From contig NZ_SDWS01000001.1 of the NCBI RefSeq assembly GCF_004137245.1, forward strand, positions 1-64,000: 64,000 nt of DNA, given 5' to 3'. The notes under the pieces were generated by a model. The model was not told where the DNA came from. It was given only the letters and a program-made list of their open reading frames with translations, and did no database searches. Origin of the DNA: Nocardioides glacieisoli (GTDB taxonomy: Bacteria > Actinomycetota > Actinomycetes > Propionibacteriales > Nocardioidaceae). Numbering within the stretch: position 1 is the first letter of the stretch; every line of letters starts with the position of its first letter. The translations under genes were made by a program, and so were the position numbers. Of the stretch, positions 1 through 64,000 are shown piece by piece.

Positions 1-582
1 AGAATGATCAGGAACAACAACAGCTTCGGCAAGAACTCCGTGATCGTGCTCAGGCCGTCTTTCAGGCCGTCCTTCAGTGTCTCTCCCATGAGTTTTCCCT
101 TCCAGAAGTGCACGAACCGACCAGCAGTCGCGACCGGTTCGGGTAAGACCACACCCGTGGCTTACGTCGTAAACAAACCACGGCCGGTGGACGTGTGGCT
201 ACACCCCTTTAGGTCGAGCAACGACAACAGACTGGAGGTCCGTGTTGTCGATGCCCGAATCCTTGACCTGCCGATCGACGAGTTCATGGACGTGCTGAGC
301 ACCGACGACTGCATCGCGTTTGAATCCGGTCCGTTGACTGAGCCCAAGCCCCTTCGCCACGCAGCCAGCGCCCCTCCATGGCGCCTGAGGCGTGCGTCGG
401 AAGGGGAACCCCGACTGGGAAACGACCAGCTGGGACCGAGGAACTGTGCGATCTGGTCCCACAAGTCCTGTCCGCGGCCCATCGCCGGGCAGGGGGGCCG
501 TGCGGGTGCCTGACGCCTTCTGAGCTAGGCGCAGAGCCCGCCCGGAACGCGGCGGAATGTGGCACGTTCGGCCGCGTCGCTG

Positions 583-903
583 TCACTCAAGTTCGCTGGT
601 CGGTACTTCCTCGACGGGACGTCTTGTGCGTCTCGGTGTCCCGCGTTCCCACCAGTCGATCGGCGGAGCTCCATGCAGCTGGCCCGCGGTCACCTGGACG
701 TTGCCGACGTTGCAGAACTTCCAGAGTTCTTTCGCGGCGCGTGAGTACTGGAACAGGACCTCGTCGACGCCGAAGACCTTGAGTTCGTCGCTGCGGAACC
801 GGTCAATCGCCTCTGCTACGTGCGCCACGAGTTCGGCGAGCTCCGCCTCGTGGTAGGCCGCCACCGCCTCGCGAGCTTGCTGGCGATCTGACTTCTGGGA
901 CAC
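583..903 (-). CDS. Hypothetical protein, 106 aa
   Basis: I do not recognise this family. The product is hydrophilic and helical at the N-terminus (acidic, Ala/Glu-rich, about residues 1-50), then carries an aromatic, Cys-containing segment (LWKFCNVGNVQ, about 62-72) and an Arg-rich tail. The GTG start at 903 and GC-biased third positions support coding, while overlapping plus-strand ORFs are irregular. It has no signal peptide or membrane segment. It stands alone, diverging from the lipoprotein gene at 1015, in a region of lower gene density that looks acquired. Confidence 0.55.
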   Translation of the reverse strand: MSQKSDRQQAREAVAAYHEAELAELVAHVAEAIDRFRSDELKVFGVDEVLFQYSRAAKELWKFCNVGNVQVTAGQLHGAPPIDWWERGTPRRTRRPVEEVPTSELE

Positions 904-1014
904 GAACTGAGGCTAGTGCGGATCGCCGAACGAGAGAATGCGTGCACTCATCGCGGCAGATCCGGGCGTCTCGTCGCAGCGGAGCCGGTTGTGTGTCGGC
1001 GTCGTCTCAGTGGC

Positions 1015-1419
1015 ATGGAGCGACCGCATACTGACCGGGTGAGGACCAGTCTGCTCCTGCTCGTCAGCGTCGTGGCGACTGGCTGTTCCCAGGCTGGTAC
1101 GCAGTCGTCGGCGGATTGTCCCGATCAGGTTCGAGTCGAGGACGTCGTCTACACGTCGTGGGGGCAGACCGAACGACCGGCAAACTCACACGCCAAGGCG
1201 GATCAGGCCGAGTGTGACGACGCAGGAGAGAGCCCCAACGGTTCAGTGTTTCCGGACGACCCCGTCCAGGTCCGGACTTGGACTTTCGAGGGGTATCCCC
1301 CTGAGATGGTCCTTGGCATCCGGTACGACACCAACGCTCTTGGGGTCTTCATCGCCGACACCGTGCCGGTCGAGGAACGCGAGCGCATCTACGAAGACCT
1401 GTCCGGCGCGCAACCCTGA
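1015..1419 (+). CDS. Putative lipoprotein, DUF6281-like
   Basis: Predicted exported lipoprotein of 134 aa and unknown function. From ATG 1015 there is a short basic start, a hydrophobic stretch (about residues 11-22) and a lipobox-type site VATGC, so Cys24 would be lipidated. After a Ser/Gln linker comes a small Cys-containing domain with the pattern C-x5-V-x3-V-Y, resembling the DUF6281 lipoproteins I know from actinobacteria; that family name is tentative. A related but shortened gene lies on the other side of the transposase at 3497-3709. An upstream in-frame start at 916 would bury the signal peptide, so 1015 is preferred. Confidence 0.6.
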   Translation: MERPHTDRVRTSLLLLVSVVATGCSQAGTQSSADCPDQVRVEDVVYTSWGQTERPANSHAKADQAECDDAGESPNGSVFPDDPVQVRTWTFEGYPPEMVLGIRYDTNALGVFIADTVPVEERERIYEDLSGAQP

Positions 1420-1726
1420 CGAACTCATCTCGGCATGAGCGTGCCCTCGTCGTGGCAGATCAGGGCGTTGTCACGCGCCGCGCCCAGTCGTGTAGCAGGA
1501 CTATGTCGTTGGCTTCCGGATTGTCTCCCAGTCGCCGGGTCCCGTTCCTTCAAGCACGTAAGTTCCGCGCCACTCAGAGCCCGTGACCGCAATCGCCACG
1601 TCTGGCTCTACCCCGACGACCCGGTAGACCGACACCTGATCCACGGCATCGCCATCGCAGCCAACCACATCACCGCCACCGAGACTTGTCTCCGAGGAAT
1701 CGTCAAGACCTGTGGATCGGTGAGTT
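1420..1726. other. Intergenic, no gene supported
   Basis: No ORF here has convincing codon use or a recognisable domain. At 1435-1452 there is a sequence (ATGAGCG followed by a CC-TC-rich stretch) that weakly resembles the outward-reading repeat beside the transposase at 3473-3491, so this could contain the left end of the insertion element. The match is about 11 of 18 bases ungapped and is not strong. Confidence 0.4.
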
Positions 1727-2134
1727 CTACGGGTTGCTCGCGGTGAGCTCGACCTCGTAGCCGTCGGTGTTCGATAGGTAGGCGGCGTAGGTCTGCGGGC
1801 CGCCGGCGTGGGGGTGCTTGTCGGCGAACATGAGTGCCCAACCGTTCTCGGCGGCTGCCGCGGTGAGTGCGTCGACGCGGTGCTGGTCGCCGGCGTGGAA
1901 GGCCAGGTGGTTGAGTCCGGGGCGCTTCCGGTCGTGAGGTTCCTCGAGCATGTCGGGCGACTGCTCGATCACGATGTAGGTGCCCGTGAGCCGCCAACTG
2001 CGTCCGCCGGTCCATTCTTGAAAGGGCTGGTAGCCCAGCTCGGTGAGCAGCCATCCCCACTCCGCGGCGGCGCGGTCGATGTCGGGGACCCACAACTCGA
2101 TGTGGTGGATGCCTCCGGTCGGTGCCTGGCTCAC
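1727..2134 (-). CDS. VOC (glyoxalase/bleomycin-resistance) family protein
   Basis: A 135-aa single-unit vicinal-oxygen-chelate protein. It starts GGIHHIELWVPDIDRAAAEWGWLL, the usual beta-alpha entry of the fold with the first metal-ligand His, and ends with the SNTDGYEVEL motif carrying the terminal Glu ligand. NHLAFH in the middle is the second-half His. The substrate cannot be told. The GTG start at 2134 overlaps the TGA of the transposase gene (GTGA), so the two are probably co-translated. A VOC gene translationally coupled to an IS256-type transposase is odd: either a passenger gene or a host gene captured at the element end. Confidence 0.85.
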   Translation of the reverse strand: MSQAPTGGIHHIELWVPDIDRAAAEWGWLLTELGYQPFQEWTGGRSWRLTGTYIVIEQSPDMLEEPHDRKRPGLNHLAFHAGDQHRVDALTAAAAENGWALMFADKHPHAGGPQTYAAYLSNTDGYEVELTASNP

Positions 2135-3402
2135 GCGGCCGCTCCCTTCTCGTCGTCGTCACGTTCGACGAGTTTGCCTTTCTTGAAGGTCGCGCCCGCG
2201 CGGACCAGCGCGACCAGGTGCGGTGCGTTGACTGCGCGCCACCGGGCTTGCGCGGACTCGATGAGCTTGAACGCCATGGCCACCCCGGCGGCCCGGGATC
2301 CGGGGCCCTTGGTGACCCGCTGACGAAGCCGGACCGTTGCGAAGGTCGACTCAATCGGGTTGGTCGTGCGGAGGTGGATCCAGTGCTCGGCCGGGTAGTC
2401 GTAGAACGCCAGGAGCACGTCGAGGTCGTCGGTGATCTTCGCGGCCACCTTGGGCCACTTGGTGCCGTACTCGGCTGCGAACGCCTTCGCCGCTGCCTTC
2501 GCGTGGTCCTTGTCCTCGGCGTTCCAGATCTCGGCCAGTGCGGCCTTCGCTCCGGGCTGGGCCGACTTGGGCAGAGCGTTGAGGACGTTGGCGATCTTGT
2601 GGAACCAACACCGCTGCTCCCGGGCCTCGGGGAACACCTCGCGGACCGCGGCCCAGAACCCGAGCGCTCCGTCGCCGACCGCGAGGACCGGGGCGCGCAT
2701 CCCACGTCGCTTGCAAGACCGGAGCAGGTCGAGCCAGGATTCGGTCGACTCGCGGTGTCCGTCGTCGAGCGCGATCAGTTCCTTCGAACCGTCGGCCCGC
2801 ACGCCGATCATCACCAGCAGGCACACCTTGTCCTGCTCCAGGCGGACCTTGAGGTGGATCCCGTCGACCCACACGTACACGTAGTCGGTCTCGGCCAGCG
2901 AGCGCTTGTTGAACGCGACTGCCTCGTCTTGCCAGTCCTTCGTCAAGCGAGTGATCGTGGCTGCGGACAGGCCCGCGCCGGAGCCGAGGAACTGGGTCAG
3001 CGCGGGACCGAAGTCGCCGCTGGACAAGCCGTGCAGGTACAGCAGCGGCAACACCTCGGCGACCTTCGGTGACTTCCTCGCCCAAGCCGGCAGGATCGCC
3101 GAAGCGAACCGCTCCCGCTGCCCGGTGGTCGGGTCGACGCGCTTGTCGTTCACCCGCGGCGCACGCACCGGGATCGCGCCCGCCGCCGTGGTCACCTCCC
3201 GCGGCTCGTGATGACCGTTACGAACCACCAGCCGCCGACCCGCCTCGTCGACCTCATCGGCGAACGCCTCGACGTAGGCGGCGACCTCGGCCTGCAACGC
3301 GACGGCAAGCATCTGCCGAGCGCCGTCGCGGACGATCTCATCAAGCAGCGACCCACCGGCCGACTCGTTGGACGCCTCGACGTCGTGGACTACCTTGAGC
3401 AT
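2131..3402 (-). mobile_element. IS256-family (Mutator-type) transposase
   Basis: Full-length 423-aa transposase that cuts and pastes its own element through a DDE RNase-H-like domain. Visible catalytic positions are Asp180 (VWVDGIH), Asp244 (AVGDGALGFW) and Glu351 (TNPIEST), with the family motif CWFHKIANVLN between the second Asp and the Glu. The N-terminal 100 residues form the helical DNA-binding part. ATG 3402 lies directly after one arm of a 15-bp perfect inverted repeat (3404-3418 with 3473-3487). The reading frame is intact, so the element may be active. No clear pair of terminal inverted repeats or target duplication could be fixed by eye. Confidence 0.93.
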
Positions 3403-3403
3403 G

Positions 3404-3487
3404 AGCGCACCTTCCCGAACCAGCGCGCCAACGCCGGTTCCTGATCAGAGTTCTGTGACTACGAGATCTTCCTCGGGAAGGTGCGCT
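3404..3487. repeat. 15-bp perfect inverted repeat upstream of the transposase
   Basis: Arms AGCGCACCTTCCCGA (3404-3418) and its exact complement (3473-3487), separated by 54 nt. One arm abuts the transposase start codon. It may be the terminal repeat plus an internal copy, or a hairpin that sequesters the start of transcripts entering from outside, a known way of damping transposase expression in other IS families. Confidence 0.75.
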
Positions 3488-3496
3488 TCATCGCGT

Positions 3497-3709
3497 TCAC
3501 CCGCCGAGGGCCATCCACAGGTTCTGATCATTGCTCCTTGTCTCCTCCGCCTCGGCGGAAGCCTTCACCAGGTTGTGAGTGCGGTATGTCGAGCCCTGAT
3601 ATTCGATCCGCGCATTGCAGTCTCCATCGCTCGCCGAGTCGCCGCTGCCGCAAGCGGTGAGAGCAATAACCACCCCAAAACCCGTTAGGGCAATCGCGAC
3701 ATGCCTCAC
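3497..3709 (-). pseudogene. Truncated lipoprotein gene next to the IS end
   Basis: From GTG 3709 (or 3718) the product begins RHVAIAL, a hydrophobic signal segment and a lipobox LTAC, then GSGDSASDGDC and IEYQGSTYRTHNLV, matching the start of the lipoprotein at 1015-1419 (Cys, short linker, Cys, then V/I-x-Y-x-G/W pattern). It stops after about 70 aa, where sequence next to the transposase is reached, whereas the related gene continues for about 45 more residues. I read it as a member of the same family cut by the insertion; no matching 3' half is present in the window. Confidence 0.6.
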
Positions 3710-3838
3710 GTGTTCCACCCTTCGTCCGGTCACGATCCTAGGGACCCTACACACACGCTCATCGGCAGATGCGGTAAGTCGCACGCGCGCCGACAGGCGG
3801 CGCTTCGGGCGTGTCTCCGGTGCGGTTCGTTCCACGCG
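3710..3838. other. Intergenic, lipoprotein-gene promoter region
   Basis: 129 bp between the HTH gene and the truncated lipoprotein gene, both on the minus strand. It must hold the promoter of the lipoprotein gene, but I see no clear -35/-10 pair or repeat. Confidence 0.3.
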
Positions 3839-4234
3839 TCACTCGACAGCTGAGAGCTCGGTCTGCCGCAGGCGGCCGATCCATTCTGTGACATCGACCG
3901 GTCGCCACCGAAGGTGTTTGCCGACCTTGCTCGCCGGTGGTCCGTACCCGGACTTCCGCCATCCGTAGACCGTGTCCTTGGAGACGCCGAGGTAGTGAGC
4001 GACCTCGGCGATGGACCATAGGCGTTCGTTGTCGTTGGAGGTTGCCGGAACTGTTCTCGGACCCGACTCGGGAGTGTGAACTGGGTCGCTGCCTTGAGGA
4101 CCATGTCTTTCGTAGGCCGCTCGCGCTCGCGTGCTGGCTGACGAGCTGCTGGTCTCGCGGGTGTCGCCGTCGCCTTCGATTGCCTCGAATGGCCACAGCT
4201 CGAGTTGATCGCTGTCGTCTCGTTCGCTGGCCAC
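3839..4234 (-). CDS. Excisionase-like helix-turn-helix protein
   Basis: 131 aa from GTG 4234, chosen because of an upstream purine-rich GAGGGGAT. The N-terminal 70 residues are low-complexity Ser/Glu-rich. The C-terminal 55 residues are a winged-helix domain of the excisionase/MerR type: LWSIAEVAHYLGVSKDTVYGWRKSG followed by the wing segment PPASKVGKHLRWRPVDVTEWI. Such proteins set the direction of site-specific recombination or act as small repressors in mobile elements. It sits 126 bp downstream of a zinc-ribbon gene on the same strand, a pairing typical of accessory elements. No integrase lies next to it. Confidence 0.8.
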   Translation of the reverse strand: MASERDDSDQLELWPFEAIEGDGDTRETSSSSASTRARAAYERHGPQGSDPVHTPESGPRTVPATSNDNERLWSIAEVAHYLGVSKDTVYGWRKSGYGPPASKVGKHLRWRPVDVTEWIGRLRQTELSAVE

Positions 4235-4359
4235 AGGGATCCCCTCACGTCTAGGACGACGCCTTGGCGCGATCGTCCGGTCACTGACAGACAGCCACCG
4301 CCTCTGGCTGACAACGGACAATCTCCGCCGAGATCGAGGTTCAACGACTAGCCGACATC

Positions 4360-4815
4360 TCAGCCTTCGCCGTTCCTGACTGCGAGGAGCGCGGTCTGCA
4401 CGTCTGCGTACGCGGGTCGATCCAGGACGCCATCGCGCGAGGCCCTCCGGACGACATCGAGCACCGATGCGATGGCGGTTGGGTCCTCCAGGACGGCAAC
4501 GATGCACGCGTCCAGGTCGTGCGTCTGCGGCAGTGGCTTGCTCGGCTCGGCCGACTTGCTTGACTCGGGCGGGCTCGGTGGGGGAGAGGCCGTATCGTCG
4601 GACGCCAACAAGCGCGCGCGGTAGGCGCGCTGGCGACATGCGTTGGAGCACCAGATCCGTCGGCGACCGCGTGGGCCGGCTCCGGGCACTCGTGTAGCGA
4701 GAGGTCGCCCGCAGCCCGGACACGGCGCCGGTGGATTCGCCTCCAGCCACGCCAGTCCCAGGCGGTCGTCACGAGCCCGCGCAGCCCGCTCGAGGCGCTG
4801 GTTCCGATTCGACAT
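4360..4815 (-). CDS. Zinc-ribbon hypothetical protein
   Basis: 151 aa from ATG 4815 (MSNRNQRLERAARARDD). An early CPGCGRPL and a later WCSNACRQRAYR supply two Cys pairs for one zinc site, the CxxC...CxxxC pattern of small DNA-associated proteins often seen in actinobacterial phage and island genes. The C-terminal half is acidic/Ser-Pro rich, then helical. Function unknown; probable DNA binding. The start is preferred over codons further upstream because a helical basic N-terminus begins here. It probably shares a transcript with the HTH gene downstream. Confidence 0.65.
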   Translation of the reverse strand: MSNRNQRLERAARARDDRLGLAWLEANPPAPCPGCGRPLATRVPGAGPRGRRRIWCSNACRQRAYRARLLASDDTASPPPSPPESSKSAEPSKPLPQTHDLDACIVAVLEDPTAIASVLDVVRRASRDGVLDRPAYADVQTALLAVRNGEG

Positions 4816-5298
4816 GCCTCTGGATGCTACGCCTGGCGCGTTACGAAACGTTACGCCAGAACCGAGAATGCATGGGGTGCGAGGTACTTGGTGAGCGGTT
4901 GGAGAACCTGTATGTGCGTGCTGATTGCATGGAAGGGCGGCCGATCGAGGTAGCTCGTCGAGCCGCATACACCCACGAGGGCACGATTCGTGCTCACAGT
5001 GTCTGGCAGGGCGAGCGTCACGACGTGCTGGTCATGCTGCGCTTCCCCTCGAGTGGTCGCGATGAGCCGCCGAGCATCGGCCGAGCGGCTGGAGTTCGCG
5101 ACATCCCTAGCAGTTGCCCGAACGTCTGCCAGCCGCTTCGGACCCATGCTCGCCCCGGGGTGTTGCCGCCTCGTTGGCGCGGAGTTCACGTGAGGTTCTC
5201 GCCCGCCCCGTTGGCTTCCTATGTATTCCCGCGGCCGGTGAAGGTCGCGCAATCCTTGGCTGGCTCGGGCCCGGTCGCCGACTCAAGGACTGTCGAAA
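4816..5298. other. Intergenic, about 480 bp
   Basis: No convincing gene. Near the zinc-ribbon start, at about 4829-4855, outer arms CTGGCG/CGCCAG enclose two direct copies of GTTACG, a possible operator. The rest is probably promoter and 5' region of the LTD protein gene at 5299. Confidence 0.4.
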
Positions 5299-8200
5299 GT
5301 GTCTCTCCAACGTCGTGCCGTGGCCGCTGCTGTGGTCACCACCCTTGGGATCGCCTCCCTCTCCCTCACTGCGCCTGCTTCCGCCGCCGACCCGGCCGGC
5401 GCAGCCGGCACCGTCGTCATCAACGAGGTCAGCTCGAACGGGTTCGCCGGGGGTGACTTCATTGAGCTCTACAACAAGAGCAGCACGACGATCGACCTGA
5501 CCGGCTACCACCTCAAGGACAACGCGCCCCTCGTCGAGGACGACATCCCGCTCGTCGGGAAGATCCCTCCGCAGGGCTACGTCGTCATCTACACCAGCTC
5601 CCCGTCCTCGGGCCCCAAGTCGTTCGGGCTGGGCAGCGCGGATGAGGCCAACCTGATCTCTCCCGACGGGCTGACCACGGTCGACTCCTACGGCTGGACG
5701 TCGCACCGCACCCCGAGCTGGGGCCGTACACCGGACGCGACAGGCGAGTTCGCGGCGACGACGTCCCCGACACCGGGCGGCCCCAACACGCTGGGCAGTA
5801 CTGCCGAGGCTCAGGTCACCATCAACGAGGTGTTCACAGACGGTGCCGGCACGAGTGCCCCAGGCCTGCACGACTACGTCGAGATCTACAACGGCGGCTC
5901 GACGCCGATCGACCTCAGCGGTTGGTACGTCACCGACGGCGCCGGCACCCCGACGCCGGCTGACCGGGTCACCCTGGGGGGCGCGACCGCCGTCCTTCCG
6001 GCCGCCCGCTACCTCGCCGTCGAGACCGAACTGACCGACGCCGAGATTCCCGCCGGTTTCACCTACCTGCCGGTGAGCAACGGGACCAAGTCCGGCTTCG
6101 GACTCAACAAGCTCGATTGGGTGTTCTTGTACAAGCCTGACGGGACGCTGGTCGCGACGACGTTCAAGGGCGTGCTCCCCGACGAGCACGCCAACACCTG
6201 GTCGAGAGTGACGTCAGGCACCGGCCTGTGGAAGAACGGCGCCGACCAGACGCCGGGTGCGATCAACACCTTCCCCGGGGGAGGAGTCGAGACGCCGCCG
6301 CTGGACCCGAATTGGGACGACATCGAGATCAACGAGATCGCTTCGCTCAATGCCGACGACGAGGGCAACCCCGGGTTCGGTGACGCCGTCGAGCTCGTCA
6401 ACACCGGTGACACGGCCGTCACCATCGAGGGCTGGTACCAGACCGACAGCGGGGCTGCCTCTGGTGCAGAGCCACTGCCCCTCGCTGAGCTCAAAGTCTG
6501 GGACGGCGACAGCCTCGAGCCGGCCGCGGACTTCGTGGTCCCTGCCGGTGGCTACGTCGCGTTCACCTCGACAAAGGGCCTCTCGGGCGAGGGCGACTCG
6601 GTCAAGATCTATGGCCCGGGCGCCGAAGCCGGCGTACGCCAGCTCGTCGACCAGGCGTCGTACGGCGACGGCGATGCGGGTGTCTCGGACAACTACGAGT
6701 CCGACTCGGTCGCGTTCGCGGCCTGCCCAGACGGCTCCGACGAGTTCTGGCGAGTCACCGAGAACAGCTTCGGCCAGGACAACACTGCATCGTGCGCCAC
6801 CAAGTCGCGTCGTCTCGACTCCTCGGTCGTGCTCAACGAGGTGTCCAACAGCGCAGGCAAGGCCGAGCTGCTCAACACCGGCGACGCCGCGGTCGACATT
6901 GCCGGGTGGCAGCTCGTCGACGCCGACGGGAACGTCGTCCACACGGTTCCGGACGGTACGTCGATCGAGCCCGGCGCGTTCTACCTCGCCGAAGGCATCG
7001 TCGGACTGGACAGCGCCGACTCGGTGACCCTCCGCCGCGCCACCGACGGCGCCGCCGTGGTTGCGCACACCTGGTTCGAGGACGGCATCGCGTCGTACAG
7101 CCGCTGTGAGCTGTTCGGAGACATCGCCTACGTCGAGACTCCGCTAGCGACCTGGGGGGCTGCCAACTCCTGCCCGAGCCTGGACCCCCAGCCGTGGTTG
7201 GGGGGCGCGGACGTCGTCACCGTCGATGAGGTGAACGGCTTCGGCGATGGCGACGGCAACGGCGAAGGCGACGTGTCCGGCGCGACGTTCGACCCGAAGC
7301 ATCCGGGCATCCTGTGGGTCGTGCAGAACAAGAACACCTTGCACAAGATGCACAAGGTCGGTGACGTGTACGTCGCGGTCGACGGCTGGGTCGGGGGCAA
7401 GAAGCTGCACTTCGCCGACGGCACGGGCGCGCTCGACTCCGAGGGCGTCACCGTCGCACCTGACGGGTCGCTGTACATCACCTCCGAGCGCGACAACGAC
7501 AACAGCGACGTGTCGTACAACAAGATCGCCCGCTTCATCGTCAGCGACGTGACCCAGGCGACCACCGACCTGACCGCCGTCGAGGAGTGGGACGTCAACG
7601 GGTTCGTCGTCACCGGCACCAACCTCGGCCTGGAGGGCATCACCTATGTGCCCGACGCGTTCCTGGTCGCCGCCAAGTGGGAGGTCGGTGGCTCGTTGTA
7701 CCGGGCGAGCACCTACCCGACTTCGGGGCTCTTCGTGACCGCAGTCGAGGGCACAGGGGACCTGCACTTCTTCTCGCTGCGCTCTGGGCGTGCGCCGATG
7801 GAGGTGAAGGTGGAGTCGTCCGGCTTCCCCTTCTCGATGGATGTGACCTACGACGCCGACAGGGGCGTCCTCTGGTCACTGTGCGACGACAGCTGCGGCG
7901 GGATCTACAACGTCCTCTCGGTCGTAGACGGAGACTTCACGGTCGAGACGTCGTACGCACGTCCCGCCGGAATGTCGAACCTCAACAACGAGGGCATGGC
8001 GATCGCCCCCGACTCGACCTGCGCTGCCGGGACGAAAGAGGTCATCTGGGCAGACGACGGCGACACCGACGGCTTCTCCCTGCGGGCAGGCACCCTGCCG
8101 TGCGTGGACGAGTTCCTGGTCGCGGCACTGCCCGAGATCAGCGGCTCCGCTGTCGTGGGCCAGACCCTGACCGCGGTTGCTCCACAGCTCGACCCTGCCG

Positions 8201-8397
8201 CCGAGGAGATCACCTACACCTGGTTTGCCGACGGTAGCGCCATTGCCGGTGCGACAGGCTCGACCCTCGTCCTCCAGCCGAGCCACCTCGGCCAGCGGAT
8301 CTCGGTCACGGCGACCGTCGGCGCTCAGTACTACGAGACCCGCACTCTCCAGTCCGCGGAGACCAAGAAGGTGGCGAGGGCCAAGGGTAAGGCGTAG
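5299..8397 (+). CDS. Secreted multi-lamin-tail-domain protein with propeller domain
   Basis: 1,032 aa with a Sec signal peptide (basic MSLQRR, hydrophobic core, cleavage near ASA-A, about residue 30). Four lamin-tail-domain (LTD) units follow, each with a (V/I)xINE(V/I) or VLNEV entry strand and a [E/V]xYN or E-L-x-N-T-G strand: about 38-150, 170-335, 340-500 and 507-630. Residues about 637-945 form a propeller-like domain of the SdiA-regulated/esterase-like type (FDPKHPGILWVVQNKN, EGVTVAPDGSLYITSE, NEGMAIAPDS). About 945-1030 is an Ig-like tail. LTDs are found in secreted nucleases and adhesive proteins, so a surface-binding role is likely; no catalytic residues are certain. GTG 5299 is in register with the signal peptide. 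Confidence 0.85.
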   Translation: MSLQRRAVAAAVVTTLGIASLSLTAPASAADPAGAAGTVVINEVSSNGFAGGDFIELYNKSSTTIDLTGYHLKDNAPLVEDDIPLVGKIPPQGYVVIYTSSPSSGPKSFGLGSADEANLISPDGLTTVDSYGWTSHRTPSWGRTPDATGEFAATTSPTPGGPNTLGSTAEAQVTINEVFTDGAGTSAPGLHDYVEIYNGGSTPIDLSGWYVTDGAGTPTPADRVTLGGATAVLPAARYLAVETELTDAEIPAGFTYLPVSNGTKSGFGLNKLDWVFLYKPDGTLVATTFKGVLPDEHANTWSRVTSGTGLWKNGADQTPGAINTFPGGGVETPPLDPNWDDIEINEIASLNADDEGNPGFGDAVELVNTGDTAVTIEGWYQTDSGAASGAEPLPLAELKVWDGDSLEPAADFVVPAGGYVAFTSTKGLSGEGDSVKIYGPGAEAGVRQLVDQASYGDGDAGVSDNYESDSVAFAACPDGSDEFWRVTENSFGQDNTASCATKSRRLDSSVVLNEVSNSAGKAELLNTGDAAVDIAGWQLVDADGNVVHTVPDGTSIEPGAFYLAEGIVGLDSADSVTLRRATDGAAVVAHTWFEDGIASYSRCELFGDIAYVETPLATWGAANSCPSLDPQPWLGGADVVTVDEVNGFGDGDGNGEGDVSGATFDPKHPGILWVVQNKNTLHKMHKVGDVYVAVDGWVGGKKLHFADGTGALDSEGVTVAPDGSLYITSERDNDNSDVSYNKIARFIVSDVTQATTDLTAVEEWDVNGFVVTGTNLGLEGITYVPDAFLVAAKWEVGGSLYRASTYPTSGLFVTAVEGTGDLHFFSLRSGRAPMEVKVESSGFPFSMDVTYDADRGVLWSLCDDSCGGIYNVLSVVDGDFTVETSYARPAGMSNLNNEGMAIAPDSTCAAGTKEVIWADDGDTDGFSLRAGTLPCVDEFLVAALPEISGSAVVGQTLTAVAPQLDPAAEEITYTWFADGSAIAGATGSTLVLQPSHLGQRISVTATVGAQYYETRTLQSAETKKVARAKGKA

Positions 8398-8421
8398 GCA
8401 AAACAGACCTAAGGTCGTGAC

Positions 8422-9336
8422 GTGACAGAGCTCCCCGTCCTCGATGCGACTGAACAGCGAATCCTCGGCAGCCTGCTGGAGAAGCAGACCACCGTGCCGG
8501 CCACCTATCCCCTCTCCGCGAACGCACTGGTGTCGGCGTGCAATCAGTCGAGCAGCCGCGACCCCGTCACTGACCTCGACCAGCAGATCGTCGAGCGGAC
8601 TGCGAAGTCGCTCAAGGAGCGCGGGCTGTTGCGGATCGTGTGGTCCGACACCGGGCGCCGGACGCTGAAGTACCACCAGATCCTCGATGAGTATCTCGCC
8701 CTCGAGCCCGACGAGCGGGCGCTGCTCACGGTGCTGCTCCTCCGTGGCCCGCAGGCGCCGGGCGAGCTGCGCACCCGCACCGAGCGGTTGCACGGGTTCG
8801 CCGACCGGCGCGAGGTCGAGGAGTGCTTGCGCGGGATGGCGAGCCGCCCGCAACCGCTGGTCTGCGAGCTCGAGCGCCGGTCGGGCCAGCAGGATCCGCG
8901 CTGGATCCACCTCCTGGGCGCCGCGCCGGCGCAGGCCTCGGGCGAAACCGGACCGGCTGCGAGTGCCGACCCGTCGCGCATCCGCGTCACGCAGATCATC
9001 GCCGACCTCCACGTACCCGACCTCGCCGCCGCCAAGAGCTTCTACAGCGAGTACCTGGGGTTGGCCGAGGAGGAGTTCAACCTGGGCTGGGTGGCCCGCC
9101 ACACGTCTCCTGCATCCAGGGCGACGCTCCAGGTGATGACCAGTGATGCCACCGCGCCCGTGGACCCCGTGGTCTCGGTCATGGTCGACGACGTCGAGCT
9201 CGCCTACCGCCAGGCACAGGAGCGTGGGTACGAGATCGTGCATCCCCTGACGACCGAGGCATGGGGCGTGACTCGCTTCTTCGTCCGTGCTCCCGATGGC
9301 AACGTGCTCAACGTCGTTCAGCAGCACGCAAGCTGA
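8422..9336 (+). CDS. DUF480 (YceH-like) protein fused to a VOC domain
   Basis: 304 aa. Residues about 4-170 match the YceH/DUF480 family (UPF0502): LDATEQRILGSLLEKQTTVPATYPLSANALVSACNQ, paired winged-helix repeats, and the RTRTERLHGFAD motif. Residues about 190-304 are a glyoxalase-fold VOC domain (ADLHVPDLAAAKSFYSEYLGL ... FVRAPDGNVLNVV). YceH is normally about 210 aa and stands alone; the C-terminal VOC fusion is unusual and suggests a ligand-sensing or enzymatic extension. It lies 24 bp downstream of the LTD protein, on the same strand. DUF480 proteins have no settled biochemical role. Confidence 0.85.
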   Translation: MTELPVLDATEQRILGSLLEKQTTVPATYPLSANALVSACNQSSSRDPVTDLDQQIVERTAKSLKERGLLRIVWSDTGRRTLKYHQILDEYLALEPDERALLTVLLLRGPQAPGELRTRTERLHGFADRREVEECLRGMASRPQPLVCELERRSGQQDPRWIHLLGAAPAQASGETGPAASADPSRIRVTQIIADLHVPDLAAAKSFYSEYLGLAEEEFNLGWVARHTSPASRATLQVMTSDATAPVDPVVSVMVDDVELAYRQAQERGYEIVHPLTTEAWGVTRFFVRAPDGNVLNVVQQHAS

Positions 9337-9449
9337 GGGTCTGGAGAGTCCTTGGTTCTATGCAGGAGTGCGTTTCTCCGCCTCGGGCGGTGCCAAGCAT
9401 GCGTAAGGACGGCGGCGTCGTCGGGTCATGAGGGGCTTGCGCGCGGGCT

Positions 9450-9465
9450 CGGTGGTTCGCCACCG
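9450..9465. terminator. TTCG-tetraloop hairpin between convergent genes
   Basis: CGGTGG, loop TTCG, CCACCG (6-bp stem) in the 174-bp gap between the convergent DUF480-VOC and DUF4386 genes. No T run follows, as is usual in high-GC actinobacteria. Confidence 0.5.
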
Positions 9466-9510
9466 GCCCTGCTCGCATTCTCGGTCAACTTCCAGTCGAC
9501 AAGGCGTCGG

Positions 9511-10254
9511 TCAAGCGCGGGTAGGTGCGGGACTGAGCGTCTCCGCTGGAAGCGGCGACGCTGATGAGGACCGTCGGACTCCCCGGACCAGGAGGTAGCC
9601 GATCATCCAGAACTCCCCGACGCTCGCTGGGACGGTGAGGATCTCGACCAGCATGTCGGCATCAGGCGCGAGGTAGTCCACGAATCCGCTGATGACGTAG
9701 CCGACGCCGCCGGCTACGAGGATCCAACCGAGGGCGCGGGGCATCCACCTCGACTCGATCACGCACCATCCCATCGGCACGAGCCACAGGCCGAAGAAGA
9801 GCGTGCCGACCACCCATAGGTTCTCGCTGACGAGGTAGGCCAGCTGGGCCGCCTCCGGGGCGCCGACCGGATCGAGCGCGACGTCGAGTGCTGTCGCCAT
9901 GCAGGCGGCGCTGATGAGGATGACGACCGCGTTGACGATCCCGAAGACCGCGATCGCTCCGGCCGCGAAGGCGTCAACGGCGCGGAAGAGGCGAAAGAAC
10001 CAGAGCGCGGCCAGCGCCTGGGTAGCCGCGATCGCCATCTCCAGGACAATGCCCGTCCTGGCCAGCGCCTCGTGGTCGACCAGTTGCTGCACTGTGGCGC
10101 CGGGGTCTCCTGGCTCGAAGATCATCGGGCGGACCAGCAGAAAGCCGACCATCCCGGTCAGTGCCAGCCCGAGGTAAAGCACGCCCGTCACTCGAGCGGT
10201 CCGCTTGTCTGCCGCGTGTGGTTCGAGCACCTTCATGACGGTTGGCTGGGTCAT
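9511..10254 (-). CDS. DUF4386 domain membrane protein
   Basis: 247-aa polytopic membrane protein. About seven hydrophobic segments are visible (for example VLYLGLALTGMVGFLLV, AIAVFGIVNAVVILISAACM, LFFGLWLVPMGW). The pattern TARVTGVLYLGLALTG near the N-terminus and the conserved central ENLW...LFFGLWLVPMG are typical of DUF4386. Function unknown. ATG 10254 has GGAG upstream. It diverges from the TetR gene at 10342, with two operator palindromes in the 87-bp gap, so it is very probably the repressor's target. Small DUF4386/TetR pairs suggest a response to a lipophilic compound, which is inference. Confidence 0.85.
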   Translation of the reverse strand: MTQPTVMKVLEPHAADKRTARVTGVLYLGLALTGMVGFLLVRPMIFEPGDPGATVQQLVDHEALARTGIVLEMAIAATQALAALWFFRLFRAVDAFAAGAIAVFGIVNAVVILISAACMATALDVALDPVGAPEAAQLAYLVSENLWVVGTLFFGLWLVPMGWCVIESRWMPRALGWILVAGGVGYVISGFVDYLAPDADMLVEILTVPASVGEFWMIGYLLVRGVRRSSSASPLPAETLSPAPTRA

Positions 10255-10273
10255 GTTTAGCTCCCTCGATATG

Positions 10274-10317
10274 CCTTACGTTGTAAGGCGAAGCCATCGA
10301 ACCATACGTTGTAAGGT
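10274..10317. promoter_or_regulatory. Two TetR-type operators in a divergent promoter
   Basis: First site CCTTACGTTGTAAGG (10274-10288), a perfect 6-bp inverted repeat with a 3-nt centre. Second site ACCATACGTTGTAAGGT (10301-10317), the same motif with one arm degenerate. They lie 28 bp apart, on the same face if counted in near-whole helical turns, between the DUF4386 and TetR start codons. Most likely they bind the adjacent TetR protein and control both genes. Confidence 0.8.
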
Positions 10318-10341
10318 CCGCGCAAGGGACGGAGGTGCAGA

Positions 10342-11013
10342 TTGGAACGGGACCAGCGCGAGCCATTAACCAGGGACCGCGTGCTGAACGTGGCGGTCGC
10401 GATCGCTGACGCCGAAGGGGTGAGCGCCCTCACGATGCGGCGGGTTGCCTCCGCCGTCGGCGTCGAGGCGATGTCGCTCTACCACCACCTGCCCAACAAG
10501 GAAGCGTTGCTCGACGGCGTGGTCGACACCGTGGTGGGGGAGATCCACGAACGACTCGAGGCGGAAGTCTCCGCTCCCGCTGCAGACGACTGGCGTGTCA
10601 CGCTGCGACAACGATTCCTCACCGCCCGGACGGTGATGCTGCGCCATCCCTGGGCGCCAGGACTCATCGGTACCAGGTCCGCGGTCCCGGCCAGCATCTA
10701 CGGCCTGTACGAGGCGCTGCTCGCCACCATGGTGGGCGCCGGCTTCTCCTATCACGTCGCCCATCGAGCACTGCACACCTTCGGAAGCATGCCGCTGGGA
10801 TTCGTCCAGGAGCTCTTCAGCCCGGCCGCGGCCGGCGCCGATGAGGCGGACGACGACCTCGAGGCGATGGCCGAAGCGTTCCCGCATCTGACAGCGATGG
10901 TCGCGGCCGAGGTCCACGACGCCGCCGACGCGGTTCTGGGCTGGTGCGACAGCCAGACCGAGTTCGAGTTCACCCTCGACCTGCTCCTGGACGGCTTCGC
11001 CCGCCAGCTGTGA
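10342..11013 (+). CDS. TetR-family transcriptional regulator
   Basis: 223 aa, TTG start at 10342 behind a GGACGGAGG ribosome site. The N-terminal HTH (residues about 10-55: VLNVAVAIADAEGVSALTMRRVASAVGVEAMSLYHHLPNKEALLDGV) is of the TetR/tetracycline-repressor subtype with the MSLYHH recognition helix. The C-terminal domain of about 150 residues is the TetR_C ligand-binding bundle. It diverges from the DUF4386 gene across two matching palindromes, so it probably represses both. The ligand is unknown. Confidence 0.93.
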   Translation: MERDQREPLTRDRVLNVAVAIADAEGVSALTMRRVASAVGVEAMSLYHHLPNKEALLDGVVDTVVGEIHERLEAEVSAPAADDWRVTLRQRFLTARTVMLRHPWAPGLIGTRSAVPASIYGLYEALLATMVGAGFSYHVAHRALHTFGSMPLGFVQELFSPAAAGADEADDDLEAMAEAFPHLTAMVAAEVHDAADAVLGWCDSQTEFEFTLDLLLDGFARQL

Positions 11014-11094
11014 GCACCGGCCGACCTCGCCCCCCAAGTAGCCGCGCAAGAACGTTGTATCGCGGGTCGCGGATCACGGCTCGGAACAGCTGCT

Positions 11095-12018
11095 TCAAGA
11101 GGTGATTCGGGCTACAGCGGTGATCAAAGGGTGGTCGGTCGCGAGCCGCGTGTTGTAGTCGTCCTTGAACCTGGAGAAGGCCACGTCTGGGGAGCCCATG
11201 ATCCAGTCGATGCCCTTGTTGAACGACGGTGGATTGCACACACCGTCGACGTGGGAACCACCGGCTGCTGCGTGCATGTCACCGGACGCGGTGAAGGCGC
11301 AGAAGAACTTGGCCTTGGCGTTCATGTCACCGAGAACGACGAGCGGGACAGGGTCGGCGGTGCGGCGGTAGCGCAGCACCTCGGCGAGCTCTTGTTGCGT
11401 GGCTTCGTCGCGCAGCGCCCCGGCGGGGCCTCTGACGTCGGCTGGGTTGTGCACTGACATGACCACCAGATGCTGTCCTGTGGCGCGTTGGCGCAGCGTG
11501 ACGACGGGGGTCCTCGTCATCCGGCGGTGGTACGTGCGGGTTCGGATCGTGTGTCCCTCGATGAATGCGAAGTCATCGCTGCGCCAGACAACTGCCTTGT
11601 TGCTCGCACCGAAGGTGCGGTATTCAGGTGCGAGGCTTCTGAGCTTCCGGCGCGCGGAGTGCTCGAGCTCCTGGATACCGGCGACGTCCACGCCGCTTCT
11701 GCGGAACAGCCTCACGGTCCGTTTGGTGCGCACCGTCGAGTGTGGGAACTGGGCACGTCTGGGGTTGCGCCCGTCGGTGTGGGAGGCGAACAAGGCGTTG
11801 TAGGTGGCCACCTTGAACGGTGGACCGACGTGTGACGCTGTCACCGCGGTCGAGGTGGTTTCGATTTTGGTGGGACCGGGCAACGCCACACCCGACGCGG
11901 CGGTAGGACCCATCGTCACGGAGACAGCGAGCAAGGTGACCAAGACACCCAACGCGGCCGTACGCCTGATGGTGCGCGTAGTCGCTGTCGCGGTCCCGGT
12001 TCTCCAGTGGATGCTCAT
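11095..12018 (-). CDS. Secreted endonuclease/exonuclease/phosphatase family protein
   Basis: 307 aa from ATG 12018 (MSIHWRTG). A twin-basic, hydrophobic N-terminus (RRTAALGVLVTLLAVSVTMG) is a signal peptide. The EEP-fold core shows FKVATYNAL, the metal-binding Glu in GIQELEHSARR, VMSVHNPAD, VVLGDMNAKAKF (Asp/Asn catalytic pair) and ATDHPLI (terminal Asp-His). Members hydrolyse phosphodiesters in nucleic acids or lipids. Two Cys in the FFCAF and GVCNPPS segments may form a disulfide. It lies 99 bp downstream of a second gene with an EEP domain (12117-14651) on the same strand, so the two may be co-expressed. Confidence 0.88.
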   Translation of the reverse strand: MSIHWRTGTATATTRTIRRTAALGVLVTLLAVSVTMGPTAASGVALPGPTKIETTSTAVTASHVGPPFKVATYNALFASHTDGRNPRRAQFPHSTVRTKRTVRLFRRSGVDVAGIQELEHSARRKLRSLAPEYRTFGASNKAVVWRSDDFAFIEGHTIRTRTYHRRMTRTPVVTLRQRATGQHLVVMSVHNPADVRGPAGALRDEATQQELAEVLRYRRTADPVPLVVLGDMNAKAKFFCAFTASGDMHAAAGGSHVDGVCNPPSFNKGIDWIMGSPDVAFSRFKDDYNTRLATDHPLITAVARITS

Positions 12019-12116
12019 GTCCTCAGGCTGGGAACTGCTGATAAGTCGGCAATGAACCTGACGTGAAGGCGTTCTCACGCGCGGTTATCGCTGACTACTT
12101 CATACGCAACCGGTCG

Positions 12117-14651
12117 TCAGTCGACTCGTTGCGAAGCAGGTGTCAGGCGGGAGTCCGCGCGAAGGAAGTCGTGGTCGGTGTAAGTAGCCGGGACCACGGT
12201 GCCGGTGGGCGAGGTCAGGCGCTCGTTGCCGTAGACGTGCTGGATGCCGGGAGCCTGCGACGCGGCGGCGTCAGTGAGGGTCCACCAGGCATCCGGGGCG
12301 CAGGACTCACGTCGGTTGACGTCTCCGCCGAAGACCACTGCGCCGTCGTACGCCTCCAGGACGGTGGTCAGCTCCGCGCACTGTGCCTCGTTGGCGGCCT
12401 GCGCGTCGACGGTGCCGCGTGTGCTGAGGTGGGCCGAACACGCGGTCACTCCTCGGACGGTGGTCGCGCATATCCAACGGCGCTCCTCGACCCCGGACTG
12501 GGCGGCGAAAGCCTGGTCCCGACCGCTGACGATCCGCTCCTTGGTCAGGACTGCGTTGCCGAACACGCCGCGTCCCTCGGGCTTGACGCACGGCAGCTCG
12601 GCACCGCGGTAGATGACGGGAGCGAACCGTAGCTGGTAGCCGGTTCGGCGGGCGATCTCGGCGACGTCGCCACTGCACGCTTCGTTGAGCGAGACCGCTT
12701 CGGCGTCCTGCTGCTGGATGGTCACGACCGCCTCGTCGACGACGGCCGGGTAGGCGGTCCTCCCGTAGCAGCCGGCGAGGCCAGAGAGGCAGAGGTTCAT
12801 CTGGAGCATCGTGTACGGCGCGCCGACGCCCAGTCGGGTGGAAGTGACAGGCATGGCCCGAAGGAAGGCCTCGAGGCCGGCGAGGTCGTCGGTGTTGAAG
12901 TGGTCGACGCCCGCGTCGAGGAGCTCGCTCCACACCGCGTCGCGCGCCGGGCCGGCTGTGTCCGGCGTGGCCCAGAACCGGATCCGGTAGCCGGCTGCGT
13001 GAGCCTGGTCGACGATGTCGTGGAGCCTGGTCCGCTCTGCCTCGGGCATCGGGCCGACGCCCTGCCAGGTGAAGAGCTTGGTCCAGTTGTCGCTGAGCAG
13101 CGGGAGGTCGGAGGCGGGCAGCCCCGATGCGAGGTCGCCGATGCGGCCGTCGTACCCGGCGTACCGCGTGCGCTGGGACTGCATGGCAGTCAGGTCGCGA
13201 TTGCCGCTGATCACGGCGGTGACGGCGTCGGGCTTCACCGCGCCCCTGCTGAAGGTCGTCATGATCCGGCGGTGCTCGGCAAGCTCGTCGTGCACGGCTG
13301 CGTACGTCGCTCCGGCCGTGCTCTTGACGTCGATGAGCAGCTGGAAGACGTCGTCGTGGCCGCGGTAGACCTGGCCGCCCTCGCGCCGCACGCGGTCGAC
13401 GAGAGGGTCGAGGTAGAGGGACTCGAGGGTGCGGGAGGGGTCGACGTCGGCGAGGTCGTGCGCGACGAGCAGCTCACCGTCGACGAGCCAGACGTCGGCC
13501 TCGACGCTGGTGAAGCCGTGGGACAGGGCATCGTGCAACGGCCGACCGTGCTCGTAGTCGTTGTGCGCGTGGGCCTGCGGCAGCGGCTGGACCGACGTAC
13601 GACGTGGGGCGTCGTAGGCGCGGGGCAGCCTCAGCCCGCGCTCGGCCATGAGCTCACGCAGCCGGTCGGGGTAGTCGGTGATCAGGCCGTCGACTCCCTT
13701 GTCCATGAGTGCCGCCATGGTCGGCTTGTCGTCGACGGTCCACGGAACGACCGCCAGGCCGGCGGCGTGGGCCTCGTCGACCATCGCGGTCGTCACGTAG
13801 GGCTGGTAGCCCGGGTCGTTCACCGTGCCGTCCTGGGGGAAGCCGTGGACAGGAGAGATCGCGGCGGCGCCGAACGACGCGGCGGCGGCGACCAGGGAGT
13901 CGTCGTAGTCGTCGATGTCGAGGCCCCCGAGCCAGGGTGAGGCGCCCGGCTGGTCGACCTGCAGGAAGTCGCGGTTGGTCAACGCGATGAGCGGGAACCG
14001 GGGCTCGACCTCGGCCATTCGCATCAGCGAGCCCCAGTCGAAGGACTGGATGGTGACCTGGTCGACCAGGTCGGCTGCCCGGACGTCGGCGACGACCTCC
14101 TGCACGAACTGCTCGCGCGGAGCGGTCTCCGCAGGGGCGCCGGCCTCGACCTTGGTCTCGATGTTGAGGCCGACCTGCTTCGCCTTATGGGCGTTCACCA
14201 GATCGAGCACCTGGGCCAGGGTCGGCATCCGCTCACCCGGTTGGAGCTCCTGGCCGGGGTGGGCGGTGAGGCGCTGGCTGCCGCAGTCGAGGGTCTTCAC
14301 CTGGGCAAGGGTGAGCGTGTTGACGTACTTGCCCACGTAGGGGAACTCGTGGTCATCCGGCACTGCCGGCGACGTGTCGCGGCACTTCTGGCCGCTGACC
14401 CGGCGATCGTGGGTGACCACGGCGACGCGATCCTCGGTGATCTGCACGTCGAGCTCGAGGGTGCTGACCCCGAGCTCCAGCGCTTTGGCGAACGCGGGAA
14501 CGGTGCTTTCCACCGTCAACCCGAGGCCGCCGCGGTGGGCCTGAAGGTCGAAACTTCGTTCAGGAGGAGCGGCGGTGGCGGGGGCCGGGACAAAGGCCAT
14601 GAGGGGGAGGGCGAGAAGCGGCGCGAGGGCCAGGCGGGAGATCCGAGACAT
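12117..14651 (-). CDS. Secreted tri-domain phosphodiesterase: GDPD + PLC-like + EEP nuclease
   Basis: 844 aa with a signal peptide (MSRISRLALAPLLALPLMAFVPAPATA). Domain 1 (about 33-335) is a glycerophosphodiester phosphodiesterase: HRGG, ELDVQITEDRVAVVTHDRR, LNIETKVE, VPWTVDD and GVDGLITDYPDRL. Domain 2 (about 355-600) is a second TIM-barrel phosphodiesterase of the PI-PLC/AIM6-like type: AHAHNDYEHGRPLHDALSHG, VEADVWLV, LLIDVK and RFWATPD. Domain 3 (about 610-844) is an endonuclease/exonuclease/phosphatase fold: LQMNLCLSG, CSAHLSTRG, FGGDVNRRESC and TDHDFL. The parts are normally separate proteins, so this is a fused extracellular phosphodiesterase, plausibly for scavenging phosphorus from lipids and nucleic acids. 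Confidence 0.85.
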   Translation of the reverse strand: MSRISRLALAPLLALPLMAFVPAPATAAPPERSFDLQAHRGGLGLTVESTVPAFAKALELGVSTLELDVQITEDRVAVVTHDRRVSGQKCRDTSPAVPDDHEFPYVGKYVNTLTLAQVKTLDCGSQRLTAHPGQELQPGERMPTLAQVLDLVNAHKAKQVGLNIETKVEAGAPAETAPREQFVQEVVADVRAADLVDQVTIQSFDWGSLMRMAEVEPRFPLIALTNRDFLQVDQPGASPWLGGLDIDDYDDSLVAAAASFGAAAISPVHGFPQDGTVNDPGYQPYVTTAMVDEAHAAGLAVVPWTVDDKPTMAALMDKGVDGLITDYPDRLRELMAERGLRLPRAYDAPRRTSVQPLPQAHAHNDYEHGRPLHDALSHGFTSVEADVWLVDGELLVAHDLADVDPSRTLESLYLDPLVDRVRREGGQVYRGHDDVFQLLIDVKSTAGATYAAVHDELAEHRRIMTTFSRGAVKPDAVTAVISGNRDLTAMQSQRTRYAGYDGRIGDLASGLPASDLPLLSDNWTKLFTWQGVGPMPEAERTRLHDIVDQAHAAGYRIRFWATPDTAGPARDAVWSELLDAGVDHFNTDDLAGLEAFLRAMPVTSTRLGVGAPYTMLQMNLCLSGLAGCYGRTAYPAVVDEAVVTIQQQDAEAVSLNEACSGDVAEIARRTGYQLRFAPVIYRGAELPCVKPEGRGVFGNAVLTKERIVSGRDQAFAAQSGVEERRWICATTVRGVTACSAHLSTRGTVDAQAANEAQCAELTTVLEAYDGAVVFGGDVNRRESCAPDAWWTLTDAAASQAPGIQHVYGNERLTSPTGTVVPATYTDHDFLRADSRLTPASQRVD

Positions 14652-14813
14652 GAGTCCACCCGACCGGCGGGATACGAACGGCGGGTGTCGGAACCGCCGG
14701 CCTTGTGACGAGGCTGGATGAACTCTGCGTGCTCCAGGACAGCTGCCTCCGGAGCCAAGGGCATTCGCTGATGGTTGCGACTGCTACGCCGAGTCGACCC
14801 CGACTGGTGAAGT
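14652..14813. other. Intergenic
   Basis: 162 bp between the tri-domain phosphodiesterase and STAS genes. No gene or clear regulatory repeat is seen. Confidence 0.4.
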
Positions 14814-15137
14814 TCAGAAGGACGTGTGTGCTCGGGACCGGGCGCGCCGCGTCTTCAGCTCGAGGACGGCAAGGTCAGCCCGCAAGGGGCGACTGCACCC
14901 GGTGATGGTGAGGGCCACGCCCGACGCCACTGCGGCGGCACAGCAGCGTCTCAGGCCCTCCGCGCCGTCCAGGTCCGCGTGGGTAACCCTCGTGAGGTCG
15001 AGTCCGACGAAGCGGGCACGCTGGCGAAGCGCAGCGTCCACACAGCACCGCAGGTCGTACGCGGCGACGACATCAAGACTGCCGTCGACCACGATCGATG
15101 TCGCTCCCGCGACTGCGAACGAGGTGATGTGGTGCAT
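14814..15137 (-). CDS. STAS-domain protein
   Basis: 107 aa from ATG 15137 (GGAG 9 nt upstream). A single small STAS-like domain: IVVDGSLDVVAAYDLRCCVDAAL, VGLDLTRVTHADLDGAEGLRRCCAAA, ALTITGC. The usual phosphorylatable Ser in the DLSxVxFxDSSG motif is replaced (THADLDGAE), so it is unlikely to be a classical anti-sigma antagonist substrate. An in-frame longer form is possible but has no good start signal. It diverges from the gene at 15360. Confidence 0.6.
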   Translation of the reverse strand: MHHITSFAVAGATSIVVDGSLDVVAAYDLRCCVDAALRQRARFVGLDLTRVTHADLDGAEGLRRCCAAAVASGVALTITGCSRPLRADLAVLELKTRRARSRAHTSF

Positions 15138-15359
15138 CCCCGGTCTCCGCTGTGCTCGAGGTGTTGCACGGTGGCGTGCTCTGAGGACCAACTGTAGGAG
15201 CGGGTCGCTGGAGTGCGAAGCCCAGTTGTAATTGTTCATGCGGCCGTAACCCAAGAGGCCCGGCGAGACGGGGATTCGGCCGATCTCGACGTGGCGGCCG
15301 GGTGCTCGGGACTCGGGACTGGGACGGATTCGTTCATCTGCGTGTGGTCCACTCGCCGC

Positions 15360-15695
15360 ATGCCAGCAACCCAGGTGTCGGGCCGCCACACGCGCATCGA
15401 CGCCACGCTCGACGGTGTGGTCCTGAGCCGCTCGAAGTCGCGCTCCCGCCGCCACGAAGTGGAGCGTGTGGAGCTGGTCGGCTGGGACCGGGTCGTGGGC
15501 GCCTCGATGCTCAAGTCTCGCAGTGGGCGGCCCGTCGTCCGGCTCGCCGTCGACGGTCACGAGGCGGCCGAGCACCACCGCGACGACCCCTTCTCGGTCA
15601 AGCTGCAGAGCGGCTCGCTCGCAGCCGCACAGGAGTTCGTCGACCACGTGAACTTCGAGGTCGACGTACGGCGCCGCTGGCGCAGCGTCACGTGA
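15360..15695 (+). CDS. Hypothetical protein, 111 aa
   Basis: From ATG 15360 the protein is a compact beta-rich sequence (ATLDGVVLSRSKSRSRRHEVERVELVGWDRVVGASMLKSRSGRPVVRLAV) that resembles small PH-like domains in spacing of strands, then a C-terminal helix (SLAAAQEFVDHVNFEVDVRRRW). This fold reading is inference; I do not recognise the family. Codon use is good. It precedes the NRPS operon by about 170 bp on the same strand, without visible coupling. Confidence 0.6.
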   Translation: MPATQVSGRHTRIDATLDGVVLSRSKSRSRRHEVERVELVGWDRVVGASMLKSRSGRPVVRLAVDGHEAAEHHRDDPFSVKLQSGSLAAAQEFVDHVNFEVDVRRRWRSVT

Positions 15696-15867
15696 TGCGT
15701 ACGGGATTGCGGCGTCCGCGCGAGCCCTGACGGAGGCCGGTGAGGCGCGGCTTGATCCGGAGTACGCGCGAGGCAGATGTCCGATTCCTGTGCCATCAAG
15801 GGTGTTCAGGAACTGTTCACCGGGGTCTGCCACGGTGCGCATCCCGTCGCACCCAGCCAGAGGATGA
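15696..15867. promoter_or_regulatory. Presumed promoter region of the Pls operon
   Basis: 172 bp ahead of the small ORF at 15868. It contains GTTCAGGAAC followed directly by TGTTCAC at about 15801-15818, a GTTCA direct repeat inside a small palindrome that could be an operator. No confident -35/-10 pair. Confidence 0.35.
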
Positions 15868-16008
15868 ATGTTGCTCCAGGACGTCCGTGCCTATATCGAT
15901 CGCCTGCACCCATACGGACACTCCATCGGGGAGGGCCACGCTGACGATCCCGTCCTGTTGGATGCGCACCTGAGACCTCGTGACGCCCGGATGGCTGTCG
16001 GCGACTGA
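15868..16008 (+). CDS. Candidate 46-aa leader or small protein of the Pls operon
   Basis: ATG 15868 is preceded by AGAGGA at good spacing. The frame encodes 46 residues starting MLLQDVRAYIDRLHPYGHSI and ends with TGA 16006-16008, one base before the synthetase ATG at 16010. The product is acidic-amphipathic with several His, no signal peptide. It is too short and unlike MbtH. The tight spacing suggests translational coupling to the synthetase. Not recognised; it might be a leader peptide or an accessory factor. Confidence 0.45.
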   Translation: MLLQDVRAYIDRLHPYGHSIGEGHADDPVLLDAHLRPRDARMAVGD

Positions 16009-16009
16009 C

Positions 16010-19000
16010 ATGGCCGACGACGCCGGGGTCCAGCCCCTTCTCCCTTCACTGTGCGCGGCAGACCGCGCACCACGAGCGCGCACGCTCGTCGACATCTTCC
16101 GCGAGGTCGCGGAGTTCGCCCCGCAGGCTCCTGCGATCGACAGCGGCGTCACCGTGCTCACCTACGACGAGCTCGCGGAGGCAGCTGACCGCGTCGCGGC
16201 AGAGCTCCGCCAGGCCGGCGTCCAGGTCGGCGACAAGGTGGGAGTGAGGATCAACTCGGGCACGACCGATCTCTACGTGGCCATCCTCGGCATCCTCTGC
16301 GCCGGGGCTGCCTACGTTCCCGTCGACGCAGACGACCCAGACGACCGGGCACGGGTCGTCTTCGACGAATCCGGCGCCGTCGCCGTGGTGGGGAGCGACC
16401 TACAGATCGAGCGCCGCCAGCCGCTGGCCACGTCCGCGCCTGCTGTTCAGGGCGACTCGGGTCCGTCGGCGGACATTGACGCGTGGGTGATCTTCACGAG
16501 CGGGTCGAGCGGGAAGCCGAAGGGCGTCGCAGTCACGCACCGCAACGCTGCGGCCTTCGTCGATGCGGAGTCCCGCCTGTTCCTCGTCGACGAGCCGATC
16601 GGTCCGGGCGATCGCGTGATGGCGGGCCTGTCGGTCGCCTTCGATGCCAGTTGCGAGGAGATGTGGCTGGCCTGGGCGTACGGCGCGTGCCTCGTGCCGG
16701 CTCCGAGGTCTCTGGTCCGCAGCGGTGTCGATGTCGGTCCGTGGCTCGTGGCCAACGCCATCACTGTCGTCTCGACGGTGCCGACCTTGGTGGCTCTGTG
16801 GCCGCCGTCATCGCTCGACCGGGTGAGGCTGCTCATCATGGGCGGAGAGGCGTGCCCACCGGAGCTCGCCGTGCGACTGCAGCGTCCGGGCAGGGAGGTG
16901 TGGAACACGTACGGCCCGACGGAAGCGACCGTCGTGGCGTGCGCTGCGCTGCTCGACGGCTCGGAACCCGTCCGCATCGGACTGCCGCTCGACGGGTGGG
17001 ACCTGGCGGTTGTCGACTCGGAGGGCCACCCGGTCGCGGAGGGCGGCACCGGGGAGCTGATCATCGGTGGTGTCGGCCTGGCCCGCTACCTCGACGAGGC
17101 GAAGGACGCCGAGAAGTACGCGGCCATGCCGACCTTGGGCTGGCCCCGGGCGTACCGCTCGGGTGATGTCGTCCGTAACGACCCGCAAGGCCTGGTGTTC
17201 GTCGGGCGGGCCGATGACCAGGTCAAGCTGGGTGGACGCCGCATCGAACTGGGGGAGGTCGACGAGCACCTCCTGCGGCTACCTGGCGTACAGCAAGCAG
17301 CCGCTGCTGTGAAGTCGACCGCGAGCGGGAACCGGCTCCTCGTCGGCTACCTGACGGTGGATGCGTCCTACGACGCACGGACTGCTCAGGAGCTGCTCCG
17401 CGGTCGACTGCCGGCGGCTCTCGTGCCGCGGCTCGCCGTCGTCGAGGAGATGCCGACCCGCACCAGCGGCAAGATCGATCGTGATGCGCTGCCGTGGCCG
17501 CTCCGACCGTCTGCGGTGAGAACGGCACGACTGAGCGAGACGCAACAGTTTCTGGCCGACATCTGGGCCGACGTCCTGGGCGCGGACGTGACCAGCCCTC
17601 GCGACGACTTCTTCGACTTCGGGGGAGGGTCGCTCACCGCTGCCCAGGTCGTGAGCCGGATCCGTGAGCGCTATCCGGACATCGTCGTCGGCGACGTCTA
17701 CGCCCATCACACCCTCGCGGCACTCGCCGACATCCTGCCCGCACTTACCCGCACTCAACCCGTCAGCAACCGCCAGGTGCGACCCCTCCCACTCAAGACA
17801 CAGGCCGGCCAGCTGATCGCACTGGTTCCGCTCCGGTCTCTCGCCGGACTGCGGTGGCTCAGCTGGCTGTTGCTCGGCTCCGCCCTCGCCGGCCCGGCCC
17901 TCGAGCTCGAAGGACTTCCGCAAGCGCCGCTGTGGGTCATCATTCTCACGACGTGCATCTTCCTCGTCCCGCCGGGGCGCATGGCGCTGGCCGCGCTGCT
18001 GGCTCGCAGCGTGCTCGGTCCCGTCACCCCCGGCGAACACCCACGAGGCGGCAAGATCCACCTGCGCATCTGGCTCGCCGAAAGGATCCAGGACGAGCTC
18101 GCTGCCACGTCACTGGCGGGCGCCCCGTGGTTCCCGCTGTACGCAAGGCTTCTGGGCAACACGATCGGACAAGGGGTCGACCTGCACTCCGTGCCCCCGG
18201 TGACCGGGATGCTGAGCGTGGGCAACAGCGCCGCCATCGAACCTGAGGTCGACCTTGCCGGGCACTGGATCGATGGGGACGTCCTGCACGTCGGTGCGAT
18301 GAAGGTCGGGGCGCGAGCGCGAGTAGGGGCCCGATGCATGCTGGGTCCCGGCTCGTCCGTGGGCAAGGACGCGGAGGTCGCCCCCGGTTCACTGGTCCTC
18401 GGTGCGGTGCCCAGCGGCGAGTTCTGGGCCGGGTCACCGGCCACCCAGCGACGCATCGAGGCCCGAGGCCCGTGGCAGGACCCACCCGTGGGTCGACAGG
18501 CATCGACCGAGAGCGCATGGCTGGGGGTCTACGGATTGCTGGCCGTCCTCATCGCCGCGCTCCCAGTGGCGTCCGTGCTGCTTGGAGCGGGCGTACTGCT
18601 GCCGGCCGTGCGCGAGGCCGAAGGACTGAGCGAGGCCATCAGGCGTGGACTCCCGTGGCTCCCGCTTGCCGTGGTCGTGGGGTACGCCTCGCTGGCGCTC
18701 ATGATCGTGGTGCTGGTCCGCTCACTGGGTGCTGGCATGCAGCCGGGGTTCCACCGCGTGCGATCGGCCACCGGGGTCCGCATCTGGAGCACCCTGCGAG
18801 TGCTCGACGAAGCCCGCACCTGGCTGTTCCCGCTGTACGCCAGCTCGCTCACGCCGACGTGGCTCCGGCTGCTGGGTGCCCGTGTCGGCCGCGGGGTCGA
18901 GGCGTCGACCGTGCTGCTCATCCCGAAGTTCACCACGGTCGGCGACGATGCGTTTCTCGCCGACGACACCCTCGTCGGCTGCTACGAGCTCGGCGGTGGC

Positions 19001-19903
19001 TGGATCCGCGTCGACCAGGTGAAGATCGGCAAGCGTGCCTTTGTCGGCAACTCCGGCATGGCGGCGCCCGGCCGCAAGGTGCCGAAGGAGTCGCTCGTCG
19101 CGGTGCTCTCGGCGGCGCCCGCGCGACAGGTGGCGAAGTCCGGATCGAGCTGGATGGGAAGTCCGCCCACCCGCCTCCGGCGCACGGCGACGGTCACCGA
19201 CGACCGTCTCACGTACGCGCCCGCCACCAGGCTCAGGGTGGCCCGCGGATTCGTCGAGCTCCTGCGAGTCGTCCCGCTGCTCCTCCTCGCGCTGCTCCAC
19301 GTCGGCATCGGGGTCACCCTCCTCGCGCTGCTGGAGGTCCACGCGCTTCTGGCTGTCTTGCTCGCCGGGCCCGTCCTGATCATCGCGGGGATGGCAGCAG
19401 CGTTGCTGACGGTCGCCGCCAAGCTGCTGCTCGTGGGCCGTCACCGGGCCGATGACCATGCACTGTGGTCGTCGTTCGTGTGGCGCAACGAGCTCGCCGA
19501 CACGTTCACCGAGGTGCTCGCGGCGCCGTGGTTCGCCGCACCGGCGCAAGGCACCGTGGCGCTCAACGTCTGGCTGCGGATGCTGGGGGCCCGCATCGGT
19601 ACCGGCGTGTGGTGCGACACCTACTGGTTGCCCGAGACCGACCTCGTGGCGCTCGAAGACGGAGCCACTGTCAATCGCGGCTGCGTCGTGCAGACGCACC
19701 TGTTCCACGACCGCGTCCTCAGCATGGACACCGTCACCCTGAAGGAGGGTGCGACGCTCGGTCCCAACAGCGTTATCCTTCCGGCTGCGACGATTGGTCG
19801 GCACGCAACCGTGGGCCCGGTATCTCTCGTGATGCGCGGGGAGGGTGTGCCTTCCCGGACCTGCTGGATCGGGAACCCGATCGGCCCCTGGGAGGCACCG
19901 TGA
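16010..19903 (+). CDS. Pls/PosA-type NRPS, predicted epsilon-poly-L-lysine synthetase
   Basis: 1,297 aa (Streptomyces Pls is about 1,300). Adenylation domain, about 30-500: FTSGSSGKPKG (A3), FDASCEEMW (A4), NTYGPTEAT (A5), GRADDQVKLGGRRIELGE (A8), RTSGKIDRD (A10 Lys). Carrier domain about 510-580 with FFDFGGGSLTA, the Ser being the phosphopantetheine site. Then three repeats of a paired membrane segment plus a cytosolic left-handed beta-helix (hexapeptide) domain, at about 610, 840 and 1080 onward. My alignment to GrsA gives specificity residues D-A-E-S-I-G-T-V-V-K, close to the published lysine code D-A-E-S-I-G-S-V-C-K. There is no condensation or thioesterase domain, as in Pls. It should activate lysine and extend an isopeptide-linked homopolymer at the membrane. 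The substrate is an inference. Confidence 0.88.
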   Translation: MADDAGVQPLLPSLCAADRAPRARTLVDIFREVAEFAPQAPAIDSGVTVLTYDELAEAADRVAAELRQAGVQVGDKVGVRINSGTTDLYVAILGILCAGAAYVPVDADDPDDRARVVFDESGAVAVVGSDLQIERRQPLATSAPAVQGDSGPSADIDAWVIFTSGSSGKPKGVAVTHRNAAAFVDAESRLFLVDEPIGPGDRVMAGLSVAFDASCEEMWLAWAYGACLVPAPRSLVRSGVDVGPWLVANAITVVSTVPTLVALWPPSSLDRVRLLIMGGEACPPELAVRLQRPGREVWNTYGPTEATVVACAALLDGSEPVRIGLPLDGWDLAVVDSEGHPVAEGGTGELIIGGVGLARYLDEAKDAEKYAAMPTLGWPRAYRSGDVVRNDPQGLVFVGRADDQVKLGGRRIELGEVDEHLLRLPGVQQAAAAVKSTASGNRLLVGYLTVDASYDARTAQELLRGRLPAALVPRLAVVEEMPTRTSGKIDRDALPWPLRPSAVRTARLSETQQFLADIWADVLGADVTSPRDDFFDFGGGSLTAAQVVSRIRERYPDIVVGDVYAHHTLAALADILPALTRTQPVSNRQVRPLPLKTQAGQLIALVPLRSLAGLRWLSWLLLGSALAGPALELEGLPQAPLWVIILTTCIFLVPPGRMALAALLARSVLGPVTPGEHPRGGKIHLRIWLAERIQDELAATSLAGAPWFPLYARLLGNTIGQGVDLHSVPPVTGMLSVGNSAAIEPEVDLAGHWIDGDVLHVGAMKVGARARVGARCMLGPGSSVGKDAEVAPGSLVLGAVPSGEFWAGSPATQRRIEARGPWQDPPVGRQASTESAWLGVYGLLAVLIAALPVASVLLGAGVLLPAVREAEGLSEAIRRGLPWLPLAVVVGYASLALMIVVLVRSLGAGMQPGFHRVRSATGVRIWSTLRVLDEARTWLFPLYASSLTPTWLRLLGARVGRGVEASTVLLIPKFTTVGDDAFLADDTLVGCYELGGGWIRVDQVKIGKRAFVGNSGMAAPGRKVPKESLVAVLSAAPARQVAKSGSSWMGSPPTRLRRTATVTDDRLTYAPATRLRVARGFVELLRVVPLLLLALLHVGIGVTLLALLEVHALLAVLLAGPVLIIAGMAAALLTVAAKLLLVGRHRADDHALWSSFVWRNELADTFTEVLAAPWFAAPAQGTVALNVWLRMLGARIGTGVWCDTYWLPETDLVALEDGATVNRGCVVQTHLFHDRVLSMDTVTLKEGATLGPNSVILPAATIGRHATVGPVSLVMRGEGVPSRTCWIGNPIGPWEAP

Positions 19904-21198
19904 GTTCGGAGTCAGACCATCCTGCGCCCTACATCCCCGGACACGGTGACGAGAGCTTCGACGTCACGCACTACTCGCTGGGGCTCGCCTACAAGCTGGT
20001 CAACAACCGCCTCGACGGCGAGGCCGTTCTCAGCTGCGTCTCACGCAGCGACGGGACCTCGGTCACCCTCGACCTCGCCGGACTGCGCGTCGCACGGGTG
20101 TTCCTCGACGGCAAGCCTGCCCGATTCAGCCACCGAGGGTCGCGGCTGACGGTGAGCGGAGCCTTCGCGGCCGGTCAGGAGTTCGAGCTCCGGGTCAGCT
20201 ACGGCGGCTCGCCCAGCACTCTCAAGGCACGTCACCTGGACCCCGCAGGTTGGGAGGAGCTCACCGACGGCGTCATCGTGGCCGCCCAGCCGCACGGCGC
20301 GCCGACCTGGTTCCCGTGCAACGATCGACCGTCCGACAAGGCGACGTACGCCGTCACGATGACTGCGCCCAACGACTACTACGTCGCCATGTGCGGCACG
20401 CTCGCCGGCACCAGACGCAGGGGGTCAGTGACCGAGTGGACCTGGGAGATGAACCACCCGATGGCGAGCTACCTCGCGACGGTGCAGATCGGACGCTACG
20501 AGGTGCGCGCCCTCAGCGAGCACGTCACCGTCATCGCCCCGACGGATCTCAAGGGCGAGGAGTATCACGCCTCCTTCGGCCAGCAGCCCCTGATGCTCGA
20601 CTACTTCGAGTCCGTGTTCGGCTCGTACCCGTTCGACCACTACACCGCCGTCGTGACTGACGACCCGCTCGAGATCCCGCTCGAGTCACAGTCGTTGTCC
20701 ACCTTCGGCCGCAACTTCGCCTCCAGCGACTGGGGCGCCGTCCGGCTCGTCGCGCACGAGATGGCCCACCAGTGGTTCGGCAACGCCGTGACGCTGACCA
20801 GCTGGAGCGACATCTGGTTGCACGAGGGCTTCGCCTGCTACGCCGAGTGGCTCTGGTCGGAGGAATCAGGACGTGCGTCTGCCGACGAGCAGGCTGAGAA
20901 CCATTACGGCAAGCTCGCTGACCTGGATCAGGACCTGCTGCTCATCGACCCCGGACCGGCGCTCATGTTCGACGACCGGGTCTACAAGAGGGGCGCCCTC
21001 ACCCTGCACGCGCTTCGTCGGGTCGTGGGCGACCGTACGTTCTTCGACATCCTCCAGACCTGGGTCACCCGTTACACCGGCCGCAACGTCACGACGTCTG
21101 ACTTCGAGGCGGTGGCGGCCGAGGTGAGCGGCCAGCGACTCGACGACCTCTTCGACGCGTGGCTCCGCTCGTTGGAGCTGCCGGACCTACCTCGGTGA
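19900..21198 (+). CDS. M1-family zinc metallopeptidase, likely polymer-processing
   Basis: 432 aa from GTG 19900, overlapping the synthetase stop (GTGA). N-terminal beta domain about 1-200, then the thermolysin-like catalytic domain: [31 protein letters not shown], i.e. HExxH-x18-E zinc site. The GxMEN exopeptidase loop of classical aminopeptidases is replaced by [13 protein letters not shown]. The C-terminal helical domain of larger M1 enzymes is missing. No signal peptide, so cytosolic or membrane-peripheral. Poly-lysine producers carry a zinc peptidase that trims epsilon-poly-lysine; co-translation with the synthetase suggests that role here. Generic aminopeptidase activity is the alternative. 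Confidence 0.88.
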
Positions 21199-21668
21199 CG
21201 AGCGACGTCGACGTCGCATGGCACGACGCGTCGGTGGACGCAGGCGTCGCGCTCGCCGGACACGTCGACCGACTCATGGGCCGCTCCGGAGCTGTGACGT
21301 CGGGTCGCTTGTGCGGAGCCTGCGGCAGCGACCGCCACGGGCGTCCGTGGCTGCGTCATGACGGTGTGGTCGTCCATGTCTCTCTCGCCCGCTCGGGCCC
21401 CCATCTGGTCACGGTGGTCGCACAGGCGCCGGTGGGTGTCGACGTCGAGGTGGCGGTGATCGACGTCGCACCCGCGTTGGTGCTGGCTGCCGGTGAGGAC
21501 GAGGATCTTGCCCGGACGTGGGCGCGCAAGGAGGCGGTCCTCAAGGCGTACGGGACCGGGTTGGTGGTCTCGATGGCGGACGTGCACCTCGACCGTGAGC
21601 GCTGGCGAGACCTGGCTGCACCCGAAGGTTTCGTCGCGGCGGTCGCATTTGCGCCGCCGAAGGTCTGA
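21195..21668 (+). CDS. 4'-phosphopantetheinyl transferase, Sfp type
   Basis: 157 aa from GTG 21195, overlapping the peptidase stop by 4 nt (GTGA). Core motifs of the family are present: VHVSLARSG (first His/Ser region), VGVDVEV (Mg-binding Asp pair) and WARKEAVLKAYGTGL (WxxKEAxxKxxGxGL). It is short compared with about 220 aa for Sfp, lacking most of the N-terminal pseudo-repeat. It should transfer the phosphopantetheine arm from CoA to the carrier Ser of the synthetase two genes upstream. A dedicated transferase coupled to a Pls-type gene makes the locus self-contained. Confidence 0.85.
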   Translation: MTSDVDVAWHDASVDAGVALAGHVDRLMGRSGAVTSGRLCGACGSDRHGRPWLRHDGVVVHVSLARSGPHLVTVVAQAPVGVDVEVAVIDVAPALVLAAGEDEDLARTWARKEAVLKAYGTGLVVSMADVHLDRERWRDLAAPEGFVAAVAFAPPKV

Positions 21669-21715
21669 CGACGGCCGGGTTGACGTACCGGATTAGATCA
21701 GCAACTGTTGAGTCA

Positions 21716-22432
21716 ATGATCACTGACCAGTCAACGCGTGGCGGCGGCTCCCGTGAGCTGGACCGTCGGGTACGAGTGCACGCCGCTCTGGCGGACTCCA
21801 CGCGGCTGCGCATCACCGACCATCTCGCCTACGGCGACGCATCGCCAACCGAACTACAAGCGTTGCTCGGCATCCCCTCGAACCTGCTGGCCCATCATCT
21901 CGGTGTCCTCGGCGAGGCCGGTGTGGTCACCCGGCGTCGCTCCGAGGCCGACCGGCGCCGCTCCTACGTGCGGCTCCTGCCCGACGCCTTGGACGGCCTT
22001 CTCCCGCGGAACGGGACGACGGTTTCTCGGGTCGTCTTCGTCTGTACGGCGAACTCCGCACGTTCCCAGCTGGCCGCCGCCTTGTGGGCGCGGGTCAGCG
22101 CGGTCCCCGTGGCGTCCGCCGGTACCCACCCGGCCGGTCGAATCGCGGCCGGTGCCCTCGAGGTCGCCGGCCGGCGTGGCGTCGCTCTGGGCCAGGCTCA
22201 GCCCCTGCCGTTCGCCGACGTTGTCCGGCCCGACGACTACCTCGTGACCGTGTGCGACAACGCCCACGAGGAGCTCCACCAAACTTCCAGTGACCTCCCC
22301 TCCCTCGCGATGGGGCTGCACTGGTCGATCCCCGACCCGGTCCGGGTCGCCACCGCTGCGGCCTTCGACGCCGCGTTCGACGAACTGAACCAGCGCGTCA
22401 TCCATCTCGCCCCACATCTCACCGCCGTCTGA
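21716..22432 (+). CDS. ArsR-type repressor fused to arsenate-reductase/LMW-phosphatase domain
   Basis: 238 aa from ATG 21716. Residues about 12-95 are a winged-helix ArsR domain (VHAALADSTRLRITDHLAYGDASPTELQALLGIPSNLLAHHLGVLGEAG). Residues about 105-238 are a low-molecular-weight phosphatase/ArsC fold: VVFVCTANSARSQLAAALW is the C-x5-R anion loop and SAGTHPAG and DPVRVATAAAFDAAFDEL are family segments. Fused ArsR-ArsC proteins are known in actinobacteria; the ArsR part senses arsenite/antimonite, and the ArsC part reduces arsenate, perhaps with mycothiol. It lies 11 bp upstream of a second arsC. Confidence 0.87.
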   Translation: MITDQSTRGGGSRELDRRVRVHAALADSTRLRITDHLAYGDASPTELQALLGIPSNLLAHHLGVLGEAGVVTRRRSEADRRRSYVRLLPDALDGLLPRNGTTVSRVVFVCTANSARSQLAAALWARVSAVPVASAGTHPAGRIAAGALEVAGRRGVALGQAQPLPFADVVRPDDYLVTVCDNAHEELHQTSSDLPSLAMGLHWSIPDPVRVATAAAFDAAFDELNQRVIHLAPHLTAV

Positions 22433-22443
22433 GGAGAAGCCGC

Positions 22444-23148
22444 ATGTCCGAGACAACCCCGCCCGCTGATGCATCGATCGAGACCGCGAATGCAAGCCGC
22501 ACCGACATCACTCTCGACCAGCGGGTGGCTCTGAGATCCGCTGCCACCCGACTGTCCGGCAGTTTCGAGGGCGTCTTCGGCGCCGAGACCATTGAGCGGT
22601 TTCTGACCACCAGCTACCAGCAGTTCGCCAATCGGGCGACGGTCGCGAACTTCCTGCCGCTGCTTGCCGAGCGGTTCGCCAGGCAGCGCCTCACGGCCCT
22701 CGCGCGGGTCGAGGGCAAGGTCAGCGACGGAAAGCCGGTGGTGCTCTTCTTGTGCACCCACAACGCTGGCCGCTCCCAGATGGCGCTCGGATTCTTCACC
22801 CACCACGCCGGCGACGCTGCGACCGCCTGGTCCGGCGGGTCCGAGCCGGGTGTCGAGATCAACCCGGCCGCCGTCGCCGCGATGGCTGAGGTCGGTATCG
22901 ACATCTCGGGGGAGTACCCCAAGCCGTGGACCGACGAGATCGTCCAGGCCGCCGACGTGGTCATCACCATGGGCTGCGGCGACGCCTGCCCCATCTTCCC
23001 CGGCAAGCGTTATGAGGAGTGGACCCTGGAGGACCCCGCAGGTCAGGGCGTCGACGCGGTGCGACCCATCCGAGACGAGGTCGAACGCCGAGTGGTGGCC
23101 CTGCTCGCCGAGCTCGGCGTTCCAGTCACCAGCGCCCTCACCGCCTGA
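22444..23148 (+). CDS. arsC: Arsenate reductase, LMW-phosphatase type with N-terminal helical domain
   Basis: 234 aa. Residues about 28-90 form a three-helix N-terminal extension seen in actinobacterial arsenate reductases and relatives. The catalytic domain follows: VVLFLCTHNAGRSQMALGF (C-x5-R loop with the nucleophilic Cys), SGGSEPGVEINPAAVAAMAEVGIDIS, and ITMGCGDACPIFPGKRYEEWTLEDPAG, containing the extra Cys and the conserved DP. It is similar in layout to the Corynebacterium arsenate-mycothiol transferase system, which is the likely chemistry. No arsenite exporter (ArsB/Acr3) is next to it, so efflux must be encoded elsewhere. Confidence 0.9.
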   Translation: MSETTPPADASIETANASRTDITLDQRVALRSAATRLSGSFEGVFGAETIERFLTTSYQQFANRATVANFLPLLAERFARQRLTALARVEGKVSDGKPVVLFLCTHNAGRSQMALGFFTHHAGDAATAWSGGSEPGVEINPAAVAAMAEVGIDISGEYPKPWTDEIVQAADVVITMGCGDACPIFPGKRYEEWTLEDPAGQGVDAVRPIRDEVERRVVALLAELGVPVTSALTA

Positions 23149-23165
23149 CCGGGGGCTGATCGAGC

Positions 23166-23309
23166 ATCCGCGACGCGAAACTCGTGGACACGATCGCCCG
23201 CCTCGCGAACGAACCGGTCTCGGATACGGGGTCGGCGACCCAGCTGGCACGGGACGGGGCACGCAAGAACCGATGCCTCGCAGCCCAACTCCGCCGCCTT
23301 TGCGGATGA
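23166..23309 (+). pseudogene. Possible gene remnant without start codon
   Basis: A 47-codon open stretch with strongly GC-biased third positions encodes a helical segment (DAKLVDTIARLANEPVSDTG, then a basic Arg-rich end) and stops at TGA 23307-23309. No start codon or ribosome site is in register. It may be the 3' end of a deleted gene. Confidence 0.3.
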
Positions 23310-23312
23310 TCG

Positions 23313-23333
23313 AGGGGCCAACGCTAGGCCCCT
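23313..23333. terminator. Hairpin terminator after arsC
   Basis: AGGGGCC, 7-nt loop, GGCCCCT. It lies between arsC and the oppositely oriented HTH gene, so it could stop transcripts from both sides. Confidence 0.5.
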
Positions 23334-23386
23334 TCGGTGGAACGAATCCCGGGCCCGCGCTCCGGTCTAGGCCAGCGGGACGGACG

Positions 23387-23653
23387 CTAGCTGCACGGAC
23401 ACCAGCCGTCGACCACATAGTGTGAGCTTGTGTCGCGGCAGCGCAGCACGTGCACTACTCGGGCCCAGTCCACGGACTGCGAACCGGAGGGAACGATCTG
23501 CCCCGTCTCCCACCGCAGAAGCGTCAGTACATCGGTACCCGCCGCAGCCGCCACCTCGGGAATCGACACGTCCGCGCGTTCTCGCAATCGGCGCCCTTCC
23601 CCTGACAGGGACAGGAAGATCGCGTCGCTCATCAGCTTGTGCGGGGAGGCCAC
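23387..23653 (-). CDS. Small HTH (XRE-like) protein
   Basis: 88 aa from GTG 23653; a shorter start at the internal Met is possible. The middle shows LRERADVSIPEVAAAAGTDVLTLLRWETGQ, the spacing of a phage-repressor HTH (Q/A-x3-A turn, then recognition helix ending in W-E-x-G). The tail contains two Cys. Probably a DNA-binding regulator of its own region. It stands alone between the arsenic genes and the secreted esterase-like gene. Confidence 0.6.
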   Translation of the reverse strand: MASPHKLMSDAIFLSLSGEGRRLRERADVSIPEVAAAAGTDVLTLLRWETGQIVPSGSQSVDWARVVHVLRCRDTSSHYVVDGWCPCS

Positions 23654-23769
23654 GCCGGGAGATTACGACCGTGAGATGAACGCGCAAGCCACTCGACTCC
23701 GGGACTCGTCGCAGATCGGCTCAAGGGATGTCCTCGAACCAACCGGGCCCCGTCCTGCGGTACAGCGAC

Positions 23770-25029
23770 CTATCGCTGTGGCAGCAGCCGAGGATGCACG
23801 CGGATTGTCTGGGCGAGCCGGATCTGCAGGTACTCGTTGACGTCCGCCACGTCGCCACCTCGCCCGCCCGTGGCCGGGAAGTTGTTGTCGTTCATTACCG
23901 CGATGGTCTGACCATCGAGGATCTCGACGTCCTCGATCGTGAAGTAGGGGAAGGTGAACGTCTCGCCGAAGCCGCCGAGTCGGCTCGGGTTGTGGACGTC
24001 CATCAGGTCCACGAGCGGCGTCTTCTCGACGTAGCCGTCGCGATCACGGTCCCGCAGGTCGACGAGGTAGATCCGCTTGAACACGGCGGCCGCGCCCTGG
24101 AGGTTGTCCCGCTCGATCACCAGCGCCTCGTGGTTGTTGACCATGATGAAGTCGCCGAGCGCGTGTGCGGGCGACTCCATCCGGTAGCGGAGGAATCCGT
24201 CCTCGAACGATCCCTTGCGCACGCTGTAGATCCGCAGGTCCGCGGCCAAGCCGTCGGCCTGGTCCTCAGCGACAGCCCCTTCGAGCATCGGGTACAGGGT
24301 GCGGCCGTCGGGCGCAATGGCCATCCCCTCGTACCCCTTGCTGTTGGCCAGGTTAGGAGTGTCGCTTCCAAGGGTGGGGTTCGAGGGTGACGTCACGCCG
24401 GGGGTGGCGATCGGCGGCTCGAGCAGCCGTCCTCGGTCGTCGGTGTGCAGCAGGTAGGGACCGAACTCCTCGCCGAACCAGAAGGTCCCGTCCTGGGCGA
24501 TCTGCATCGACTCCGGGTCGAAGTCCCAGCCGGTGAGGATGCGGTCGGGGTCCGGGCACGAGTATCCGGCCGGGAGCTGCGCGGCCGACACGCAGCCGCC
24601 GTCGCGCCAGATCGGCCAGGGGATGTGGCGCGACGGGTCGCTCAGGTTGAACTCGAGACCCTCGTACGCCGTCCTGGCGGTCGCGACGTCGGGCCTGATC
24701 CGGTGCACGGCGAGCTCGAAGTCGGCGCTGTTGCCTTTGGCGCCGAATCCGTTGTCGCTCATCACGAGGTAGCTGCCGTCGGCGTAGGCGTGGGTGGCCG
24801 AGAACCCTTGCACCGGCTGGCCGGGGTACGGGGCCAGCACCGCTGCGCTGCCCGTGGTCCAGTAGCCGCTGGCCGCACTGTCCGGGACGTACGTCTCTGC
24901 GGGCAGGCTCGCCCAGCCCACGAGGGTCGGGCGGGCCGGATCGACCTCGGCTTGGGCGGTCGCGTGGCCGGCGCTGCCGAGGGCGACGGGCGTGAGGGCA
25001 ACGGCCGCGAGAAGTCCGATCCGGGTCAT
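23770..25029 (-). CDS. Secreted esterase-like/phytase-like propeller protein
   Basis: About 419 aa. ATG 25029 begins MTRIGLLAAVALTPVALGSAGHA, a signal peptide; two alternative starts lie 6 and 12 nt upstream. The mature part matches the esterase-like activity of phytase family: GFSATHAYADGSYLVMSDNGFG, GWDFDPESMQIAQDGTFWFGEEFGPYLL, NSKGYEGMAIAPDGRTLYPMLEG, and FTIEDVEILDGQTIAVMNDNNFP. Such proteins are extracellular beta-propellers thought to act on phosphate esters. It diverges from a secreted phosphatase-like gene at 25196, so the pair may serve phosphate release outside the cell. Confidence 0.85.
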   Translation of the reverse strand: MTRIGLLAAVALTPVALGSAGHATAQAEVDPARPTLVGWASLPAETYVPDSAASGYWTTGSAAVLAPYPGQPVQGFSATHAYADGSYLVMSDNGFGAKGNSADFELAVHRIRPDVATARTAYEGLEFNLSDPSRHIPWPIWRDGGCVSAAQLPAGYSCPDPDRILTGWDFDPESMQIAQDGTFWFGEEFGPYLLHTDDRGRLLEPPIATPGVTSPSNPTLGSDTPNLANSKGYEGMAIAPDGRTLYPMLEGAVAEDQADGLAADLRIYSVRKGSFEDGFLRYRMESPAHALGDFIMVNNHEALVIERDNLQGAAAVFKRIYLVDLRDRDRDGYVEKTPLVDLMDVHNPSRLGGFGETFTFPYFTIEDVEILDGQTIAVMNDNNFPATGGRGGDVADVNEYLQIRLAQTIRVHPRLLPQR

Positions 25030-25195
25030 GCACATCACCACATCGGAGCCTCATGACGTGAGGATGAACGGCACACATCGGCCGGAGGAAGCCGTGTGGT
25101 CCCGCTGGTCCGCGACGCGTACGGGTGGCGGAGTCCACCCAGAGTTCACGCGCCGGAGGGCGCGCGCGTCATGACTCGTGCGAGAGGAAAGGACC

Positions 25196-26230
25196 ATGAC
25201 CATTCTCCGCACTTCGGTCGCGTGCTGCCTGACGGTCGCCGCGACGCTCGCAATCGCAGGTCCTCTGCCCTCCGGGGCCGCCACGGGCCAGGACAAGCCC
25301 TCGAACGTGACGTTCGTCGTGATCGGCGACGTCCCGTACGGCGCTGCCCAGATCGCTGCGTTCCCCGGATGGATCGACCGGATCAACGCCCAGCCGGGGC
25401 TCGACCTCGCGTTCCACGTCGGCGACATCAAGAACGGTTCGTCGCCCTGCACTGATGCGTACAACCAGATGATCCGCGAGCAGTTCGATCGCTTCGAGAT
25501 GCCGCTGCTCTACACGCCCGGCGACAACGAGTGGACCGACTGCCACCGACCGGCAGCCGGAGGGTACGACCCGCTCGAACGCCTCGACGCCGTACGAGCC
25601 ACGTTCTTCGAGACGCCTGGTCGGACGTTGGGCTCGCCGGCCCTGCGCGTCAGCAGCCAGGCGGATCTCGGCCTCCCGGAGAACCAGTCGCTCCGTGTGC
25701 GCGGCATCGAGATGGCGACCTTGCACGTGGTCGGCAGCAACAACGATCGCGCACCGTGGACCGGGTTGGGTCTCACGACACCGACGGATGGGCAGCTTGT
25801 CGAGGAGGCCCACCGGATGAGCGCAGTCATCGAGTCCGTCGAGGACACCTTCGACCGCGCCCGGCAGACCAATGCGCGCGCCGTCGTGCTCTTCCAGCAG
25901 GCCGACATGTTCGACCCGTTGTACCAGCCGGGATGGGATCTGAGCGCCTTCCAGCCCTTGGTGCAGGCGCTGGTCGACGAGGCGTCGACGTACGACGGCG
26001 AGGTCTACCTGTTCGACGGCGACAGCCACGTCTACAACGTCGACCGCCCGCTTGCGGCCGGGTCGCGCTGGCTGGCCATTCACGGGGTGACCGGTCAGGC
26101 CGACAACCTGGTGCGGGTCACTGTGGACGGGGAGGCGAACAACACGAACTTCCTCCAGGTGACCGTCAACCGCCCTGGTGCCGCGCAGGTGCTGGCGTGG
26201 ACGCGAGTGCCGTACGCAGACCAGCCCTGA
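25196..26230 (+). CDS. Secreted metallophosphoesterase-like protein
   Basis: 344 aa from ATG 25196, behind AGGAAAGGA. A signal peptide (about 1-29) precedes a calcineurin-like core: FVVIGDVPYG (D), FHVGDIKNG (GD), LYTPGDNEWTDCH (GDNE/H) and FDGDSHVYN (GDxH). Metal ligands of the family are thus mostly present. The preferred substrate cannot be told; homologues are often annotated as secreted phosphatases. It diverges from the esterase-like propeller gene across 166 bp. Confidence 0.82.
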   Translation: MTILRTSVACCLTVAATLAIAGPLPSGAATGQDKPSNVTFVVIGDVPYGAAQIAAFPGWIDRINAQPGLDLAFHVGDIKNGSSPCTDAYNQMIREQFDRFEMPLLYTPGDNEWTDCHRPAAGGYDPLERLDAVRATFFETPGRTLGSPALRVSSQADLGLPENQSLRVRGIEMATLHVVGSNNDRAPWTGLGLTTPTDGQLVEEAHRMSAVIESVEDTFDRARQTNARAVVLFQQADMFDPLYQPGWDLSAFQPLVQALVDEASTYDGEVYLFDGDSHVYNVDRPLAAGSRWLAIHGVTGQADNLVRVTVDGEANNTNFLQVTVNRPGAAQVLAWTRVPYADQP

Positions 26231-26297
26231 GGCCTCGCTCGGGCCGATGGAGATTCCAACCCCAAGGCGCGTCTCCTCGTCGTCCAGCACCGAACCG

Positions 26298-26671
26298 TCA
26301 GCACTGCCCGCGTGAGCGCCATGAACTGACGGCGGTTGCTGCGCTGAGCGGCGTCCACAGTGCCCGTTCGACGGGCGAGCGGGACGCGCCGTTGACCAGT
26401 GCGCCGACGGCCATGAACAGGCTCAGGGCCGTGAAGGCGCGCCGACGTGCCTGCGGTGAGCCGGGATCGCGCCACACGAGTACGGCGCCGGCGCAGTAGG
26501 CGACGCTCGCCGAGGCGCTCGCGGCGCGCAAGTGACTAGGGAGCGGGCCGTGGTGCGACCCCCCCCGTACGCCGCCCGCCCCCATGGAGCACCGGCTGCC
26601 AGCGCCGCTTGGAAGCCCGCGATCACCAGCAGCGCCGCCGCGGTCTCGCGCTGCGGGCGCGTGTCGGTCAT
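26298..26671 (-). pseudogene. Frameshifted small membrane protein gene
   Basis: ATG 26671 overlaps the Clp-N gene stop (ATGA). The first frame encodes MTDTRPQRETAAALLVIAGF and a first hydrophobic segment, then goes into Arg/Pro-rich nonsense after a run of eight C at about 26559-26566. Coding quality then continues in another frame: ASASVAYCAGAVLVW, ALSLFMAVGALVNGAS, LWTPLSAATAVSS, ending at 26298. The sum is a four-segment membrane protein of about 125 aa. Either a true pseudogene or a homopolymer sequencing error or phase-variable tract. Confidence 0.65.
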
Positions 26672-27165
26672 CGGGCCCCGAACTCCGAGACCGCTGCCAG
26701 TTCCTCCCGGTCGACTCCGAGCGACTCGAGAGCGCGGGCGAACGTGCCTCGCTCGAGCCGGCAGGCGGCGACCAGGACGTCAGCACCACGCAGGCGGGCC
26801 GGCCGTCTCGTCTTCGACAGCGCCACCGCGTCCTGGAAGACCTGCTGCGCCTGCGGCGTCGACCGCAGAGCTCCACGCGCAGGTGCCTGTAGCCGGGACG
26901 TGCCTGGAGCAGCGTCACCCACATCCACACCTACAGCGGACAGGGCATCGCGGTGGACGGACCCGATCGCGTCGCGCAGCTGTTGCGAATCCACGCCGAC
27001 AAGCGCGAGGGCAGCGGCGGCCGTGCCGTCTGGCAGGGCTGCTGCCGCCAGCACCAGGTGCTCCGGGCCAGGACGGTCTGCACCGCCCCGGCGGGCCTCG
27101 GCCTCCGCCTCCGTGAGCAGTCGCCCGATCGTGCGCACGTCTCGGCCGGCATCGAAGATCCTCAT
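26668..27165 (-). CDS. Clp N-terminal-domain protein
   Basis: 165 aa from ATG 27165 behind GAGGAGGAAG. Two Clp_N repeats are visible: about 13-70 (LLTEAEAEARRGGADRPGPEHLVLAAAAL...LALVGVDSQQLRDAI) and about 105-160 (VFQDAVALSKTRR...GADVLVAACRLERGTFARALESLGVDREEL). There is no AAA+ module, so this is a stand-alone adaptor-like or regulatory Clp-N protein. It lies downstream of a small HTH gene and upstream of a membrane-protein gene (ATGA overlap), forming a three-gene module with twin operators in front. Confidence 0.88.
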   Translation of the reverse strand: MRIFDAGRDVRTIGRLLTEAEAEARRGGADRPGPEHLVLAAAALPDGTAAAALALVGVDSQQLRDAIGSVHRDALSAVGVDVGDAAPGTSRLQAPARGALRSTPQAQQVFQDAVALSKTRRPARLRGADVLVAACRLERGTFARALESLGVDREELAAVSEFGAR

Positions 27166-27178
27166 CGCTTCCTCCTCG

Positions 27179-27400
27179 TCACGAGCCGCGCCTGGCACGG
27201 ACCTCGGCTGCAAACTTCTTGTGTGCTGCTTGTGCACTGATGTCGAGCGCCTGCCCGACCTGCGCCCACGTCCAGCCCTCGCTGATTGCCTCAGTCACCG
27301 CATCCAGCTCGAGCTGGTTGGCCAGTCTGCGCAAAGCAGTGACTGCAGCCAGAGCGGCCGCCGGCTCCTGAGCCGGCGGAAGCGCCTCGCGAACCTTCAT
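27179..27400 (-). CDS. Small HTH regulator of the Clp-N module
   Basis: 73 aa from ATG 27400 (the longer frame from 27439 would run through the operator). The helical protein ends WTWAQVGQALDISAQAAHKKFAAEVRARR, a helix-turn-helix typical of the small regulators that accompany Clp-N proteins in actinobacteria. It is probably autoregulatory through the two inverted repeats just upstream. Spacing to the Clp-N gene is 13 bp. Confidence 0.75.
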   Translation of the reverse strand: MKVREALPPAQEPAAALAAVTALRRLANQLELDAVTEAISEGWTWAQVGQALDISAQAAHKKFAAEVRARRGS

Positions 27401-27403
27401 GAC

Positions 27404-27446
27404 ATCAACATAGGTTGATAGAGGAGGCTCGTCAACCAAAATTGAT
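27404..27446. promoter_or_regulatory. Twin inverted-repeat operators upstream of the HTH/Clp-N module
   Basis: ATCAACATAGGTTGAT (27404-27419) is a perfect 6-bp inverted repeat with a 4-nt centre. GTCAACCAAAATTGAT (27431-27446) has the same form with one mismatch in each arm position. The starts are 27 bp apart. Consensus RTCAAC-N4-RTTGAT. Confidence 0.75.
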
Positions 27447-27956
27447 GTCGGAGAGGAGTGCCGTCCACGATCGCGAGGTCGCTGGGGGCCTTTTCGGCAA
27501 TCGATGACGAACGTTCGTCCCCCTTTCTAGTTCCGGAGCAACGCCTGACTTGGCAGGCAGCGCGCGCCGCGAAGGGACGTTCGCCTGGTCCGCGGCGATG
27601 GACGGCAGCGAGCCACAGATGGTGAGCAACGTGGTGAGCAAGGTGGTGAGCAAGGTGGTGAGCAGGATGGCCGGTCAGACGGGGCACGCGTCAACGTCAG
27701 TTGCGTTCGGTGCCACCTCGCCAGAACGCAGTGACGCCTGGCGGCGCGAGATCGGCGGCACCATCCGCCCCTTCGCCGTCGGGACGGACATCGCGCTAAT
27801 CGTTCGGGCTGACGTCTACGCCCGTGCAGCCGACCTCAGGCCGTAGGCGCGTACCCGAGCAGCACCGGACGACGCCGGAGACCACCGACTCGATGTCCGA
27901 ATTCCGCTGGCCATGTGTTGCTACTGAACTCATCCACCACATTGAGAGGACCTGCG
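27447..27956. other. About 510 bp with repeats but no certain gene
   Basis: Contains a perfect 14-bp palindrome GACGAACGTTCGTC (27506-27519) and four tandem 12-bp repeats (27619-27666). A plus-strand ORF at 27550-27846 spans the repeats but has weak codon bias and no recognisable domain; I do not call it. Confidence 0.5.
27619..27666. repeat. Four tandem 12-bp repeats
   Basis: Unit (G/A)TGGTGAGCAA(G/C) repeated four times head to tail, the last unit ending AGG. A whole number of codons per unit, so copy changes would not shift a frame. Confidence 0.9.
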
Positions 27957-28202
27957 ATGAGCTCGTCGACCACCACCACCATCAGCACCGTCTCCATTCC
28001 CGACGGCAAGGACGAGGACTTCCTCACCCTCGCCGAGGTCGCCGCCATCCTCCGCGTCCCCGTCAACACCCTGCGCTGGTGGCGCCAATGCGGTGACGGC
28101 CCGCGCTTCTTCAAGATCGGCCGCCACCTCCTCACCACGATCGGCGACCTCCGGACGTGGATCAACGAGCAGAAGGGTCGCGCCGACCCTGACATCGCCT
28201 GA
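27957..28202 (+). CDS. xis: Excisionase-type HTH protein
   Basis: 81 aa from ATG 27957 behind GAGAGGA. After a Ser/Thr-rich start, FLTLAEVAAILRVPVNTLRWWRQCGDGPRFFKIGRHLLTTIGDLRTWI is a complete winged-helix excisionase/MerR-like domain. It lies 158 bp upstream of the tyrosine integrase on the same strand, the standard xis-int order, so it probably directs excision of the element that ends at tRNA-Lys. Confidence 0.85.
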   Translation: MSSSTTTTISTVSIPDGKDEDFLTLAEVAAILRVPVNTLRWWRQCGDGPRFFKIGRHLLTTIGDLRTWINEQKGRADPDIA

Positions 28203-28360
28203 CCCCCGCGTTGGTGCGCACAAACGATCCACAGGCTGCCTATGGCTCGCGTACTCCACAGTTCCCGCCCTGCGATGACGAGGTGGTCGGACGCGACAGG
28301 TTGGATCTGCAACACACAGCTGCCACGGGTTCGAGGCCACCAAGGAGGGAAGGCGAGACG

Positions 28361-29506
28361 ATGCGGAGCGGACGACCACCGCTGACGGTGGGCACGTGGG
28401 GCGACATCAGCACCCTGCGGATGCCGAACGGGAGCTGGCGTGCGCGCAGCCGGTACCGCGACTACGACGGGACCGTCTCCCAGATCGCTCGATTTCGTCC
28501 CACCAAGACCGAGGCGGTCTCAGCGCTGAAGCTCGCCATCACCGAGCGCCAGGACCCCACCGCATCTGCGGTCACCGGTCACATGCGCGTCACGGCCCTC
28601 ATCGAGGTGTACCTCGAGGACGTCGCCGCCCGCGCCAGCCTCGCCCCGTCGAGCCGCGAGCGCTACGTCAAGCTTGCCGCCGACCTCGTCAGGCCCGGCA
28701 TGGGTGACCTGCAGGTCCGTGAGATCACCGTCCCGGCCATCAACCGATTCCTCGCCGCGATCGCCCGCAAGCACGGCTACGCCACAGCAAAGTTGACCCG
28801 CTCGGTGCTCAGCGGCATGGTCCAGCTCGCCATCGACCATGGCGCGCTGCGGGACAACCCGGTCCGACAGGCACGCCGCCTGGAGGCTCCGCGACGCCAG
28901 TCACCCCGGGCGCTCACCGTCGCCGAGCACGCCGAGCTGCTCGCCAAGGCGTCTGCCGACCACAAGGCACGCGAGATGGACCTCGTGGACCTCATCGAGT
29001 TCCTTTCCGCGACCGGCAGCCGCATCGGCGAGGCCAGCGCCGTTCGCCCGCGCTACCTCGACCTCGACGCAGGCGTCGTCGAGATCACCGCCACCGCCAC
29101 CGACGGCGGCATCCAGGAATGGACCAAGACCGACGCCGGCTGGCGGGTCCTCGCCCTCCCGCCGCACGTGGTCGCGACGCTGAGGCGTCGCATCGCCGAC
29201 CCGGCCATCAATACCGACGAGGTGCTCTTCCCCTCACCGCTCGGCAGGGTCCGCAACCGGTCCAACACGACGGGCGAGCTGCGCCGGCTCTTCGACCGCA
29301 TCGGGTTCGACTGGGTCACCTCTCACACCTTCCGCAAGACGGTCGCCACCCGGCTCGACGAGGCCGGCATCAGCGCCCGCCAGATCGCAGACCAGCTCGG
29401 TCACCGCAACCCGTCGATGACCACCGACGTCTACATGGGCCGCAAGACGACCGTCGCTGCGGCGGCCGAGATCCTGGCCCGGCCGACGGCTGGCGCCGAC
29501 GTCTGA
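28361..29506 (+). CDS. int: Tyrosine-family site-specific integrase
   Basis: 381 aa from ATG 28361, behind AAGGAGGGA. N-terminal arm-binding part (about 1-60), SAM-like core-binding domain (about 70-165), catalytic domain about 175-370. Catalytic residues visible: Arg221 (TGSRIGEA), His322 and Arg325 (HTFRKT), His348 (LGHRN) and nucleophile Tyr358 (VYMGR). All are intact. The gene's 3' end is 122 bp from the 3' end of tRNA-Lys, the usual place of integration for this class, so the element lies to the left. Confidence 0.95.
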   Translation: MRSGRPPLTVGTWGDISTLRMPNGSWRARSRYRDYDGTVSQIARFRPTKTEAVSALKLAITERQDPTASAVTGHMRVTALIEVYLEDVAARASLAPSSRERYVKLAADLVRPGMGDLQVREITVPAINRFLAAIARKHGYATAKLTRSVLSGMVQLAIDHGALRDNPVRQARRLEAPRRQSPRALTVAEHAELLAKASADHKAREMDLVDLIEFLSATGSRIGEASAVRPRYLDLDAGVVEITATATDGGIQEWTKTDAGWRVLALPPHVVATLRRRIADPAINTDEVLFPSPLGRVRNRSNTTGELRRLFDRIGFDWVTSHTFRKTVATRLDEAGISARQIADQLGHRNPSMTTDVYMGRKTTVAAAAEILARPTAGADV

Positions 29507-29587
29507 ATCCGCGAGCATGCGGTCGGGAGGCGCCCGAAGGCCGCGGACTTTTCGGGCACTTTTCGGGCACTTCGCCGACAACGAAAG

Positions 29588-29621
29588 AGCCCCTGACCTG
29601 CGTTTCCGCTGGTCAGGGGCT
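29588..29621. terminator. Terminator downstream of tRNA-Lys and integrase
   Basis: AGCCCCTGACC, 12-nt loop, GGTCAGGGGCT: 11 perfect pairs. It is 3' of the minus-strand tRNA and of the plus-strand integrase, so it can serve both. Confidence 0.8.
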
Positions 29622-29628
29622 TGATCGG

Positions 29629-29701
<73 letters not shown>

Positions 29702-29768
29702 ATGCGGTGAAGCGAGTAGAACTCTACAGCCCGGTCTCGGGCAGGCGAAATCGGGATCCCGGGCCGGC

Positions 29769-31337
29769 TCAGAGTTCCGCGAGGACCGCCTGTGCGGCGT
29801 TGTGGCCGCCGAGTCCGGACACTGCCCCGCCGCGACGCGCGCCCGATCCGCACAGCAGCACGGCGTCGTGCTCGGTCTGCACGCCCCACTGCTGGGCGGG
29901 GGTGTCGAGGCGCGACCGGTTGGGTGCCCAGGGCCACTCGAGGTCGCCGTGGAAGATGTGCCCGCCCGGCATCGCGAGGTCCTTCTCGACGTCCTGCGGG
30001 ATCTTCGCCTCGATGCACGGCTTGCCGTCGGCGTCCCTCGCGAGGCAGTCCGCGAGCGGCTCGGCGAGCACCGCGTCGATCGAGGCGAGCGCACGGCTGA
30101 CGGCGGTGTCGCGGGCGCCGGGATCGGCGTCGAACAGGTCGGCGGGGACGTGCAGCCCGAAGTAGGTCAGCGTGTGCGCGGAGCCGGCTCGGTCGCCGAG
30201 GATCGAGGGGTCGGTGAGGCTGTGGCAGTAGACCTCGCCCGGCATCGGGTCGGGCACCTGCCCGCCGGCAGCGGCGTCGTACGCCCGCTCGAGCTGGGTG
30301 TAGTCCTCGGCGAGGTGCAGCGTGCCGGCGAACGCGACCTCCGGGTCGGCGCCGGACTTCAGCGCCGGGAGCCGGTCGAGCAGGAAGTTGATCTTGAGCT
30401 GCGAGCCGGACGGCTTGGTCTCGGCCTCCTCGCCCTCCCCGAGCAGGATCCGGAGCACCCACGGCGCCACGCCCGCGAGCACCCGCCGACCGGTCACGGA
30501 GTGCTGGCCGTCGCCGTCGTGCCAGTCGACCTCGGCGCCGTCGGGCCCGGGCGTGATCGCGCTGACGCCGGCCCCGGTGATGATCTCGGCGCCGGCCTCG
30601 ACGGCCGCCTTCGCGAGGGCGTCGGTCACCGCGCCCATGCCCCCGATCGGCACGCGCCACTCGCCGGTGCCGTTGCCGATCAGGTGGTAGAGGAAGCAGC
30701 GGTTCTGGATCAGCGACGGGTCGTCCATCGACGCGAACGTGCCGATCAGGGCGTCGGTGGCGACGACCCCGCGCACGGTGTCGTCTGCGAACCGCGACGT
30801 GATCGCCCGCCCCAGGGGCTGCTCCACGACATCGGCCCATGTCGTCGGGTCGACCAGCGAGCGGACCTCGCGCTCGAGGGGGAGGGGCTGCATGAGGGTC
30901 GGCGCCACGGCCTCGGCGACGCGGCCGACCTCGGCGTAGAACGCCTGCCAGGCGGCGTACTCCTCGTCACTGCCGGTGAGGTCGCGGAAGGAGGCGCGCG
31001 TCGCCTCGCCCTCCGGGCGCTCGACGAGCAGGCCGCCGGAGCGCTCGCCGCGGAGCCAGGGGGTGTACGACGCAGTGGTGCGCGATGCGAGCCGGACGTC
31101 GAGGCCCAGGTCGGCCATCAGCTGCTCCGGCATCAGGCTCACGAGGTAGGAGTAGCGCGACAGCCGCGCGGGATGTCCGGAGAAGGGCTCGACCGAGACG
31201 GCCGCACCGCCGGTGTGGTCGAGCCGCTCGAGCACCACGACCGAGAGGCCGGCGCGGGCGAGGTAGGCGGCGCTGACCAACGCGTTGTGACCGCCGCCGA
31301 CCACGACGACGTCATAGGACTGGGAGCCGGAAAGCAT
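29769..31337 (-). CDS. FAD-dependent oxidoreductase, phytoene-desaturase-like
   Basis: 522 aa from ATG 31337. N-terminal dinucleotide site YDVVVVGGGHNALVSAAYLARAGLSVVVLER (GxGxxG-like, Glu for the FAD ribose) and the C-terminal FAD segment LLCGSGARRGGAVSGLGGHNAAQAVL. The family is the NAD(P)/FAD-dependent desaturase/isomerase group (CrtI/PDS-like, PYROXD2-like). No carotenoid genes are nearby, so a pigment role is not supported; the substrate is unknown. It diverges from the universal stress gene. Confidence 0.85.
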   Translation of the reverse strand: MLSGSQSYDVVVVGGGHNALVSAAYLARAGLSVVVLERLDHTGGAAVSVEPFSGHPARLSRYSYLVSLMPEQLMADLGLDVRLASRTTASYTPWLRGERSGGLLVERPEGEATRASFRDLTGSDEEYAAWQAFYAEVGRVAEAVAPTLMQPLPLEREVRSLVDPTTWADVVEQPLGRAITSRFADDTVRGVVATDALIGTFASMDDPSLIQNRCFLYHLIGNGTGEWRVPIGGMGAVTDALAKAAVEAGAEIITGAGVSAITPGPDGAEVDWHDGDGQHSVTGRRVLAGVAPWVLRILLGEGEEAETKPSGSQLKINFLLDRLPALKSGADPEVAFAGTLHLAEDYTQLERAYDAAAGGQVPDPMPGEVYCHSLTDPSILGDRAGSAHTLTYFGLHVPADLFDADPGARDTAVSRALASIDAVLAEPLADCLARDADGKPCIEAKIPQDVEKDLAMPGGHIFHGDLEWPWAPNRSRLDTPAQQWGVQTEHDAVLLCGSGARRGGAVSGLGGHNAAQAVLAEL

Positions 31338-31455
31338 CCGGACAACGTAGTCCCTCGTCAGGGTCCTTCGCCGGGCGCCACCGGGTCCAAGGACCCTTCG
31401 CGTCGGCGGCGCCCCGGCGGACAGTGGTTCCACCAGACCAGTGGAGGAGCACGTC

Positions 31456-32382
31456 ATGACCGAGCAGCAGACCAACGGGCGTCCCGTCGTCGTCGGAGTG
31501 GGGACGACGGAGGTGGACTCCGCCCTCGAGTACGCCGCCGAGGAAGCCGTGCGTGCTGGGTGCGGCCTGCACCTGGTGCACGCCGTCCACCTGATGCCCG
31601 ACGGGCCGCGGGGCACGCTCGTCCCGCAGGCGGACCTGGACATGTGGGGACGCGAGACGCTGGACCGCGCCGTGAAGACGGCGGAGGAGCTCGTGGCCGG
31701 CGCGGTGCCGGTGACGCACGAGCTGCGCCACGGCACGCCCGTCGAGGTGCTGACGGAGATCGCCGCCACGGCACGCACGCTCGTGCTCGAGCACCGGCAC
31801 CTCTCCCGGGTGGCGCGCGTCGTCAACCGCACCATCGCCGGTGGTGTCGCCGCCCGCGTGCACGTGCCGGTCGTGGCCGTGCCCAGTGGCTGGAAGCGAT
31901 CCGGAGGCTCACCTGTCGTCGTCGCCGGTGTCGACGTGCCCGAGCGCTCGGCGGAGGTGTTGTCGGCGGCCGTGGCCGAGTCCCGTGCGCGGGGCGCGAT
32001 GCTGACCGTCGTGCACTCGTGGGCGATGCCCGTGCACTACGAGGGAGTGCCCGTCGAGCCCGCTGAGCACGCGCGCTGGACCGACCGGTCGAAGGCCGAG
32101 GTTCGCGCGGCGCTCGACGCGTTGGGCGACGAGTCCGTGGCCATCGAGGCCGAGGTCGTGGTCCACCCCGGGCGTGCCATCGAGGCGATCCTCGGCGCCG
32201 CGGAGGGAGCCGACCTGCTGGTGATCGGTCGCCACGACCCGCTCGTGCCCTACGGCTCGCACATCGGCCCGGTTGCCCGGGCAGTGCTGCGCGAGGCCAC
32301 CTGCCCGGTCCTGCTCGCCAGCCCGGAAGCCTCGCGCCACAAGGCGCAACCGGCCGGCATCAGTGGCCGGCACGGCTCCTGA
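31456..32382 (+). CDS. Tandem universal stress protein (UspA)
   Basis: 308 aa from ATG 31456. Two UspA domains: about 10-145 (PVVVGVGTTEVDSALEYAAEEA ... VARVVNRTIAGGVAARVHVPVVAVPSG) and about 155-298 (VVVAGVDVPERSAEVLSAAVAESRARGA ... DLLVIGRHDPLVPYGSHIGPVARAVLREATCPVLLA). The second has a G-x2-G-x9-G(S/H)-like loop; the ATP-binding motif is only partly conserved in both. Tandem Usp proteins are common in actinobacteria under hypoxia or stress control. Confidence 0.9.
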   Translation: MTEQQTNGRPVVVGVGTTEVDSALEYAAEEAVRAGCGLHLVHAVHLMPDGPRGTLVPQADLDMWGRETLDRAVKTAEELVAGAVPVTHELRHGTPVEVLTEIAATARTLVLEHRHLSRVARVVNRTIAGGVAARVHVPVVAVPSGWKRSGGSPVVVAGVDVPERSAEVLSAAVAESRARGAMLTVVHSWAMPVHYEGVPVEPAEHARWTDRSKAEVRAALDALGDESVAIEAEVVVHPGRAIEAILGAAEGADLLVIGRHDPLVPYGSHIGPVARAVLREATCPVLLASPEASRHKAQPAGISGRHGS

Positions 32383-32400
32383 GCAGCACCCGGCCGCAGG

Positions 32401-33906
32401 TCAGTGCGAGGGCAGTGACCCGGTGAGCCGCTCGTGCCGCTCGGCACTCGCGGGGTTGAGCCCGACGATCTCGACGGTCTTGCCCTTGCGCTCGTACTTC
32501 GTGGTGATCGCGTCGAGCGAGGCCACGGTGGAGGCGTCCCAGACGTGGGAGTCGGTGAGGTCGATGACGACCTGGTCGGGGTCCTCGGCGTAGTCGAACT
32601 GGGTGTAGAGGTCGTTCGACGAGGCGAAGAAGAGCTGGCCGGTCACCCGGTAGACGGCGGTCGAGACACCCTTGCGGTCCTCGATCACCTCGCGCTGGAC
32701 CTCGGTGAGGTGGGCGACGCGGCGGGCGAAGAGGGTCATCGCGACGAGGACGCCGACCACGACGCCGATGGCGAGGTTGTGCGTCGCCACGGTGACGGCG
32801 ACGGTCGCGACCATCACGGTGGTCTCCGACTTCGGCATCCGGCGCAGGGTGGCCGGCTGGATCGAGTGCCAGTCGAAGGTGCCGACCGAGACCAGGATCA
32901 TGACCGCGACCAGCGCGGCCATCGGGATGATCGCGACGACGTCCCCGAGGCCGACCACGAGGATGAGCAGGAAGACGCCGGCGAGGAACGTCGAGATCCG
33001 CGTGCGGGCGCGGGAGACGTTCACGTTGATGAGGGTCTGGCCGATCATGGCGCAGCCGCCCATTCCGCCGAAGAAGCCGGTGATGACGTTGGCGGCACCC
33101 TGGCCCCACGACTCGCGCGTCTTGTTGGAGTGGGTGTCGGTGATGTCGTCGACCAGCTTGGCCGTCAGCAGTGACTCGAGCAGTCCGACGAGCGCCATTG
33201 CCAGCGCGTAGGGAGCGATGACCTGCAGCGTCTCGAGCGTCCACGGGACATCGGGGAAGAACAGGGCGGGCAGGCTGTCGGGCAGCTCGCCCTCGTCGCC
33301 GACGTCGGGCACGGAGATCGCTGCCAGCACGGTGAAGCCGGTGAGCGCGACGATCGCGACGAGCGGAGCGGGTACGACGGTGGTGACCCTCGGCAGCGCG
33401 ACCATGATCGCGAGACCGGCGGCGACCATCGGGTAGACCAGCCACGGCACGTCGACCAGGTAGGGGATCTGCGCCACGAAGATGAGGATCGCGAGGGCGT
33501 TGACGAACCCGACCATGACCGAGCGCGGGATGAAGCGCATCAGCTTGCCGAAGCCGCCGAGACCGAGGGCGATCTGGATGACACCGCCGAGCAGCACCGT
33601 GGCGACGAGGTAGTCGTAGCCGTGGTCGCGCATCACCGGGGCGATCACCAGTGCGACCGCGCCGGTCGCGGCCGAAATCATCGCTGGACGACCGCCGAGG
33701 AAGGCGATCGACACCGCCATCGTGAACGAGGCGAAGAGACCGATGCGCGGGTCGACCCCGGCGATGATCGAGAACGAGATCGCCTCGGGGATGAGTGCGA
33801 GCGCGACGACGAGGCCGGCGAGGACCTCGGTGCGCAGCATCTTCGGGGAGCGCAGCGCGTTGCGGACGGTGGGCTCGAGGTGGTCGGTGGTGGCAGGCTG
33901 GGGCAC
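32401..33906 (-). CDS. SulP-family anion transporter with STAS domain
   Basis: About 501 aa from GTG 33906; GTG 33927 is an alternative but lies inside the MerR-type palindrome. Ten or more hydrophobic helices (about 30-390) with SulP motifs: ISFSIIAGVDPRIGLFASF, GGRPAMISAATGAVALV and GGMGGCAMIGQTLINVNVSRARTRIS. The C-terminal STAS domain (about 400-495) shows VYRVTGQLFFASSNDLYTQFDY and VVIDLTDSHVWDASTVASLD. Such proteins carry sulfate, bicarbonate or related anions; the substrate here is not determined. It diverges from a MerR gene. Confidence 0.9.
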   Translation of the reverse strand: MPQPATTDHLEPTVRNALRSPKMLRTEVLAGLVVALALIPEAISFSIIAGVDPRIGLFASFTMAVSIAFLGGRPAMISAATGAVALVIAPVMRDHGYDYLVATVLLGGVIQIALGLGGFGKLMRFIPRSVMVGFVNALAILIFVAQIPYLVDVPWLVYPMVAAGLAIMVALPRVTTVVPAPLVAIVALTGFTVLAAISVPDVGDEGELPDSLPALFFPDVPWTLETLQVIAPYALAMALVGLLESLLTAKLVDDITDTHSNKTRESWGQGAANVITGFFGGMGGCAMIGQTLINVNVSRARTRISTFLAGVFLLILVVGLGDVVAIIPMAALVAVMILVSVGTFDWHSIQPATLRRMPKSETTVMVATVAVTVATHNLAIGVVVGVLVAMTLFARRVAHLTEVQREVIEDRKGVSTAVYRVTGQLFFASSNDLYTQFDYAEDPDQVVIDLTDSHVWDASTVASLDAITTKYERKGKTVEIVGLNPASAERHERLTGSLPSH

Positions 33907-33913
33907 GGTCGGG

Positions 33914-33941
33914 AACTCTAACCTCACGTAAGGGTAGAGTT
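33914..33941. promoter_or_regulatory. MerR-type operator between sulP and merR genes
   Basis: A 28-bp imperfect palindrome with arms AACTCTA and TAGAGTT, 12 of 14 pairs matching across the centre ACGT. TAGAGT on the plus strand can be the -10 of the MerR gene. It lies in the short gap between divergent genes, as is usual for autoregulated MerR promoters. Confidence 0.75.
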
Positions 33942-33971
33942 GGAATCCGGACGACGACGAGAGGCACGCGC

Positions 33972-34373
33972 GTGGAGGACGGCATCCGGGCCGGGCAGGT
34001 CATGCACATCGGCGAGGTCGCCACGCGCACCGAGCTGTCGCTGCGCAGCCTGCGCCACTGGGAGGAGGTCGGCCTGCTCCGGCCCTCGGGTCGCACCGAC
34101 GGCGGGTTCCGCCTCTACACCGAGGCGGACGTGGAGAAGATCCTCGTGATCCGCCGGATGAAGCCCCTCGGCTTCAGCCTCGAGCAGATGAAGGACGTCA
34201 TGGACGACCTCGAGGTGCTCGAGGCTCCCGGCGCCAGCGCGACCGACCGCGCCGACGTACGCACGCGGTTGGCGGAGATCCGCGGTGAGGCGACCGAGCG
34301 TCGGGTGGCCCTCGTCCGCCAGCTCGAGATGGCCGACGAGTTCATCGCACTGATCGACGCCCAGGCGGACTGA
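33972..34373 (+). CDS. MerR-family regulator
   Basis: 133 aa from GTG 33972 (GAGAGG 6 nt upstream); ATG 34002 is the shorter option. MHIGEVATRTELSLRSLRHWEEVGLLRPSGRTDGGFRLYTEADVEKILVIRRMKPLGFSLEQM is a full MerR winged helix. A dimerisation helix follows (ADVRTRLAEIRGEATERRVALVRQLEMADEFIALI). The C-terminus is short, with no Cys metal site and no drug-binding domain, so the signal is unclear. Likely controls itself and the SulP gene through the palindrome between them. Confidence 0.9.
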   Translation: MEDGIRAGQVMHIGEVATRTELSLRSLRHWEEVGLLRPSGRTDGGFRLYTEADVEKILVIRRMKPLGFSLEQMKDVMDDLEVLEAPGASATDRADVRTRLAEIRGEATERRVALVRQLEMADEFIALIDAQAD

Positions 34374-34393
34374 CCCGCCCGGTCAGGGGACGG

Positions 34394-34576
34394 TCAGCGG
34401 CCGAAGAGCCTGGTGAAGAAGCCACCGCTGGAGCCGGCGGCCGCCTTCTCCTCCGCGCTGTGCTTGCCGTTGCACCACTGGGCGGCGGGGACGCCGGCCT
34501 TCACCTGGGCGACGTGCTGGCCGCAGCCGGCCCAGGTGGTCCTGCCGCAGGTCTTGCATCGGGTGGGTCGGCACAT
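34394..34576 (-). CDS. Small Cys-rich conserved protein, 60 aa
   Basis: ATG 34576. MCRPTRCKTCGRTTWAGCG has four Cys (C2, C7, C10, C18) with a CxxC pair and a fifth Cys in QWCNGKHS. The layout suggests a small zinc-binding knuckle followed by a flexible tail with FFTRLFGR. I know homologous short proteins from many actinobacteria but no assigned function. It lies just downstream of the MerR gene, convergent. Confidence 0.8.
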   Translation of the reverse strand: MCRPTRCKTCGRTTWAGCGQHVAQVKAGVPAAQWCNGKHSAEEKAAAGSSGGFFTRLFGR

Positions 34577-34631
34577 GGAGTGCTCCGTTCTGTGTGGGGA
34601 GGTGACGGGATGGCGTGTGGGTTCGCTCGGC

Positions 34632-36812
34632 TCAGCCGTGCGAGAAGGTGATCCTCGGCAGGACCCGGGTGAGCCAGCGAGGAGTCCACCATGCAGCGCG
34701 CCCGGAGAGTCGCAGCATCACGGGCAGCAGCACGAGCCGGACCAGGAAGGCGTCGAGCAGCACGGCGACGCCGAGCACGATCCCCATCTCCTTGGGAGGG
34801 AGCGGACCGGACAGCGCGAAGGTGAAGAAGACCGCGACCATGACCGCGCCGGCGGCGAAGATCACCCGACCCGAGTGGGCCAGCGAGCCCACCATGGCCT
34901 CGCGCGGGTCGCCGGAGCGCTCGTAGTGCTCCTTCGCCGAGGCGAGCAGGAACACCGTGTAGTCCATGGCGATGGCGAAGATCATCGCGAAGAAGAACAC
35001 CGGGGCCCACGCGTCGAGGAAGCCCTGCGACTCGAAGCCGAGCAGGTCGGCACCGATGCCCTCCTGGAAGACCAGTCGCGCCACACCGAACGCTGCGGCG
35101 GTGGACAGCAGGCTGGCCAGGGTGCCCAGCAGAGAGATGAGCGGCGCCTGGAGCGCCACCAGCAGGAGCAGGAAGCCCAGGGCCAGCACGACGCCGATCA
35201 CCAGCGGGGTGGACTCGTCGAGCTGCGCCTTGAGGTCGAGGTTCTCCACGGCTGCGCCGCCGACGAGCGCGGACGCGGGCAGGTCTGCCCGCAGCCGGTC
35301 GACGGTGGTGCCCAGCGCCGGGTCGGACGGGTCGACGGTCGGGACCGCCTGGAGCAGGACGAGCCCGCTGCCGTCGGCCGCCGGTTGGGCGGGCATGACA
35401 CCGGCGATGCCGGCGTCCGAGCTCAGGACGTCGTACGACGCCTCGGCGTCCGTGCGGTCGGCGACGACCTGGAGGGTGCCGGGGGCACCGTCGCCGAAGG
35501 CCTCCTGGACTTGGTCGTATCCGACCCTGGCGCTGGCCTCCTCCGGCAGGACCTGGATCGACGGCATCGCGGTCCGCAGTCCGAGGACCGGGGCGGCGAG
35601 GACGAGCAGGACCACGAGGGAGGCGAGCCCGAAGGCGACCGGGTGCTTCCAGAGACGCTCACCCCAGGCGGCGAACCGCGCGGAGCGGTGCTCGCCGGTG
35701 TGGACCCACTTCAGCGCCAGCTTGTTGATGCGGTGGTCGAGCACGAACAGCACGAGGGGGAGCAGGGTCAGCGTCGCGGCCAGCACGAAGACCACCGCGA
35801 GCATGATCCCGCCGGCCATCGACCGGAAGGACGGCGAGGGGACCAGCATCACGGCCGAGAGCGAGACGAGCACGGTGAGGCCCGAGAGGAGCACTGCCTT
35901 GCCGGCGGTGTCCATGGTCTCGGCGATGGCCTGGCGAGGCGTCTCGTGGTGCCCCATCCGCGCGGCGCGGAACCGCACGACCAGGAACAGTGCGTAGTCG
36001 ATGCCCAGGGCGAGGGCGAACATCATGGCGAAGTTCATCGCCCAGATGGAGACCGGCACGAGCTCGTTGATGAGGACCAGCGAACCGGCGGAGGCGACGA
36101 GCCCGGCCAGGGTGAGGATGAGGGGGAGGCCGGCGGCGACCAGGGCGCCGAATGCGATCACGAGGATCGCCAGCGTGACCGGCCACGACACCATCTCGGA
36201 CTTCAACATCGCCTCGAGGTTGGCCTCGTTGAAGTCCGACCAGAGCAGCGACGCACCGGTCGGGTTGACCTCGATGCCGTTGCCCGACAGCGCCTCGAGC
36301 TCGCCCTTGAGCTCGTCGGCGACACGCACCATATCGTTGGGGTCGGCGCCTGCGCCCGCGAGGACCACGGCCGTCGAGCCGTCCTCGCTCAGCGATGCTC
36401 CGGGTTGGGGCGCGATCACGTCGGCGATGCGCGGCTCGTCCCCGAGCAGCGCGCTCACCTCATCGATGACCTCCTGGCCCCGGCCCTCGGTGACGGGGCC
36501 GTCGGTGCTGTGCACGACGACCTGGATCGCCGAGCTGGCGTTGCCGCCGAAGCTCTCCGTCGCGAGCTCGCGCACGGCGACGGACTCGGAACCGTCGGCC
36601 TGCCAGCCGGCGCCGGACAGGTTGGCCTCGACCTTCGGCGCGAAGGCGCCGAGGCCGACGACCAGCAGCAGCCACACGCCGGCCGTCAGCCGGCGGTGGT
36701 GCGTGACCCACACCCCCAGCCGGCCCAGGGGGCCTGGGCGGTAGCCGAGTCCGTCGGGGTCGCGGAAGGAGGCGCGGGGGGCAGCGTGGCGGCGGGTGGC
36801 CGTCGACGTCAT
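34632..36812 (-). CDS. MMPL/RND-family exporter
   Basis: 726 aa from ATG 36812. Two halves, each with a helix, an extracytoplasmic domain and five-six helices. The MMPL signature segments are present: ALALGIDYALFLVVRFR (about 265-285) and AIAMDYTVFLLASAKEHYERSGDP (about 625-650), with the intramembrane Asp-Tyr pairs of the proton relay. MmpL-like proteins export lipids or drugs. It lies 32 bp downstream of the TauE/SafE gene, so it may belong to the same transcript as the sulfur genes, although a lipid role is as likely. Confidence 0.9.
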   Translation of the reverse strand: MTSTATRRHAAPRASFRDPDGLGYRPGPLGRLGVWVTHHRRLTAGVWLLLVVGLGAFAPKVEANLSGAGWQADGSESVAVRELATESFGGNASSAIQVVVHSTDGPVTEGRGQEVIDEVSALLGDEPRIADVIAPQPGASLSEDGSTAVVLAGAGADPNDMVRVADELKGELEALSGNGIEVNPTGASLLWSDFNEANLEAMLKSEMVSWPVTLAILVIAFGALVAAGLPLILTLAGLVASAGSLVLINELVPVSIWAMNFAMMFALALGIDYALFLVVRFRAARMGHHETPRQAIAETMDTAGKAVLLSGLTVLVSLSAVMLVPSPSFRSMAGGIMLAVVFVLAATLTLLPLVLFVLDHRINKLALKWVHTGEHRSARFAAWGERLWKHPVAFGLASLVVLLVLAAPVLGLRTAMPSIQVLPEEASARVGYDQVQEAFGDGAPGTLQVVADRTDAEASYDVLSSDAGIAGVMPAQPAADGSGLVLLQAVPTVDPSDPALGTTVDRLRADLPASALVGGAAVENLDLKAQLDESTPLVIGVVLALGFLLLLVALQAPLISLLGTLASLLSTAAAFGVARLVFQEGIGADLLGFESQGFLDAWAPVFFFAMIFAIAMDYTVFLLASAKEHYERSGDPREAMVGSLAHSGRVIFAAGAVMVAVFFTFALSGPLPPKEMGIVLGVAVLLDAFLVRLVLLPVMLRLSGRAAWWTPRWLTRVLPRITFSHG

Positions 36813-36844
36813 GGCAGTGATCTCTCTGTCGGGGGTGCGGAGGG

Positions 36845-37672
36845 TCAGACGAGGGCAGGCAGGGCCTGAACGGCGGTGTATGCCGCGACGGCGAGGACCA
36901 GCCCAGTGAAGGCGGCGGTCAGTCGTCGGGTGTCGGCCCGGTCGGCGATCCGGGCGCCGACGACGGCGGCCAGGGCGGCCGCGACGGTCAGGGCCACGAC
37001 CGAGCCCCAGTCGGGAGCGACGCCGCTGCCCGCGCGGGCGAGCAGTGCCACGGTGCTGGTGATCGTGATGACGACGAGCGAGGTGCCGGCGGCGTACTCC
37101 ATCGGCAGGCTCAGGGCGACGAGCAGCGCCGGGACGACGAGGAAGCCACCGCCGACGCCGAGGAAGCCGGTGAGCAGACCGACCGCGGTGGCCGTGACGA
37201 GCACCTTGAGGGCGCGCGGGCACTGGCACGCGAAGGTCGGGCTGAAGGTGATGATCGGGTCGTCCAGCCCGGGCCGGCGGACGGGTCGGTCAGCCGGGTC
37301 GGTGCGCCGACCGCGCCACTGGCGTACGGGCAGCAGGGTGCCCACGACGAGCATGAGTGCGGCGAACGCACCGAGCAGCACCGGCTCGGCGACGGCGGCC
37401 GAGGCCCGGGCCCCGGCGATCGCGCCGCCGATGGCGACGAGCCCGAAGGCGGCACCGCGGGCGAGCAGCACGTTGCCGGCACGGTGCGCCGCCACCGCGC
37501 CGACCAGCGAGGTCACGGCCACGACCACCAGCGACCCGGTGGTGGCCTGGGCCGGGCCCTGTCCGAGCGCGTAGACCAGCACCGGGACGGCGAGGATCGA
37601 GCCACCACCGCCGAGCGCTCCGAGGCTGAGCCCGATGAGCGCGCCGGCGACGACCGCGACGGCGAGGGTCAC
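36845..37672 (-). CDS. TauE/SafE-family sulfite exporter
   Basis: 275 aa from GTG 37672, overlapping the MBL-rhodanese stop (GTGA). Eight hydrophobic helices with the family repeats GLSLGALGGGGSILAVPVLVYALGQGPAQATTGSLVVVAVTSLVGA and GFLGVGGGFLVVPALLVALSLPMEYAAGTSLVVITITS. Known members export sulfite or sulfur-containing organics. In cst-type operons the TauE protein removes sulfite or thiosulfate formed by persulfide dioxygenase; the coupling to that enzyme here supports this. Confidence 0.92.
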   Translation of the reverse strand: MTLAVAVVAGALIGLSLGALGGGGSILAVPVLVYALGQGPAQATTGSLVVVAVTSLVGAVAAHRAGNVLLARGAAFGLVAIGGAIAGARASAAVAEPVLLGAFAALMLVVGTLLPVRQWRGRRTDPADRPVRRPGLDDPIITFSPTFACQCPRALKVLVTATAVGLLTGFLGVGGGFLVVPALLVALSLPMEYAAGTSLVVITITSTVALLARAGSGVAPDWGSVVALTVAAALAAVVGARIADRADTRRLTAAFTGLVLAVAAYTAVQALPALV

Positions 37673-39036
37673 GCCTCCGGCCCGACCAGGTGCAGGCCCA
37701 CCTTCTCCGCGTTGTCGAAGGAGTCGTCGACGGCGACGAGCGATCGGCCTGCGGCGTCGAGCATCGAGGCCGCGACGGAGGCGCGGTAACCCCCGGCGCA
37801 GTGCACCCAGACCTCGCCCGGAGGGACGTCTGCGAGGCGCTCCATCAGCTCGTGGAGCGGGATGTTGACCGCCCCGTCGATGCGGGCCGCGTCGTGCTCG
37901 TCGGCCCGGCGTACGTCGAGCACGACCACCTCGCGGTGGTGGCGCACCTGGGCGAGGTCAGCAAAGGTCGCCGTAGGGAAGGAGCTGAGCCCGCGGTCGC
38001 TCCAGTCCTCGGGCGTGCCGGTGGCGTGGGCAGCCGGTCGGTCGATCCCGATGCGCACCAGCTCGCGCTGGGCCGCGGCGACGTCCTCGGCGCTCTCGCC
38101 CAGCAGCGTGAGCGGGGTGCCCCACGTGATGAGCCAGCCGAGGTAGGTCGCGAACCCGCCGTCGAGCCCGAAGTTGAGCGTGCCGGGCGCGTGCCCCGCC
38201 GCGAAGGCGGTGCGGGTGCGCAGGTCGACGACCCACTCGCCGGCCTCGATGCGCCGCCGCAGCTCGGCCGCGTCGGCGACCGCCGGGGGAGAGAGGTCGG
38301 GCTCGCTCGGCCCAGCGCTGTTGGCCGGTGCCATGTGGGCGTAGTACGCCGGCCACGGGCCGAGGCCGGCCAGCAGCTCCTCGACGTACGTCTCCTCGTC
38401 CTGGGTCAGGACCGGGTTGGCCTGCTTCTCGCGACCGATCGTGGAGGACGTGGCGTCGGACTGGGTGGCGGAGCAGAAGGACCCGAAGCCGTGGGTCGGG
38501 TAGACCTCGGCCTCGTCGGGCAGCAGCTCGGCGAGCCGGTGCGCCGAGGCGTGCTGGTGGTGGACCAGGTCGTGGGTGTGCTCGGGCCCGAGGAGGTCCG
38601 GGCGCCCGGTCGCGCCGAAGAGCAGCGAGCCGCCCGAGAAGACGCCGACGTGCTCGTCGCCGTCGGTCAGGACGTAGGAGAGGTGGGTGAACGTGTGGCC
38701 GGGGGTCGCCAGCGCGGTGATGCGCATCCGTCCACCCACCTCGACGACGTGTCCGTCCGCCACGGGGGTGCGGACGAAGGACACGTCGTCCTCGCCGTTG
38801 ACGAGGTACTGGGCACCGGTGCGCTGCGCGAGCGCGAGGCCACCGGTGACGTAGTCGTTGTGGATGTGGGTCTCGAAGACGTGCGTCAGGCGGACGCCGT
38901 GGTCGTCGAGCAGGGTGAGGATCCGGTCGATGTCACGCTGGGGGTCGACCACCAGCGCCACCTCTCCGTCGTGGACCAGGTAGCTGCGGTCGCCCAGGGT
39001 GGGCGTCTCGACGGGGATGACGGTCAGCTCGCCCAT
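37669..39036 (-). CDS. Persulfide dioxygenase-rhodanese fusion (CstB/Blh-like)
   Basis: 455 aa from ATG 39036. The N-terminal metallo-beta-lactamase domain (about 1-245) has THIHNDYVTGG (HxHxDH-type iron site) and ATPGHTFTHLSYV, the ETHE1/CstB pattern. A first rhodanese domain (about 255-345) lacks its Cys. A second (about 360-455) has the active loop VHCAGGYRASV. CstB-type enzymes oxidise low-molecular persulfides to thiosulfate or sulfite. It overlaps the upstream rhodanese gene (TGATG) and the downstream TauE gene (GTGA). Confidence 0.92.
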   Translation of the reverse strand: MGELTVIPVETPTLGDRSYLVHDGEVALVVDPQRDIDRILTLLDDHGVRLTHVFETHIHNDYVTGGLALAQRTGAQYLVNGEDDVSFVRTPVADGHVVEVGGRMRITALATPGHTFTHLSYVLTDGDEHVGVFSGGSLLFGATGRPDLLGPEHTHDLVHHQHASAHRLAELLPDEAEVYPTHGFGSFCSATQSDATSSTIGREKQANPVLTQDEETYVEELLAGLGPWPAYYAHMAPANSAGPSEPDLSPPAVADAAELRRRIEAGEWVVDLRTRTAFAAGHAPGTLNFGLDGGFATYLGWLITWGTPLTLLGESAEDVAAAQRELVRIGIDRPAAHATGTPEDWSDRGLSSFPTATFADLAQVRHHREVVVLDVRRADEHDAARIDGAVNIPLHELMERLADVPPGEVWVHCAGGYRASVAASMLDAAGRSLVAVDDSFDNAEKVGLHLVGPEA

Positions 39037-39350
39037 CACAGCCCCACTCCGACGGCGCGGCCCGACCGGATCCAGGCCTGCGTGCCACCGGCGACCGAGA
39101 CTGCGTCGAAGCCGGCCGCGACCAGGAGGTCGGTCATCGCCCTCGACCGGTTGCCCGAGGCGCAGATCACGTGGACCCGGGTGGAGCGGTCGAGCTCGCC
39201 GAGGCGTGAGGCCAGCTGGCCCATGGGCAGCAGGACCGCCCCCGGGACGTGGGCCTGGGCGTACTCGGCCTTCTCGCGGACGTCGACGGTCGTGCCGGCG
39301 TCGCGTTCGGCGGCGTAGGTCTCGATCGAGATCTCGGGTGTGTGGCTCAT
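39036..39350 (-). CDS. Single-domain rhodanese sulfurtransferase
   Basis: 104 aa from ATG 39350. ISIETYAAERDAGTTVDVREKAEYAQAHVPGAVLLPMGQL is the rhodanese entry, and VHVICASGNRSRAMTDLL carries the catalytic Cys and Arg. The start codon follows TAGGGT plus 7 nt, so the message is probably leaderless, and the -10 box lies in the first CstR-type operator. First gene of the four-gene sulfur operon. Confidence 0.92.
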   Translation of the reverse strand: MSHTPEISIETYAAERDAGTTVDVREKAEYAQAHVPGAVLLPMGQLASRLGELDRSTRVHVICASGNRSRAMTDLLVAAGFDAVSVAGGTQAWIRSGRAVGVGL

Positions 39351-39355
39351 GACAA

Positions 39356-39403
39356 ATACCCTAGGGGGTATCCACCGAGGATGCAAAACACCCCGGGGGG
39401 TAT
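39356..39403. promoter_or_regulatory. Two CsoR/CstR-type operators in a divergent promoter
   Basis: ATACCCTAGGGGGTAT (39356-39371) and ACACCCCGGGGGGTAT (39388-39403), the A/T-flanked G/C-tract palindromes of the CsoR/RcnR/CstR class, 32 bp apart. The first covers the leaderless -10 (TAGGGT, minus strand) of the rhodanese gene. The second adjoins the -10 TATGCT (39401-39406) of the DUF302-csoR transcript. Confidence 0.88.
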
Positions 39404-39448
39404 GCTGTGGGCATCCTGCAGACCCACGCCACGAGAGGAACCCCACCC

Positions 39449-39847
39449 ATGGGCTTCACCATCAGCCGCACGCTCGCGGTGCCGTACGACGAGGCGCTCG
39501 CCGCGACGCGAGAGGCGCTGTCCGACCAGGGATTCGGGATCCTCACCGAGATCGACCTCGCCGCCACCATGAAGGCCAAGCTCGACGTCGACCTGCCGCC
39601 CCAGACGATCCTCGGTGCCTGCCGACCGGCCCTGGCGTACGAGGCGATCACGGTCGACCCCTCCATCGCCGCGGTGCTCCCGTGCAACGTGGTGGTGCGC
39701 TCCCTCGACGCCACCACCACCCTGGTCGAGGCCTTCGACCCGGACGCGATGATGGGCCTGGCCGACACGGGCGCGCTCGACACCGTGGCCGCCGACGCCA
39801 AGCAACGCCTGACCGCGGCACTGGCCGCACTGCCCGAGGAGGACTGA
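39449..39847 (+). CDS. DUF302 protein
   Basis: 132 aa from ATG 39449 behind GAGAGGA. FTISRTLAVPYDEALAATREALSDQGFGILTEIDLAATMKAKLDVDLPPQTILGACRPALAYEAITVDPSIAAVLPCNVVVRS is a complete DUF302 domain, with the Cys in the GACRP and LPCNVVV motifs. The biochemical role is unknown; genes of this family often sit beside sulfur or metal stress genes. Its stop overlaps the CstR-like start (TGATG), so the two are co-translated. Confidence 0.9.
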   Translation: MGFTISRTLAVPYDEALAATREALSDQGFGILTEIDLAATMKAKLDVDLPPQTILGACRPALAYEAITVDPSIAAVLPCNVVVRSLDATTTLVEAFDPDAMMGLADTGALDTVAADAKQRLTAALAALPEED

Positions 39848-40113
39848 TGGAGCTCGACCCGACGGAGATGGTGCCGGTCATCAACCGCATCAAGCGCGCC
39901 CAGGGACAGCTCGCCGGCGTCCTGAAGATGCTCGAGGAGGGCCGCGAGTGCGAGGACGTGGTCACCCAGCTCGCTGCGGTGTCCAAGGCACTGGACCGCG
40001 CCGGCTTCGCCATCGTCGCCAGCGGCCTCCAGCAGTGCCTCCTCGCCGGTGACGGCGAGGTCGACTCCCTCGACGTGAAGAAGATGGAGAAGCTGTTCCT
40101 GTCCCTCGCCTGA
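39847..40113 (+). CDS. cstR: CsoR-family repressor, CstR (persulfide-sensing) type
   Basis: 88 aa from ATG 39847. DUF156 fold: INRIKRAQGQLAGVLKMLEEGRECEDVVTQLAAVSKALDRAGFAIVASGL. Cys35 and Cys64 are 29 apart, as in CsoR (C36/C65) and CstR (C31/C60). The copper-ligand His of CsoR, four residues before the second Cys, is Gly60 here, so copper binding is unlikely and di- or trisulfide sensing by the Cys pair is favoured. Two operators of the matching class lie in the divergent promoter region upstream. Confidence 0.88.
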   Translation: MELDPTEMVPVINRIKRAQGQLAGVLKMLEEGRECEDVVTQLAAVSKALDRAGFAIVASGLQQCLLAGDGEVDSLDVKKMEKLFLSLA

Positions 40114-40143
40114 CGGGGTGAGCGATCTCCTGGACGACCCCAG

Positions 40144-40165
40144 CCGACTGACTAGTGTCAGTCGG
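40144..40165. promoter_or_regulatory. 22-bp perfect palindrome over a leaderless promoter
   Basis: CCGACTGAC, centre TAGT, GTCAGTCGG. The ATG follows immediately at 40166. TAGTGT (40153-40158) is a -10 box exactly 7 nt from that ATG and TGGACG (40131-40136) is a -35 at 16-nt spacing. A bound repressor would cover the -10 and start site. Confidence 0.85.
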
Positions 40166-41269
40166 ATGAGCAGGAGCATGAGGGAGCGGATCGACGACCG
40201 GCTCGGTGATCCGATCTGGTGGAACGACGTCCTGCAGCTAGCAAAGACCGTGCTGGCCGCGGTCGCCGCGTGGGTGATCGCGGCGAGCGTGCTACACCTG
40301 CCGCAACCCTTCCTGGCGCCGTGGGCCGCGCTGCTGGTGGTCCACGCCACCGTCTACCGGACGTTCTCCAAGGGCGCCCAGCAGGTGGCCGCCACGGTCG
40401 TCGCGGTGCTGCTGGCCACGGCCGTGGGGGAGGCGTTCGGTCTCTCCACGGAGGCGATCGCACTGCTGCTGGTCCTCGCGCTCGTGCTGGGGTCGGTCCC
40501 GTGGCTGGGCGCAGAGGCGACGACGATCGCCACCACCGGCCTGGTCGTGCTGACCACCGGGTTCGACGACGACGTGATGCTGATCTCGCGGCTCTACGAC
40601 ACCGCGATCGGCGTCGGGGTCGGCCTGCTGGTCAACGTGATCGTGTGGCCCCCGCTGCGACGACGTACGGCTGCCAAGGCGCTCGACCGGATCGACGACG
40701 GGATCGGTGCCCTCCTCGTCGACATGGCGGCCGGTCTGCGCGACGCGGCACCTGACGAGGACGTCGCGACGTGGGTCGACCGCACGCGAGACCTCGACGA
40801 GGACCTCGACCAGGCGTCGGCCCTGGTGCGGCAGGCCCAGGAGAGCGCCCGGATGAACCCGCGCCGGTCGGCGCGGCCGATGAAGGACCCGAAGGAGTGG
40901 CACGACCTCCTGCGCCGGATGGAGCAGGCCGTCGCCGAGACCCGCAGCCTGGCCCGCACGCTCGGCGGCCAGCACGCGCACCGCGAGACGTGGGGCGAGG
41001 CGTTCGCCGTCCCGTGGATCTCGATGCTCGGCGACGCCGGGCAGGCCGCGCGTGCTGCCGACCCGGCCGCCCTGCTCGACGTACGCCGTCGCCTCGAGGT
41101 CTTCAGTGAGGAGCTGAGGTCCACCGACCGGTCACCCGAGTGGCCGATCTACGGCGCGCTGATCATCAACCTGCGCAACATCGTCGACGCCATGGACGTC
41201 GTCGCCGAGGCGAACCCGATCGGGGGGAACCCGCTGCCTCTCCGGCTCCCGTCCCGCCGCCGCGCTTGA
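40166..41269 (+). CDS. FUSC/aromatic-acid-exporter-like membrane protein
   Basis: 367 aa from ATG 40166, taken as the leaderless start; GTG 40118 would place the palindrome in coding sequence. Residues about 25-170 contain six hydrophobic helices (TVLAAVAAWVIAASVLHL, LAPWAALLVVHATVYRTFSKGAQQVAATVVAVLLATAVGEAFG, IGVGVGLLVNVIVWPPLRRRT), the FUSC/ArAE core. The C-terminal half is a cytosolic helical domain. Related proteins efflux aromatic acids; the substrate here is unknown. It begins 52 bp after the cstR gene but has its own promoter. Confidence 0.85.
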   Translation: MSRSMRERIDDRLGDPIWWNDVLQLAKTVLAAVAAWVIAASVLHLPQPFLAPWAALLVVHATVYRTFSKGAQQVAATVVAVLLATAVGEAFGLSTEAIALLLVLALVLGSVPWLGAEATTIATTGLVVLTTGFDDDVMLISRLYDTAIGVGVGLLVNVIVWPPLRRRTAAKALDRIDDGIGALLVDMAAGLRDAAPDEDVATWVDRTRDLDEDLDQASALVRQAQESARMNPRRSARPMKDPKEWHDLLRRMEQAVAETRSLARTLGGQHAHRETWGEAFAVPWISMLGDAGQAARAADPAALLDVRRRLEVFSEELRSTDRSPEWPIYGALIINLRNIVDAMDVVAEANPIGGNPLPLRLPSRRRA

Positions 41270-41339
41270 CCTTGACCTTGGGACAGGCCAGATGGTCGTC
41301 TCGCCGGCGACACAGGGTCCCGGTCACGAGAGGACGACG

Positions 41340-42410
41340 ATGCTGACGATCGGCGAGTTCGCGCAGGCGACCGGCCTGACGGCCAAGGCGCTGCGGCTCT
41401 ACGACGACCTGGGGCTGCTGGCCCCGGCCGACGTGGACGAGCGCACCGGCTACCGGCGCTACACGCTCGACCAGGTGGACCGCGCCAGGCTGGTCGCCCG
41501 GCTGCGTTCCGCGGGCGTGCCGCTGCGGCGGATCGCCACGATCGTCGGGCTGGACGACCGCGAGGCCGCAGCGGCCGAGCTGCTGTCCTACTGGCGCCAG
41601 GTCGAGGCGGACACCGCCTCGGCCCGCCAGGTCGTCGCCACCCTCGTGTCGCAGATGAGAGGACACGACACCATGCAACCGACCACGAGCACGACCCTCA
41701 GGCCCACTGCCCGATCGGCCCACCGCGCCGGGCAGGGCGGCCGCTCGCTCGACCTCGACCGGGTCTACCCCCGGGAGCACCGCATCGCCGCGCAGGTCAC
41801 GGGCCAGCGGCTCTTCGCGGTGGCCGACGGCTACGGCTACGAGGGGGCCGCCGACGCGGCGCTCGACGCGCTCGAGGCGCTCGACGACGTCGAGGCGTAC
41901 GCCGATCCGCTGGGCGCGCTCGACGAGGCCGTCAGCCGGGCCGCCGAGGCCGTGGCCGGACGCGACGCAGAGGCCGGCGGCACGACCCTCACCGCGCTGT
42001 TGCTCTCGGGCGACCGCGCCCTCGTCGCCCACGTCGGTGACTCACGGGCGTACGTCGTCCGCGACGGCGGCCTCGAGCGGCTGACCCGCGACCACACGGT
42101 CGTCCAGTCCCTCATCGACGAGGGCAGGCTCACCGAGGACGAGGCGCGCGCCGACGAGAACCGTGCGCTGCTCAACCGGGCGCTCGCACCGGGCTCACCC
42201 GCCGCGCCGGACCTGTCGGTGCGGCCGGTGCTGCCGGGTGACCGGTTCGTCCTGACCACCGACGGGGTGCACAGCGTCCTCGAGCCGAGGCACCTCGCCG
42301 AGGTGCTGCTGACTCCCGGCACGCCGGACGACGTGGCTCGCGCGGTCGAGGAGGCGGTCCTGGCGGCCGGCGCGCCCGACAACTACGGCGTCGTGGTCGT
42401 GGACGTGTGA
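41340..42410 (+). CDS. MerR regulator fused to PP2C-type Ser/Thr phosphatase
   Basis: 356 aa from ATG 41340 behind GAGAGGAC. Residues 1-110: MLTIGEFAQATGLTAKALRLYDDLGLLAPADVDERTGYRRYTLDQV and a dimerisation helix, a complete MerR DNA-binding part. Linker about 112-140. Residues about 145-355: PP2C fold with FAVADGYGYEG (metal Asp), GGTTLTALLLSGDRALVAHVGDSRAYVVRDG, FVLTTDGVHSVL (metal Asp) and PDNYGVVVVDV (metal Asp). The essential Asp ligands are present, so it should be an active Mn/Mg phosphatase. A phosphatase as the effector part of a MerR protein is unusual. Confidence 0.88.
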   Translation: MLTIGEFAQATGLTAKALRLYDDLGLLAPADVDERTGYRRYTLDQVDRARLVARLRSAGVPLRRIATIVGLDDREAAAAELLSYWRQVEADTASARQVVATLVSQMRGHDTMQPTTSTTLRPTARSAHRAGQGGRSLDLDRVYPREHRIAAQVTGQRLFAVADGYGYEGAADAALDALEALDDVEAYADPLGALDEAVSRAAEAVAGRDAEAGGTTLTALLLSGDRALVAHVGDSRAYVVRDGGLERLTRDHTVVQSLIDEGRLTEDEARADENRALLNRALAPGSPAAPDLSVRPVLPGDRFVLTTDGVHSVLEPRHLAEVLLTPGTPDDVARAVEEAVLAAGAPDNYGVVVVDV

Positions 42411-42425
42411 CGCAGACGCGAAATT

Positions 42426-42461
42426 GCTCGAGGCCCTGACCTGACGGTCAGGGCCTCGAGC
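42426..42461. terminator. Bidirectional terminator, 16-bp perfect stem
   Basis: GCTCGAGGCCCTGACC, loop TGAC, and the exact complement. It lies between the convergent MerR-PP2C gene and tRNA-His. Confidence 0.9.
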
Positions 42462-42467
42462 TCCTGG

Positions 42468-42541
42468 GGTGAGTAACGGGACTTGAACCCGCGACATCCG
42501 CCACCACAAGGCGGCGCTCTACCAGCTGAGCTATACCCACC
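42468..42541 (-). tRNA. tRNA-His (GTG)
   Basis: Acceptor GTGGGTA/TACTCAC with the extra G at -1 opposite C73, typical of tRNA-His. Anticodon loop TTGTGGT gives GTG. T arm GGTTCAAGTCC is standard. Confidence 0.95.
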
Positions 42542-42600
42542 ATGTCTGCTCGCCCGTCATGGTTTCCCAGTCGGCGAGGACGACGTGAAGTGTAGGGCAA

Positions 42601-43245
42601 TCAGGCGCCGGAGCTGGAATCCGGTCCGCCGTCGGCATGGAGTCCGGTCAGCTGCCCGCCGTGGCGCGCCGCGATCTCCTTGGCCTGGGCGCTGTCCGGG
42701 CCGGGATGGGGCACGAAGACGGCCTCGCGGTAGTAGCGCAGCTCCTCGATGCTCTCCTGGATGTCGGCCAGGGCACGGTGGTTGCCGCGCTTGGTCGGCG
42801 CGGCGAAGTAGGCGCGGGGATACCACCGGCGCGACAGCTCCTTGATCGAGGAGACGTCGACGATCCGGTAGTGGAGGAAGGACTCGAGCGCCTGCATGTC
42901 GCGCGCGAGGAACGCCCGGTCGGTCGCGACCGTGTTGCCGGCGAGCGGCGGCCGGCTGCCCTCGGGGCAGTGCTCGTGGACGTAGGCCAGCACCTGCTCC
43001 TCGGCGTCCGCGAGGGTCGTGCCCGCGTCGAGCTCCTCGAGCAGGCCGGACTTCTCGTGCATGCTGCGCACGAAGTCGATCATCTGGTCGAGGGCCTCCG
43101 GCGACGGCTTGATGATCACGTCGATGCCCTCACCGAGGACGTTGAGCTCGAAGTCCGTGACGAGCGCGGCGACCTCGATCAGCGCGTCCGCGCCGAGGTC
43201 GAGGCCGGTCATCTCGCAGTCGATCCACACCAGTCTGTCGCTCAC
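42601..43245 (-). CDS. orn: Oligoribonuclease
   Basis: 214 aa from GTG 43245 ([16 protein letters not shown]). DEDDh 3'-5' exonuclease: DCEMTGL (D, E), [16 protein letters not shown] (second D region), [17 protein letters not shown] (third), and [23 protein letters not shown] (His, D). It degrades 2-5-nt RNA and pGpG to mononucleotides and is usually essential or growth-important. The C-terminus is about 30 residues longer than E. coli Orn. Confidence 0.95.
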
Positions 43246-43317
43246 GACGGGCAACCCTACTGCTCCCTCCCGGACGCTCTCAGGGACGACTCAGGCTCAC
43301 CTCCTAACCTTCGGGGT

Positions 43318-43881
43318 GTGAACGGAGGTGTGAGCGAGGGCGTGAAGGACTGGTTCGGCCTCCTCGCGCGCCTGGTGACCGGTGGCGTGTGGATCGTGGC
43401 CGGCGCCCTCAAGCTGCCGCATCCCGCCGACAGCGTGCGCGCGGTCCGGGCGTACGACCTCCTGCCGGAGGCGGTCGTCCCCGCAGTCGGCCACCTGCTG
43501 CCCGTCCTCGAGGTCGTGATCGGGCTCTGCCTGGTCGTCGGCGTCCTGGTGCGCGGCACGTCCGTGGTGTCGGCGCTGCTGTTCGTCGCGTTCATCATCG
43601 GCATCGCCAGCGCGTGGGCGCGCGGGCTGTCGATCGACTGCGGCTGCTTCGGCGGCGGGGGCTACATCCCCGACGCCTCGGCGAAGTACCCCGGCGAGAT
43701 CGCCCGCGACGTGGGACTTCTGGCCCTGTCAGCGTGGCTGGTCGTCCGGCCACGTTCGCGACTGGCGCTCGACTCCGTCCTGTTCAGCTCCGGCTCCGAC
43801 CCCGACACTGATCCCGAAGACGACCCCGAAACCGAAGGAAGCCTCGATGGCGCAGAAGAAGACCTCGCACAGGACCGCTGA
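43318..43881 (+). CDS. MauE/DoxX-family membrane protein
   Basis: 187 aa. GTG 43318 lies exactly 7 nt after a TAACCT -10 box, so it is the probable leaderless start. Four hydrophobic helices (LLARLVTGGVWIVAGALKL, AVVPAVGHLLPVLEVVIGLCLVVGVLV, VVSALLFVAFIIGIASAWARG, IARDVGLLALSAWLVV). IDCGCFGGG is the Cys pair of MauE-like redox proteins that support thioredoxin-fold partners. It overlaps the DsbA-like gene by 35 nt, consistent with a shared disulfide pathway at the membrane. Confidence 0.85.
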   Translation: MNGGVSEGVKDWFGLLARLVTGGVWIVAGALKLPHPADSVRAVRAYDLLPEAVVPAVGHLLPVLEVVIGLCLVVGVLVRGTSVVSALLFVAFIIGIASAWARGLSIDCGCFGGGGYIPDASAKYPGEIARDVGLLALSAWLVVRPRSRLALDSVLFSSGSDPDTDPEDDPETEGSLDGAEEDLAQDR

Positions 43882-44626
43882 GGAGAAGGCGGCGACCGCG
43901 GCGAAGCGGGACGCCCGGCGGGCCCGGACCGAGCGCGCCCGCGAGCAGGCCGAGGAGCGCCGCAAGGCCGCCAAGCGCAAGGAGCAGCTGACCCGCTTCG
44001 GGCTGGTCGCCGGTGTGCTGGTGCTGATCGTGGGCGGCTACTTCCTGATCACCAACCTGGGGTCCGACAAGCCCGACACCCCGCCGGCCGGTGCCAGCGA
44101 GGACTACGGCCTGGTGATCGGCGACGCTGACGCGCCGAAGGAGATCGTGGTCTACGAGGACTTCCTCTGCCCGTTCTGCGGCGACCTCGAGACCACGGTG
44201 CGCGACCAGCTGGACGCCGCTGTCGAGGCCGGCGAGGTCAGCGTCGAGTACCGGCCGCTGCCGTTCCTCGAGGGGATCGACGACTACTCGCCCGAGTCCG
44301 CCAACGCCTTCGCCGTCGTCCTCGACGCGTCCGGCCCGGAGGTCGCCAAGACCTTCCACGACCTGCTCTTCGACAACCAGCCCTCGGAGCGGGGCCCGTT
44401 CCCCAGCGACGACGACCTCGTCGACCTCGCCGTCGAGGCGGGTGCGACCGAGGCCGACGTACGTCCCGGCATCGAGGACATGGCCTTCGAGGGCTGGGTC
44501 GACGCGGCCGGTGAGGCGGCGTCCCAGGCTGGCATCAACTCGACGCCGTCGGTGTTCGTCGACGGGGAGAAGATCGAGGGTGAGGGGCTCACGATCGCCG
44601 ATATCGCCCAGCGGATGGTCGGCTGA
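43847..44626 (+). CDS. DsbA-like membrane-anchored thioredoxin-fold protein
   Basis: 259 aa. A basic, coiled-coil N-terminus (about 1-48), one membrane helix (LVAGVLVLIVGGYFLIT, about 52-70), then an exported DsbA fold with YEDFLCPFCGDLE (active CPFC), the cis-Pro loop GINSTPSVFVDG and a helical insert. It should oxidise or isomerise disulfides in secreted proteins. The MauE-like partner gene overlaps its start. Confidence 0.9.
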   Translation: MAQKKTSHRTAEEKAATAAKRDARRARTERAREQAEERRKAAKRKEQLTRFGLVAGVLVLIVGGYFLITNLGSDKPDTPPAGASEDYGLVIGDADAPKEIVVYEDFLCPFCGDLETTVRDQLDAAVEAGEVSVEYRPLPFLEGIDDYSPESANAFAVVLDASGPEVAKTFHDLLFDNQPSERGPFPSDDDLVDLAVEAGATEADVRPGIEDMAFEGWVDAAGEAASQAGINSTPSVFVDGEKIEGEGLTIADIAQRMVG

Positions 44627-44651
44627 CACCCCTCCTGAAACACTGTCGGGC

Positions 44652-45677
44652 GTGAGCCTCCAGCCCTTCATCGCCGGCCTGCCGAAGGCCGAGCTGCACG
44701 TGCACCACGTCGGGTCAGCGTCGCCGCGGATCGTCTCCGAGCTCGCGGCGCGCCACCCTGATGCCGGGGTGCCGAGCGACCTCGGCGACCTCAAGCAGTT
44801 CTTCACGTTCCGCGACTTCGCCCACTTCATCGACGTCTACCTCGCGGTCGTCGACCTGGTGCGCACGCCCGAGGACCTCCGGCTGCTGACCTACGAGGTG
44901 GCGCGCGAGATGGCCGAGGGCCAGAACCTCCGCTACGCCGAGCTCACCTGCACGCCGTACACCTCGGTGGTGCGCGGGATCGCGATCGAGGCCTACACCG
45001 AGGCGATCGAGGACGCGCGCATCGCGGCGGAGCGCGACTTCGGCCTGGTGCTGCGCTGGATCTACGACATCCCGGGCGAGTCCGGGGTCCCCGCTGCCGA
45101 CGCGACCCTGGAGTACGCCCTCCGGCACCGGACCGACGCCCTGGTGGGCTTCGGCCTGGGCGGGCCCGAGATCGGCGTGCCGCGGGCGCAGTTCGCCGAG
45201 CACTTCGACCGGGCGCGCGCTGCCGGGCTCCACTCGGTGCCCCACGCCGGGGAGACCACCGGCCCGGAGACGATCTGGGAGTCGGTGCATCTGCTGGGCG
45301 CCGAGCGGATCGGGCACGGTGTCTCCGCCGCGCAGGACCCCGAGCTGCTGGCGCACCTCGCCGAGACCGGGATCGTCCTCGAGGTCTGCCCGACCTCCAA
45401 CATCGCGACCCGTGCCGTGGACCGGATCGAGGACCACCCGCTGCGGACCTTCGTCGATGCGGGCGTCACGGTGACGATCAACTCCGACGACCCGCCGATG
45501 TTTGCGACGTCCCTCAACCACGACTACGAGGTCGCGGCCGGGCTGCTCGACCTCGACGAGTCCGGCGTCGCCGAGCTGGCCCGCTCCGCGGTCGACGCGT
45601 CGTTCGCGCCGGACGACGTGAAGGCCCGCATCGGTGCCGAGATCGACGCCTACGCCGTCTCCGCGCGGCGTGTCTGA
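44652..45677 (+). CDS. add: Adenosine deaminase-family protein
   Basis: 341 aa from GTG 44652. Zinc-site motifs of the family: LHVHHVGS (HxH), PHAGETTG (HAGE), LLGAERIGHGVS (GHG) and NSDDPPMFATSL (the Asp of the NTDDP motif). The reaction is deamination of adenosine or a related 6-amino purine. Some actinobacterial members with HHVGS act on aminodeoxyfutalosine in menaquinone synthesis; no other genes of that pathway are here, so adenosine is the default. Confidence 0.88.
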   Translation: MSLQPFIAGLPKAELHVHHVGSASPRIVSELAARHPDAGVPSDLGDLKQFFTFRDFAHFIDVYLAVVDLVRTPEDLRLLTYEVAREMAEGQNLRYAELTCTPYTSVVRGIAIEAYTEAIEDARIAAERDFGLVLRWIYDIPGESGVPAADATLEYALRHRTDALVGFGLGGPEIGVPRAQFAEHFDRARAAGLHSVPHAGETTGPETIWESVHLLGAERIGHGVSAAQDPELLAHLAETGIVLEVCPTSNIATRAVDRIEDHPLRTFVDAGVTVTINSDDPPMFATSLNHDYEVAAGLLDLDESGVAELARSAVDASFAPDDVKARIGAEIDAYAVSARRV

Positions 45678-45698
45678 GGCGACACGCCGAGACCCGTG

Positions 45699-45720
45699 AA
45701 CTTCCCCCGCAGAAGGGGTT
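45699..45720 (+). terminator. Short hairpin after adenosine deaminase gene
   Basis: CCCC, short loop, GGGG followed by TT, right after the gene stop. Weak by itself. Confidence 0.4.
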
Positions 45721-45748
45721 GTGGTGCGGGTCACATCAGGGATAGAAC
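45719..45748 (+). promoter_or_regulatory. Candidate promoter of a small RNA
   Basis: TTGTGG (45719-45724), 18-nt spacer, TAGAAC (45743-45748). No ORF follows; a strongly folded sequence with a terminator does. Confidence 0.5.
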
Positions 45749-45751
45749 TGG

Positions 45752-45820
45752 GGGTGTTGGAAGGACTTCGGTCCGGAAGACACCGAAACCCCGGCAACTC
45801 ATACTTGCCGGGGTTTCACC
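45752..45820 (+). ncRNA. Candidate small RNA, two hairpins
   Basis: No protein is encoded between the deaminase gene and tRNA-Arg, yet this 69-nt stretch folds tightly. Hairpin one pairs GGTGTT (45753-45758) with GACACC (45779-45784), has a symmetric GGAA/GGAA internal loop, and ends in GGAC-TTCG-GTCC. Hairpin two is a 13-bp perfect stem (45785-45797 with 45805-45817) with a 7-nt loop, the likely intrinsic terminator. A plausible promoter is 5 nt upstream. Family not recognised. Confidence 0.5.
45785..45817 (+). terminator. 13-bp perfect-stem terminator
   Basis: GAAACCCCGGCAA, loop CTCATAC, TTGCCGGGGTTTC. It ends the candidate small RNA. Confidence 0.75.
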
Positions 45821-45862
45821 TATTTCGGCGGCCCGCGCGGCGGCTGGCTCGGAAATTGATTC

Positions 45863-45891
45863 GGCCCCGCAACCTCATACGTGGCGGGGCC
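45863..45891. terminator. Second hairpin near tRNA-Arg
   Basis: GGCCCCGC, 13-nt loop containing CTCATAC, GCGGGGCC. It resembles the previous hairpin in its loop. It is 3' of the minus-strand tRNA-Arg and may terminate it. Confidence 0.55.
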
Positions 45892-45956
45892 TGACCACAT
45901 CCTGAAGGTTTGCTGCGCGTGGGGCGGGGAGGTGGCCCCGCGTGTCGCGGAGCCGA

Positions 45957-46032
45957 TGGCACCCCCGGCAGGATTCGAACCTGCAACCAACGGAGTAGAA
46001 ATCCGTCGCGCTATCCGTTGCGCCACGGGGGC
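45957..46032 (-). tRNA. tRNA-Arg (TCT), CCA encoded
   Basis: Acceptor GCCCCCG/CGGGGGT (G-U closing pair), discriminator G, encoded CCA. Anticodon stem ACGGA/TCCGT with loop TTTCTAC gives TCT. T arm GGTTCGAATCC is standard. Confidence 0.94.
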
Positions 46033-46116
46033 CGGCGGCAACCAGTATCCCAGCGCGGCCGGGCAGGCGACGATCCGGCCGCAGGTGGCAGCCGGATCGT
46101 CGCCTCCGAGATGTGG

Positions 46117-47526
46117 TCAGGCGGAGGCCGTGACGGGCTCCTGGCCCGGAGCCACGTTGTCGGTCGTCGCGTCCTCGCGCCAGGCCGTGCGCCCGCGCGG
46201 CGCGTCGTACGTCGCCAGGTCGAGGATGCCCTCGCGCTTGGCCACGATGGTCGGGACGAGCGCCTGGCCGGCGACGTTGACGGCGGTGCGGCCCATGTCG
46301 AGGATCGGGTCGATCGCCAGCAGCAGGCCGACGCCCTCGAGGGGCAGGCCGAGCGTCGACAGCGTGAGCGTCAGCATGACGGTCGCGCCGGTGACGCCGG
46401 CGGTGGCGGCCGAGCCGATCACTGAGACGAACGCGATCAGGACGTAGTCGGTGACCGACAGGTCGAGGCCGAAGAACTGCGCCACGAAGATCGCCGAGAT
46501 CGCCGGGTAGATCGAGGCGCAGCCGTCCATCTTGGTGGTCGCGCCGAGCGGCACCGCGAAGGAGGCGTACGACCGGGGCACGCCGAGGTTGCGCTCGGTC
46601 ACCGACTCGGTGACGGGCATCGTGCCGACCGACGAGCGGGACACGAAGGCCAGCGAGATCGCGGGCCAGGCGCCGGAGAAGAACTGCTTGACCGACAGCC
46701 CGTTGAGGCGCAGCAGGACCGGGTAGACGCCGAGCAGCACGATCAGCAGGCCGGCGTAGATGGCCAGGGTGAACGTGCCCAGCGAGCTGAGCGCGTCCCA
46801 GCCGTAGCTGGCGACCGCGTTGCCGAGCAGGCCGACCGTCGCGATCGGCGCGAGCAGGATGATCCACCACAGCACCTTCTGCACGACGGTGAGTGCCGAG
46901 CGGACGAAGGCGAGGAACGGGTCGGCAGCCTCGCCGACCTTCAGCGTGGCGATGCCGACGGCGATCGCGATGACGAGGATCTGCAGCACGTTGAACGAGA
47001 AGCCGACGGTGCCGTCACCGTTGTCGTACCCCTCGAGGCCGAGCACGTTGGCGGGCACGAGACCGGTGAGGAAGTCGAGCCACGACCCGCTCGACGACGG
47101 GGCGGACGCGGCGTCGGACGTCACGCTGGTGTGGTCGCCGGGCTGCAGCACGAGGCCCAGCACGATGCCGATCGACACTGCGATCAGTGCGGTGATGGCG
47201 AACCAGGTGAGCGTCTTCCACGCCAGGCGGGCCGCGCCGGTGACGTCACGGAGGTTGGCGATCGAGGCGACGATCGCGAGGAAGACCAAGGGAGGTACGA
47301 CCGCGCGCAGCAGCGTCACGAACGTGCCGCCGACGGTGTCGAGGGTCTCGGTGAGCCAGTTGGGGTCGACCTCGCCGGTGGACGCGTCGACGCCGTCGGC
47401 GCCGATGGAGCGGGCGACCAGGCCGAGGGCCACGCCGAGCACCAGGCCGATCAGGACCTGGACGCCGAACGAGGGGAGCCGGAGGCGGCGGGTGTGCTGC
47501 TCCGGCTCGGTAACTGAAGTATTCAT
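46117..47526 (-). CDS. Dicarboxylate/amino-acid:cation symporter (DAACS)
   Basis: 469 aa from ATG 47526. Eight hydrophobic helices plus two hairpin loops, with family motifs: SRSSVGTMPVTESV (HP1), GATTKMDGCASIYPAI (TM7 NMDGT-like), GVTGATVMLTL (HP2) and ILDMGRTAVNVAGQALV (TM8). It should import glutamate, aspartate or C4-dicarboxylates with Na+ or H+. HP1 has SSVGT instead of the common SSSAT, so substrate may differ. Confidence 0.93.
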   Translation of the reverse strand: MNTSVTEPEQHTRRLRLPSFGVQVLIGLVLGVALGLVARSIGADGVDASTGEVDPNWLTETLDTVGGTFVTLLRAVVPPLVFLAIVASIANLRDVTGAARLAWKTLTWFAITALIAVSIGIVLGLVLQPGDHTSVTSDAASAPSSSGSWLDFLTGLVPANVLGLEGYDNGDGTVGFSFNVLQILVIAIAVGIATLKVGEAADPFLAFVRSALTVVQKVLWWIILLAPIATVGLLGNAVASYGWDALSSLGTFTLAIYAGLLIVLLGVYPVLLRLNGLSVKQFFSGAWPAISLAFVSRSSVGTMPVTESVTERNLGVPRSYASFAVPLGATTKMDGCASIYPAISAIFVAQFFGLDLSVTDYVLIAFVSVIGSAATAGVTGATVMLTLTLSTLGLPLEGVGLLLAIDPILDMGRTAVNVAGQALVPTIVAKREGILDLATYDAPRGRTAWREDATTDNVAPGQEPVTASA

Positions 47527-47549
47527 ACTGGAAAGATAACCTTTCGGAG

Positions 47550-47575
47550 CGGCACCTCGTCAACGCGAGGTGCCG
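47550..47575. promoter_or_regulatory. 10-bp hairpin upstream of the symporter gene
   Basis: CGGCACCTCG, 6-nt loop, CGAGGTGCCG, starting 24 bp upstream of ATG 47526. It is either the 3' end of the small minus-strand ORF at 47600-47716 (terminator) or a leader structure of the symporter mRNA. Confidence 0.55.
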
Positions 47576-47599
47576 GTGACGCACGAGTGGGGCGGAGGG

Positions 47600-47716
47600 T
47601 CAGTCGACAGCGCGGTGGGGGCGACAGAGAGCGCTCCCGGTGCGGAGGAGGTCGACGGCACGACGCTGCGTCAGCAGGTCCCCCACGGTGGAGGGGGCGG
47701 TCGTGGAAGTGGTCAC
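47600..47716 (-). CDS. Candidate 38-aa small protein
   Basis: GTG 47716 to TGA 47600. The sequence MTTSTTAPSTVGDLLTQRRA and the rest (Leu/Arg-rich, one Cys) has excellent third-position GC bias for its length, unlike overlapping frames. It is followed 25 bp later by a 10-bp hairpin, then the symporter gene. Not recognised. It may be a leader peptide of the symporter or a small independent gene. Confidence 0.35.
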   Translation of the reverse strand: MTTSTTAPSTVGDLLTQRRAVDLLRTGSALCRPHRAVD

Positions 47717-47797
47717 GTAGAGGCGCAACCGACATGTGTGACAAAGGATTCCGTGGTTCGAGTCACACGTCAGGCGTCGCCTGACTACGGTTCGCCC

Positions 47798-48397
47798 ATG
47801 ACTCCTCGCTCCGGGCTCCGCCTGCTCGCCGTCGTCCTTCCCCTCGCCCTCCTCGTGCCCGCCGCCGCGCACGCCGAGAAGGTGGTGACCAAGGACGCGG
47901 TCGGGGACGTGCTGGTGTTCGAGGGGGAGTCCTTCGAGGATGCCCTGCCGGCTCCGGAGCAGACCAACATCGACGTCGTCCGGACCGCCGTCTCCCACGG
48001 CGACAGCCGGCTGCGGGTGCGGGTGCAGTTCCGGGCGCTCGAGCCGCAGGCCTACCAGTTCACGATCATCGAGATCGCCACGTCGGACGCGAAGTACGAG
48101 ATCTCCGTCGAGCGGCTGGGCGGCAAGCCGGTGGCCAGCCTCAGCCGCCGTCGCGGGGACGTCGAGTGCCGGAGCCTGAAGGCGCAGGTCGACACGAGCG
48201 CCGGCGTGCTGACCACGTCCCTTCCCACGTCCTGCCTCGTCAGCCCACGGTGGGTGCGCGTCGGCGTGGGTGCCGTCGCGCTGGACGACGACGAAGCCGT
48301 GCAGCCCGACGGTGGCACGGTGTACGCCGACGACGCGCACCGCGCCGGCGAGATCCGCGAGCGGATCGCCTCGGGTCCCAAGGTGCGCCGCGGATGA
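47798..48397 (+). CDS. Secreted hypothetical protein
   Basis: 199 aa from ATG 47798, 6 nt after TACGGT, so probably leaderless. A signal peptide (MTPRSGLRLLAVVLPLALLV, cleavage near AHA) precedes a mature domain with KVVTKDAVGDV, two Cys (VECRS, TSCLV) probably in a disulfide, and a tail VYADDAHRAGEIRERI. Family not recognised. A decayed tandem paralog follows immediately. Confidence 0.8.
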   Translation: MTPRSGLRLLAVVLPLALLVPAAAHAEKVVTKDAVGDVLVFEGESFEDALPAPEQTNIDVVRTAVSHGDSRLRVRVQFRALEPQAYQFTIIEIATSDAKYEISVERLGGKPVASLSRRRGDVECRSLKAQVDTSAGVLTTSLPTSCLVSPRWVRVGVGAVALDDDEAVQPDGGTVYADDAHRAGEIRERIASGPKVRRG

Positions 48398-48404
48398 GTC
48401 GCTG

Positions 48405-48823
48405 ACGAAGGCTGCGACTGATCGCCCTCGCCCTGCCTGTCGCGTTCCTGGCGCCTGCTGCGGCGCACGCCGAGAAGGTGACGACGACGGACGCGAACGG
48501 CGCCTGCCGCCAGGTTCAGCATCCATGCCAGGCGGACCGGCAGCGGCCGCCTCCAGCCGGAGTTCGTCCTGCGTGGCACCCGACCCTTCCCGTGCCGCGG
48601 CGTGCGGGCGTCCGTCGACGACGAGACCAGCACGGTCATGGTCTCGCTCCCCACGTCGTGCCTCGACGCCCCGGAGTGGGTGCGGGTCCGTGTCGGTGCC
48701 TACGCCGCCGAGTCCACTGCTGCCGACCCCACGGACCTGGAGATCCTGGCCGACGACGCCCACCGCCGTGGCGACGTACGCAAGGCCGGAGTGACCCTCG
48801 GCCCGAAGGTCCGCCGCGGCTGA
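48405..48823 (+). pseudogene. Decayed tandem paralog of the secreted protein
   Basis: Starting at about 48412 a signal-peptide-like stretch (LRLIALALPVAFLAPAAAHA) and EKVTTTDANG copy the start of 47798-48397. The frame is then lost; after about 48600 a second frame encodes VDDETSTVMVSLPTSC and the family tail ending GPKVRRG, identical in its last seven residues to the first copy. The centre (about 70 codons) is missing. Tandem duplication followed by deletion and frameshift. Confidence 0.8.
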
Positions 48824-48833
48824 CTCAGCTCAC

Positions 48834-49957
48834 TCACTGGCGCGACAGCAGCACGATCACCTCGTAGTGGGTGGTGTGCGGGAACATGTCGAGCACCCGT
48901 GCCTCGACCGGCCGCAGAGACGGCATGAGCGCGAGGTCGCGCTCCAGCGACTCGGCGTTGCACGACGAGTAGACGACGTGGTGCACACCCGACGTCTCCA
49001 GCCAGCCTGCGAGGTCGGCACCGATGCCGCGTCGCGGCGGGTTGACGACCACCAGGTCGGGGAGGTCGGGCGCGGCGTCCCAGCCCAGGGCGTACGCCGT
49101 CGCGTCCCCGGCGACGAACGACGCCGCCACGCCCAGCTCGGCCGCCGTCGCGGTGGCCGCGTCGATCGCGTCGGCCGACACCTCCACGCCGAGGACCTCG
49201 CGCCCGGGGCCGGCGAGGTGGAGCGCGAAGCCGCCGACGCCGCAGTAGAGGTCCCAGATCGTGCGGACGTCCAGCCCCTCGACCCAGGTGCGGGCCTGCT
49301 CGTAGAGCGCCTCCGCGACGAACGTGTTGGTCTGGAAGAAGGACCGCGGCCCGAGCTGCAGCGTCACGCCGGTCGCCAGCCGCATCGGCAGCACCGCCGA
49401 CTCCGTCAGCACGACCTCGCGGTCGCCCTCGAGCACCGCCTTGTGCTCGGGCTGGACGTTGAGCGTCACCACCCGGATACCCGGCACGGCGTCGAGCAGC
49501 GCTGGCAGCCGGGAGCGGACCCGCGCCTCGAGGGCGGTCGAGCGCACCACGAGCCGGAGCAGCAGCTCGCCGTCGGGCGACTCGGTCAGGAGGACGTGCT
49601 TGAGCTCGCCGCTGCGCGTCGCGACGTCGTACGGCGTCAGACCGGTGCTGCTGATCCAGGAGGCGATGCGGTCGAGCGCCGTCGTGAGCCCGGGGGAGTG
49701 CAGGCCGCAGTCACGCAGGTCGACACCGGCGAGGTCGCGGTCGAGGATCCCCAGCGTCGGGGCCTCGACCGTCCCGCCCACCGCCATCTTGGCCTTGTTG
49801 CGGAAGCCCGACTCGACGCCCGCGACCGTCGGCAGCCACACCGGGGAGTCGACGAGCGACCGGGCGTGCTCCTCCTTGTCGGAGAGCTGCCGGGCCCGCG
49901 GCACCTCCAGCAGCGTGCAGGAGCGGCAGCGGTACGCGTCGTAGTGGTGGCAGTCCA

Positions 49958-49958
<1 letters not shown>
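48834..49958 (-). CDS. rlmC: 23S rRNA m5U methyltransferase, RlmC/RumB-like
   Basis: 374 aa from GTG 49958, overlapping the aminopeptidase stop by 1 nt (TAGTG). N-terminal Fe-S Cys (CHHYDAYRCRSC) and DCGLHSPGL; SAM site IWDLYCGVGGFALHLA; NPPRRGIG; nucleophile Cys in YSSCNAESLERD. It lacks the TRAM domain of RlmD/RumA, fitting RlmC, which makes m5U747 in E. coli 23S rRNA. The target base in this organism is inferred. Confidence 0.88.
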
Positions 49959-51358
<1,400 letters not shown>

Positions 51359-51462
51359 GCGGTCACTGTACGCGGCGACGCGGGCCTGCGACCGCGGACC
51401 GGGGGCGCCCGTAGGGGTGCGCCGAAACCGGTCGGACGCGGCTGCTCCGTTAGGGTCTGAGC

Positions 51463-52581
51463 ATGCACCGAGGTCGTCGCGACAGTGTCGCGTTCACCGT
51501 CGTGGTGGGCATTCTCGTCCTGCTCGGCGGCCTCGCCATGGCCCTGGTCATCGGGCTCTCCGGTGCGCCCGGCTCGCTCGCCATCGCGGCGCTCCTCGCG
51601 GCCGTGCCCGTCGGTCCTCTGGTGGGCTGCTTCATGTGGCTCGACCGCTACGAGCCGGAGCCGCGCAACCTGCTCGCCGCGGGCCTGCTCTGGGGTGCGT
51701 TCGTCGCGACCGCCGCGGCACTCGTCTTCCAGGGGCTCGGCATCGCGGGCGGCGCCAGCGAGCGCGACAGCCTCGCCGTCGTCGCGCCACTGACGGAGGA
51801 GGCCACCAAGGGCGCCTTCCTGCTCCTGCTGCTGTGGTGGCGTCGCCACGAGCTCGACGGCGTCCTCGACGGCATCGTCTACGCCGGCATGGTGGGCATC
51901 GGCTTCGCCTTCACCGAGAACATCCTCTACCTCGCGGCGGCCTACGACGGCACGGACGGCCTCGGTCCCGGCGGCACCGAGGCCCTCACCGGCACGTTCA
52001 TCATCCGCTGCCTGGTCAGCCCGTTCGCCCACCCGCTCTTCACCGTCTTCACCGGCATCGGCGTCGGTCTCGCGATCACCTCGCGTCGCTCCGTCGTACG
52101 GTGGCTGGCGCCGGTCGTCGGGTTCCTGGTGGCGGCGCTGCTGCACGGGCTGTGGAACGCCTCGACCCTGTCCGGGACCGGCCACTTCTTCCTCGTCTAC
52201 GGCACGCTGATGCTCCCGGCGCTGGTCGGCGTCGCGGCCTTCGCGATCTACCGTCGCCGCTCCGAGCGGCCCCTCCTCACCGCGGCCCTGCACGACGCTG
52301 CCGACCGCGGCCTCCTGCCGGCCACCGACATCCCGTGGCTCATCGACCTGCGCGCCCGCAGGCACGCCCGCCGCTGGGCGAAGGCTCAGGGCGGCACCCC
52401 GGCCGAGCGCGGGATGCGGGAGTACCAGGCGGCTGCGATCGAGCTGGCCTACCTGCACCACCGCTACCTCCGTGGCACCGCGCCCGACGACTTCTCCGTG
52501 CGTGGCCAGGAGCACGTCGAGGAGCTGCGGCGCATCCGCCCCTACATCTCCTTCCCCGGACAGGTGGTCCCGACCCGATGA
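51463..52581 (+). CDS. PrsW-family intramembrane protease
   Basis: 372 aa, 6 nt after TAGGGT (51451-51456), probably leaderless. About eight helices in residues 8-260. Family motifs: LTEEATKGAFLLLL (EExxK), GIGFAFTENILYLA (FxxxE), CLVSPFAHPLFTVFTGIGVG (H) and VAALLHGLWNAS (H). PrsW cuts an anti-sigma factor in Bacillus; the substrate here is unknown. Its stop overlaps the first GTPase gene (ATGA). Confidence 0.92.
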   Translation: MHRGRRDSVAFTVVVGILVLLGGLAMALVIGLSGAPGSLAIAALLAAVPVGPLVGCFMWLDRYEPEPRNLLAAGLLWGAFVATAAALVFQGLGIAGGASERDSLAVVAPLTEEATKGAFLLLLLWWRRHELDGVLDGIVYAGMVGIGFAFTENILYLAAAYDGTDGLGPGGTEALTGTFIIRCLVSPFAHPLFTVFTGIGVGLAITSRRSVVRWLAPVVGFLVAALLHGLWNASTLSGTGHFFLVYGTLMLPALVGVAAFAIYRRRSERPLLTAALHDAADRGLLPATDIPWLIDLRARRHARRWAKAQGGTPAERGMREYQAAAIELAYLHHRYLRGTAPDDFSVRGQEHVEELRRIRPYISFPGQVVPTR

Positions 52582-54380
52582 CCCCCGACCCGACCAACCC
52601 GGCGAAGCAGGCCGGCTCGGATCGCCAGCTGGCCGAGTCCACGACCGCCATGGTGACCGCCCTCGTGCGGATGCGGGGCGCGCTCCAGGAGACCAGGCTG
52701 CCCCTCGAGCTGCCCGGTGCCGACGAGCAGCGGACGTCGCGCGCGGAGATGGTCGACCAGCTCGAGGACTACGTCATCCCTCGCCTGATGACCCTCGACG
52801 CCCCGCTCCTCGCGGTGGTCGGCGGCTCGACCGGCGCCGGCAAGTCGACGCTGGTCAACTCCCTCGTCGGCACCCGCGTCACCACCCCGGGCGTGCTGCG
52901 CCCGACGACGCGCTCGCCGGTGCTGGTGCACCACCCCGACGACGCGCAGTGGTTCGGCCAGGAGGGCCTGCTGCCCGACCTCGAGCGGGTCACCCGCCAG
53001 ACCAACGACCCCGCGGCGCTCCAGCTGGTGGCGTCGCCTGCGATGACGCCCGGGCTCGCGATCCTCGACGCGCCCGACATCGACTCCGTCGAGGAGCGCA
53101 ACCGCGTCCTCGCCTCGCAGCTGCTCGCCGCCGCCGACCTCTGGCTCTTCGTCACCTCCGCGGCGAGGTACGCCGACCAGGTGCCGTGGGACTTCCTGCG
53201 CAAAGCGGCCGATCGCTCGGCAGCCGTCGCCATCGTGCTCGACCGCACGCCTCCCGACGCCGTCGAGACGATCACGACGCACCTCGCGCGGATGCTCGCC
53301 AGCCGCGGCCTCAAGGACTCCCCGCTCTTCACCGTGGAGGAGGGTGAGGTCTCGGAGATGGGGCTGCTGAAGACGTCGGCCGTGATCGAGATCCGGCAGT
53401 GGCTGCAGGCGCTCGCCAACGACCAGGAGGCGCGCGCGGCCGTCGTGCAGCAGACGCTCGAGGGTGCCGTGCGCACGCTGGCACGTCGTACGCACCAGGT
53501 GGCGGACGCCGCGACCGAGCAGGCCGACGCCGTACGCCGGCTGCGCGAGGACGCCAACGAGGCCTACGACCGCGCGGCCGTCGCGATCGCCGAGGCCTCG
53601 GCCGACGGCACGCTGCTGCGCGGCGAGGTGCTCGCGCGCTGGCAGGAGTTCGTCGGCACCGGCGAGCTGCTCAAGTCGCTGGAGACCCGCGTCGGCTGGC
53701 TGCGCGACCGGGTGGTCAACGCGGTCAAGGGCAAGCCCCAGCAGGCCGAACGGGTCACCGTCGCCGTCGAGTCCGGGCTCGAGACGCTCATCCTCGAGCA
53801 CGCCGAGGCGGCCGCCGAGCGCGCCGAGGCGTCGTGGCGCAGCACCGCGGCCGGCCAGATCCTGCTGCGTGACGCAGGGGAGGACCTCGGCCGGGCGTCC
53901 CGCGACTTCCGGCGGCGGGCCGAGCGCGTCGTACGTGACTGGCAGTCCGACGTGCTCGACATGGTGCGCACCGAGGGTGCCGACAAGCGCTCGACCGCGC
54001 GCTTCCTCGCCTTCGGCGTCAACGGCCTCTCGGTCGCGCTGATGGTCGTGGTCTTCGCGCACACCGCGGGCGTCACCGGTGCCGAGGCGGGTATCGCGGG
54101 CGGTTCCGCCCTCCTCGGCCAGAAGCTCCTCGAGGCCGTCTTCGGCGACCAGGCCGTGCGGTCCCTCGCCGAGCGCGCCAGGCAGCGGCTCGAGTCCTCC
54201 GTCAGCGAGCTGCTCGACAGCGAGCGCCGGCGCTACACCGACCTGCTCGACAGCCTCGGCATCGAGCCGGAGGCGCCCGAGCGGCTGCGCAAGACCGCCC
54301 GCAAGGTCGATGACCTGAGGTTCGCCGCGACACGGGCCCCGCAGGAGTCGGTGTCGGACTCGCGAGACTCGGCCCCCTAG
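52578..54380 (+). CDS. Dynamin-like GTPase
   Basis: 600 aa from ATG 52578. GTPase domain about 75-270: VVGGSTGAGKSTLVNSL (P-loop), TRSPVLVH switch, ILDAPDIDSVEERN (G3), then VLDRTP. Coiled-coil stalk about 290-470. A membrane pair near residues 478-510 (FLAFGVNGLSVALMVVVFAHTAGVTGAEAGIAGGSALLGQKLL). The layout matches bacterial dynamin-like proteins acting in membrane remodelling or repair and, in Streptomyces, in cell-division septa. It is coupled to PrsW and followed by a second GTPase gene, so a two-subunit machine is likely. Confidence 0.87.
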   Translation: MTPDPTNPAKQAGSDRQLAESTTAMVTALVRMRGALQETRLPLELPGADEQRTSRAEMVDQLEDYVIPRLMTLDAPLLAVVGGSTGAGKSTLVNSLVGTRVTTPGVLRPTTRSPVLVHHPDDAQWFGQEGLLPDLERVTRQTNDPAALQLVASPAMTPGLAILDAPDIDSVEERNRVLASQLLAAADLWLFVTSAARYADQVPWDFLRKAADRSAAVAIVLDRTPPDAVETITTHLARMLASRGLKDSPLFTVEEGEVSEMGLLKTSAVIEIRQWLQALANDQEARAAVVQQTLEGAVRTLARRTHQVADAATEQADAVRRLREDANEAYDRAAVAIAEASADGTLLRGEVLARWQEFVGTGELLKSLETRVGWLRDRVVNAVKGKPQQAERVTVAVESGLETLILEHAEAAAERAEASWRSTAAGQILLRDAGEDLGRASRDFRRRAERVVRDWQSDVLDMVRTEGADKRSTARFLAFGVNGLSVALMVVVFAHTAGVTGAEAGIAGGSALLGQKLLEAVFGDQAVRSLAERARQRLESSVSELLDSERRRYTDLLDSLGIEPEAPERLRKTARKVDDLRFAATRAPQESVSDSRDSAP

Positions 54381-54422
54381 GGTTGGTGGCGCAAACCGCA
54401 CCACCGGAATCGTGAGGGAGTC

Positions 54423-56078
54423 ATGACGTCGTTGCTCGAAGGGGCCAAGAAGCTGGTCACCCGGAGCTCTGACGTCGGCGCACGGGTCGACGGCCTCGAA
54501 CGTGCCGCTGCGGGTGCCCGCGGCAGGGTCGACGACGCGATCGTGGACGACGCCGCCGCGGTCGCTGCGCGCGCCGCCGGTCGCCTCAAGCTCTCCGCCG
54601 ACCACACCGTCGTCGCGCTCGCGGGCGCGACCGGGAGCGGCAAGTCCTCCACCTTCAACGCCCTGGCCGGGCTCGAGCTGTCCGCGGTCGGCGTACGCCG
54701 TCCCACCACGTCGTGGGCGACCGCCTGCGTGTGGGGCAAGGAGGGCGCCGAGGAGCTCCTCGAGTGGCTCGGCATCCCGGCCCGCCACCAGGTCACCCGC
54801 GACTCGATGCTGTCCCAGGCCGACGAGGACGCCGAGATGCGGGGCGTCGTGCTGCTCGACCTGCCCGACCACGACTCGACCGAGGTCTCGCACCACCTCG
54901 AGGTCGACCGGCTGGTGCAGCTCGCCGACATGCTGGTGTGGGTGCTCGACCCGCAGAAGTACGCCGACGCCGCGATCCACGAGCGCTTCCTCCGGCCGCT
55001 CGCCGGGCACCACGAGGTGATGCTCGTCGTGCTCAACCACATCGACACGGTGCCGGAGAACCGCCGCGCCAGCATGGTCGAGGACGTCCGCCGGCTGCTC
55101 GAGGCCGACGGCCTGACCGGGGTGCCGGTGCTGCCGATCAGTGCACGCCACGGCTGGGGCGTCGACGAGCTGCGGGCGCTGGTGGCCAAGCGCGTCGCGG
55201 AGAAGAAGGTGACCCGCTCACGGCTCGAGGCCGACGTGCGGGCTGCCGCCGAACGCCTCCAGGAGGCCACCGGCAGCGGGAAGACGCCGACCCTGTCCAA
55301 GGAGCGCGTCGCCGCGCTCGACGACGCCTTCGCCGAGGCCGCCGGCGTGCCGACGGTCGTCAGGGCCGTCGAGGACTCCACGCGGATGCGCGCCAACCGG
55401 GCCACCGGCTGGCCGGTGACCGCCTGGTTCTCCCGGCTCAAGCCCGACCCGCTCAAGCGGCTCCACCTCAACCTGGGTGCGGCCGGCAAGGAGCTGACCG
55501 GCGCCTCGCGGACCTCCGTCCCGAAGGCGACCGGCGTGCAGCGGGCACGCGTCGACACCGAGGTGCGCGCCCTGGCCGACCAGGTCGGCGAGGGGATGGC
55601 CCCGTCGTGGGCGCAGGCCGTGCGCGCCGCGTCCGTCTCGCGGCTGCCCGACCTCGGCGACCGGCTCGACACGGCCGTGTCGTCCACCGACCTCGGCGCC
55701 GTGAAGATCCCGGCGTGGGCGGGGCTCGTCCGCGTCCTGCAGTACGTCCTCATCATCGCAGCGGTCGTCGGCGCGGGTTGGCTCGCGCTGCTGGCGTTCG
55801 GCTCCTACGCCCGGCTGCCCGAGCCGCCGACGCCGGAGGTGGGGAGCTTCCCGCTCCCGACCCTGCTGCTGCTCGGCGGGATCGGCCTGGGTCTCCTGCT
55901 CGCGCTCGTGTGCCGGTGGCTGGTGGCCCTGACCGCCCGGTCGCGGGCGCGCAAGGCCGACAAGCGGTTGCGCGACGCGATCTCCGCGGTGTCGCAGGAG
56001 ATGGTGGTCGCGCCGATCCAGGCAGAGCTGGAGTCCTACGGCGAGGTCCGCGACGGGCTCGCCGTGGCCCTGCGCTGA
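54423..56078 (+). CDS. Second membrane-associated GTPase of the pair
   Basis: 551 aa from ATG 54423 behind GAGGGAG. P-loop ALAGATGSGKSSTFNAL (about 62-78), VLLDLPDHDSTE (G3), LVVLNHIDTVPENRRA (G4 NxxD) and VLPISARHGWGVDEL (G5). Helical middle, two C-terminal membrane helices (VLIIAAVVGAGWLALLAF and LLLLGGIGLGLLLALVCRWLVAL). It has its own -10 (TAGGGT 54379-54384) at the preceding gene's stop. Two dynamin-like GTPases side by side recall the DynA/DynB pair of Streptomyces. Confidence 0.86.
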   Translation: MTSLLEGAKKLVTRSSDVGARVDGLERAAAGARGRVDDAIVDDAAAVAARAAGRLKLSADHTVVALAGATGSGKSSTFNALAGLELSAVGVRRPTTSWATACVWGKEGAEELLEWLGIPARHQVTRDSMLSQADEDAEMRGVVLLDLPDHDSTEVSHHLEVDRLVQLADMLVWVLDPQKYADAAIHERFLRPLAGHHEVMLVVLNHIDTVPENRRASMVEDVRRLLEADGLTGVPVLPISARHGWGVDELRALVAKRVAEKKVTRSRLEADVRAAAERLQEATGSGKTPTLSKERVAALDDAFAEAAGVPTVVRAVEDSTRMRANRATGWPVTAWFSRLKPDPLKRLHLNLGAAGKELTGASRTSVPKATGVQRARVDTEVRALADQVGEGMAPSWAQAVRAASVSRLPDLGDRLDTAVSSTDLGAVKIPAWAGLVRVLQYVLIIAAVVGAGWLALLAFGSYARLPEPPTPEVGSFPLPTLLLLGGIGLGLLLALVCRWLVALTARSRARKADKRLRDAISAVSQEMVVAPIQAELESYGEVRDGLAVALR

Positions 56079-56226
56079 CACCACGGGCCACGAACCGTCC
56101 ACAGCGGGGCCTGATCGGGCGTCGTCCACAGCGCCACCCCGGTGCGGGCTGCGGATGTCGGTCGTCGTGCCGAGCCTTGAGGTCATCGCGGCGGACCCAC
56201 CGCCGCCTCCTCGAGGAGACGTTCCC
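56079..56226. promoter_or_regulatory. ssb upstream region with two DnaA-box-like repeats
   Basis: CGTCCACAGCG occurs twice (56096-56106 and 56123-56133), 27 bp apart. Seven of nine positions match the actinobacterial DnaA box TTGTCCACA at each site. May be chance in high-GC DNA. Confidence 0.4.
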
Positions 56227-56628
56227 ATGTACGACACCCAGATCACCCTCGCCGGCTGGATCGGCGGCGAGATCACCCTCCGCGAGGTCGCGGCGGGCCG
56301 TCACGTCGCGTCCTTCCGGATGGCTTGCACCCCCACCCGCTACCGCGACGGCGAGTGGGTCAAGGGCACCACGTCCTGGCACACCGTCAAGGTGTGGAAC
56401 CGGCTGGCGCGCCATGTCGCGGCCTCCCTGCACAGCGGCGACCCGGTGGTCGTCCACGGCCGGCTCGTGGCCGACGTGTGGGACCGCGACGGCAAGCCGC
56501 AGACCTCGTGGGAGGTGGTGGCCACGTCGGTGGGCCACGACCTCGCCCACGGCACGACGACCTTCAGCAAGCCGGAGGTCGCGCAGGTCGCAGCAGCGGA
56601 GGAGGCAGCCGAGCCGCAGGCCGCGTAG
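56227..56628 (+). CDS. ssb: Single-stranded DNA-binding protein, short form
   Basis: 133 aa from ATG 56227 behind GAGGAGA. OB fold: QITLAGWIGGEITLREVAAGRHVASFRMACTPTRYRDGEWVKGTTSWHTVKVWNRLARHVAASLHSGDPVVVHGRLVADVWDRDGKPQTSWEVVATSVGHDL. The C-terminal region is short and ends EPQAA, without the acidic DDxPF tip of the main SSB, so this is a secondary SSB paralog. Confidence 0.9.
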   Translation: MYDTQITLAGWIGGEITLREVAAGRHVASFRMACTPTRYRDGEWVKGTTSWHTVKVWNRLARHVAASLHSGDPVVVHGRLVADVWDRDGKPQTSWEVVATSVGHDLAHGTTTFSKPEVAQVAAAEEAAEPQAA

Positions 56629-56691
56629 GCCGGTCGGCGCACGCACGGCGCGATTGTCGGGGCGGGCGCGCTTCACCGTAGGCTCGACCGC

Positions 56692-58374
<1,683 letters not shown>

Positions 58375-58394
58375 GCGGACTCCGCACCCGAGTT

Positions 58395-58432
58395 CCACGC
58401 TTGTCAGCCGAGATCTGGGCTGACAAGCGTGG
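58395..58432. terminator. 15-bp perfect-stem terminator
   Basis: CCACGCTTGTCAGCC, 8-nt loop GAGATCTG, exact complement. Between convergent ettA and marR genes. Confidence 0.85.
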
Positions 58433-58434
58433 CG

Positions 58435-58454
58435 GTCACCGGATATCCGGTGAC
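58435..58454. repeat. 20-bp perfect palindrome
   Basis: GTCACCGGATATCCGGTGAC, complete dyad without loop, 2 bp after the terminator stem. Either a second structured terminator element or a protein-binding site. Confidence 0.8.
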
Positions 58455-58467
58455 TCCAGCCAGGACG

Positions 58468-58956
58468 TCAGCGGATCTCGGACTCCGGGTGCCGCGTGAC
58501 GAGGTGGTCGGCGACGCTGTCGAAGACCCGGCCGACGGCGGCGAAGTCGTCGTCGGAGACGAGGTCGACGATGTTGCGGCGCACGCTCTCGACGTGGCAC
58601 GGCGCGGCCTTCACGAGCAGCTCGTGGCCCTGCTGAGTCATCGTCGCCACGACGCCGCGGCCGTCCTCCGGGGTGGTACCGCGGGTGATGAACCCCGCGG
58701 CCTCCATCCGGGCGACCGTGTGGGTGACCCGGCTACGGGAGTGCGCCATCGCGTCGGCGAGCTGCGCCATCCGCATCGCCCTCCCGGGCCGCTCGGAGAG
58801 CCGCACCAGCACCTCGTACTCGGTGAGCGACATGCCGAACTCCCGGCGCAGGTCGTCGTCGAGCCGCTCCTCGAGCAGCGTCATCCCCATCATCAGGGCG
58901 CGCCACGAGTGCTGCTGGTCGTCATCGAGCCAACGGGCTTCCCCGGCGTCCGTCAT
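58468..58956 (-). CDS. MarR-family regulator
   Basis: 162 aa from ATG 58956. LEERLDDDLRREFGMSLTEYEVLVRLSERPGRAMRMAQLADAMAHSRSRVTHTVARMEAAGFITRGTTPEDGRGVVATMTQQG is a full MarR winged-helix with the DxRxxx wing. One Cys near residue 122 (AAPCHVESV). It lies 20 bp downstream of the thiolase gene on the same strand. Target unknown. Confidence 0.93.
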   Translation of the reverse strand: MTDAGEARWLDDDQQHSWRALMMGMTLLEERLDDDLRREFGMSLTEYEVLVRLSERPGRAMRMAQLADAMAHSRSRVTHTVARMEAAGFITRGTTPEDGRGVVATMTQQGHELLVKAAPCHVESVRRNIVDLVSDDDFAAVGRVFDSVADHLVTRHPESEIR

Positions 58957-58976
58957 GGCGGGCAGCCTAGAGCACG

Positions 58977-60188
58977 TCAGACGCGCTCGAGGATCATCGC
59001 CATGCCCTGACCGCCACCCACGCACATGGTGATCAGGCCGGTCGACTTGTCGTGCCAGTCGAGGCTGTTGAGCATCGTGTTCTGCAGCCGGGCGCCGGTC
59101 ATGCCGAACGGGTGGCCGACGGCGATCGCGCCGCCGTTGACGTTGAGGCGATCGAGGTCGATGCCGAGGTCCTGGTAGGACGGCACGACCTGGGCCGCGA
59201 ACGCCTCGTTGATCTCGACGAGGTCGATGTCGCCGATCGACATCCCGGCGTAGCGCAGCGCGTTCTTCGTCGCCTCGACCGGACCGAGGCCCATGATCTC
59301 GGGGGAGAGTCCGGACACGCCGGTGGAGACGATCCGGGCGAGCGGGGTGAGGCCGAGCTCGGCGGCCTTCGTGTCGGACATGATCACCACAGCCGCGGCG
59401 CCGTCGTTGAGGGCGCAGCAGTTGCCGGCGGTGACCACGCCGTCGGGGCGGAAGACCGGGTCGAGACCGGCGATCGCGTCGTACGTCACCCCGGCGCGCG
59501 GGCCGTCGTCCTTGCTGACGACCGTGCCGTCAGGCGTCGTGACGGGGGTGATCTCGCGCTCCCAGAAGCCGTCGGCGATGGCCTTCTCGGCGAGGTTCTG
59601 CGAGCGGACGGCGAACTCGTCGAGCTCCTTGCGGTCGAGGCCGCGCAGGCGGGCGACGTTCTCGGCGGTCTGGCCCATCGCGATGTAGATGTCGGGAAGG
59701 AGGCCGTCCTCGCGGGGGTCGTGCCAGTCCTGGCCGCCCTTGGCGTAGTCGTCCGTGCGCGCGCCGGCGTCCTCGAAGAGCGGGTTGCGGGTGCCGGGGA
59801 TGTGGTCGGAGGTGCCCTTGGCGAAGCGCGACACCGTCTCGACGCCGGCCGAGACGAAGATGTCGCCCTCGCCCGCCTTGATGGCGTGGAAGGCCATCCG
59901 TGTGGTCTGCACCGACGAGGAGCAGTAGCGGGTGACGGTCGCGCCGGGGACCTCGAGCCCGAGCAGCGTGGTGACGACGCGTGCCATGTTGTTGCCGGAC
60001 TCACCGCCGGGCAGGCCGCAGCCGAGGAGGAGGTCCTCGATCGCGGCGGGGTCGAGGCCGGGGATCTTGTCGAGCGCGGCCTGCACGACGAGGGCCGTCA
60101 GGTCGTCGGGCCGGAAGTCCTTGAGCGAGCCCTTGTTGGCACGGCCGATGGGGGAGCGGGCTGCAGAAACGATCACTGCCTCGGGCAT
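58977..60188 (-). CDS. Acetyl-CoA C-acetyltransferase (thiolase)
   Basis: 403 aa. Thiolase active site: Cys in [18 protein letters not shown] (about 90), His in [11 protein letters not shown] (about 355), Cys in [10 protein letters not shown] (about 388), plus the [12 protein letters not shown] signature. Either degradative (beta-oxidation) or biosynthetic (acetoacetyl-CoA). No other fatty-acid enzymes are adjacent, but a TetR gene lies upstream and an acyl-CoA thioesterase gene 1 kb away. Confidence 0.94.
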
Positions 60189-60249
60189 GGCGAACTCCGG
60201 TTACTCGTGGGTCACTCGGTCACGAGCAGACTAGTCGGCCCCGGTCGGA

Positions 60250-60897
60250 TCAGGCGGGTGCGGGGCCGGGCCCGAGTCCCGTCAGCAGCTGCTCGACGCT
60301 CTGGTCGACGAAGTCACGTCGCTGGCCGGGAGAGAGCAAGAGCGAGGCGAGCAGGACACCGTCGAGGGCTGCGATCAGGGTCTCGGCGGACGCGCCGGTC
60401 GGCTTCTCGGCCGCCGCGTCGGCTGCGGCGACGACCCCGCGCACCATCTCGACCAGGTCGTCGCGCCACCGCCGGAAGCGTTCGGCGAGAGCGGGGTCGC
60501 GCGTGGCGGCGACGCTCAGCTCGAGCCGAGCAGTGAGCAGATCGGGCTCGTCGAGCCAACGGGAGAACAGCAGGGAGACCTCGGCCACCGCCCTCCCGTG
60601 GTCGCCCGGGCACGTCGCCAGTCGGGCGCCGAGCGCCTCGACGTCGGCAGCGAGCCGGTCGGCCACGAAGTCGCCGAGCGCTCCGATCAACGACTCGCGC
60701 GTGCGGAAGTACGCCGACGAGCTTCCCTCGGGCAGCCCCGCCTGACGGTCGACGGCCCGGTGGGTCAGGCCGCGGTTGCCCAGCTGGGCCAGGACGGTCG
60801 TGGCGGCCGACAGGATCTCGCGTCGGCGCGGCGACAGCTCCTCGCGGACGGTGCTCACGGCTGTCCTCACGGTCGGGTCGGCGGTGACGCAGGACAC
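60250..60897 (-). CDS. TetR-family regulator
   Basis: 215 aa from GTG 60897; GTG codons nearer the HTH are alternatives. HTH: RREILSAATTVLAQLGNRGLTHRAVDRQAGLPEGSSSAYFRTRESLIGAL. The C-terminal bundle is acidic and Leu-rich. It diverges from the small membrane-protein gene at 60981, with two overlapping palindromes between them, so it probably represses both. Confidence 0.9.
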   Translation of the reverse strand: MSCVTADPTVRTAVSTVREELSPRRREILSAATTVLAQLGNRGLTHRAVDRQAGLPEGSSSAYFRTRESLIGALGDFVADRLAADVEALGARLATCPGDHGRAVAEVSLLFSRWLDEPDLLTARLELSVAATRDPALAERFRRWRDDLVEMVRGVVAAADAAAEKPTGASAETLIAALDGVLLASLLLSPGQRRDFVDQSVEQLLTGLGPGPAPA

Positions 60898-60920
60898 TAC
60901 CGCGCCGACTTGTGCTACAG

Positions 60921-60953
60921 ATGTAGAAGAGTAGTCTTCTACATACGTAGAAG
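60921..60953. promoter_or_regulatory. Overlapping TetR operators
   Basis: Palindrome one: ATGTAGAAGA, GTAG, TCTTCTACAT (60921-60944). Palindrome two: CTTCTAC, ATAC, GTAGAAG (60936-60953). They share the TCTTCTACAT half-site. The region is AT-rich compared with its surroundings and lies in the divergent promoter. Confidence 0.85.
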
Positions 60954-60980
60954 TCCTACGGAGCCTGGAAAGGAACCGAC

Positions 60981-61163
60981 ATGCAGATCCTCGACCCCGC
61001 CGTCATCATCACCCTCATGGTCGTCGTGGGCGTGGCCGCCCTCGCCGCCGTCGTCCTGGCCGCAGTCGCCCTGCCCGCCGTCCTCCGGGAGACCCGCAGC
61101 GACCGCATGGCTCGCCACGAGTCCATCCCCGCCTACTACGGACGCCTGCACTTCGCCCACTGA
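60981..61163 (+). CDS. Small single-span membrane protein, 60 aa
   Basis: ATG 60981 behind GGAAAGGA. One long hydrophobic helix (VIITLMVVVGVAALAAVVLAAVALPAV, about 8-34) and a basic soluble tail with SDRMARHESIPAYYGRLHFAH. Probably the main target of the divergent TetR. Function unknown; such small proteins often modulate a transporter or sensor. Confidence 0.75.
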   Translation: MQILDPAVIITLMVVVGVAALAAVVLAAVALPAVLRETRSDRMARHESIPAYYGRLHFAH

Positions 61164-61210
61164 TCGTCCGGGACGCTCCGTCCCGTCCTGCATCTGCGAC
61201 GATCGACGGC

Positions 61211-62077
61211 GTGCGCCATCTCTACCGCTGTCCGCTGAGGTGGGCCGACCTCGACCTCCTCGGCCACGTCAACAACGTCACCTACGTCGACTACCTCCAG
61301 GAGGCGCGGGTCGACATGTTCCGCACGCACGCCCCCGACAGCCGGGCGGAAGACCTCGCCGAGGGCGTCGTGGTGGTCCGCCACGAGGTCACCTACGTCT
61401 CGTCGCTGACCTTCGGCTTCGAGCCGGTGGCGATCGAGTGCTGGGTCACCGAGATCCGCGCGGCCAGCTTCACCATGGGCTACGAGATCTTCGCGGAGGA
61501 CGAGTCCGGCGAGCGCACGGTCCACCTGCGCGCCCGCACGGTGCTGACGCCGTACGTCTTCGCGACCGAGCGGCCGCGGCGCCTGCACCCGGAGGAGAAG
61601 GAGTCCCTCTCCCGGCTGCTGGAGCCCGACGAGCCGGTTCGCCCGCCGAAGGCACCCGACGTGGTCGAAGCGCCCGGCGGCCGCTACCCCGTCCACGTCC
61701 GCTTCAGCGACGTCGACGTCTACGGCCACGTCAACAACGTGAAGTACTTCGAGTACTTCCAGGAGGCGAGGATCCAGCTGATGGTCGCCCAGGGCCGCGA
61801 GCTCGGCCAGGAGATGGCAGACGGCTACCACCTCGTCGTCGCGCAGACCGACGTCGACTACAAGCGGCCGATCCTGTTCCGCCCCGAGCCCTACGACTGC
61901 CGGACCTGGGTGTCGCGGATCGGCAGCACGTCGGTGGTCTTCGAGTCCGTCGTCCTCGACGACCTCGCCGGCGGCGAAGTGCTAGCCCGCGCCACGGTCG
62001 TCGGAGTCTGCATCGACAACGAGACCGGGCGACCGGCGCCGGTGCCCGACGCGTTCCGCGAGCTCGCCGCCCGCTGA
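61211..62077 (+). CDS. Tandem hot-dog acyl-CoA thioesterase
   Basis: 288 aa from GTG 61211. Two 4HBT-type hot-dog domains: about 1-125 (LRWADLDLLGHVNNVTYVDYLQEARVDMF) and about 155-285 (VRFSDVDVYGHVNNVKYFEYFQEARIQLM), each with the DxxGHVNN active-site motif. It should hydrolyse acyl-CoAs. Duplication in one chain gives an internal pseudo-dimer. Confidence 0.92.
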   Translation: MRHLYRCPLRWADLDLLGHVNNVTYVDYLQEARVDMFRTHAPDSRAEDLAEGVVVVRHEVTYVSSLTFGFEPVAIECWVTEIRAASFTMGYEIFAEDESGERTVHLRARTVLTPYVFATERPRRLHPEEKESLSRLLEPDEPVRPPKAPDVVEAPGGRYPVHVRFSDVDVYGHVNNVKYFEYFQEARIQLMVAQGRELGQEMADGYHLVVAQTDVDYKRPILFRPEPYDCRTWVSRIGSTSVVFESVVLDDLAGGEVLARATVVGVCIDNETGRPAPVPDAFRELAAR

Positions 62078-62081
62078 GCCG

Positions 62082-62459
62082 CTACTGCAGCGTGTTGACC
62101 ATGAACTGGGCGGCGTGGGTGACGTAGTCCCAGAACCGGGCGTCCTGCTCGGGCGTCAGCTCCGCCGCGTCCAGGCCGGCCCGGAAGTGCGTCAGCCAGT
62201 GCTGGGCGGCCGCCGGCGTGACCTCGAACGGCGCGTGGCGCATCCGGAGCCGCGGGTGCCCGCGCGTGTCGCCGTACGTCGTCGGGCCGCCCCAGTACTG
62301 GATGAGGAACAGCGCGAAGCGCTCCTCGGCCGGCCCGAGGTCCGCCTCGGGGTACATCGGACGCAGCACCTCGTCCGTAGCCACGCCCTCGTAGAAGCGG
62401 TGGACGATCGTGCGGATCGTCGCCTCACCGCCGATCTCGTCGTAGAACGTCGTGGTCAC
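62082..62459 (-). CDS. glbO: Truncated hemoglobin O
   Basis: 125 aa. 2-over-2 globin: FYDEIGGEATIRTIVHRFYEGVATDEVLRPMYPEADLGPAEERFALFLIQYWGGPTTYGDTRGHPRLRMRHAPFEVT. The proximal His is in RMRHAPF and the distal Tyr/Trp positions of group II are present (YWGGP, TTYGD). Group II globins bind O2 and are tied to respiration or NO defence. Confidence 0.94.
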   Translation of the reverse strand: MTTTFYDEIGGEATIRTIVHRFYEGVATDEVLRPMYPEADLGPAEERFALFLIQYWGGPTTYGDTRGHPRLRMRHAPFEVTPAAAQHWLTHFRAGLDAAELTPEQDARFWDYVTHAAQFMVNTLQ

Positions 62460-62483
62460 GCCACCATTGTCCCGGTCGGGGGG

Positions 62484-63557
62484 CTACGCCTCCTCGGTGG
62501 GCTCGGCGGAGGCGGCCGACGGCGCGCTCTCCTGCCACATCACGCGCTGGGCCACGGCGAGGTCGATGCCCTCGTGCTCGAAGCGTGCCTTGACCCGCTC
62601 GCGCATCGCGCGGGCGATGCCCCACTGCTCCATGGGTGCGGTCTTGAGGGTGACCCGGACGACGATGCCGTCGACCCCGAGCGACTCCACGCCCCAGACC
62701 TCCGGGGGCTCGATGATCAGGCCCTTGAAGTCCTCGTCCTCCCAGAGGTCGTGCGCGACGTCGTCCAGCACCCGGCGCACCTGGGCCAGGTCCTCGGTGT
62801 AGCCGACGGTCACGTCGAGCACGGTGCGCGCCCAGTTCTGGCTCATGTTGCCGACGCGGAGGATCTCGCCGTTGCGGACGTACCAGACGGTGCCGTTGAC
62901 GTCGCGCAGCCGGGTGACGCGCAGGCTGACGGCCTCGACCGTGCCGGACGCCTCGCCGAGGTCGACCACGTCGCCCACGCCGTACTGGTCCTCGAAGATC
63001 ATGAAGATGCCGGACAGGAAGTCCTTCACGAGCGCCTGCGAGCCGAAGCCGAGCGCGACGCCGATGATGCCGGCGCTGGCGATCAGGGGCGCGATGTCGT
63101 AGCCGAGCTCGGCGATGAACATCAAGGTGACGACGGTGAACACGACGCCGCTGACGATGCTCTTGAGCAGCGTCCCCATCGTGGCCGCTCGCTGCACGCG
63201 GCGGGTGTAGGTCGCGTCGTCGCGGAGGTTGAGCGCGGCCCCGGCCCTGCTGCCCGAGATGGCGCGGCTGAGTCGGTTGGGCAGCACGCCGACCTCGGCC
63301 CGCTTGACGACCCGGTCGATGACGCGGTGCAGCAGCCACCGGGCGACGAGGCCGATGATGATCAGCCCGATGAGGGCGCTCGGCTTGCCGACGACCCAGT
63401 CCGTCACGTTGGCGGCGGTGTCGTTGCCGGTCCAGTCGTAGACGAGGTTGCAGAGGTTGCCGTCGGTGCAGGTGGTGAGGGGCGCGCTGAGTGGAACGGT
63501 CTCGCTCCCGGAGACCTCGGTCACGTTCATGATCGGGGTGATGAGGGGGTGAGGCAT
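62484..63557 (-). CDS. MscS-family mechanosensitive channel
   Basis: 357 aa from ATG 63557. An extracytoplasmic Cys-containing start (about 25-45), then three helices (ALIGLIIIGLVARWLL; SIVSGVVFTVVTLMFIAEL; the pore helix IIGVALGFGSQALVKDFLSGIFMIFEDQY). The cytosolic beta and alpha/beta domains follow (VGDVVDLGEASGTVEAVSLRVTRLRDVNGTVWYVRNGEI). It should open under membrane tension. The C-terminal 20 residues are low-complexity acidic. Confidence 0.92.
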   Translation of the reverse strand: MPHPLITPIMNVTEVSGSETVPLSAPLTTCTDGNLCNLVYDWTGNDTAANVTDWVVGKPSALIGLIIIGLVARWLLHRVIDRVVKRAEVGVLPNRLSRAISGSRAGAALNLRDDATYTRRVQRAATMGTLLKSIVSGVVFTVVTLMFIAELGYDIAPLIASAGIIGVALGFGSQALVKDFLSGIFMIFEDQYGVGDVVDLGEASGTVEAVSLRVTRLRDVNGTVWYVRNGEILRVGNMSQNWARTVLDVTVGYTEDLAQVRRVLDDVAHDLWEDEDFKGLIIEPPEVWGVESLGVDGIVVRVTLKTAPMEQWGIARAMRERVKARFEHEGIDLAVAQRVMWQESAPSAASAEPTEEA

Positions 63558-63587
63558 GCCCGCCAGTATGGCGATAGCCTGTTTGTC

Positions 63588-63980
63588 GTGACCACGCGCC
63601 TCAGCCCTCCACGCTCGGCCCGTCGAGGTGTCCGCTCCCTCGTCCTGACCAGTGCTCCGGTGCTGGCCCTGCTCACGGCTCCGGCCCACGCCGACGTGCC
63701 CGAGGGATGGGGTGACCAGACCGAGCACAACAGCCTCGACGCGTTGCACGCGCTCGGGCTCTACCTCGGCGCCCCGCTGCTGCTGTTCGTGCTCATCGCG
63801 CTCGCGACCTACCTCCCGGCGATGACGCGCGGTGAGAAGCTGCTCCCCGACCACGCCGGTCGCGGCGACCGCGGCGTCCCCGAGGGCCAGTGGATCGGCG
63901 GACCCCGCCAGGGCGTCGCCGAGCTGCCGGCAGCCGACGGCGACGACTCGCGAGCAGGTGGCGCAAGTGGCAGCTGGTGA
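63588..63980 (+). CDS. Small exported/membrane hypothetical protein
   Basis: 130 aa. GTG 63588 is exactly 7 nt after TAGCCT (63575-63580), so leaderless. A basic twin-Arg-containing start and hydrophobic core (RRGVRSLVLTSAPVLALLTAPAHA) form a signal peptide. A short extracytoplasmic part, one helix (ALGLYLGAPLLLFVLIALATYLPAM) and a cytosolic acidic tail follow. I do not recognise it by name. It diverges from the MscS gene. Confidence 0.8.
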   Translation: MTTRLSPPRSARRGVRSLVLTSAPVLALLTAPAHADVPEGWGDQTEHNSLDALHALGLYLGAPLLLFVLIALATYLPAMTRGEKLLPDHAGRGDRGVPEGQWIGGPRQGVAELPAADGDDSRAGGASGSW

Positions 63981-64000
63981 GCTGACCGGGGCCGACCGCC

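Follow-up and report, generated by a model that had tools for sequence, protein, structure and literature searches.

Positions 16010 (or 15980) to 21668 of the window, by which we mean the whole 64,000-nucleotide stretch of Nocardioides glacieisoli DNA analysed here, hold three genes, all on the + strand: pls, for a predicted epsilon-poly-L-lysine synthetase (16010..19903), a gene for a PldII-like M1 metallopeptidase (19900..21198) and a gene for a compact Sfp-type 4′-phosphopantetheinyl transferase (PPTase) of 157 amino acids (21195..21668). As the sequence-only reading had it, they form one unit with two GTGA junctions: at 19900..19903 (+) the TGA stop of pls (19901-19903) overlaps the GTG start of the M1 gene (19900), and at 21195..21198 (+) the TGA stop of the latter (21196-21198) overlaps the GTG start of the PPTase gene (21195), which ends at 21668. 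Since both 4-nt overlaps are kept in a congener, G208 (GTGA at the first junction, ATGA at the position equivalent to the second), they are not due to chance. For pls, ATG 16010 is the most likely start, because G208 has a GTG at the matching place after the common string GGCGACTGAC; GTG 15980 is a possible alternative. The unit had been proposed to begin at 15868, but at that position a different ORF, of 46 codons, begins with ATG (15868..16005, +); it lies directly upstream of pls and resembles the N-terminus of a polyphosphate kinase 2 (PPK2). That the three products would be made in a fixed ratio, and that the unit would be self-contained, we infer.

The synthetase belongs to the Pls/PosA family according to TIGR02353 (659 bits against an NCBIfam cut-off of 423), and its expected A-T-(TM/beta-helix)x3 layout agrees with the domains found: an adenylation (A) domain at 16085..17509 (+; PF00501), a thiolation, or carrier (T), domain with a GGGS motif at 17549..17734 (+; PP-binding, PF00550) and, at 17810..19882 (+), a C-terminal membrane part predicted to comprise three hexapeptide beta-helix domains with TM pairs between them (TIGR02353, PF00132). 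Pls has six transmembrane segments that separate C1-C3; hydropathy of residues 640-1140 reveals five to six hydrophobic segments here, and a profile search of the protein matched no condensation (C) or thioesterase (TE) family. The synthetase shares 52% identity with a protein from Streptomyces named epsilon-poly-L-lysine synthase Pls by RefSeq, and the top PDB match of its A domain is that of Streptomyces albulus Pls, 7wew (E 1e-179); the references for comparison with the S. albulus type were the RefSeq-named Streptomyces locus and the 7wew chain. The binding-pocket code, D-A-E-S-I-G-T-V-V-K (K being residue 498), had been described as close to the lysine code; when aligned with 7wew, it proved to be the same at 10/10 positions. 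The code alignment comprised 97 sequences, of which two were unreadable and 95 readable at all ten positions; DAESIGTVVK is found in 94 of these 95, window counted, and the remaining one has V at position 5. Because the code equals that of 7wew throughout and that of nearly every relative, lysine is by far the likeliest substrate to be predicted, and epsilon-poly-L-lysine the likeliest product. A Pls-type synthetase outside the Streptomyces-like genera, as here in Nocardioides, is not a novelty: homologues with such pockets are known from Corynebacterium, Brevibacterium, Arthrobacter and others (PMC8117764). The Corynebacterium variabile enzyme is 51% identical to Streptomyces Pls and is encoded in an operon with a peptidase gene. 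This locus is silent in C. variabile itself; in S. coelicolor the enzyme yielded epsilon-PL. One Corynebacterium Pls was expressed in C. glutamicum, yet gave no product (PMC8117764).

The second protein agrees with the proposed PldII-like partner in having an M1 fold (PF01433, 104 bits; PF17900), the HExxH-x18-E motif and the 4-nt coupling to pls. Its best PDB match is 6a8z, an M1-type zinc metalloprotease. An M1 gene lies downstream of pls on the same strand in all 80 named relatives, with an in-frame 4-nt overlap in 48/80. In Nocardioides, the close homologues (53-79% identity) almost all adjoin pls, and genomes without pls have only a paralogue of 36-42% identity. The pls/M1 overlap is common, and it had already been described: the 4-nt pls-pldII overlap is known in S. 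albulus, and PldII, an epsilon-PL degrader, is called translationally coupled to pls (PMC4361855). According to Yamanaka 2010, as cited in PMC3937719, the degrading enzyme does not set the chain length.

The third protein matches PF01648 (30.7 bits for a cut-off of 25). Its AlphaFold model has a pLDDT of 93.8 and finds Sfp and PptT as top PDB matches, the best being 4mrt (E 1.3e-7), in which Sfp is bound to CoA and a carrier protein. D83 and E85 (in GVDVE), E113 and K117 (in WARKEAVLK) are invariant across 26 aligned homologues, in which a CxxC...HGxP stretch is also conserved. An Sfp fold is predicted, with the catalytic residues in place, among them the metal-binding D-x-E and the glutamate of WxxKEAxxK. 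Sfp enzymes usually carry an SHS motif; here the corresponding residues read SLARS. The other two PF01648 proteins of the N. glacieisoli genome (G000) are of the AcpS type, so the PPTase of the trio is the only Sfp-like candidate found there. The genome also encodes three carrier domains besides the T domain of Pls. No homologue of the PPTase was found on plasmids in the genome collection searched.

That a PPTase in the same overlapping unit would be a non-standard feature could be evaluated through a census of its position and orientation. A PPTase beside pls was detected in 22 of the 80 named loci and lies on the strand opposite to pls in 22/22; the genera with such a convergent gene include Nocardioides, Aeromicrobium, Ornithinimicrobium, Arthrobacter, Paenarthrobacter, Kocuria, Humibacillus, Compostimonas and others. 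When the hit tables for PPTase, pls and M1 are read jointly, about 38 Nocardioides genomes show the convergent and five the co-directional arrangement. Diverged copies may be overlooked by sequence, and this softens absences such as those at the pls loci of Nocardia, Mycobacterium and Rhodococcus among the 80, where no neighbouring PPTase was detected. A co-directional PPTase with a 4-nt overlap was found in G000 and G208 only. In G299, the assembly of which is rich in frameshifts, the PPTase is co-directional in the order M1>TPR>PPTase>LLM>FMN; in G211 and G276 the co-directional PPTase is diverged and separated by a spacer, apparently a separate case. The idea that a PPTase is unique to the window locus is thus ruled out: the NRPS-M1-PPTase trio is recurrent, as is the adjacency of the PPTase, but the PPTase is nearly always convergent, and what is unusual is its co-directional 4-nt coupling. 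Furthermore, the PPTase is neither exclusive to pls nor required beside it, because it is kept in three Nocardioides genomes where no pls was found (G193, G232 and G118, as PPTase-TPR-LLM) and goes undetected at the loci of the three genera just mentioned. No paper linking a PPTase to a pls operon was found in the literature searched, which does not prove absence. The coupled, co-directional PPTase is a rare derived variant, and the remainder of the locus is of a known kind. From the sequences, the functional reading of the three predicted proteins is well supported, and the novelty is restricted to this coupling.

The surroundings of the trio also differ from those of its relatives. The genes of G178, G204, G226, G188 and G180 run pls>M1> <PPTase <TPR LLM> FMN>; in G197 no TPR gene was detected at the locus. 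With the TPR, LLM and FMN proteins of G178 as queries, the TPR-LLM-FMN locus was found intact in both G000 and G208, elsewhere in the genome and without the pls cassette. The cassette of the window and the downstream LMWP-phosphatase-like genes split segments that are neighbours in contig 13 of G178. Directly upstream of pls, the 46-codon ORF has no Pfam or NCBIfam match, but 31 of its amino acids match, at 55% identity, the N-terminal end of the PPK2 encoded at L167:6073-6960 (PF03976, 332 bits), and it is probably a truncated 5′ remnant of ppk2. Positions 15803-15903 are 74% identical, over ~100 nt, to the equivalent place in G208, whose upstream region retains a shorter remnant, MSVLQDVRDYIDR. 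An operon of four genes, in which the ORF would be a real small gene, was rejected, as the match is limited to the PPK2 N-terminus and the ORF is shorter still in G208. Both G214 and Aeromicrobium sp. Root344 have an intact ppk2 next to the PPTase gene. The trio of G000 and of G208 does not occupy the ancestral site and follows a fragment that resembles the 5′ end of ppk2. A foreign base composition of the cassette was looked for as well, but its GC of 0.693 is similar to that of its surroundings.

For the phylogenies, the few neighbouring genes TPR, LLM and FMN stand in for a species tree. Their combined tree places G000 with G178 (99/99; 96% identical) and rejects G000+G208 (p 0.0024). The cassette genes give a different picture: in the Pls tree G178 goes with G204 (100/100), Pls of G000 and G178 are only 82% identical, and AU tests reject G000+G178 for Pls (p 2e-5), M1 (p 0.02) and PPTase (p 0.0004). 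For Pls, the pairing G000+G208 gains no support but is not rejected either (p 0.32), and in the PPTase tree G000, G208 and G299 come together with modest support (87/87). The conflict between the pls, M1 and PPTase trees and the core genes suggests that the cassette was relocated or exchanged; horizontal exchange is likely, though unproved, because a few neighbouring genes replace the species tree. As for G299, its locus resembles the site seen in G178 with TPR and PPTase inverted, and is the likely intermediate.

The reading that we regard as probable is that of an epsilon-poly-L-lysine locus in which Pls makes the polymer, the M1 peptidase trims or degrades it and the PPTase activates Pls, the co-directional arrangement at the new site being derived. 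Pls would adenylate L-lysine and load it on the phosphopantetheine of the T domain within the same protein; a short cationic polymer would then be formed by the membrane C-terminal part, which would link the lysines via their epsilon-amino groups. The M1 peptidase would be translated from the first overlap and may trim or degrade this polymer for self-protection or length control, and the PPTase, made from the second overlap, would turn apo-Pls into holo-Pls. With both downstream genes translated from overlapping starts, a single transcript could thus yield synthetase, degrader and activator. The ancestor presumably had the PPTase gene tail-to-tail with the peptidase gene. The PPTase gene would have been inverted, probably together with the adjacent TPR gene, which was later lost from between, leaving the PPTase coupled, and the cassette now occupies a different site, where it follows the 5′ end of an apparent ppk2 gene. 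Taken further, these steps would describe a portable, self-activating epsilon-poly-lysine cassette, whose convergent activator was inverted, which lost TPR, captured the ppk2 5′ region and changed both its site and its host species within Nocardioides; this we put forward tentatively, as a scenario somewhat on the doubtful side.

Another view of the third gene is that it encodes a general activator of cellular carrier proteins which merely adjoins pls, the coupling reflecting gene packing and no need of Pls. We consider this rather unlikely. It would account for the persistence of the PPTase beside the TPR-LLM-FMN genes in genomes without pls and for the lack of a detected copy beside pls in mycobacteria and Nocardia, and the three other carrier domains of G000 need activation too. 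However, many genera have the PPTase next to pls and M1, in G000 and G208 it has left the TPR site and travelled with pls, and the 4-nt overlap is retained in both. An assembly artefact might be suspected when the reverse orientation is the rule among relatives, but this is very improbable: the independent genomes G208 and G299 show the same orientation, the junctions of G208 and the window agree in position while differing in detail (ATGA versus GTGA), and the PPTase and M1 frames, which overlap at their 3′ ends in close relatives with the convergent order, are complete in the window without overlap there.

A different basic substrate, or a mixed or tailored polymer instead of plain epsilon-poly-L-lysine, is conceivable for a family whose polymers also include those of ornithine, diaminobutyrate, diaminopropionate and beta-lysine. 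It is nevertheless improbable, given that the code is that of S. albulus Pls and that the published alternatives differ from it: DMEHNGTVSK for the ornithine enzyme PosA of Acinetobacter baumannii (PMC10522769) and DGESISVVNK for a beta-lysine enzyme, the paper with the non-lysine codes assigning alanine at position 2 to Pls. Regarding the history of the cassette, a move within the genome, with fast or paralogous divergence and no exchange between species, deserves some credit, though less than even. Its GC content resembles that of its surroundings, and G000 and G208 both keep an intact TPR-LLM-FMN locus without pls, so the move may be old and vertical. Such a history would, however, have to explain why the core genes are 96% identical to those of G178 when Pls is at 82%, and why a pairing united by the core tree is rejected for all three cassette genes.

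Among known systems, the S. albulus pls-pldII operon is a close parallel to the preferred reading of an epsilon-poly-L-lysine locus: it shares with the window the architecture of Pls, its code (7wew) and a degrading peptidase encoded next to it with a 4-nt overlap (PMC4361855). No PPTase is reported for it in the literature found, in contrast with the trio of the window, and the window M1 shares only 41% identity with a Streptomyces M1 whose gene is coupled to pls. The C. variabile pls-peptidase operon likewise comes from a non-streptomycete actinobacterium, with a lysine pocket and epsilon-PL made in a heterologous host, but no PPTase is described there either (PMC8117764). The convergent pls>M1> <PPTase loci of Nocardioides, Aeromicrobium, Arthrobacter and others have the three homologous genes in the same order; they differ in that the PPTase is on the opposite strand, with its 3′ end near or overlapping that of M1, whereas in the window it is co-directional, with a start-stop overlap. 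PosA of A. baumannii belongs to the same Pls/PosA family, but has the ornithine code and forms a single-gene operon (PMC10522769). If our reading is correct, the locus would offer, outside Streptomyces, a compact source of a polymer approved as a food preservative, with a candidate activating enzyme encoded alongside, and the trio would be useful for asking whether PPTase supply limits the activity of Pls in heterologous hosts. The convergent, inverted (with TPR between) and coupled arrangements would then form a readable series for the recruitment of a neighbouring gene into an operon.

Abutting pls (16010-19903) on its upstream side is a plus-strand ORF of 46 codons (15868-16005) that is similar to the N-terminus of polyphosphate kinase 2 (PPK2). 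The block upstream of this ORF is common to the window and Nocardioides genome G208, so a promoter that once served ppk2 may now drive pls. Nocardioides G214 and Aeromicrobium sp. Root344, in which the PPTase gene is next to pls-M1, have a complete ppk2 divergent from the PPTase gene (L167:6073-6960 and L095:12826-13665, coordinates of the respective loci); PPK2 could be relevant to the ATP that making the polymer requires. A STAS-domain gene region lies upstream of pls here (14814-15842, minus strand), whereas in Nocardioides G178 (contig 13, 34389-37677) it is flanked by segments that correspond to 23.4-26.2 kb of the window; its placement is a mark of local rearrangement.

A diverged PPTase gene is located 3' of M1, on the same strand and after a spacer, in Nocardioides G211 and G276 (L179:4586-5069; L180:4620-5045), possibly through independent re-orientation. 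Three Nocardioides genomes in which no pls was found (loci L158, L160 and L162) retain PPTase-TPR-LLM at the ancestral site.

Downstream of the PPTase gene, two genes with a low-molecular-weight phosphatase (LMWPc) domain follow in succession (21716-22432 and 22444-23148); the first, with a fused HTH domain, has the look of an arsenate-type regulator/reductase. In the plasmid collection, Streptomyces, Rhodococcus opacus and Mycobacterium avium have plasmids or plasmid-like replicons that carry pls-like genes.
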